21,033 nucleotides of DNA from a virus. Of the stretch, positions 1 through 21,033 are shown piece by piece (position 1 is the stretch's first letter; each line of letters begins with the position of its first letter). A program made the translations under genes and the position numbers. The stretch spans positions 1 to 21,033 of the IMG/VR virus record IMGVR_UViG_3300010401_000086. One strand, given 5' to 3'. Below the pieces are notes generated by a model. That model ran no database searches. It was given only the letters and a program-made list of their open reading frames with translations, and had not been told where the DNA came from.

Positions 1-2
1 AT

Positions 3-365
3 ATGGTGCCGTCCGACTGGTTCATCACGCATCTGCCCACGGGCTGCAGCGTGCGTAAAGGCCACTATACGACAGCCGATACGCGCGAGCGGGCTGTAGA
101 AATCGCGCAGGCGTTCTACCGCGAGATGAAAGCGCTGGGCTGCGATCTTGCCTCGACCGATCAGAAAGCCATTGAGAAGGCTGTCAGCGCGTTGAGTGGC
201 GAAGGAAAGCGAGACTTCTGGGACAAGGTCGCAGGCTGGTACGGGCAGCGTAAAATGGTCGAGGCGAAGGTGGACGAGCTGCAGAAGACAGGGCTCGTGG
301 TGAACAGCGATACGACTATCCATGCAGCACCGTCACCGGATAACTCATCCTGTAGCGGAGACTGA
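3..365 (+). CDS. Hypothetical early phage protein, possibly 5'-truncated by the window edge
   Basis: A 120-residue reading frame starts at the ATG at position 3. The frame is still open at the window edge, so the true start may lie upstream. I do not recognise the family. The N-terminal half has aromatic and charged residues (WFITHLPTG near residues 6-14), the middle looks alpha-helical and charged, and the last 25 residues are Ser/Asp/Pro-rich and probably disordered. The stop is one base before the ATG of the next gene, which suggests shared translation in the early operon. No signal peptide, membrane segment or catalytic motif is visible. Confidence 0.6.
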   Translation: MVPSDWFITHLPTGCSVRKGHYTTADTRERAVEIAQAFYREMKALGCDLASTDQKAIEKAVSALSGEGKRDFWDKVAGWYGQRKMVEAKVDELQKTGLVVNSDTTIHAAPSPDNSSCSGD

Positions 366-366
366 C

Positions 367-525
367 ATGGCTGAAGTCGTGATGTTGGTGAAGCGCGAGG
401 GGCTCGACAAGACATGGCAGGTCGCGCCCTATCCGGTCAAAGACGAAGCTGGCGCGCTGCGGCTCGTGGAGTTCCTGCAGAAAGCGTGGGGCATCCCTTT
501 CGTTTGGAAACTGGCGACGCACTGA
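367..525 (+). CDS. Small hypothetical early protein (52 aa)
   Basis: The ATG at 367 follows the previous stop by one base and has a GCGGAG Shine-Dalgarno-like stretch about 8 bases upstream. The product is a small soluble protein of 52 residues with a plausible beta-alpha pattern (EVVMLVKREG, then ALRLVEFLQKAWG). Its stop shares one base with the next ATG (TGATG), which indicates translational coupling. No family recognised. Retained because it fills the space between two coupled genes exactly and its composition matches its neighbours. Confidence 0.6.
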   Translation: MAEVVMLVKREGLDKTWQVAPYPVKDEAGALRLVEFLQKAWGIPFVWKLATH

Positions 526-734
526 TGACCGCATACGACCGCTACGTTCCCGAACTCGACCCACTCAATCAGGAGCGCTCCTACATGCGCGTTTCACACG
601 ATGGCTCAAGCTGCGTGATGGAGATGAACGAGGCGGAGGCGCTGCTGAAGGACGCGCCGGGTGTTTACACCTCGCAGGAAGTGCGGATGACGCCTGCGCA
701 GTTCGAGAAGCTGCCTGACTTTTGGGGATGGTGA
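525..734 (+). CDS. Small hypothetical early protein (69 aa)
   Basis: The start at 525 overlaps the previous stop by one base (TGATG), and its own stop overlaps the next start in the same way at 732-736. The 69-residue product is acidic and soluble, with MTPAQFEKLPDFWGW at the C-terminus. No membrane segment or known motif is visible. The two flanking TGATG junctions are the main reason to choose this start over the longer in-frame extension from 414, which would overlap the preceding gene heavily. Confidence 0.6.
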   Translation: MTAYDRYVPELDPLNQERSYMRVSHDGSSCVMEMNEAEALLKDAPGVYTSQEVRMTPAQFEKLPDFWGW

Positions 735-1105
735 TGACAAACGAACAGCTCCTGCTGAACGCCCTGAAGGAAGCGCGCGAACTGGTCGAGCACTGGGGCG
801 GCTATGCCAGTGCGTACTTTCAGGAGAAGTGGGATCTCGCAGGCGACCTGAAGAAGCTGGACGACGTGATCAGCGCAGGCGAGAAGTGCGTGCAGCCCGC
901 AGTCGAACCGACAGAAGCTCAACCGGGGTTGGCCACGCATGAGGCGCTGAGCCGCAGCGTCCAGCGTCGTGTCGCTGCGATGAAGGGCGAGCCTGCGCCG
1001 ACGTTCGCGAAGAAGCCCGAGTGCGCGCTCATGCATCAGCCCAATGCGGCCGGGACAGAGTGCGAGTGGTGTGGAGCTAGTCTGAACCGGGGAGCGGATA
1101 CATGA
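734..1105 (+). CDS. Hypothetical early protein with a C-terminal Cys pair (123 aa)
   Basis: The ATG at 734 overlaps the previous TGA by one base. The N-terminal 50 residues look helical (NALKEARELVEHWGGY, DLKKLDDVISAGEKC), followed by a low-complexity Pro/Glu-rich linker. The C-terminal segment contains ECEWCGASL, a CxxC pair that could be half of a small zinc ribbon with the earlier Cys in PECALMH; this is inference. The last codons overlap the next start (ATGA at 1102-1105). The gene end also carries a 15-base translation-initiation sequence repeated at 1761-1775. Function unknown. Confidence 0.6.
   Translation: MTNEQLLLNALKEARELVEHWGGYASAYFQEKWDLAGDLKKLDDVISAGEKCVQPAVEPTEAQPGLATHEALSRSVQRRVAAMKGEPAPTFAKKPECALMHQPNAAGTECEWCGASLNRGADT
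1091..1105 (+). repeat. Repeated translation-initiation sequence, copy 1
   Basis: GGAGCGGATACATGA occurs here and, identically, at 1761-1775. In both places the ATG starts a Cys-rich early gene (1102 and 1772). In this copy the same bases also encode the end of the preceding gene. Confidence 0.7.
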
Positions 1106-1395
1106 AAACAGACGCACAGATCGACGCGATCATGGCGGCCATCCCTGAACAATGGCGCGCACGCTGGTGCAGCTCCCGCCTGTGCGCGTGCCTTGGCTGT
1201 GTTCAGACAGGAAACAAAGCGGTAATCGCGCAGAAGATCACGGGAGAAGAGTATCGCGGCGATCCAGAGTACATCAGCGAGGCCAAACTTCGGGAACACG
1301 GCGCGGTATACGAAGATCACAAACTGTCACGAGAGGAATGGGATTCGTGGATGAAGCGCCAGTCCGTTCCGAGAACCACTCCGAGTACAAAATGA
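1102..1395 (+). CDS. Cys-rich hypothetical early protein (97 aa)
   Basis: Starts at 1102 with a 4-base ATGA overlap and a GGAGCGG ribosome-binding sequence. Near residues 21-34 it has a dense cysteine run (RWCSSRLCACLGC) followed by NKAVIAQKITGEEY and, towards the end, LSREEWDSWMKRQ. The pattern resembles small phage proteins of unknown function with a CxCxxC cluster and a C-terminal EEWxxW segment; I cannot name the family. The cysteines might bind a metal (inference). The stop overlaps the next start by ATGA at 1392-1395. Confidence 0.6.
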   Translation: MKTDAQIDAIMAAIPEQWRARWCSSRLCACLGCVQTGNKAVIAQKITGEEYRGDPEYISEAKLREHGAVYEDHKLSREEWDSWMKRQSVPRTTPSTK

Positions 1396-1748
1396 CTAAC
1401 CTATTGCAAGAAACAGTCGAAGACATCGCGCGCAGCGGGCATACGCCCGAGGACATCGTCTTCATCGGCTCCGAAACGTCGGGGCACTGCTGCACGTGGA
1501 CTGAATTTCAGAAGCTGGCTGACATCGAGTACGACGCCGGATTCGGTGCTCAGGAGATTGCCAGCGATCTTGAGATCGTATTCCGTGATGGCGCGAAAAT
1601 GTGGCGTCATGAGTATGACGGGTCAGAGCACTGGACCTATTCGCAACCGTTCAAGATGCCGACGACCACGCTACCCATCACACGGTTGAAGGTCGCAGGC
1701 GATCAAGTTGGGTGGCGAACTCTGGAACAGATTGAGTCTGGAGAGTAA
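1392..1748 (+). CDS. Hypothetical early protein (118 aa)
   Basis: The ATG at 1392 sits in an ATGA overlap with the preceding stop, which fixes the start; the longer in-frame version from 1152 would run through most of the previous gene. The product is acidic and soluble, beginning MTNLLQETVEDIARSG, with several Trp residues and a beta-rich middle (DLEIVFRDGAKMWRHEYDG). No known domain recognised. It is the last member of the continuous chain of overlapping early genes; a 23-base gap follows. Confidence 0.6.
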   Translation: MTNLLQETVEDIARSGHTPEDIVFIGSETSGHCCTWTEFQKLADIEYDAGFGAQEIASDLEIVFRDGAKMWRHEYDGSEHWTYSQPFKMPTTTLPITRLKVAGDQVGWRTLEQIESGE

Positions 1749-1760
1749 CGAGTGCGTCGA

Positions 1761-1775
1761 GGAGCGGATACATGA
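1761..1775 (+). repeat. Repeated translation-initiation sequence, copy 2
   Basis: Identical 15-mer to 1091-1105, here in a 23-base intergenic gap before the Cys-rich gene at 1772. It suggests one of the two small Cys-rich genes and its initiation region was duplicated or exchanged. Confidence 0.7.
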
Positions 1776-2020
1776 GTGACGGTTGGAATTGCCCGAAGTG
1801 CGGAAGCGCGCATGCCCCTTCCGTACAAACATGCCCCGTCAACCCGCCGGTGATGCCAGTAGGCATCCCGAACGTGTGGCCGTCACAGCCCATGCGTGCG
1901 GACTGCGGCTGCAAGCCGCTCACGGTGTGCATGAACGTCGCGTGTCCTCGCAGGCTACAGGTGACCTATTTAGGAACGAGCATGTCTGATCTTCCGGCTT
2001 TGACCTTCGGCGGCAATTAA
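1772..2020 (+). CDS. Small Cys-rich zinc-ribbon-like protein (82 aa)
   Basis: The ATG at 1772 follows the repeated GGAGCGGATAC initiation sequence. The N-terminus has WNCPKCGSAH followed by a third Cys (QTCP), and the second half contains DCGCK, TVCMNVACP. These CxxC and CxC pairs suggest one or two metal-binding knuckles, but the spacing is not a classic four-Cys ribbon in one run, so the metal role is inference. The length suits a small phage early regulator or accessory protein. No other feature is visible. Confidence 0.6.
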   Translation: MSDGWNCPKCGSAHAPSVQTCPVNPPVMPVGIPNVWPSQPMRADCGCKPLTVCMNVACPRRLQVTYLGTSMSDLPALTFGGN

Positions 2021-2037
2021 GCAGCCAGGAGGACTCT

Positions 2038-2214
2038 ATGGACGACAAACTTTCACCGGAAGACGAAGCAATGCTGAGCCGTTGCATGAGCAGGTTTCAA
2101 TGCCGGCTAATGCTGATACGGATGGGGATTCCATTGCAGCCGAAACCGCATCCTGTGAGTGACGAGCAGTATCGGCGTGCTATCGAAGATGACGATGGCC
2201 TTACTGATAGCTGA
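2038..2214 (+). CDS. Small hypothetical protein (58 aa)
   Basis: A 58-codon frame begins at the ATG at 2038 with a strong CCAGGAGG Shine-Dalgarno 6 bases upstream and ends at TGA 2212-2214. The product is an acidic, Met-rich small protein (MDDKLSPEDEAMLSRCMSR at the start; EDDDGLTDS at the end). It fills the otherwise empty 200 bases between the Cys-rich protein and the HTH-HNH gene. The strong ribosome-binding site is the main support. Function unknown. Confidence 0.65.
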   Translation: MDDKLSPEDEAMLSRCMSRFQCRLMLIRMGIPLQPKPHPVSDEQYRRAIEDDDGLTDS

Positions 2215-2225
2215 ACTTCGCCACC

Positions 2226-2720
2226 ATGGACCGCTACACCCTCCAGCAAGCCGCCGACTCCGCTTTGTGCCATCCGGATACATTGCGTAAGCTGGCGGCT
2301 GCCCGGGAGGTGCCGGCGACAAAGATCGGCCGGCGCTGGGTGTTCGATAGAAAGCAGTTTGACCGGTGGCTGCGTGACCGCTGCTTACGCGGCCATGATC
2401 CCGTGCGAGAACGATACAACCGCAATAGACGCCTCCGTCGAGCCGAGACGCGCGCGGAGCGCCTACCTCGAGAACTGGAATACTGGGCGCACTACCGCGC
2501 GGCAAAAGCCATGCGTGTTCCGAAGTGGGCCGATCGCAGCGCTATTCTCGCGATCTATCGACGCGCCAGAGCGCTAACAGACGAAGCCGGCGTCACTCAT
2601 CACGTTGACCACATCGTTCCGTTGCATGGCTTGCTTGTGAGCGGCCTGCATGTCGAAAACAACCTGCAGGTCCTGCGCAAGTTCGACAACCAGTCGAAGA
2701 ACAATCGTTGGCAGCCATAG
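2226..2720 (+). CDS. Excisionase-like HTH fused to an HNH endonuclease domain
   Basis: This 164-residue protein has two parts. Residues 1-50 (YTLQQAADSALCHPDTLRKL, then KIGRRWVFDRKQFDRWL) match the winged-helix excisionase/MerR-type DNA-binding domain (helix_turn_helix_17 style). After a basic linker rich in Arg (residues 51-80), residues 85-164 match a small phage HNH nuclease: WADRSAILAIYRRA, then THHVDHIVPLHG with the catalytic DH pair, GLHVENNLQVL with the conserved Asn pair, and a terminal NQSKNNRW. The order HTH then HNH suggests sequence-targeted DNA cutting. It sits immediately upstream of xis and int, where a recombination directionality factor is often found, so a role in DNA exchange or homing is possible (inference). 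The start has only a weak ribosome-binding site. Confidence 0.82.
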   Translation: MDRYTLQQAADSALCHPDTLRKLAAAREVPATKIGRRWVFDRKQFDRWLRDRCLRGHDPVRERYNRNRRLRRAETRAERLPRELEYWAHYRAAKAMRVPKWADRSAILAIYRRARALTDEAGVTHHVDHIVPLHGLLVSGLHVENNLQVLRKFDNQSKNNRWQP

Positions 2721-2725
2721 TCGCC

Positions 2726-3025
2726 ATGATCGACCTCATCACCATCCCGCGCTTCTGCACATTGACCGGTTACACGGACGATGCGGTGCGCATGAAGATG
2801 GCGAGCGGGGTCTGGCTTGAGGACTCCGTATGGATCAAAGCACCCGACAACCGTATCCTGATCAGCATACGGGGGTTCGAAACATGGGCCGCGGGCCAGG
2901 CGTCCGAGTCGTCAACGGTGCGATCCAGATTGACTTCCGCTGGCGAGGCGAGCGAAGGCGTGAGCGACTTCGCCTCGCACCGACGAAAGCGAACCTCAAA
3001 TACGCCGCCCGACTCAAGGCGATAG
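2726..3025 (+). CDS. Xis-like excisionase (recombination directionality factor)
   Basis: From the ATG at 2726 the product begins IDLITIPRFCTLTGYTDDAV and continues GVWLEDSVWIKAPDNRILI, then IRGFETWAAG. This is the pattern of small phage excisionases (DUF1233-like): an N-terminal helix-turn-helix, a GxW..xxxWxxAPD wing, and a final helix ending in W. Such proteins bend DNA at the attachment site and turn integrase towards excision. The recognisable domain ends near residue 60; the remaining 40 residues are low-complexity and overlap int by 142 bases in another frame, so the tail may be a weakly constrained by-product. Directly upstream of int, as expected. Confidence 0.72.
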   Translation: MIDLITIPRFCTLTGYTDDAVRMKMASGVWLEDSVWIKAPDNRILISIRGFETWAAGQASESSTVRSRLTSAGEASEGVSDFASHRRKRTSNTPPDSRR

Positions 3026-3981
3026 TCGAGCACGAAATCACCATCGGAACATTCGACTACGCGACGCACTTCCCACGAAGTGTGCGCGTTCGCCATCGGG
3101 TTACTGTCGGCACACCCCTGAATATCTCACTGCTCGCCTATGTTGATTCGCTCGCTTCCGAGCTCGAACCCGAGACCCTGAAGAAGTATCGCTTTGATGC
3201 AGAGACGGTGGCGGGTTGGTTTGAGCCAGGCGAGACCCTGAAGACGCTGACGCGCCCGAAGGTGCGAGACGCCATTGCGAAACTCGACCTGTCGAAGAAG
3301 CGCATTCTGAACCTGCTCACGCCGCTGCGCGGTGCCGTGACTCGAGCGGCAGACGACGGCGATCTGCCAAGCAACCCGCTCGCGAAGCTCACCATTCGTA
3401 GACTGCGCAAGCCAGATCGGGACAAGCCGCGACCGTTCACCCCCGCCGAAGTGGATGCCCTGGCGCGGACCCTGCTCGGGGACCTATGGCTTGCTTGGGC
3501 GTGGATCGGGCTGAGTCCGGGCGAGGTGATCGGGCTCGAGAAGCGGGATGTGGACCTCGATGGAGCGAGGCTGCGCGTTGAGCGCGCCGTACGCGTTGGC
3601 CGCGAGAAGGCGCCTAAGACGGTTGCGCGAGCTCGCACAATCTCGCTGCTTCCGCCCGCGATCGCCGCCCTGCGCCGGCTCATGCCGGAGAACGAGGGCC
3701 CCATGTTCAGAAACCCGAACACGGGCGAGCGCTGGCATGAGGATCGGGGGTTAGCACGTGCCTTCCGGATCGCCTGCAAGGCTGCTGGCGTGCCCTACCG
3801 GCCGCCCAAGCATCTAAGGCACACCTTCGCCTCGTGGGCGCTCAGCTCGGGCGAGAACCCGCTATGGGTCGCCAAGCAGATGGGCCATGAGGACACCACG
3901 ATGATCTTCAAAGTCTACGGGGAGTGGATTCCGAGCGTCGATCCGCTCGCCGGCCAACGCATGATTGCGAAGGCCGGATGA
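2884..3981 (+). CDS. int: Tyrosine-recombinase integrase with DUF3596 arm-binding domain
   Basis: The 365-residue protein starts MGRGPGVRVVNGAIQIDF, the standard beginning of the DUF3596 arm-type DNA-binding domain (GxxxRERL, PTKANLKYAARL, GTFDYATHFP). This supports the ATG at 2884, with a GGGGG stretch 8 bases upstream, over the in-frame ATG at 2830. A core-binding SAM-like domain follows, then the catalytic domain. Visible catalytic residues are Lys in the beta-hairpin (APKTVARART), the HLRHTFAS box with Arg, GH in KQMGHED, and Tyr in KVYGEWIP. Box I reads WIGLSPGEVIGL, where the family normally has GLRxxE, so the first catalytic Arg appears to be Ser (codon AGT). Reads towards the adjacent attachment region. 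Confidence 0.93.
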   Translation: MGRGPGVRVVNGAIQIDFRWRGERRRERLRLAPTKANLKYAARLKAIVEHEITIGTFDYATHFPRSVRVRHRVTVGTPLNISLLAYVDSLASELEPETLKKYRFDAETVAGWFEPGETLKTLTRPKVRDAIAKLDLSKKRILNLLTPLRGAVTRAADDGDLPSNPLAKLTIRRLRKPDRDKPRPFTPAEVDALARTLLGDLWLAWAWIGLSPGEVIGLEKRDVDLDGARLRVERAVRVGREKAPKTVARARTISLLPPAIAALRRLMPENEGPMFRNPNTGERWHEDRGLARAFRIACKAAGVPYRPPKHLRHTFASWALSSGENPLWVAKQMGHEDTTMIFKVYGEWIPSVDPLAGQRMIAKAG

Positions 3982-4044
3982 TGTGCCCTCGCCGTGCCTT
4001 ACCCGAGACTACTGCACACGGATCAGCACGGTGACTAAGGCACA

Positions 4045-4062
4045 AATGACGTCCATGTCATT
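4045..4062. repeat. Short inverted repeat next to the attachment core
   Basis: AATGAC (4045-4050) and GTCATT (4057-4062) form a perfect 6-base inverted repeat with a 6-base spacer, ending 6 bases before the tmRNA-like core. It lacks the G+C stem and T-run of a terminator. It could be a binding site for Xis or integrase; this is inference. Confidence 0.4.
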
Positions 4063-4068
4063 GATTTA

Positions 4069-4093
4069 TGGTGGAGGCGGGGGGAATCGAACT
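4069..4093 (-). other. Attachment core resembling the 3' end of a tmRNA gene (ssrA)
   Basis: Read on the minus strand, this ends TTCGATTCC-CCCCGCCTCCACCA: a T-loop (TTCGATT), the acceptor 3' strand GCCTCCA and a CCA tail, as at the 3' end of proteobacterial tmRNA genes, a known integration target. Upstream on the minus strand the T-stem no longer pairs (GGCAG against CCCCC), and no tmRNA body, tag-peptide frame or 5' half is present, so this is only a shared core and not a working RNA gene. The exact core length needs the host sequence. Confidence 0.65.
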
Positions 4094-4355
4094 GCCGGCC
4101 GTGGGCCATATCGCCGCAATTACAGGCCACTCTCAGGCCCTCGATGCCCTCCAGGTGCCTTAGCGGTCGGTGAAGTGGTAGGCCGCCATGGCTTCTATTC
4201 GCTCGTACTCGTCCGGGTGCGCGGCAAGAGCACCCTGCGCTACATTCGAGCCTGACCCCGCTGCTTGCGTGAAGGGTAACGCCCGAGGACTTCAATACGG
4301 CAGAGCCTTCGGGATCGCGCAGGCGGCGGGGCCACGCAGCGCAGTATCAAAATAG

Positions 4356-4383
4356 TTGCATTACGCTAGCGCTTGCGTATCAT
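4356..4383 (+). promoter_or_regulatory. Candidate sigma-70 promoter with a palindrome in the spacer
   Basis: TTGCAT (4356-4361) and TATCAT (4378-4383, five of six matches to TATAAT) are separated by 16 bases. The spacer holds the perfect 8-base palindrome CGCTAGCG (4364-4371), a possible operator. The expected transcription start falls around 4389-4391, at or next to the ATG at 4391, so the first gene may be translated from a leaderless mRNA. Confidence 0.5.
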
Positions 4384-4390
4384 CACTCCC

Positions 4391-4555
4391 ATGAAGCGCA
4401 AGAAATCCGCCAAACGAAATTCCGCCGCGGCTCTTCTCGGCGCCAAGGGTGGCAAGGCGGGAACGGGTGAGGCGAAGGCTCGCGGGAGCAGTGAGTACTA
4501 CCGTCAACTCGTCGCAAGACGCAAAGATCGGATAAACAAAGAGGAAGAAGAATGA
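4391..4555 (+). CDS. Small basic Gly/Lys-rich protein (54 aa)
   Basis: The ATG at 4391 starts a 54-residue, strongly basic protein: a Lys/Arg-rich N-terminus (MKRKKSAKRNSAAA), a GAKGGKAGTGEAKARG stretch, and a charged helical end (SEYYRQLVARRKDR). Similar short AALGxxGGKA proteins are common in phages and plasmids but have no agreed function; nucleic-acid binding is plausible from charge alone. No Shine-Dalgarno sequence precedes it and the predicted transcription start is almost at the ATG. Its stop overlaps the next start by ATGA (4552-4555). First gene of a plus-strand operon between attP and the lysis region. Confidence 0.6.
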   Translation: MKRKKSAKRNSAAALLGAKGGKAGTGEAKARGSSEYYRQLVARRKDRINKEEEE

Positions 4556-4818
4556 CCACAAGTCAACGAGCTGATGTATATGTCGCCCTGATCATTGCGG
4601 TGGGTACCTTGCTCTTGATCGCACAATGGGTTGCGAGGATCTGGTATCCGTTGGGCCCTTACCTGATGTGGGACTGGAACATGTCGGGGCATAGTTTCAG
4701 TCTCTGGTTCGTCACGGCACCCGAGCCCGGATGGTACATCTTCGCGGCAGTCTTGCTCTCACCGATGCTTTTGCCGTGGCGCTCACGGGTGTCTGATCTT
4801 GGGAATCAGATCTCCTGA
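4552..4818 (+). CDS. Small inner-membrane protein with two membrane segments (88 aa)
   Basis: Coupled to the preceding gene by an ATGA overlap. The product has two hydrophobic stretches: residues about 9-29 (VYVALIIAVGTLLLIAQWVA) and about 57-74 (WYIFAAVLLSPMLLPW), joined by an aromatic, probably periplasmic loop (WYPLGPYLMWDWNMSG). No family recognised. With its neighbours it may form a small envelope-directed cassette, such as a superinfection-exclusion or lysogenic-conversion module; that is inference from position and topology only. Confidence 0.6.
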   Translation: MTTSQRADVYVALIIAVGTLLLIAQWVARIWYPLGPYLMWDWNMSGHSFSLWFVTAPEPGWYIFAAVLLSPMLLPWRSRVSDLGNQIS

Positions 4819-4903
4819 AGGAGATGTTCGCCAAGCCTGCCTAGAGGGAAGTGACGGCTCAACCGTCTATAGGGGACAACACAGCCGCAGGGAGTGGCAG
4901 GAA

Positions 4904-5023
4904 ATGAAAGAGGCAGCGAAGATTGCCTTCTGGATGATCGTCTTTATTCTGGTTCTTCTGGCGATCTACGGGGTGTGTGGTTTGGAGGGGTTGGACATGA
5001 TGAAGGAGGCTTCGGGGCCGTGA
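4904..5023 (+). CDS. Single-pass membrane microprotein (39 aa)
   Basis: A 39-residue protein begins at the ATG at 4904, with GCAGGAA just upstream. It has one clear membrane segment, residues about 6-25 (KIAFWMIVFILVLLAIYGV), and a short charged tail. An 85-base gap separates it from the previous gene. Its stop overlaps a GTG start for the next microgene. No family assigned. Confidence 0.55.
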   Translation: MKEAAKIAFWMIVFILVLLAIYGVCGLEGLDMMKEASGP

Positions 5024-5130
5024 TCCTACTTACGCGCAAGGGCTATCCCGTCGTGATCAACCCTCGCCCGTCAGAGCCGACCGAGGAACGCTATCGATGC
5101 ATCAGGGCGCGGATTGAAGAGGCTGTGTGA
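5020..5130 (+). CDS. Microprotein coupled to the membrane microprotein (36 aa)
   Basis: A GTG at 5020 overlaps the previous TGA by GTGA, with an AAGGAGG Shine-Dalgarno about 10 bases upstream at 5003-5009. The 36-residue product is MILLTRKGYPVVINPRPS followed by a charged helix ending RIEEAV. It is too short for family assignment. The ribosome-binding site and overlap are the support. It ends the plus-strand operon, 35 bases from the converging minus-strand gene; I see no convincing terminator in that gap. Confidence 0.5.
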   Translation: MILLTRKGYPVVINPRPSEPTEERYRCIRARIEEAV

Positions 5131-5165
5131 GGATCGAGCGGTGGAGGAGCCCGAAGAGAGCCCGG

Positions 5166-5327
5166 TCATAATCGTCCCGTGAGCAGCAGAATCACGAGTA
5201 CCAGCACGATGAGGCCACCGAGTCCGCTCGGCCAATAACCATAGGGGTGATGCCAGACGCCAACAGTTGGGGCACCGACCACGGCGAATACGACAAGAAT
5301 GACGACGAGGAGCCAGAGTAACGACAT
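5166..5327 (-). CDS. DUF3309-like small hydrophobic protein (53 aa)
   Basis: Reading minus from the ATG at 5325-5327, preceded by AGGAGA, the product is a 53-residue protein with two hydrophobic stretches: MSLLWLLVVILVVFAVVGA and, after WHHPYGYWPSGLG, LIVLVLVILLLTGRL. The pattern of two short hydrophobic segments around a Tyr/Trp/Gly-Pro-Ser-Gly centre is that of DUF3309, a family found widely in proteobacterial chromosomes. Its role is unknown. It is the last gene of the leftward operon and may be a cargo gene. Confidence 0.7.
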   Translation of the reverse strand: MSLLWLLVVILVVFAVVGAPTVGVWHHPYGYWPSGLGGLIVLVLVILLLTGRL

Positions 5328-5336
5328 CGCTTTCTC

Positions 5337-5855
5337 CTAAACCAAAGTCTGAAATGGGTGGTACTTGCTTTTGGCAGAAAGATACGCCGCTGAAGCTTCC
5401 TCTGGAGTTTGGAAGACGCCCAAAAACTTGTATTTCCCATTTACCTTTATTGTCGCCTTCCATTTATCTCCAAGTGGAGTGGACAGACATACCCCAAGGA
5501 ACCCGCTCTTATTGCTAGCTTTGGGCGTGCGAAGATTCTGGCCGTTTTGAGATTGTGTGGCTGGCCTGAGATTGCTGAGCCAATTGTGAGACCTGATCGT
5601 ATCCTTGTGATCAATGCCATGGGCAGGGAAGCTCCCATGCGTATATAGCCATGCAAGACGGTGGGCGCGGTACTGAACGCCATCAACGCCGATCAGGATG
5701 TATCCTGAATCCTTTTCGAGACTGCCAGCGACCGTACCAGCCTTATAGCGCCCTCTATAACCTGTGGCAATACGACGGGTAAAGACCCCAGTTTCCGGAT
5801 CGTACTGCAAAAGTTCTTTGAGACGCGCCTGAGTTAATTCAGGCGGAAGGTTCAT
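5337..5855 (-). CDS. HNH homing-type endonuclease with C-terminal AP2 domain
   Basis: The ATG at 5853-5855 has a GGAGG site 7 bases upstream, so it is preferred over the in-frame TTG at 5861. The 172-residue protein has a N-terminal region with YDPETGVFTRR, then an HNH_3-type core: YRAHRLAWLYTHG, IDHKDTIRSHNWLSNLRPAT and a following QNGQN. Residues about 115-165 match an AP2/ERF DNA-binding fold (KSGFLGVCLS, WKATIKVNGKYKFLGVFQTPEEASAAY). Such proteins are free-standing mobile nucleases common in phages. Local base composition is visibly lower in G+C than the flanks (42% over 5401-5460), suggesting separate acquisition. It lies just downstream of the spanin genes without disrupting them. Confidence 0.88.
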   Translation of the reverse strand: MNLPPELTQARLKELLQYDPETGVFTRRIATGYRGRYKAGTVAGSLEKDSGYILIGVDGVQYRAHRLAWLYTHGSFPAHGIDHKDTIRSHNWLSNLRPATQSQNGQNLRTPKASNKSGFLGVCLSTPLGDKWKATIKVNGKYKFLGVFQTPEEASAAYLSAKSKYHPFQTLV

Positions 5856-5884
5856 GGGCAATCCTCCGGGTTACGGTAGAAACG

Positions 5885-6376
5885 CTACAGCTGCGGACTC
5901 AGTTCCGAGATCAGGGCTTCGGTGTTGGCGACAACTCCACGGCATTCGGTGACTGCGTCTGCAAGAAGTCCAGCAAAGCGTCCATCGCTTTGTGCTCTGG
6001 GGGCTTCAGGAGCTGCGGGTCGATCGTCGGCTTTGGGCAGGTCATGAGAACCGGGAGCGGGTCGGGTCGCGGCGGCGAACAGCCTGCGCAGGCGATCCCG
6101 ATCAGCAGCAATGGCAGTAGTCTGGTTCGTGAGGTCATTGAGCGTCACCTGATTTGCAAGGGTGGTCTTGTGCGCCTGTTCGACCTGTAGCTCTAGGGCC
6201 TCACGTGCTGCATTCTGAGCTTTCAGGGCGGTTTCCGTAGCTTGGGTGCGATAGTCGGCGAAGGTGAGCTCCAACGCTGCGTAGCGCTTGCCGTCGAGCG
6301 TATGAGCCGAGAATGCGCCGAGACTTCCGAACAGCACAGCACCGGCCAGGTACGGCCAGAGTTTGAGCCAGATCAT
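5885..6376 (-). CDS. Rz: Inner-membrane spanin (Rz-like)
   Basis: The 163-residue protein has one N-terminal membrane segment (residues about 5-25, LWPYLAGAVLFGSLGAFSA) and a long charged, Ala/Gln/Thr-rich helical periplasmic domain, the layout of i-spanin Rz. Spanins join inner and outer membranes and fuse them in the last step of lysis. A complete Rz1-like lipoprotein gene lies inside it in another frame, which strongly supports the call. The start overlaps the stop of the 34-residue protein by ATGA (6373-6376). The C-terminal segment has a single Cys (VTECRGVV) that could form a disulfide; this is inference. Confidence 0.85.
   Translation of the reverse strand: MIWLKLWPYLAGAVLFGSLGAFSAHTLDGKRYAALELTFADYRTQATETALKAQNAAREALELQVEQAHKTTLANQVTLNDLTNQTTAIAADRDRLRRLFAAATRPAPGSHDLPKADDRPAAPEAPRAQSDGRFAGLLADAVTECRGVVANTEALISELSPQL
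5911..6138 (-). CDS. Rz1: Outer-membrane spanin lipoprotein (Rz1-like), nested in Rz
   Basis: A 75-residue protein lies wholly inside the Rz coding region in a different frame. It has basic residues (TSRTR), a hydrophobic stretch (LLPLLLIGIACAGC) ending in a lipobox, and a proline-rich body (SPPRPDPLPVL, PSP and PTPKP). The modified Cys could be the one in CAGC or the one in GIAC; neither is a perfect consensus. Rz1 o-spanins are small proline-rich outer-membrane lipoproteins that pair with Rz, and nested Rz1 genes are known from lambda. Confidence 0.85.
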   Translation of the reverse strand: MTSRTRLLPLLLIGIACAGCSPPRPDPLPVLMTCPKPTIDPQLLKPPEHKAMDALLDFLQTQSPNAVELSPTPKP

Positions 6377-6477
6377 GGAAGCACCGTATGCCGAATAGCG
6401 AACCAGGCGGCCATCGCGAGCGCCGCGACGAGCAACGGAACTCTGTTGAGGCGAACGAAGGAGCGTAGAAACTTCAT
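6373..6477 (-). CDS. Single-pass membrane microprotein (34 aa) in the lysis cassette
   Basis: Between the 107-residue membrane protein and Rz lies a 34-codon frame coupled at both ends by ATGA overlaps (6474-6477 and 6373-6376). The product has a basic N-terminus (MKFLRSFVRLNR) and one hydrophobic segment (VPLLVAALAMAAWFAI). Exact four-base coupling on both sides is strong evidence that it is translated. Its place suggests a holin- or antiholin-like role, but single-segment microproteins cannot be assigned from sequence alone. Confidence 0.65.
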   Translation of the reverse strand: MKFLRSFVRLNRVPLLVAALAMAAWFAIRHTVLP

Positions 6478-6797
6478 GGCGTCACCACCGGCGGTGCCAC
6501 GACGGTCGAGGATGTCGTGGTCGTGCTGCTGGTACTCACAGGCGTATTCCACGATTGACCGGCATCGCTGTAAGTCTGGTACACAAGCTTGAGGAACCCG
6601 AGTACCGCGACGAATACGATAGACCCAAAACCCGTCGCCTCAAGGCTGCGATCCTCTTTCGAGAGCGTGGTGTACCAGTGCACAAGCACCATGGAGAGCC
6701 AGACCGACCATATGAAACAGGCGATAAGGAACGAGCGCGGGAAGATGCGGAAGCGGTCAATCGCCTCTGCCCACTTCAGGATGAGATCGCGGTTCAT
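6474..6797 (-). CDS. Two-segment membrane protein, candidate holin (107 aa)
   Basis: Starts MNRDLILKWAEAID at 6797 in an ATGA overlap with the upstream DUF5675 gene (6794-6797), which argues against the longer version from 6839. Two hydrophobic segments are visible, residues about 22-40 (FLIACFIWSVWLSMVLV) and 55-70 (GFGSIVFVAVLGFLKLVY), followed by a disordered tail rich in Thr and Ser. The size, topology and position next to spanins fit a holin, but no holin family motif is recognised. A Ser/Thr tail is unusual for a holin. Confidence 0.65.
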   Translation of the reverse strand: MNRDLILKWAEAIDRFRIFPRSFLIACFIWSVWLSMVLVHWYTTLSKEDRSLEATGFGSIVFVAVLGFLKLVYQTYSDAGQSWNTPVSTSSTTTTSSTVVAPPVVTP

Positions 6798-7237
6798 GCG
6801 GCACTCTGGATGGAGAATATGTGCGTGCCGTCTTCCCATGGCAGCATTGCGTAGAATCGATTGATGGCGAGTCGTGATCTGCCGATAGTATCCGCCTCAT
6901 CGTAACGGTCCATGCCGAGCGCGATGCAGCCGCGCAATTCGATGGTCTGATTCGCTACGTGTATGAGACATGCCGTCCGACCTTGCTTTCCTGCGGGCAC
7001 AGCATAGTGATAGACGCCGAGAGCTTCGTTCACGAGCGCGAAGGATCTCGGATGCGCTTCTGTGTCGTGTTTCTCCAGACGGTACGTGCCGACAGGGATG
7101 CATGAGCGTCCGGGTGTGCCGCCAATTGGACCGGGGAGCCAGGGGCGCTCCAGCGTCTGAAACAACTGCTCTGCGACCCGTATCGTGCCGAGCGTGCAGA
7201 CCCCATCGTCCTTGTCGCGCGTCAGGAAAAGGTTCAT
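6794..7237 (-). CDS. DUF5675 family protein, copy 1 (147 aa)
   Basis: The protein starts MNLFLTRDKDDGVCTLGTI, then LFQTLERPW, IPVGTYRLEKH, YHYAVPAG and ACLIHVANQTIELRGCIALG. This is the DUF5675 pattern: TLG, TLE(R/D), (I/C)P.G.Y.., and a terminal H-x-(G/A)N....GCIxxG. The H and GC residues resemble the HxG and GCIR motifs of L,D-transpeptidase-like folds, so a cell-wall role is possible but unproven. The start is set by the ATGA overlap with the preceding gene (7234-7237) and a GAGGCA site. It lies upstream of the spanins where an endolysin is expected. A divergent second copy is at 9667-10149. Confidence 0.85.
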   Translation of the reverse strand: MNLFLTRDKDDGVCTLGTIRVAEQLFQTLERPWLPGPIGGTPGRSCIPVGTYRLEKHDTEAHPRSFALVNEALGVYHYAVPAGKQGRTACLIHVANQTIELRGCIALGMDRYDEADTIGRSRLAINRFYAMLPWEDGTHIFSIQSAA

Positions 7238-7560
7238 GCGTGCCTCAGCAGAAACTGCACGACCGCGCCTGCAGCGATGAGCGCACCGCCCCACGTAGCC
7301 AGTTTCATGTTCACACTTGTCAAGCGCTTTTCCATGTCAGCCTTGTAGACATCGAATGCGAGGCGTTGGGTTTCTACGAAATCATCGAACTTCTCGCGGG
7401 TTACGGACTGGTCGGCCGCAGTCTTGAGTCGCGCCGCTTCGCCGTTCAGATTTTCAAGCCTCCACTCCAGATATTTTGTGCGCACCTTGAGGGCGGCGCG
7501 TTCGCCACGCCAGCGTTCCTCGAGCACGGCGAGGCGCACATCGTATGACTTCTTCCCCAT
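7234..7560 (-). CDS. Coiled-coil protein with C-terminal membrane anchor (108 aa)
   Basis: Residues 1-80 are charged and helical (LAVLEERWRGERAALKVRT and LENLNGEAARLKTAADQ), predicted coiled coil. Residues about 86-106 form one hydrophobic segment (LATWGGALIAAGAVVQFLL) and the protein ends RHA. The layout recalls haemolysin XhlA-like phage membrane accessory proteins, but I cannot confirm that family. Its stop overlaps the start of DUF5675 copy 1 by ATGA. A lysis-control or envelope role is inference from position. Confidence 0.65.
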   Translation of the reverse strand: MGKKSYDVRLAVLEERWRGERAALKVRTKYLEWRLENLNGEAARLKTAADQSVTREKFDDFVETQRLAFDVYKADMEKRLTSVNMKLATWGGALIAAGAVVQFLLRHA

Positions 7561-7563
7561 CGA

Positions 7564-7716
7564 TTACCCGTCACGCCCGCGCCCATCGATGTGCTTGCGC
7601 CATTCCTCAAGGCTCGCGACGCGCTCGTGAAAGGCGCTGCATTGAGTGCTATGCGCAACAATCCAGCCGAGCATGAACAGCAGGAGAGTGCAGATCACCC
7701 CAAGCGCGATTTCCAT
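7564..7716 (-). CDS. Small membrane-anchored protein (50 aa)
   Basis: A 50-codon frame from the ATG at 7714-7716 to TAA at 7564-7566. The product has an N-terminal membrane segment (EIALGVICTLLLFMLGWIVA) and a charged C-terminal helix (FHERVASLEEWRKHIDGRG). It fits exactly between the neighbouring genes (3-base gap downstream, 9-base gap upstream). The ribosome-binding site is weak. Function unknown; part of the cluster of small membrane proteins. Confidence 0.6.
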   Translation of the reverse strand: MEIALGVICTLLLFMLGWIVAHSTQCSAFHERVASLEEWRKHIDGRGRDG

Positions 7717-7725
7717 GTCTCGATG

Positions 7726-7926
7726 TCAGTTCAAATGGCACAACGCCCATGCATAGACGATCGAGATGATGCCGCGCTCAGATGGCGTCCAGTCTTCCGG
7801 ATCATCATCGATGCAGGTGCTTATCAGCGATTTCATCTCTGCAGGCAAAGCCGCCTGCACCATAGGATCTTTCAGAGCCGTCTTTGCGTTCTGCCGAATG
7901 ATCACGCCACCGCTACTGCCGCCCAT
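7726..7926 (-). CDS. Small hypothetical protein (66 aa)
   Basis: Starts at the ATG at 7924-7926 with AAGGAGA about 8 bases upstream. The product begins with a Gly/Ser-rich stretch (MGGSSGGVIIRQNAK) and has two likely helices (DPMVQAALPAEMKSLIST; SERGIISIVYAWALCHLN). No membrane segment is clear, although the last helix is hydrophobic. It overlaps the preceding gene by 14 bases in another frame. No family recognised. Confidence 0.6.
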   Translation of the reverse strand: MGGSSGGVIIRQNAKTALKDPMVQAALPAEMKSLISTCIDDDPEDWTPSERGIISIVYAWALCHLN

Positions 7927-8416
7927 GTGTCTTCTCCTTCGGTTTCATCCGTTGCATATTGCCCGTCGCGCCGAACTCGGAGTCGGACGGGAGTTTGTCG
8001 CCGTGAATGATGTCGAGCGCTTCTTTGTCCATCAGGCGCCGCTCGACAAGCCACATTTGGGTCTTTGCGGCTTTCAATTCGTCCATCGCCTGCGCGTGCT
8101 GGGAATTCCAACTCGCTGTGGTTCGCTCATGCTCTGCGGTCCACATACGCTGCGTCTGCTCAAGGGCGGAGGCATTCGCGTCTGCGCGAATCCACGCGCC
8201 AATCCCGGCAACACCGCCAACGAACGCGAAGCACAGGGAAATGATCGCGAGTGTTCTGCTGCCGTAATCGCTTGAACTAGCATCTCCGCCGCGCGCTACC
8301 GGGGCGTTATTGCCATGCACGCTATTATCCGATGAGTCTCGACTGGTGGACTCATCGTGCATGGGGGTCTGCCTGCGCGCTATCGGGGTTTCTGCAATTG
8401 ACGACGGCTCATTCAT
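7913..8416 (-). CDS. Membrane protein with long coiled coil (167 aa)
   Basis: From the ATG at 8414-8416, which overlaps the previous stop by ATGA, the product has a disordered polar N-terminus of about 55 residues, one membrane segment (TLAIISLCFAFVGGVAGIGAWI), then a long charged helix (SALEQTQRMWTAEHERTTAS, ELKAAKTQMWLVERRLMDKE) and a basic end (RMKPKEKTHGRQ). Its layout parallels that of the next gene upstream: polar N-domain, one membrane segment, coiled coil. No family assigned. It may anchor a complex at the inner membrane; this is inference. Confidence 0.65.
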   Translation of the reverse strand: MNEPSSIAETPIARRQTPMHDESTSRDSSDNSVHGNNAPVARGGDASSSDYGSRTLAIISLCFAFVGGVAGIGAWIRADANASALEQTQRMWTAEHERTTASWNSQHAQAMDELKAAKTQMWLVERRLMDKEALDIIHGDKLPSDSEFGATGNMQRMKPKEKTHGRQ

Positions 8417-9012
8417 CGGCGTTCCCGCTCTTCGAGCTGGCGCACGCGCGAGGACATGTCGCTCTGCCATTCGTGCAGGTTCGTCTGGTAGACGTCCTGC
8501 GCTTTCGCGGTGGCGTCCATCTTCACTTCAACCGCGGTCATCCGGTTGCCCATCGCAATCGAGCCGAAGTAGATGGACGTCGCAATCGCGCCCGCACCGG
8601 TCAGGAGAATTCCGTATAGCGTGCGATTGTTCTGTGGCTTGGGCTGCGGTTTCGGCGCCTCATGATAGTCCCCGCCTCTGATGAACTGAACCGCTTCCAT
8701 CGCACCGAGACGTGAGGAGCTTCGTACGATGCGCTCGAGATCATCCCGACTAACCGGACCTTGAGGGCGATCCGAGGCGTAATCCTCCGGGCTTCCATCT
8801 GGTCGCGTCTTCATCGTGATCGCGGTGGCCACTTCAACCACACGGTTGATGTCTCTCTCGACCTTGCTGCGCCATTCCTTCAGCGCGTCGATTTCGTAGG
8901 AGAGTGTCTTTCGTTCTACCTCCGGCTCTTTCGGCGGATCGTCCCCCTCGTGCATGAAACCCCACGCGTGTTCCGCAGTGGCCTGCGCTGTTTGTGCGTT
9001 CCCTGTCGACAT
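8413..9012 (-). CDS. Membrane protein with coiled-coil C-terminus (199 aa)
   Basis: Starts MSTGNAQTAQATAEHAWGFM at 9012, with a GAGGGGGA site about 8 bases upstream; the longer version from 9081 is less likely. Residues about 40-75 form a charged helix (IDALKEWRSKVERDINRVVE). A membrane segment near residues 137-157 (TLYGILLTGAGAIATSIYFG) is followed by VKMDATAKAQDVYQTNLHEW and a basic-acidic end (RVRQLEERERR). Its stop overlaps the next start by ATGA. The layout is like its downstream neighbour. Function unknown. Confidence 0.65.
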   Translation of the reverse strand: MSTGNAQTAQATAEHAWGFMHEGDDPPKEPEVERKTLSYEIDALKEWRSKVERDINRVVEVATAITMKTRPDGSPEDYASDRPQGPVSRDDLERIVRSSSRLGAMEAVQFIRGGDYHEAPKPQPKPQNNRTLYGILLTGAGAIATSIYFGSIAMGNRMTAVEVKMDATAKAQDVYQTNLHEWQSDMSSRVRQLEERERR

Positions 9013-9085
9013 GAGCGGAATCCCCCTCGTTCCGGTTATACGTTCCAAGCAGTCGAGACTATTCCAGAGAATCCGCCTCATTACA

Positions 9086-9670
9086 TCATGCCGTCAACCG
9101 CTTGAACTGAAGCGCAAAGTCACATCTGGGCAAACGTGTGTCGTGCGGATCGATGCCCGTTGCGTCTTCCGGTTTGAACTTCCATCCGATCCAGCAGCGC
9201 CGGCTTTTCGTTTCATACCTGAATCCGCTGTAGATGCCCTGCCAGACAAAGTACCAGCCGCCCTCGCCATCCTGCATCTCGTGATCGAGGCCGATCGAGT
9301 AGATGCGAGCAGGTCGAAACTTCGGACTCAGCACCGGCACATAGCGGAGATTGTTCACCGGATTACGGAAGGCTGACCAAGCGAAAATTCGCTTGGCATC
9401 CGGCCAGTCCCCGGTTTTGTTCATCCACCAGGCTTGCGCCGCATCGCCGCCGCGAAGGCCATCGATGCCGTCTTCCTCGTTTGACCATAGGAACGCCCAC
9501 CACGGGAACTGGAGCAATGCCCGGCCGGAACCTGAGGTTCGTACGCGATACGAGCCCATGCAGACGAGGAGCGGAATGACGATGAAGCCCAGAAGAGCAA
9601 GCGGCAGAAAGATCGCAATCCGCAGGAGCCAGACCGGCAGTGAGAACAGGATGCGCAGAGCGAGGTTCAA
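9086..9670 (-). CDS. Membrane-anchored phage protein, DUF7338-like (194 aa), TTG start
   Basis: The frame begins at TTG (9668-9670), overlapping the previous stop as TTGA, with AGGAGG 9 bases upstream in the end of the DUF5675 gene. The N-terminus is strongly hydrophobic (residues about 5-37, LRILFSLPVWLLRIAIFLPL and LLGFIVIPLLVCMG), probably one or two membrane segments. A Trp-rich domain follows: WWAFLWSNEEDGIDGLRGG, WAFSAFRNPVNNLRYV-like residues and GWYFVWQGIYSGFRYE. I recall this pattern from a phage family of unknown function (DUF7338, name unverified). It lies between the two DUF5675-containing parts of the lysis region. Confidence 0.7.
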   Translation of the reverse strand: MNLALRILFSLPVWLLRIAIFLPLALLGFIVIPLLVCMGSYRVRTSGSGRALLQFPWWAFLWSNEEDGIDGLRGGDAAQAWWMNKTGDWPDAKRIFAWSAFRNPVNNLRYVPVLSPKFRPARIYSIGLDHEMQDGEGGWYFVWQGIYSGFRYETKSRRCWIGWKFKPEDATGIDPHDTRLPRCDFALQFKRLTA

Positions 9671-10149
9671 CCCGTAGCGCCTCCTGAATCCTCAATCACC
9701 AGCTGAAGATCGAAGGTTGAGCCAAGAATGGTGCGGACTTGATTCATCGCATCAAGGGAGCGCTCCAGCTTCCATCCGAGTTTCGTCTTCACGCGCTCAG
9801 TGCCGACCCCAATGCTATCGATCGCCTCGAAGGCGTAATTCGCCGCGCGAATCGTGACCCGCGAACGACATGCCCCATTGCGGCTCTTGGGCACCTCGTA
9901 GGGCATCTGGAAGACATCCAGAGCGCTATTCGAGACGATGTAAACGCGCTCCCCGGAAGGCAGCTTGTGCGGCTCCAGCCGGAATACTCCGGCAGGCAGG
10001 CAGGAAATAAAGGGTGCCCCGGCTTTGCCGCCATGGGCGTTTGGCACGAAGGGCTTCTCAATCGTGTAGAGCTTGTGGGAATCGCCTATCGTGAGCGTTC
10101 CCAGCACGCAATCAGGCGCGACGGTGTCCCGTTTCAGGGTCAGCATCAT
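9667..10149 (-). CDS. Divergent DUF5675 family protein, copy 2 (160 aa)
   Basis: The protein starts MMLTLKRDTVAPDCVLGTLT and aligns with copy 1 along its length: LYTIEKPF against LFQTLERPW, CLPAGVFRLEPH against CIPVGTYRLEKH, and YEVPKSRNGAC against YAVPAGKQGRTAC. At the terminal motif it reads VTIRAANYAFEAIDSIGVG where copy 1 has LIHVANQTIELRGCIALG, so the conserved His is Arg and the Cys is Ser. If those residues are catalytic, this copy is inactive and may be structural or regulatory. It has a further 40-residue C-terminal helix-strand unit. The stop overlaps the TTG start of the next gene. Confidence 0.75.
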   Translation of the reverse strand: MMLTLKRDTVAPDCVLGTLTIGDSHKLYTIEKPFVPNAHGGKAGAPFISCLPAGVFRLEPHKLPSGERVYIVSNSALDVFQMPYEVPKSRNGACRSRVTIRAANYAFEAIDSIGVGTERVKTKLGWKLERSLDAMNQVRTILGSTFDLQLVIEDSGGATG

Positions 10150-10323
10150 GAGCCCATCTGGTGCCTCAGCATTCTGTTAACCGTGCGCCGGCCGCAGATT
10201 CGGCCAAAAGGACTATCGCTGACGGGCGAATCTTTGGCATCCTGTGGGCTCGAAAGCGCCCCCGGCCCGCGCGCAAACACGGACCGAGGGCTAACCACGC
10301 CACGATCGAAAGGAGATCGCACC
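10150..10323. other. Short intergenic stretch upstream of the lipoprotein gene
   Basis: No well-supported gene lies here. A minus-strand frame (10146-10337) crosses it but is doubtful. The stretch must carry the promoter for the plus-strand lipoprotein gene if that gene is independently expressed; I see no clear -35/-10 pair. GGCCG-CAGATT-CGGCC near 10190 forms a 5-base stem. Confidence 0.4.
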
Positions 10324-10536
10324 ATGGCTACCCGCATTTTATCCGCTCTGTGCCTGATTGCGCTGACCGGTTGCGCAACCTGTCGCGAACATCGTATTGC
10401 CTGCGGCGTCGGAGCAGCACTCGTTGCCGGCTCGATCGCTGCGTCAGCGCATCACGGCAGCAATTCCAGTCCGGCATTGCAGCCCATCGGACCGCCCCCG
10501 GGGTGTACGGTACAGCCAGATGGTTCGTGCCGATGA
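10324..10536 (+). CDS. Small outer-membrane-type lipoprotein, candidate moron gene (70 aa)
   Basis: The ATG at 10324 has AAAGGAGA 7 bases upstream. The product begins MATRILSALCLIALTGCATC: a basic residue, a hydrophobic core and a clear LTGC lipobox with Cys17 as the modified residue. A small hydrophobic segment (GVGAALVAGSIAASA) and a polar, Pro-rich end follow. It is the only plus-strand gene inside the leftward late region. Phage lipoproteins near tail-tip genes, such as Cor and Llp, shield receptors from re-infection; by position and type this is a candidate, but no sequence likeness to them is claimed. Its stop abuts the stop of the tail-tip gene with no spacer (TGATCA). Confidence 0.7.
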   Translation: MATRILSALCLIALTGCATCREHRIACGVGAALVAGSIAASAHHGSNSSPALQPIGPPPGCTVQPDGSCR

Positions 10537-12489
10537 TCACAGCCGGATGAACTCGGTCCGCAGCGTCACCTGATCAAGGGTGAAACTGTTCGCGCCTGAG
10601 GCGACATCCCACAGCAGCGCCACGTAGGAGCTGTTGCCGGCGGTATATGAGAACACGCCCGTCTGGGTGACCGGCTGCATGGCAGTGGTGCTGCCGCCTA
10701 CTGGGATCTTGCCGGCGTTGTCGTAGACGCTCGTGACGCCCGTGACAAAGCGAATCATGACGTTCTGAAAGCCGTTGATGTTCTGGAGGCCCTGACGATA
10801 GCCTGCGGTCACACTCACGGCGGCGTTCGCAGAAGTGGGCGAGAAATCCATGCGCGCGATCTCGCCCGCATGAAGCGCTCCAGCGCCGCTGAAGACCTGA
10901 GTCGCTGTGCAGTTGACCTGCGTGACGGTCGAGAAATATGCCTGTGAGGCAAGGCCTAGCGTGTTCGGCGAGTAAGCACTGAAATACGTACTCACGTACG
11001 CGCGCGAGAAATACCACAGCGGCAGCGCCGGCATCGGCAAGGAGACCTGCTGCGAGAGTCCGTCATAAACGACTGAGCCGACAGAGGCATCCGTCGAGAC
11101 CGCAGAAGCGATGATCTGATACGACGTTCCGATCGGCTTCACAACCGGCGTTGCGAGGCTGAAGGTGATCGTGCCGTTGATGGTGTTCACGATCGAAAGC
11201 ACAGGGACATCCGGAGTCGTCGGATTCGTTCCCGGGACTGGTGAGGTACTGGGCGCGTTGTACTCTGCCGCCAGAAGGTCATCCCAGTCCGCCGATTGCT
11301 CCTCCACGACTCCGACATCCACCGAGCCGTCGGGATTCAGGTTCATCGTACGAATCCGCATCAGCTTCGAGACCCAGCCGAGCTCCTCAAAGTTGATGGC
11401 CACTACTTCACCAGTTGCGAGTTTGCGAAAACGCGGCGGCAGGCGGCCTGATAAGGCAATCTGATTGCGTGACTGCCTTAGCAGCAGTTCAGCTTTTCGC
11501 TGCGCCTCGTACTCGTTGTCGCAGCCCGGCTGCTCCATCTCGAGCGCGATCTCTTCGGCTCCGTCCGCGCTCTTGTAGGTGGCGTTCCGCCGTGGAAAGC
11601 ACTCAACCCGCTGCCAGTTTCGGGAGGCATCCACGTACCAGCACCGGACGGTATTCCAGCGGCCCCCGTCCCTTGGAGCCACGGTCTTGATGCGATCGAT
11701 CGAGAGCCAGTCCACCTTTTCGATGGTGTAGCTCGCCGCTTCCCATGCGCCGGCATAGATATACCAGGCGCCGTTGCGGCGAATCATGCGGCCCATCATG
11801 GCGTCGATGAAGAGCTTCGCGTTCTCGCGCCAGTCAGGATCCACCGGCAGAACGATGCGACCATTGAACGTGTAGCGCTTCTGCGTCGTCGACCCCGGAA
11901 TGTTCACCAAGGCATCACAGATGCCCTGTGCCGTCACCACAGAGGCCCAGTTGATCGCGGTCGAGGGGACAGCCCCACCGTAGTCCGCCATCGCGTAGTC
12001 CGCCCAGATCAGGGCAGGATTGTTCGTATAAGCGGCAAAGGTTGGATTGGTCGGAGCGGCACCGGGAGAGCTATCGAGGGTCGGGTCGTAGCACTTCTTG
12101 CCCTTGATGGTGAAGGTCATCAGGGGGATGCCGTTGTAGAGCTTGCCGTCGCCCCAATCGAAGGTGAGTGCGGCATAGGCCGTACCGCGCCCCCGAAAGT
12201 CCGACGTGAACACCGTCGGATAGCGGTTGTTCAGGATGAAATCGACCGTCTGAGATGCGGTGCCGGTCTTCCGACGCACCCACATGGCATTTGCATATTT
12301 GGTCGCGGTCAGCTTGCCGTCGTTGGCCGTTCCAGTGATGGCCGTGATCTGCGCGTTCGTGACCTTCGTGTCGTCAACATACACATCCGTGTAGCTATCG
12401 ACTTCATGGACGCAGAAGGCTAGCACCTGTTCTAGGTATCGTCCTGAACTTCCACCGGAGATCGGCGGAATAACGTTGACGCCGCTCAG
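10537..12489 (-). CDS. Tail tip / host-specificity protein (J-like), probably CTG start
   Basis: The main body (629 residues from GTG at 12424-12426) is a J-like tail-tip protein: YTDVYVDDTKV, FRGRGTAYAALTFDW, a domain with ALIWADYAMADYGG, and an Ig/fibronectin-like region (PDVPVLSIVNTINGTITFSL) before a C-terminal beta-rich domain that probably contacts the receptor. In-frame sequence before that GTG (GVNVIPPISGGSSGRYLEQ) is homologous to the conserved VGGxxV....RYLxxVxAxxxHEVD stretch of J-type proteins, so the start must be further upstream. The best candidate is CTG at 12487-12489, overlapping the previous stop as CTGA, with GGGAGG 11 bases before it, giving 650 residues. The N-terminal domain normally fused here lies in separate small genes at 12956-13464. 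Confidence 0.82.
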   Translation of the reverse strand: MSGVNVIPPISGGSSGRYLEQVLAFCVHEVDSYTDVYVDDTKVTNAQITAITGTANDGKLTATKYANAMWVRRKTGTASQTVDFILNNRYPTVFTSDFRGRGTAYAALTFDWGDGKLYNGIPLMTFTIKGKKCYDPTLDSSPGAAPTNPTFAAYTNNPALIWADYAMADYGGAVPSTAINWASVVTAQGICDALVNIPGSTTQKRYTFNGRIVLPVDPDWRENAKLFIDAMMGRMIRRNGAWYIYAGAWEAASYTIEKVDWLSIDRIKTVAPRDGGRWNTVRCWYVDASRNWQRVECFPRRNATYKSADGAEEIALEMEQPGCDNEYEAQRKAELLLRQSRNQIALSGRLPPRFRKLATGEVVAINFEELGWVSKLMRIRTMNLNPDGSVDVGVVEEQSADWDDLLAAEYNAPSTSPVPGTNPTTPDVPVLSIVNTINGTITFSLATPVVKPIGTSYQIIASAVSTDASVGSVVYDGLSQQVSLPMPALPLWYFSRAYVSTYFSAYSPNTLGLASQAYFSTVTQVNCTATQVFSGAGALHAGEIARMDFSPTSANAAVSVTAGYRQGLQNINGFQNVMIRFVTGVTSVYDNAGKIPVGGSTTAMQPVTQTGVFSYTAGNSSYVALLWDVASGANSFTLDQVTLRTEFIRL

Positions 12490-12959
12490 TGAAGCTGATG
12501 CCTCCCATTGATTGCGGCCACGATCGCCTCGTGGGTCAGGAGATCCACCGGGAATACAACGACGTCATCCCGCACGGGAGGTTGCTGTCTCAGCGTCTGC
12601 ATTTCCTTATGAAGTCTCGCCGACAGTTCAGGATCGAGCGTGCCGGGGGTATCGCTCAGGATCGCGACCACGCGCGCGACGGCCTTATGGAAGTCTGGCC
12701 GATACTTCACCGCAAAGTATTTGCAGGCGAGCCAAAGAATATCGGCGCCATCCGCGACGAGACGTTTGCAGGCGTACTGTTCGGCCGGATCTGGATTCGG
12801 AACCTGCCAGATGCCGAGATCACCCACCCGTATTGGCAATTCGTCCGTGAATGCGAGGGCACGCAGTTCCTGCTCGCAGACACAGTCACCCACCATTGGA
12901 AAGGGCCCGGCAAGGGTCGGTGAATCTGGATCGAAATCTTCATCGAGGGCGATGATCAT
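12486..12959 (-). CDS. Unknown protein between split tail-tip segments (157 aa)
   Basis: The ATG at 12957-12959 overlaps the previous stop as ATGA. The product has an acidic N-terminus (MIIALDEDFDPDSP), a Cys-containing segment (GDCVCEQELRALAF), a helical middle (ADILWLACKYFAVKYRPDFH), and a C-terminal part ending LTHEAIVAAINGRHQLH. No membrane segment, and no family recognised. It lies between the small genes carrying the J-type N-terminal motif and the rest of J, so it could be an accessory tail-tip part or an insertion that split J (inference). Confidence 0.65.
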   Translation of the reverse strand: MIIALDEDFDPDSPTLAGPFPMVGDCVCEQELRALAFTDELPIRVGDLGIWQVPNPDPAEQYACKRLVADGADILWLACKYFAVKYRPDFHKAVARVVAILSDTPGTLDPELSARLHKEMQTLRQQPPVRDDVVVFPVDLLTHEAIVAAINGRHQLH

Positions 12960-13210
12960 GGAATCACGTTCACTCCGCCGACACGAACCGTCCCATAGAT
13001 GGCCCAACCGGGCTGGCCGCCATCGGTGATGGAGACATCGAGCGGTGGCCGGCGCGGCTCAGGTTTGCCATTGATCAGGCGATGGATGGTCTGGTAGCCC
13101 TGCAATTCACGGCCGAACAGCAACTGATCGACGAAAGTGTGTTTCCCTTGGGAAAACCGCACGCTGGCGACAGCGGTCCACAGATAGCCGAGCGCAAAGA
13201 CTACTGGCAT
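12956..13210 (-). CDS. Detached tail-tip N-terminal domain, copy B (84 aa)
   Basis: Starts MPVVFALGYLWTAVASVRFS at 13210, overlapping the upstream gene end by 10 bases. The C-terminal 28 residues (LDVSITDGGQPGWAIYGTV, then RVGGVNVIP) are nearly identical to those of the preceding gene. The IYGxxRVGG motif is a hallmark of the N-terminal part of large J-type tail-tip proteins, where it runs straight into the RYLxxVxA segment. Here the frame stops right after VNVIP and the J gene resumes with GVNVIPP 157 codons later. Length is far below a normal J, so it is either a free subunit or a remnant. Confidence 0.72.
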   Translation of the reverse strand: MPVVFALGYLWTAVASVRFSQGKHTFVDQLLFGRELQGYQTIHRLINGKPEPRRPPLDVSITDGGQPGWAIYGTVRVGGVNVIP

Positions 13211-13464
13211 GGAATCACGCTCATCCCCCCAACGCGCACGGTCCCATAGATGGCGAACCCCGCCTGACCGGTATCCGTGATGGCCACTTCGAGTCCACGC
13301 CCAGCGCCCGTGGGCTTGTTGGCGCCAAGGGATGCCGTAATCTTGTTCAGCGCGTAGAGTTCGGCAGCATAGATCGCCGTGTATGAGAAGGCATAAAGTA
13401 CCGTGCCTTCGGTCGCAATCGAGCTTGCGAAGTAATCCGCGATATAGGCGAAAGCGGTGGACAT
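13201..13464 (-). CDS. Detached tail-tip N-terminal domain, copy A (87 aa)
   Basis: The ATG at 13462-13464 overlaps the previous stop by one base (TGATG). The N-terminal 45 residues are Ala/Tyr/Phe-rich and hydrophobic (FAYIADYFASSIATEGTVLY, then AIYAAELYALNKI), like the N-terminal hydrophobic region of J-type proteins. The C-terminus reads LEVAITDTGQAGFAIYGTV then RVGGMSVIPCQ. It shares this C-terminus with copy B but has a different N-terminus. The DNA at both gene ends carries the same GTGATTCCATG, where ATG is the start of the next gene. Probable tail-tip hub component. Confidence 0.72.
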   Translation of the reverse strand: MSTAFAYIADYFASSIATEGTVLYAFSYTAIYAAELYALNKITASLGANKPTGAGRGLEVAITDTGQAGFAIYGTVRVGGMSVIPCQ

Positions 13465-13922
13465 CAGGCCACTTCCAGAAGCTTCTGTTGCTGGCGGGCA
13501 ATGCCAGTCAGCGTCCAGCCCATGAGCGCATTCTCCATCGAGACCCACGCAAGGCCATGCTGATCGGGTGCCATGAACAGTTCTTCATCGCAGATTCCGA
13601 TAAGGGAAGTTCTCTCGAAGGGAGGCATGGAATGCCCGAGTACCACATCCCCGAATGAGAGCTCGGTGGGGTTCGAGGACGGGCCTAGGTAACGCGTGAT
13701 GAGCGGCTCCCATCCACCAGCCTGTTTGACGATCCGTACGGCGGTAACCGGTTCGTGATAGTCGTAGTCCCGCAGGATGTTGAACTCGAAGCGGGTTCCG
13801 AGTTGAGCATCCACGCACCGCGCTGCGAACAGCACACAATCATGTACCGACCAGACAAAGGGTGTATGCCGGTAGCGTTCGACGATGGGTGACAGTCGTG
13901 CCTGACGCTCTTCGGGAGTCAT
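13464..13922 (-). CDS. DUF6950 protein, NlpC/P60-like tail-associated hydrolase candidate (152 aa)
   Basis: Starts MTPEERQARLSPIVERYRHT at 13922 (ATGA overlap). FVWSVHDCVLFAARCVDAQLG matches the W...DCxxFA active-site region of DUF6950 / NlpC-P60-like proteins, with Cys as the likely nucleophile. The end of the domain, LIGICDEELFMAPDQHGLAW, matches the family's late GxCxxxxxxxxxxGL..AW pattern. Proteins of this type sit between the distal tail and J genes and probably cut peptidoglycan during DNA injection; that role follows from known gene order. The catalytic His cannot be assigned with certainty. Confidence 0.78.
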   Translation of the reverse strand: MTPEERQARLSPIVERYRHTPFVWSVHDCVLFAARCVDAQLGTRFEFNILRDYDYHEPVTAVRIVKQAGGWEPLITRYLGPSSNPTELSFGDVVLGHSMPPFERTSLIGICDEELFMAPDQHGLAWVSMENALMGWTLTGIARQQQKLLEVA

Positions 13923-14548
13923 CTTCCGGGAACCCGTGGAAAATGCGGCACGGTCGGGCGGTTCGGAAAGTTCGCAAAGCTCGTCGCCTGCTGCCCCCAG
14001 AGCGTGTGCTGGGTCGGAATCAGATACATGTAGTCGTAGAAGGTTTCCCCGCTATAGGTCAGCCAGAGCGTTTCCTTGTTGAAGTAGGCTCGCTGGGGGG
14101 TCCGGCGCAATTCCGTTTCGGCTGAAACTTCATAGTAGTTGCCTTTCTCGGAATCGTTGAACCGGATCTCAACCTCATTCACCTTGCCAGACCAGCGCAA
14201 CTCTGGTGTGTTCGAGAGCGCGAAAGTTTCCGGATCGAGGAATGCTTCATAGACCGCGACGGGTCGGTTGAACATGTCCTCGCGCAGAGGTTCATAGAGT
14301 TGTATGGAGTTGACTGCCGCAAGCCATAGACGCAGGCCTCGCGGAAAGGGATCGGACTCTTCCTGAATCGGCTCCAGTCCGCCAAGCACTCCCACGGGCG
14401 TATAGGTATTGCCCATGGCAAAGAGATATCGATAGCCCGTGCAGGCATGGATCGTTCCACTCGTCACGCCCACATCGACGAGCTGGCGAAACATGAGCGT
14501 TTCTGATTCGCTCAGTGCCTGCTGTGAGGTGGAGAGGAAGCGCGTCAC
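13919..14548 (-). CDS. Tail protein, DUF2163-like hub/distal tail component (209 aa)
   Basis: The ATG at 14546-14548 overlaps the previous stop by ATGA. The product is beta-rich: LMFRQLVDVGVTSGTIHACT, YLFAMGNTYTPVGVLGGLEP and LRWSGKVNEVEIRFNDSEKG resemble the opening domain of DUF2163-type tail proteins that form the hub below the tail tube. The position between the carbohydrate-binding tail protein and the DUF6950 gene is the usual one. The C-terminus is Pro-rich (FPNRPTVPHFPRVPGR). No transmembrane segment. Confidence 0.72.
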   Translation of the reverse strand: MTRFLSTSQQALSESETLMFRQLVDVGVTSGTIHACTGYRYLFAMGNTYTPVGVLGGLEPIQEESDPFPRGLRLWLAAVNSIQLYEPLREDMFNRPVAVYEAFLDPETFALSNTPELRWSGKVNEVEIRFNDSEKGNYYEVSAETELRRTPQRAYFNKETLWLTYSGETFYDYMYLIPTQHTLWGQQATSFANFPNRPTVPHFPRVPGR

Positions 14549-16143
14549 GAGTAGACCTCTTCGAGATCCATTTCGATGTCGCCATAGATTCCAAACTGGT
14601 TTTCCAGTTCTTTCTGCTGACCCGAATAGATGAAGCGGCCAAAGGGCTGATTGATGATTACCGGATCATCGTCGGCAGGCGAGTCTCCGAGACTCGGACG
14701 AAATTGCAGATAGCCCAGTCCTGCCGCATCTGAATTCAGTGGAGCCGTCGCCTGCTTTAACTGGTTGGCTGTTTCCATCCAGTCATTTGGCAAGAGCAGT
14801 CCATCGGTACTGGCGGGTAGCCCCTTCACGTACATGGCCCCTCCCGAGGGAGCGCTACCGGCCGTTGCGGCACTCGTTGTGGTCACAGGACGCGTAAAAC
14901 ATGAACTGAGATTCACGTTCGCGCACTCCACGATCAAAGAGCTTGTGCCGTTCCCTGTATAGACCGACGTGCTACCTGAAAGCAGATAGACGAATAGGCG
15001 TATGGCTGAGGAACTGGCAGTCAGATTGACCACGAGCCCGATATAGTAGAACCCGCCACCGAGACTCTGCACTGCGACGCGCAGGTTCGATGCGAATCCC
15101 GCAATGGCTGAACCCAGTACGCTGCCATTGGACAGATCCACATCCACCTGCCCGCTACTGCCGGCGCCGTCATCGATCAGCAGGCGAACGTTGCGAGTTC
15201 CGCTGCCTCTGCTGACAATCGCATGCGCCTGCCAGTCCGCTATGGCGGATGTGCGCGCGATTTGCTGGCTCTTGTTGTGAACTGAATTCGAGCTGTTCTC
15301 CACAATTGTGGATGCGGTCGCAGTACCGAACGCGCCAGTCGTGCCATATGCCGTGGATAGGAGTCCCAGCGGCGACCATGCCGCATTGGTAAGATCGCTG
15401 GAATAGAGCAGTGAATTCGGTCCGAGATCCGCCAGGGCACAGCGAGATATTGAGACATAGGAACAGGAGAAATAGTCCCCTGCCAATCGACCGGAGGCCG
15501 AGGTTCCGCCCGCGATCAGAATAAAGAACGAACCGCCAGAATTCGGTACAAATGCAACGGACACCAATCCCTGGCTGGTGAACTGCTGGGACGCAATATC
15601 ACTTGCCCCACTCGTACTTCCCACCAGGATCTGTGAGCCGGTAGCAAAGCCCTTGCCACCGAGAATCATCGCGCGCACTACATAGGGCGCATACTGCGTC
15701 AGTGTCGTAATCGCAGAACTGTTAACAAACGCCGCTACTGTGGTGCCATTGTTCTGCGTCAGCATGTCACGCAGAACGCGATCCGCAACGGTTAGTGAAC
15801 TGACGCCGCTATATGCGGCCCATCCGGTAGTACCATTTGCGAAGGTTCCGTTCGACAGGATTTCAGAGGTCGCGAAACTCCCGCGCAATGGCGCGTGTGA
15901 CGTGACGAGAATTTTGTTGAACTGTCCGCGCGATTCGTTGAGGCATTGGAGGATGGCTGCCTTCTGATCAGAGCGCAGGCCTCGATAGCGCCGCTTCAAT
16001 CCCCAGCGCGGATCCGCCATCGAGCTCCGCTGAGTCATGCCACGCCCAAATGCGGGCGGGAATGATTGTGTGGCATCATCAATCCAACGAATCGTCTCGG
16101 GCGATTCTGGAAGGACCCAGGGTGGGATCATGACATCGGACAT
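14545..16143 (-). CDS. Tail structural protein with inserted sugar-binding-like modules (532 aa)
   Basis: Starts MSDVMIPPWVLPESPETIRW at 16143, directly after the tape-measure stop (TAAATG). The first 85 residues and the last 60 residues (QFRPSLGDSPADDDPVIINQ to the end) look like one tail-scaffold domain. In between are two beta-sandwich-like stretches: the first begins SEILSNGTFANGTTGWAAYS, the second LLYSSDLTNAAWSPLG. Each opens with the N-G-x-F/L...W pattern typical of carbohydrate-binding modules. The layout suggests receptor-binding domains inserted in a distal-tail protein. The modules are Ser/Gly/Thr-rich. Exact families need a structure comparison. Confidence 0.7.
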   Translation of the reverse strand: MSDVMIPPWVLPESPETIRWIDDATQSFPPAFGRGMTQRSSMADPRWGLKRRYRGLRSDQKAAILQCLNESRGQFNKILVTSHAPLRGSFATSEILSNGTFANGTTGWAAYSGVSSLTVADRVLRDMLTQNNGTTVAAFVNSSAITTLTQYAPYVVRAMILGGKGFATGSQILVGSTSGASDIASQQFTSQGLVSVAFVPNSGGSFFILIAGGTSASGRLAGDYFSCSYVSISRCALADLGPNSLLYSSDLTNAAWSPLGLLSTAYGTTGAFGTATASTIVENSSNSVHNKSQQIARTSAIADWQAHAIVSRGSGTRNVRLLIDDGAGSSGQVDVDLSNGSVLGSAIAGFASNLRVAVQSLGGGFYYIGLVVNLTASSSAIRLFVYLLSGSTSVYTGNGTSSLIVECANVNLSSCFTRPVTTTSAATAGSAPSGGAMYVKGLPASTDGLLLPNDWMETANQLKQATAPLNSDAAGLGYLQFRPSLGDSPADDDPVIINQPFGRFIYSGQQKELENQFGIYGDIEMDLEEVYS

Positions 16144-17994
16144 TTAGCGCAAGTCTCCGAAGCCATTGCTCTTCAGGCGTCGACTGAGCTCGTCTGCCTG
16201 TCGTTTGTTATTTTGCTGAATGCGCACTTCGAGCAGGCCGGCGACTTGCTCCGGCGAGCCCGATCCATTGATGGTGATGTTGGTATCACCCATGTTGATA
16301 TTGGTTCCCGCGCCGCCCATGGCGAAAGCAAGCTGTCTGCGGTTCAGCACCTGCCCCGCGCCGGTCTCAACTTCGGGCCCATCTTCTCCAACCACACGAT
16401 AGCCGCTCATGCTGCCGCCCCCTGCAGCGTGTACGGGAATCCTTGATACGGTCGGAGTCACGGGCTGCAATGAATCAGTTGAACTGCCTCCAAAGGCTCC
16501 GAGAAGAACGTTCGCGATGCTCGCCCATCCGCCAGTGCCACCCGCCGCCTTGGATAGCGAGGTGCCAATGTAGTTGCTGAGTTCATCGATCGCGTTGAAC
16601 AGCGCCTTGCTTTCGAAGGCCGCGAGCAGATTACGCAGGATGGCTTTCCCGCTGAGTTCTCCCTGACGCGCAGCGTTCTGCAGACCTTCGGCAAGCGTAT
16701 CGCTGAACTTCTTCGCGGCATCCTGTGCGGCAGTGAGCGGCACCTTCAGTCGATCCACATTGATCTGCACGGGCTTCAGAGAATCATCAAGATGTTCATT
16801 GAAGCGCTTGTTTGCCTCCTGCGTGAGGGCGTCATTCTGTTGCTGCGCATCGGCGCTAGAGATTTTCCCCTTCCTCACTGCATCCGCTATTTTCTCCTGT
16901 GTGCCCTTGACCATCTCAGTGAGACTCGTCTCAAAGTCGATGAACTCGGCCTGTGCTTTTTCGGAACTGGTGCGGGTCTGCTTTTCCCATTCGATGAGTG
17001 GGTCTTTCAGAAGTGATTCGCCAACGCGCACCATTTCGAGGGATGCCATCAGTTTGTCTGTCGCGCTCGTATCGACTGGGATTGCCAGTGGATTCTTGAC
17101 GGTTTCGGCGTCCTTCTCCATGCGCCGCACAATCTCAAGACCATCGCGCGCGCCCTGAATGCGCGCATCCATCGCTTTCAACAGAGCGTCGAATTGTGCG
17201 GACGGAACCTTGCCGCCGAGATTACTGATCAGCGCCTGCCGCTCATCGATGAGCTTCTGAAGGCTGCGTTCTGCTGAATCGATGTTGTCCACTGGACCGA
17301 CAATCGCTTCCGCGATAGACCCCGCCGCACGCTGACCGAAGGATTCAATCGTCGCCTTCAGAATCTTCAGCGCCTTGTCGGCCTTATCGACCGACTTAAC
17401 CGTCTTCTCGCTGAGGGTGATGCCGAGTTCATCGGCACGATTAGTCATTTGCCGGATGCCATCGGCACCTTGATTAAGCAGCGGCACCAGTTCCTCGCCG
17501 GCCCGCCCAAACAGTTCCACTGCGACTCGCGTCTTGTCAGCCGGATCCTGAATGCGCTGGAACTGATTTGCAATCTTGCCGAGCTGATCTTCGAGTGACA
17601 GACCCTTGAGATCCGCGGCTTTGAGATTGATCAGCGCAAGAGCATCAGATGCCTGCTTGCCACCACTCGCCGCAGAGGACAGCGTGACCTGCCACTTCTT
17701 GACAGAGATCGCCAGCGCTTCGAAATTGACGTTGCTCTGTTCTGCGGCGAACTTCAGTTTCGAGAGTGACTCAACCGCAACGCCGGCCCGGTCCGCGGCT
17801 GTGCCCAGCGCGTTAGCAGATTCGAACCCCTTGACCGCAAGCGCAGAGAATGCGGCCGCGGCCGCTACGGATGCGGTGAGCGCCACTTTGCCGATCGAGG
17901 CGCCCCATTTCTCAATGGCGTGCTCTACGCCCTCGAGCGGGCGCGTGAGTTGATCATTAAGCTTGACGATCAGCTCGACGACATTCTCAGCCAG
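16144..17994 (-). CDS. Tail tape measure protein, probably CTG start (616 aa)
   Basis: The body is a tape measure protein: a hydrophobic segment near the N-terminus (VALTASVAAAAAFSALAV), the conserved ADRAGVAVESLSKLKFAAEQ, RIQDPADKTRVAVELFGRAG, long helical regions (KADKALKILKATIESFGQR) and the usual Gly-rich end (GEDGPEVETGAGQVL). The first GTG (17884-17886) lacks a ribosome-binding site and would drop an in-frame, family-typical opening (ELIVKLNDQLTRPLEGVEHA). The open frame reaches back to CTG at 17992-17994, with AGGAGG 12 bases upstream, overlapping the chaperone stop. With 616 residues at about 0.15 nm each, tail length would be roughly 90 nm (rule-of-thumb inference). Confidence 0.88.
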   Translation of the reverse strand: MAENVVELIVKLNDQLTRPLEGVEHAIEKWGASIGKVALTASVAAAAAFSALAVKGFESANALGTAADRAGVAVESLSKLKFAAEQSNVNFEALAISVKKWQVTLSSAASGGKQASDALALINLKAADLKGLSLEDQLGKIANQFQRIQDPADKTRVAVELFGRAGEELVPLLNQGADGIRQMTNRADELGITLSEKTVKSVDKADKALKILKATIESFGQRAAGSIAEAIVGPVDNIDSAERSLQKLIDERQALISNLGGKVPSAQFDALLKAMDARIQGARDGLEIVRRMEKDAETVKNPLAIPVDTSATDKLMASLEMVRVGESLLKDPLIEWEKQTRTSSEKAQAEFIDFETSLTEMVKGTQEKIADAVRKGKISSADAQQQNDALTQEANKRFNEHLDDSLKPVQINVDRLKVPLTAAQDAAKKFSDTLAEGLQNAARQGELSGKAILRNLLAAFESKALFNAIDELSNYIGTSLSKAAGGTGGWASIANVLLGAFGGSSTDSLQPVTPTVSRIPVHAAGGGSMSGYRVVGEDGPEVETGAGQVLNRRQLAFAMGGAGTNINMGDTNITINGSGSPEQVAGLLEVRIQQNNKRQADELSRRLKSNGFGDLR

Positions 17995-18259
17995 ATCCCG
18001 CTTGGGCCTCCTTCATGAGTTCGACCCCAACGAGATCGAAGATCGCCACCGCAATTGCGGGCTGCTCGAGCAGGCACTGCCCATCGGGCCATTCGGTGCG
18101 CCGGCCAAGATCATGAGTCTGTTCCCATAGACGGCACCAGGCACTGACGGAAAGTCCGCCATCCATGGGGTCGGCATCGAATACCGTCACCCCGGACGCT
18201 AGCCGGAAGGCGATGCGCCGGGTGAGGGAGGGTTTGAGGGAGTCGCCTTGCCGAGCCAT
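17987..18259 (-). CDS. Tail assembly chaperone, second frame (GpT-like)
   Basis: An open frame of 90 codons from ATG 18257-18259 to TGA 17987-17989 overlaps the end of the first chaperone frame by 60 bases and lies in its -1 frame. The visible product is MARQGDSLKPSLTRRIAFRL then DADPMDGGLSVSAWCRLWEQ and IAVAIFDLVGVELMKEAQAG. No ribosome-binding site precedes the ATG. In lambda-like phages this second part is made as a fusion through a -1 ribosomal shift, here predicted at 18229-18235. The fusion would be 183 residues (103 + 80). It is directly upstream of the tape measure gene, as expected. Confidence 0.7.
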   Translation of the reverse strand: MARQGDSLKPSLTRRIAFRLASGVTVFDADPMDGGLSVSAWCRLWEQTHDLGRRTEWPDGQCLLEQPAIAVAIFDLVGVELMKEAQAGSG

Positions 18260-18537
18260 TCGGATAGCACTTCGGTAACCAGTTCGATGAAGTAGGCGTT
18301 CTCGTAGAATTCATCGACTGAGATCTCCGAGGCATCATGGGCCTTCAGCCCTGACAGGGTTTTCGTGTATCCCTTCAGCTTCTCCGAGAAGGCCGGCAAC
18401 TGTTCCTGTGCGAACGTGCCCCTGTCGAATTTCCCGAATCCCATGAGGTCGACGAACTTCGCCGGCTTCATGACGATCGTGACATCGTCTCCCTGCCATT
18501 GGCGCTTGATGATGATGTCGCGAACATATCCGCTCAA
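18199..18537 (-). CDS. Tail assembly chaperone (GpG-like), TTG start (112 aa)
   Basis: The frame starts at TTG (18535-18537), with TAGGAGG and a 4-base spacer upstream; there is no in-frame ATG before Met23. The product is a small acidic-basic helical protein (MSGYVRDIIIKRQWQGDDVT; MKPAKFVDLMGFGKFDRG; EISVDEFYENAYFIELVTEV) ending in a Pro/Ser-rich stretch. Size and place between tail tube and tape measure fit the first tail chaperone, which coats the tape measure during tail assembly. The last 11 residues lie after the candidate slippery site. Confidence 0.78.
   Translation of the reverse strand: MSGYVRDIIIKRQWQGDDVTIVMKPAKFVDLMGFGKFDRGTFAQEQLPAFSEKLKGYTKTLSGLKAHDASEISVDEFYENAYFIELVTEVLSEWLGKATPSNPPSPGASPSG
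18229..18235 (-). other. Candidate -1 programmed ribosomal frameshift site (AAACCCT)
   Basis: On the minus strand the heptamer A-AAC-CCT is in the zero frame of the chaperone (codons 102-103, Asn-Pro), matching the X-XXY-YYZ slippery form. A one-base slip back puts ribosomes in the second frame, which is open to 17987. A C-rich stretch and possible stem follow. YYY of CCC is less common than AAA, so efficiency is uncertain. Confidence 0.6.
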
Positions 18538-18545
18538 AGGTCCTC

Positions 18546-19550
18546 CTAGAGATCGATCTGCCGACTGTTGAGTAATGTGAACTGCAAGGCGTAGTTGCTC
18601 GATGGGTCGATGACGCCACGACCGGTGAAGGGAACAGAAACTTCGCCGGGGCCCGGCACCGCAGGCTTGAACGCCGTGATCTTCAGCTGCGGAACATCGA
18701 TGGTGAGCGTGTTGTAGTAGCCCGACTGAACCGCGGCAACCGTCGAGATCAACGTCACCAGCAGGCGTGCCTGGGTCTGGCCGGTAAAGTTGTTCAGCAT
18801 CGAACGGTCGGTCATATAGAACGTGCCGTTGACCGTTACTTCACGGAAGCCGGTACGTGTGTACTTGAAGGGCGTCAGTGTTCCGTTGATCGTATAGAGC
18901 GGCGCGACGTTCTCGTTCAGGCTGACGGTGATGTCGGATGCGGTGAGAAGCGCAGCGCCACCATAGGATATCGAGGCGACATTCCACGGGAACAGCCGGC
19001 CAGCATCGGAGGCATCGGGAATGATGTTCGCGGAACCCACGCCGGTTGCGACGCGGGCTCCGCCGACACACTGAAGTCGACCGCGGGTGAACTGCCCCTG
19101 TGAGATCACGAAGTCCAGTTGCCCGAACTGCATGTCATAGAACAGATCTCCGGACTGGGCATCCGAGAACTGCGAGTACATCGTCCACGGCGCTTTGACG
19201 TTAGACGAGTCGTAGTCGACTGTGTTTGGCAGGAACGTCCAGTTGCGGATCGAGCCGGAGTTGACCGTTGCGGCCACATAGTTCACCGCAAGACCGAGCG
19301 CGGTGAGGATGTTGCGCGGCGTTGCCTCGAATTCGATGGTGCCGTTGACACGGGATGCGCCTGCGTAGGATGCGCCCTGCTCAAACTTGCCGATCAGGCT
19401 CTGGGAGATCAGCTCGTCCGATTCATAGCCGATGTTGTGCGACACGAACCCCATGGCATGGAAGGAGTTCGGGCTCGCGGTTGCGATCACGTAGGACCCT
19501 GGATTGGTCTGTCGGGCAAATCCGACCTTCGCCTGTGCGCCGTAGCTCAT
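18546..19550 (-). CDS. Major tail tube protein (334 aa)
   Basis: Starts MSYGAQAKVGFARQTNPGSY at 19550, after AGGAGG set 13 bases upstream. The product is beta-rich and fits a tail tube protein: FHAMGFVSHNIGYESDELIS, GTIEFEATPRNILTALGLAV, repeated Gly/Ser turns and a C-terminal Ig-like part (PSSNYALQFTLLNSRQIDL). The length is within the range of two-domain tube proteins. Its position between the tail terminator and the chaperone genes matches siphovirus order. It would polymerise around the tape measure to form the tail tube. Confidence 0.82.
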   Translation of the reverse strand: MSYGAQAKVGFARQTNPGSYVIATASPNSFHAMGFVSHNIGYESDELISQSLIGKFEQGASYAGASRVNGTIEFEATPRNILTALGLAVNYVAATVNSGSIRNWTFLPNTVDYDSSNVKAPWTMYSQFSDAQSGDLFYDMQFGQLDFVISQGQFTRGRLQCVGGARVATGVGSANIIPDASDAGRLFPWNVASISYGGAALLTASDITVSLNENVAPLYTINGTLTPFKYTRTGFREVTVNGTFYMTDRSMLNNFTGQTQARLLVTLISTVAAVQSGYYNTLTIDVPQLKITAFKPAVPGPGEVSVPFTGRGVIDPSSNYALQFTLLNSRQIDL

Positions 19551-19559
19551 TCTGTGGCG

Positions 19560-20015
19560 TTAGCCTCCTGAAACTGTCGTAAGGCCCACCGCTCTCAAAG
19601 AGGCGGTTTGCATGATGGCGTCGTTCGTTTTCAGCACGCCGAGAAACTCCACTTCGAAGTCGCCAAGCATCTGCACAGTCCCCTTGAGGGACGGGTCGGA
19701 CAGCAGCGCGCTTGTTCCGGCCTGCACCAGAGCCCCGAGAAGGGCGAGACATTCGGCGCCCTCATTCGGATGCGTCTGCTGAAATAGCACGACGAACTCG
19801 TTGTTCTGCGCTCGATAGCCGGCGCCCATTCCCAGAGCTCGAGACGGAAATGGGATCCGCAGCGGGAAAATCTGGATGCGCGGGCAACGGCTCGGGTCCT
19901 CGTTCACGGGTTCGGCAAGGTCTACGGTCGCCCCGATATCCTGCACGCCCTGAAAGTCTTTGAGCAGATCGCGGACCGCGATCATGCAGTCGGACATGTC
20001 ACCCGTGGAGATCAT
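19560..20015 (-). CDS. Tail terminator-like protein (151 aa)
   Basis: Starts MISTGDMSDCMIAVRDLLKD at 20015, an ATGA overlap with the preceding gene. N-terminal helix, then beta strands (RIQIFPLRIPFPSRALGMGA; NNEFVVLFQQTHPNEGAEC) and a helix (LALLGALVQAGTSALL) fit the alpha/beta tail-terminator fold, but sequence likeness is weak. The call rests mainly on order: tail completion, terminator, tube. Such proteins cap the tail tube and join it to the head. Confidence 0.6.
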   Translation of the reverse strand: MISTGDMSDCMIAVRDLLKDFQGVQDIGATVDLAEPVNEDPSRCPRIQIFPLRIPFPSRALGMGAGYRAQNNEFVVLFQQTHPNEGAECLALLGALVQAGTSALLSDPSLKGTVQMLGDFEVEFLGVLKTNDAIMQTASLRAVGLTTVSGG

Positions 20016-20449
20016 GCCGTCCTCGCGAGCTGCGCCGCCCAGCGCTCATAGATCTTCTTGGCGTAATCGATCGCGACCGCTCTGGGAGGCAGCATGGCGC
20101 GCTGGGGAAGGCGCTGGGTGCCGGTCTCGTGATACTGGGAATACGGCACCTCCGAGCCCACGCCGGCACTGTCATTGTCATAGAACGAGCGAAAGGACTG
20201 GCGGAGGTGGCCGGTGCGGATGAGCGGTGTTCCGGAGTAGCCGAGCCGGGCTTTTTGCTTCGCAGTCGAGGCCGCAAGCGGTGCCCACGCCGGGGTCTGA
20301 AGTCCGCCTCCCGACTGGAAGTTGCGTAGCACCCAGCCCTGAAGCTGGACGCCGAGTTGACGGTTTGGAGTCGTGCGGTCGCGGGAAGCGCCTGCGATTC
20401 GCCCGAACTGGGCAAGAGCGGCCTCCGTATGGATTTCGACCCTGATCAA
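20012..20449 (-). CDS. Tail completion / virion morphogenesis protein (Mu GpG-like), probably TTG start
   Basis: The family match begins VEIHTEAALAQFGRIAG and continues QLQGWVLRNFQSGGG, PAWAPLAASTAKQKARLG, GTPLIRTGHLRQSFRS and PYSQYHETGTQRLPQRAML: the phage virion morphogenesis / tail completion family. TTG at 20447-20449 overlaps the preceding stop as TTGA, with AGGAGG 13 bases upstream, and gives 145 residues. The ATG at 20485 adds 12 residues (MGTGSTGGSRPD) but has no ribosome-binding site. Such proteins join the head to the tail tube. Confidence 0.8.
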   Translation of the reverse strand: MIRVEIHTEAALAQFGRIAGASRDRTTPNRQLGVQLQGWVLRNFQSGGGLQTPAWAPLAASTAKQKARLGYSGTPLIRTGHLRQSFRSFYDNDSAGVGSEVPYSQYHETGTQRLPQRAMLPPRAVAIDYAKKIYERWAAQLARTA

Positions 20450-20886
20450 ATCTGGCCGCGAGCCTCCTGTTGATCCTGTGCCCATGCGGAGGACACGCGC
20501 CAGTTGATCTCGGAATCCACGCCGAACTGGGTGGGGTAGTTCTCATGGCTCGACCATGCCCGCTCGCCGGTATCGACCTGACCGGCGCTCGTGGTGATGA
20601 GCATGTTCCCGTCAAGAATGGCCTTGAACCGCGCCTCCAGAATCTTGCCGAGCGCCTGTCCTTTTTCGGTCGCAAAGGCGAGCTTGAAGTAGGCAAGATC
20701 GATACAAAGATCGCGCACGATGCCGGGGACAGGCGTGAACGGCACGGTGTAGTTCGGCGCGAGACGTGCGTCGACTTCATCCTCGGCGCGCGGAATCCAG
20801 AGGTTTCCGACGGTGTTCGCACTGACAGCCTTGCCCCAGTCGGGATAGGCGTTCTGCACGTCTTCCCAGTCGATGTAGCGGCTCAT
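20446..20886 (-). CDS. DUF1320 protein (Mu gp36-like), head-tail connector (146 aa)
   Basis: Starts MSRYIDWEDVQNAYPDWGKA at 20886. WIPRAEDEVDARLAPNYTVP, IVRDLCIDLAYFKLAFATEK and LEARFKAILDGNMLITTSAG match DUF1320, the small helical connector protein encoded after the capsid in Mu-like and many other phages. It probably docks below the portal. Start is fixed by the ATGA overlap with the upstream frame (20883-20886). Ends with the TTGA junction to the next gene. Confidence 0.85.
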   Translation of the reverse strand: MSRYIDWEDVQNAYPDWGKAVSANTVGNLWIPRAEDEVDARLAPNYTVPFTPVPGIVRDLCIDLAYFKLAFATEKGQALGKILEARFKAILDGNMLITTSAGQVDTGERAWSSHENYPTQFGVDSEINWRVSSAWAQDQQEARGQI

Positions 20887-21033
20887 CGAAACGGCCCTTC
20901 ATCGAACCCTTCAGGACTGGAATTCGTGATGCTGTCATGCTCAACGGGAGTTCTGGTGCGCAGCCCTTGGGCGATAATGACCTTGCCATCCAGCGTTTCC
21001 ATCAGGATTTCTCCATCATGGAGGACCGGCCGA
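20883..21033 (-). CDS. Hypothetical protein, partial at the window edge
   Basis: On the minus strand the frame is open from the window edge to TGA at 20883-20885, where it overlaps the next start by ATGA. The visible C-terminal part reads VLHDGEILMETLDGKVIIAQ then GLRTRTPVEHDSITNSSPEG, ending DEGPFR. An internal ATG at 21000-21002, with GGAGA upstream, could start a 39-residue protein instead. The sequence before that ATG also looks coding, so I favour a longer gene continuing beyond the window. No family assigned. Confidence 0.5.
   Translation of the reverse strand, partial: RPVLHDGEILMETLDGKVIIAQGLRTRTPVEHDSITNSSPEGFDEGPFR

Follow-up and report, generated by a model that had tools for sequence, protein, structure and literature searches.

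The analysed stretch, referred to here as the window, is the whole of an IMG/VR record of 21,033 bases. An excisionase gene, an integrase gene and a putative phage attachment site (attP) lie side by side in it:

2726..3025 (+), excisionase gene overlapping the start of the integrase gene (PHROG 9668, E 1.6e-15 for 2735-3022; start codon taken from the sequence)
2830..3981 (+), integrase gene, a tyrosine recombinase of the DUF3596 / IntBPP-1 subgroup, 383 amino acids (PF12167, PF00589, PHROG 1)
3984..4001 (-), putative arm-type repeat of the AAGGCA-n6-GGCA type, reversed relative to the sister phages
4035..4043 (+), further arm-like copy, CTAAGGCAC, inverted relative to the other two copies
4069..4092 (-), putative attP core, a 24-bp tmRNA 3' end directly after the integrase gene (partial match to Rfam RF00023, E 0.0098, below the gathering score)
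4145..4162 (-), second copy of the putative arm-type repeat, at a spacing of 161

The excisionase frame is intact. Upstream of it, a 164-residue protein (2226-2720, +) joins an excisionase-like HTH_17 helix-turn-helix domain (PHROG 1840) to a C-terminal region similar to the phage endonuclease VII / HNH families PHROG 1035 and 26577.

The integrase frame could also begin at a later ATG, at 2884. The N-terminus of its product matches PF12167 (Arm-DNA-bind_2, formerly DUF3596) above the cut-off with E 3.4e-22, which bears out the family assigned to it in an earlier sequence-only reading. The protein also matches PF00589 (Phage_integrase; E 4.8e-8, 33.4 bits against a cut-off of 27.1) and PHROG 1 (integrase; E 1.8e-46). 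Solved structures sought by sequence gave weak matches only. An AlphaFold model built from 34 sequences has a catalytic domain with the tyrosine recombinase fold, and its Foldseek matches include Tn1549 Int, XerA, lambda Int and XerD. Integrases of the same subgroup from Bordetella phage BPP-1, Pseudomonas and Stx phages likewise combine Arm-DNA-bind_2 with a catalytic domain, and they share with the window a weakly conserved first His of the catalytic pentad and a gene placed beside the att site. The full catalytic set R-K-H-R-H-Y is absent from the window integrase, in which the first Arg (Arg I) is Ser229 and the first His is Lys327. The protein is thus a member of the subgroup by descent, with an atypical active site.

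Serine at the Arg I position

Box I of the window integrase is encoded by ATC GGG CTG AGT CCG GGC GAG and reads I G L S P G E (W-I-G-L-S-P-G-E with the preceding Trp). The relevant residues are as follows:

3514..3516 (+), AGT codon for Ser229, Arg I position of box I (sequence, alignment, tblastn census)
3541..3543 (+), Lys238, Trp in the other 131 relatives, near box I (alignment; two base changes)
3616..3618 (+), catalytic Lys263, invariant (alignment)
3628..3630 (+), Arg267 in the loop of the catalytic Lys, Gly in 127/132 (alignment; loop placed from the strands of the predicted model), a candidate Arg I substitute
3808..3819 (+), box II, K327-H328-L329-R330, with Lys at the position of the pentad His and the catalytic Arg330 (alignment)
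3883..3888 (+), Gly352-His353 of the catalytic set (alignment)
3916..3918 (+), Tyr363, the nucleophile, invariant (alignment)

The earlier reading had claimed that the box I arginine is replaced by serine and that the codon, AGT, is one base from CGT, and it had proposed aligning homologues to see whether a different Arg takes the catalytic position. We took as relatives the best 80 loci each from scans of IMG/VR and of GTDB genomes, 160 loci in all, and aligned 132 non-identical DUF3596 integrases, the window's included, with MAFFT; one of them, L174, is a fragment. Both claims were upheld: Ser229 falls exactly in the Arg I column, which holds Arg in all 131 aligned relatives and Ser only in the window, and a single base separates the codon at 3514-3516 from CGT. 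No other Arg can occupy column 229, because box I aligns with close relatives with zero gaps and is anchored by Glu232 and Asp240, which flank the column and are invariant across the 132 proteins; an alternative alignment that puts another Arg there is thereby ruled out. Going by this alignment, the substitution of Ser for Arg I at residue 229 of this DUF3596 (IntBPP-1) phage integrase is genuine.

A tblastn census of the gathered loci (315 matches, some repeated) gave Arg 312 times, His twice and Ser once, in the window; no Ser-bearing clade appeared among these matches. Both His matches come from one truncated gene, in Janthinobacterium sp. 344 (L143, 5998-6789), which reads GLHTSEL and is the only other DUF3596 integrase without Arg I among the loci searched. 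It lacks the N-terminal part, its match to a full-length relative beginning only at residue 116, and it is probably a prophage remnant. A degenerate scan of IMG/VR DNA for a WTGLSTSE-like Ser motif returned three chance matches, none in an integrase frame. The five IMG/VR sisters, 54-59% identical to the window integrase, all keep Arg I: L169/G003 (58%), L002/G006 (57%), L003/G007 (55%), L172/G004 (54%) and the fragment L174/G005 (56% over its part).

The claim that the remaining catalytic residues are present held in large part. Glu232, Lys263, Arg330, His353 (with Gly352) and Tyr363 are invariant in the alignment and are all found in the window, but the first His of HxxR is not, the motif reading KHLR. 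Most relatives have Tyr at position 327, so neither the window nor its relatives have a canonical HxxR, and the first His of the pentad is known to be weakly conserved in the IntBPP-1 subgroup (PMC8138268). Other near-invariant columns have also changed. Asp201, conserved in 130/131 relatives, is Arg in the window, and all 131 aligned relatives, drawn from the best 80 loci per database, have both Arg I and Trp238 where the window has Ser and Lys. Five such radical changes add a basic residue or a His (D201R, W238K, G267R, Y327K and Q328H).

Three outcomes had been offered for the serine, namely an inactive enzyme, reliance on another residue, or a base error, and this proved to be the right set, although it can be narrowed. 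One miscalled or misassembled base in this single metagenome contig would be enough if the true codon is CGT, and no near-identical contigs were found against which to check codon 3514-3516 (the search may mask near copies of the record itself). Consensus errors are rare, however, and since Trp238Lys (by two bases), Asp201Arg and Gly267Arg accompany the serine, an error alone is a quite improbable explanation.

Could the protein have become a DNA-binding regulator instead? The phage regulators MrpR, YopR and SroF are among its Foldseek matches, as weak ones, and MrpR and YopR of prophage SPbeta share with it a phage tyrosine recombinase fold whose losses include a catalytic Arg. MrpR, a repressor that no longer acts as a recombinase, keeps only 3/7 catalytic residues; its replaced residues include catalytic Arg and His, for which it has Ser, Val and Asn (PMC10516654). 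The window integrase, by contrast, has not lost most of its catalytic residues: it keeps 5/7 identical, and its gene adjoins an excisionase gene and an attP with a preserved core. Repurposing as a regulator like MrpR is accordingly very unlikely.

Orientation of the putative attachment site

The tmRNA 3'-end copy in the putative core is perfect over 24 bp. As in the window, the same core lies just 3' of the integrase gene in the sisters L002/L177, L003/L181 and L169/L175, and it is also found in more distant relatives. In all relatives with this core near the integrase gene the two run in the same direction; in the window the core is reversed.

The AAGGCA-n6-GGCA repeats around the core are spaced 150-161 apart across the window and its sisters. 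In the window the two full repeats read AAGGCAC, where L175 and L177 have AAGGCAAC; both window copies are reversed relative to the integrase gene, whereas in the sisters that have the core, core and arms read as the gene does. We infer from their position and repetition that they are arm-type sites, and they look as if they had changed together with the integrase.

The attP regions compared were window 3984-4163, L175:1828-1994, L177:2378-2559 and L181:4928-5105. When reverse-complemented, the flank of the window next to the integrase gene matches the distal flank of the sisters, with a score of 42 against a shuffled mean of 17 for L175. None of 2000 shuffles reached 42; the same-orientation control scored 31, probably helped by a near-palindrome. 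The other attP flank gave no inversion signal, and the sequence beyond attP has the same orientation in the window and L177. These comparisons point to a local inversion of attP, whether of the entire site or only a portion of it; the core is firmly inverted, the evidence for the arms is good, and that for the site as a whole is suggestive.

Beyond the core, seen from the integrase gene, come late phage genes (tail, tape measure, head-tail connector and spanin). Phage genes thus flank attP on both sides, which indicates that the contig is excised or virion DNA and not an integrated prophage.

Maintenance of the gene and the question of catalysis

Among tyrosine recombinases Arg I comes near to being a hallmark residue, and its mutation severely impairs lambda Int, Flp and vaccinia topoisomerase. 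Is the window gene then decaying? A seven-taxon codon model rejected omega = 1 on the window branch (LRT 762), although synonymous change is saturated and the omega estimate itself is therefore unreliable. All 383 codons are open. The gene shows neither the broken frame nor the neutral rate of a pseudogene.

It has nevertheless changed a good deal. Its end branch in the protein tree is long (0.75, against 0.62 for the sister L174). At columns conserved in at least 95% of sequences 11 positions changed in the window and one in L169, whereas at less conserved columns the changes number 25 and 29. An excess of change confined to the window lineage is not a clean description, since L174 equals the window in departures from conserved columns of the catalytic part (19 each); those of L174 are milder (mean BLOSUM62 score 0.5, against -1.4 in the window; p 0.04).

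Slow neutral decay over a long time fits these data poorly. Omega = 1 is rejected, and in a drift simulation that started from a sister gene and ran to a target of 6 to 11 conserved-column changes, 27% to 9% of runs stayed free of stops and, with an assumed indel share of 5%, 3% to 0.1% were free of indels as well. On this sequence evidence the gene is unlikely to have drifted for long without function. Excisionase gene, integrase gene and attP are an integration module kept intact by selection, and inactivity, one of the outcomes offered earlier, is disfavoured in its long-standing form because purifying selection goes together with an intact excisionase and an intact attP. A recent hit on the integrase is another matter, as it would leave the same signs of maintenance.

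We put at roughly 0.4 the probability that the integrase is still an active recombinase in which a different basic residue does the work of Arg I. The enzyme's arm and core domains would bind attP, and strand cleavage and rejoining at the tmRNA core would fall to Tyr363, with Lys263, Arg330 and His353; the different residue would supply the positive charge that the scissile phosphate normally receives from Arg I. Several observations are in keeping with this. Selection is detected on a frame that drift would rarely leave open, the core is perfect, the arm repeats lie at sister-like spacing and have changed as if with the integrase, and the excisionase is intact in a lineage that looks temperate, given a repressor-like gene in the related phage G002. 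The predicted fold is as confident as that of an Arg-bearing sister (pLDDT 88.3 against 87.8), with about 95 around box I and nearly identical secondary structure, and of the radical changes at other near-invariant columns five add a basic residue or a His.

There is also precedent. The natural exceptions that we found described are few: members of the IntCTnDOT group lack Arg I, a downstream Arg substituting for it functionally in the CTnDOT integrase, and IntDes integrases have their first Arg at a shifted position (PMC8138268). The window integrase resembles IntDOT in having no Arg at box I but belongs to a different subgroup. IntDOT, a well-studied Bacteroides integrase and the subject of Kim et al. 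in 2010, reportedly has Ser259 at box I and a substitute Arg285 two residues before the catalytic Lys287. The window has Ala261 two residues before Lys263, so IntDOT's own solution would not be available to it.

The candidate substitutes gained by the lineage would instead be Arg267, in the Lys263 loop, and Lys327, at the position of the pentad His. Arg267 is a candidate only, as it could simply contact the DNA backbone, and Lys327 is shared with L004, a relative that keeps Arg I. A working integrase with neither Arg I nor an Arg at the IntDOT position, catalysis passing to one of these two newly acquired residues, is a somewhat less probable proposition than continued recombination as such. 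Continued activity must also be set against the lack of any Ser-bearing relative in the searched sets, and thus of a conserved clade showing that Ser works, and a gene that had lost its activity very recently would show every one of the same signs of maintenance.

Such recent inactivation is the nearest competitor. On this view the integrase worked until a CGT to AGT change deprived it of Arg I; it would now bind DNA but have little or no catalytic activity, and the phage would be lytic or reliant on a helper integrase. One base change is enough, Arg I is otherwise universal in intact relatives (the exception, L143, being truncated), the known Arg I mutants are impaired, and an intact frame, excisionase gene and attP are the leftovers to be expected of a recent loss. 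On the other hand, this account needs a coincidence with the other radical changes near the active site, tolerated under selection, and IntCTnDOT shows that a recombinase can make up for a missing Arg I. An active enzyme and a recently inactivated one are nearly equal readings, since the signs of maintenance all agree with either.

If the integrase is active, it represents a second, independent solution, arrived at in a phage integrase group, and shows how the active site can be rewired; with its 58%-identical Arg-bearing sister it forms a natural pair for comparing active sites. If it is dead, the contig records a temperate phage that has only just lost the ability to integrate.

Two further phages, L167 and L168 (G001 and G002), are about 70-74% identical to the window phage in structural genes; no tyrosine recombinase was found in their records, of 17 kb and 39 kb. 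Besides its repressor-like gene, G002 carries a large glycosyltransferase/methyltransferase gene and a radical SAM gene. In the window itself, genes of PHROG 1501, a family of unknown function, occur twice about 2.4 kb apart (6794-7294 and 9667-10149, both on the - strand), as a duplication or as two acquired copies.

Follow-up and report, generated by a model that had tools for sequence, protein, structure and literature searches.

Two small paralogous proteins related to the N-terminal region of J-type tail-tip proteins and encoded apart from J in a viral tail locus

Which parts of a phage tail tip can be encoded apart from the central J protein, and how do they come to lie apart? The question is raised by the tail locus of IMG/VR virus record IMGVR_UViG_3300010401_000086, of which the window (the whole stretch of DNA analysed, 21,033 nucleotides) carries on its minus strand a row of four overlapping genes, here called A, B, C and J (Table 1). 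A preliminary description, made from the letters alone, had taken A and B for duplicated copies of the N-terminal domain of J, split off by repeated insertions or domain duplication and separated from J by gene C; the gene coordinates that it gave are correct. Elsewhere, at 2830-3981, the window carries an integrase. The gene order hub, DUF6950, A, B, C, J is common to the window and two diverged IMG/VR contigs (L003 and L004), which together make up our three complete loci, and its presence in two diverged contigs points to a stable layout. In a further contig (L025), A is also conserved, as far as the contig end.

Table 1. Features of the tail-tip locus (positions in the window).
Feature	Position	Strand	Remarks
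Gene A	13201..13464	-	87 aa, C-terminal end LEVAITDTGQAGFAIYGTVRVGGMSVIPCQ; insertion/plug-like piece 1
Gene B	12956..13210	-	84 aa, A paralogue with near-identical tail; insertion/plug-like piece 2
A tail	13210..13293	-	28 residues, LEVAITDTGQAGFAIYGTVRVGGMSVIP
B tail	12959..13042	-	28 residues, LDVSITDGGQPGWAIYGTVRVGGVNVIP
Gene C	12486..12959	-	157 aa; orphan lying between B and J, with counterparts conserved in both other contigs (L003, L004)
Gene J	10537..12489	-	tail-tip hub / central fibre protein; extent from the proposed CTG start
J residues 2-9, SGVNVIPP	12463..12486	-	third copy of the A/B terminal strand
Proposed J ribosome-binding site and start	12487..12505	-	GGAGG 12501-12505, 11-base spacer, CTG 12487-12489, which shares bases with the C stop codon TGA
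DUF6950 protein	13464..13922	-	position equals that of lambda gpK
Hub protein	13919..14548	-	phrog_2048 (tail protein); position equals that of lambda gpL

A and B are evidently two copies of one gene, as had been proposed: a single BLASTP comparison of the whole proteins gives 33 identical residues of 82 (E 2e-15), and their tails are nearly the same. The tails of A and B agree at 21 of 28 residues within a genome and at 18-19 of 28 between genomes, a count that covers three genomes only; this is the sole hint towards the interchangeable parts that the preliminary description had in mind. From genome to genome A is 66% identical and B 33-34%. The most hydrophobic stretch of 19 residues in A and B scores 0.95-1.53, and in four of the six proteins it is the tail itself; the same measure, which bears on the strongly hydrophobic helices by which gpI-type plugs may enter a membrane, gives 1.78 for lambda gpI and at least 1.6 for 15 of 19 J N-termini fused to J. 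The Lambda_tail_I domain (PF06805), present in lambda gpI, is absent from all three A and all three B proteins. The much lower conservation of B, together with the fact that it resembles fused N-termini mainly in its tail, would suit an alternative in which only one of the two is a working insertion protein, the other being a relic or an assembly chaperone with its tail kept by descent. We think this rather unlikely, since B is an open frame with an intact tail in all three complete genomes and this tail tracks that of A within each of them.

The region in question is indeed found joined to J elsewhere, as the preliminary description had supposed. In all 29 non-redundant loci with a J relative outside the group, the frame is open upstream of the J-profile hit, for at least 71 residues before a hit start that in some of these loci lies well inside J. 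(Three loci without a J-profile hit, L021, L046 and L047, are excluded; L007 equals L006 and L042 equals L013, each counted once.) Read by eye, the strand motif of these fused loci is YG in 23 and FG, LG, IG or VG in six. An N-terminal profile was made from 19 fused J proteins, two rows of which (L031 and L019) end early; six of the 25 loci (L011, L034, L035, L037, L043 and L044) were dropped, as the motif expression missed them. Searched against 409 six-frame segments, taken from the window, both other contigs and the tail-tip stretch of lambda, the profile placed the three J, the lambda gpI frame, the three A and the three B at ranks 1-10, with no unrelated frame among them, and this ranking directly behind the three J indicates that A and B correspond to a detached J N-terminus. 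No shuffled version of A, B or gpI (500 each, of which 422-500 were scored) reached the real score. The signal for B is small: its E-values were 0.21-0.9 (search size 1000), the weakest B scored 5.5 bits against 5.1 for the best unrelated frame, and B of L003 stands barely above noise. In single profile-profile comparisons the fused N-termini matched A at E 9e-4, B at 5e-5, lambda gpI at 1e-4 and C at 0.63; none of 100 column shuffles reached the score of A or B, with hhalign probabilities of 22-67% and aligned parts of 30-40 columns. Compared directly with each other, A and gpI match weakly (E 0.072 over 11 columns). Alignments this short, and a B from L003 so close to noise, are what convergence on a short beta-strand motif might also produce; we regard convergence as improbable, given that the gene position is the same and that no unrelated frame falls between the ten top ranks. 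At the level of sequence, homology of A and, more weakly, of B to the J-fused N-terminal region of the fetched relatives is thus shown, and the likeness includes the C-terminal YGxxRVG strand, again clearer for A.

Wider searches with the small proteins returned little. Against 50,697 phage records, B found 11 records at E <=10 (best E 2) and A of L004 none at that limit. A profile of A and B had no match in 398 Pseudomonadota genomes; as 21 genomes of a 398-genome draw from that phylum contain a J relative, the profile seems not to reach fused N-termini, and the empty result therefore says little.

J itself matches PF13550 (E 9e-7), phrog_5616 (9e-62) and phrog_31 (2e-28). Its match to phrog_5616 begins only at profile position 94, so that the front of J is missing; unlike in proteins of the phrog_5616 type, the N-terminal insertion region is not in the J chain, and A and B are separate. 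Right after C the J frame reads SGVNVIPPISGG..RYLEQV, and J opens with a third copy of the SGVNVIP end of A and B. In a tree rooted at the midpoint only (support values not shown), the three split J proteins group together as a single clade, which sits on a long branch amid 25 further J; L046, among the 25, lacked a J-profile hit and was trimmed roughly. The structure model of J was unusable (pLDDT 49), and L012 was omitted from the structure alignment because of an X in its translation.

The start of J is unusual. No ATG, GTG or TTG precedes the conserved J start in the window, the first being a GTG at codon 22, and the extent of J hence depends on the CTG. A standard start before the conserved N-terminus is missing in two of the three genomes, no single ATG, GTG or TTG position fits all three, and all three share GGAGG-N11-CTGAGCGGCGTCAAC; taken together, this makes it probable that J starts at CTG. 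In codons 6-21 of J, first, second and third positions vary in 4, 1 and 14 of 16 codons, and in codons 1-5 none vary; in two of the three genomes J shows coding constraint even ahead of its first standard start. The start holds 15 invariant bases, yet not uniquely so: such runs of 17 and 14 also occur in the first 1200 bases of J. A search with the J-start DNA pattern gave 16 stretches, with J only in the two contigs already known; at the corresponding place the other 14, read by eye, have ATG in nine (five distinct sequences), TTG in two, GTG in two and CTG in one.

Two other ways of expressing J were weighed and rejected. A -1 ribosomal frameshift right ahead of the stop of C might yield C and J as one protein: the J frame is -1 relative to C, and in all three genomes the Shine-Dalgarno-like GGAGG precedes the CTG by 11 bases. 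This is very improbable, as inspection by eye shows no slippery heptamer, each genome has its own codon ahead of the stop (CAC, TCC, AGC), and upstream of the CTG the J frame reads EASAS, EASDV and EALVE, without conservation. Alternatively, ribosomes bypassing C, or RNA splicing that removes it, could join the end of B to the start of J at the repeated GVNVIP during expression and so make a single-chain hub as well. The lack of a standard J start in two genomes and the repeat flanking C in all three would agree with such joining, which we nevertheless find very improbable: the gap is covered by a conserved coding gene, J has its conserved GGAGG, there is no Rfam match, RNA folding at the J start is ordinary (z -1.53, -0.06 and 0.33), and the gap of about 470 bases far exceeds the bypass of about 50 bases in T4 gene 60.

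As to how the genes came apart, the preliminary description had pointed to identical DNA at the A/B and B/C junctions. The identity is real, in that GTGATTCCATG occurs exactly twice in the window (12957-12967 and 13208-13218) with 0.01 occurrences expected. It is absent from L003 and L004, so that it reflects VIP codons of this one genome running into an overlapping ATG and not a conserved site, and an insertion footprint at the junctions was accordingly rejected. A search for intron RNA gave no Rfam match, and no mobile gene was found in the gap between B and J. With C a conserved coding gene without a family and the junction DNA not conserved, repeated splitting by insertions finds no backing; the earlier observation itself is confirmed and its interpretation as a whole partly supported.

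Gene C, coding and conserved in the three genomes, gave marginal E-values only in family searches and yielded nothing further from the 50,697 phage records. An S24/S26 peptidase-like fold, suggested by GD..GDLG..K, was rejected: PF00717 was found in none of the three records at E <=10, and all 14 control genomes matched it, 10 over the cut-off. A poor structure model of C (pLDDT 50) gave nothing in Foldseek at E <=0.001. Its sole match in the 398 Pseudomonadota genomes (E 9e-4), in a frame that presumably encodes a nitrogenase-type subunit, was taken as chance. Most likely, C is a putative tail-tip accessory or assembly factor.

The closest known parallel is lambda. According to PMC10721106 and PMC11945409, lambda and T1 have an insertion protein encoded by its own gene close to J, and PMC10721106 and PMC11101478 describe gpI as a trimer that plugs the lumen and joins gpJ by three beta-augmentations. 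Lambda gpI has a small gene to itself, placed after the K gene and ahead of J, much as A and B lie between the hub and K-like genes and J in all three complete loci, and it ends in a YGxxRVG strand; gpJ seems to start just beyond this strand, by a weak match (E 0.039 among nine proteins searched) under the inclusion threshold. Against PHROG phrog_31 (central tail fiber J), gpI matches positions 132-276 of 1565 (E 3.5e-8), near the N-terminus. Lambda differs in having one gpI of 223 aa with an N-terminal PF06805 instead of two short copies and C, and no annotated gene between I and J. T1 gp34 is likewise encoded apart and forms a trimer below the coil of the tape measure, though as a single insertion protein of 199 residues, the likeness being one of description (PMC11945409). 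Roseobacter phage CRP-831 has a similar order (tape measure, two hypothetical proteins, DUF6950, J); its second hypothetical protein matches the hub of the window and its J is 27.7% identical over 81% of the query, but the N-terminal region is fused to J in one chain and A, B and C are lacking. In the T5 baseplate hub pb3, residues 591-710 match J 276-396 (E 1.3e-5) and the plug lies within a single chain. PMC10721106 equates gpI with the T5 plug, said to occupy gpI's place, and describes tail-tip domains as apportioned differently among the proteins of lambda, RcGTA and T5; contrary to this, PMC11945409 gives T5 no insertion-protein homologue. What would have told against the preliminary description, small separate genes as an old and standard layout, is thus half borne out: lambda and T1 have such a gene, although the 29 relatives counted are fused.

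We conclude, with a probability of about 0.7, that A and B are paralogous tail-tip proteins descended from the insertion/plug region at the N-terminus of a J-type hub protein, encoded apart much as gpI is from gpJ, and that J is the remaining hub, starting at a CTG with its own GGAGG and a four-base overlap with the end of C. By analogy with lambda gpI, A and B would supply the J trimer with a beta strand (YGxxRVxGxNVIP) and may close the tube lumen until receptor binding, both together or as alternatives; given the SGVNVIP overlap in A, B and J, J may keep its own edge strand with A and B pairing beside it. More tentatively, and as a possibility only, two different plugs could gate the tip, docking on the same kind of J-trimer groove through copies of the strand that also opens J, mixed or switchable, with J (needed in few copies) rationed by the conserved C-coupled CTG.

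The kind of split is already known, and lambda follows a similar plan; what is new and unusual here lies in the details, namely two copies, an orphan gene C and an odd start codon for J. Gene annotation limited to ATG, GTG and TTG would put the start of J at the wrong codon. In this group, a further case of such sharing out of tail-tip domains, the plug region is both detached and doubled, and A, B and J all retain an overlapping copy of the strand that joins them. Since one copy could be removed and the other left, the group would lend itself naturally to the study of plug function.

The tail cluster of this IMG/VR virus fragment (21,033 bases) occupies the minus strand, and near its end the consecutive tail-tip genes A (87 aa), B (84 aa), C (157 aa) and J overlap one another. 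A TGATG contains the start of A, the end of A contains the ATG of B, the stop of B is overlapped by the ATG of C, and the stop of C by the CTG of J.

Genes of the tail cluster in the window
Gene or product	Position	Strand	Remark
Tail tube protein	18546-19550	minus	
Tape measure	16144-17886	minus	
Dit-like protein	14545-16143	minus	
Hub protein	13919-14548	minus	
DUF6950 protein	13464-13922	minus	
A	13201-13464	minus	
B	12956-13210	minus	
C	12486-12959	minus	
J	10537-12489	minus	start is a proposed CTG

Six loci were recovered when IMG/VR was scanned with J. Two diverged contigs, L003 and L004, whose J proteins share about 80% identity with that of the window in the best segment, carry the same order of hub, DUF6950, A, B, C, and J genes; a fourth contig (L025) has A present up to the contig end, and no other complete member was found in the scans of IMG/VR and genome contigs. 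The layout is thus real, stable, and conserved. Identity of the L003 and L004 proteins to those of the window is 66% for A, merely 33-34% for B, 52-57% for C, and 72-73% for J. Counted over the codons aligned in all three genomes, the variable first, second, and third positions number 30/25/73 of 86 codons in A, 48/53/68 of 80 in B, and 65/59/115 of 142 in C; from these patterns coding constraint looks clear for A and C, and weak for B. Compared with the window J, the J of L004 (around L004 6608) has 114 fewer residues and a different ending, which makes J variable at its far end. The Dit-like protein has 532 aa (528 in L003, 527 in L004); its best match to the distal tail protein family phrog_1302 covers residues 416-530 and that to phrog_11600, a family without assigned role, residues 243-431, which leaves most of this protein without an assigned role.

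The preliminary description had A and B ending in nearly the same 28 residues, and this is confirmed (21 of 28 identical). Over an alignment of 82 residues the two share 40% identity, and the A set matches the B set with 98.9% probability (hhalign); on sequence, A and B are clear paralogues independently of any comparison with J. The tail of A is nearest to the B tail of its own genome in all three genomes (21/28 versus 18-19/28 across genomes), while 9-15 of the 28 codons differ yet encode the same residue. Identical codons number 11 in the window and 12 in L003, versus 5-10 across genomes, and 6 in L004, not above that range. This pairing, for which we reckon a chance of 1 in 6 with three genomes, fits either a shared binding partner or an old conversion. 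The identical junction DNA described earlier, GTGATTCCATG, stands as an observation: this 11-mer is exact at both window junctions, and its chance occurrence is not expected in the window. As a trace of insertion it does not stand, since it was not found in L003 or L004, where the corresponding sites have different sequence; it is best seen as a by-product of the VIP codons meeting an overlapping ATG.

Relatives of J were gathered from IMG/VR, GTDB genomes, phages, and plasmids. At all 29 non-redundant loci outside the group with a J-profile hit the frame stays open for at least 71 residues upstream of the hit start, although in some the hit begins well inside J, so that the true front is shorter there. 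The upstream part carries a strand motif with YG in 23 loci (by eye) and FG, LG, IG, or VG in six. A J match was also obtained in 645 phage and 20 plasmid records, among which seven annotated regions were inspected; in each of them J is a single gene starting 74-157 codons ahead of the tblastn match. The front missing from the window J therefore sits in the same chain in J proteins elsewhere, and the joined form previously claimed for relatives is borne out by these 29 open frames.

A profile of 19 such fused N-termini was compared with 409 six-frame segments from the window, L003, L004, and the lambda tail-tip stretch. The first ten ranks went to the three J, the lambda gpI frame, the three A, and the three B. 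With a search size of 1000, A scored E 0.00085-0.016; B is not significant in this search, at E 0.21-0.9 and with its weakest member at 5.5 bits versus 5.1 for the next, unrelated frame. No shuffle of A, B, or gpI (500 each, 422-500 scored) reached the real score. Profile-profile tests, each a single comparison, gave 9e-4 (probability 22%) for A, 5e-5 (67%) for B, 1e-4 (58%) for lambda gpI, and 0.63 (0.1%) for C. Lambda gpI matches positions 132-276 of the 1565-position J PHROG; compared directly, A matches it weakly, and the link from A to gpI passes through the fused forms.

In lambda, gene I lies directly ahead of J. According to PMC10721106 and PMC11101478, gpI is present in the virion as a trimeric plug beneath the tape measure coil, pairs with gpJ via three beta-strand augmentations, and has hydrophobic helices for which membrane entry is proposed. 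The insertion protein of T1 is also separate (PMC11945409), tip domains are shared out differently over proteins from phage to phage (PMC10721106), and the point where one chain ends and the next begins has been termed a focus of hypervariability (PMC13243795); a separate plug gene is therefore already known. T5 is disputed: gpI is equated with the T5 plug in PMC10721106, whereas PMC11945409 sees no homologue there. By analogy A and B may work like gpI. They lack its N-terminal PF06805 domain and are less hydrophobic, and so are not assigned to its Pfam family.

The J frames of the window and of L003 contain no ATG, GTG, or TTG from the upstream stop to the conserved N-terminus, and their first standard start codons are codons 22 and 36; in L004 a TTG is present three codons ahead of the CTG and lies two bases from GGAGG. 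Codons 6-21 (variable positions 4/1/14 of 16) show the pattern of coding constraint. Codons 1-5 (CTG AGC GGC GTC AAC) are invariant in all three genomes, though this 15-base run is not unique, as it ranks second in length within the first 1200 bases of J, between runs of 17 and 14. GGAGG stands 11 bases ahead of the CTG in all three, and among 14 other viral stretches with this pattern, 9 (by eye) have an ATG ahead of the same bases; the context thus resembles that of an ordinary start codon in which C replaces A. In E. coli, CUG is described as initiating translation poorly (PMC11497404). RNA folding at the J start was nothing unusual (z-scores -1.53, -0.06, and 0.33).

C matches no Pfam family and scores only marginally against PHROG and NCBIfam (best E 0.034); it has no relative among 50,697 phage records, one apparently chance match in 398 Pseudomonadota genomes, and a best E of 0.94 against solved structures; its predicted structure is poor (pLDDT 50). 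The place and overlaps of C are suggestive of an accessory or assembly factor of the tail tip.

Elsewhere in the window, DUF5675 genes occur twice within this single phage fragment (6794-7249 and 9667-10149, minus), and there are two HNH-type genes (2226-2720, plus; 5337-5861, minus), the former also with a helix-turn-helix domain and an HNH match under the family cut-off. An ORF with a membrane-like start (5885-6376, minus) encloses, in a different frame, a smaller ORF whose start is lipoprotein-like (5911-6138, minus); we take the pair, for which no Pfam match was obtained at E <=0.01, to resemble embedded Rz/Rz1 spanins.

A doubled plug was not reported in the literature found on insertion, plug, or split hub proteins and duplicated tail assembly protein I, a coverage lying mostly outside subscription journals. 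The arrangement of A, B, C, and J is mostly explained by a known plan; what is new is in the detail, namely a pair of plug-like paralogues, an orphan gene separating them from J, and, from the sequence, an apparent shared overlapping strand and a proposed CTG start for J.
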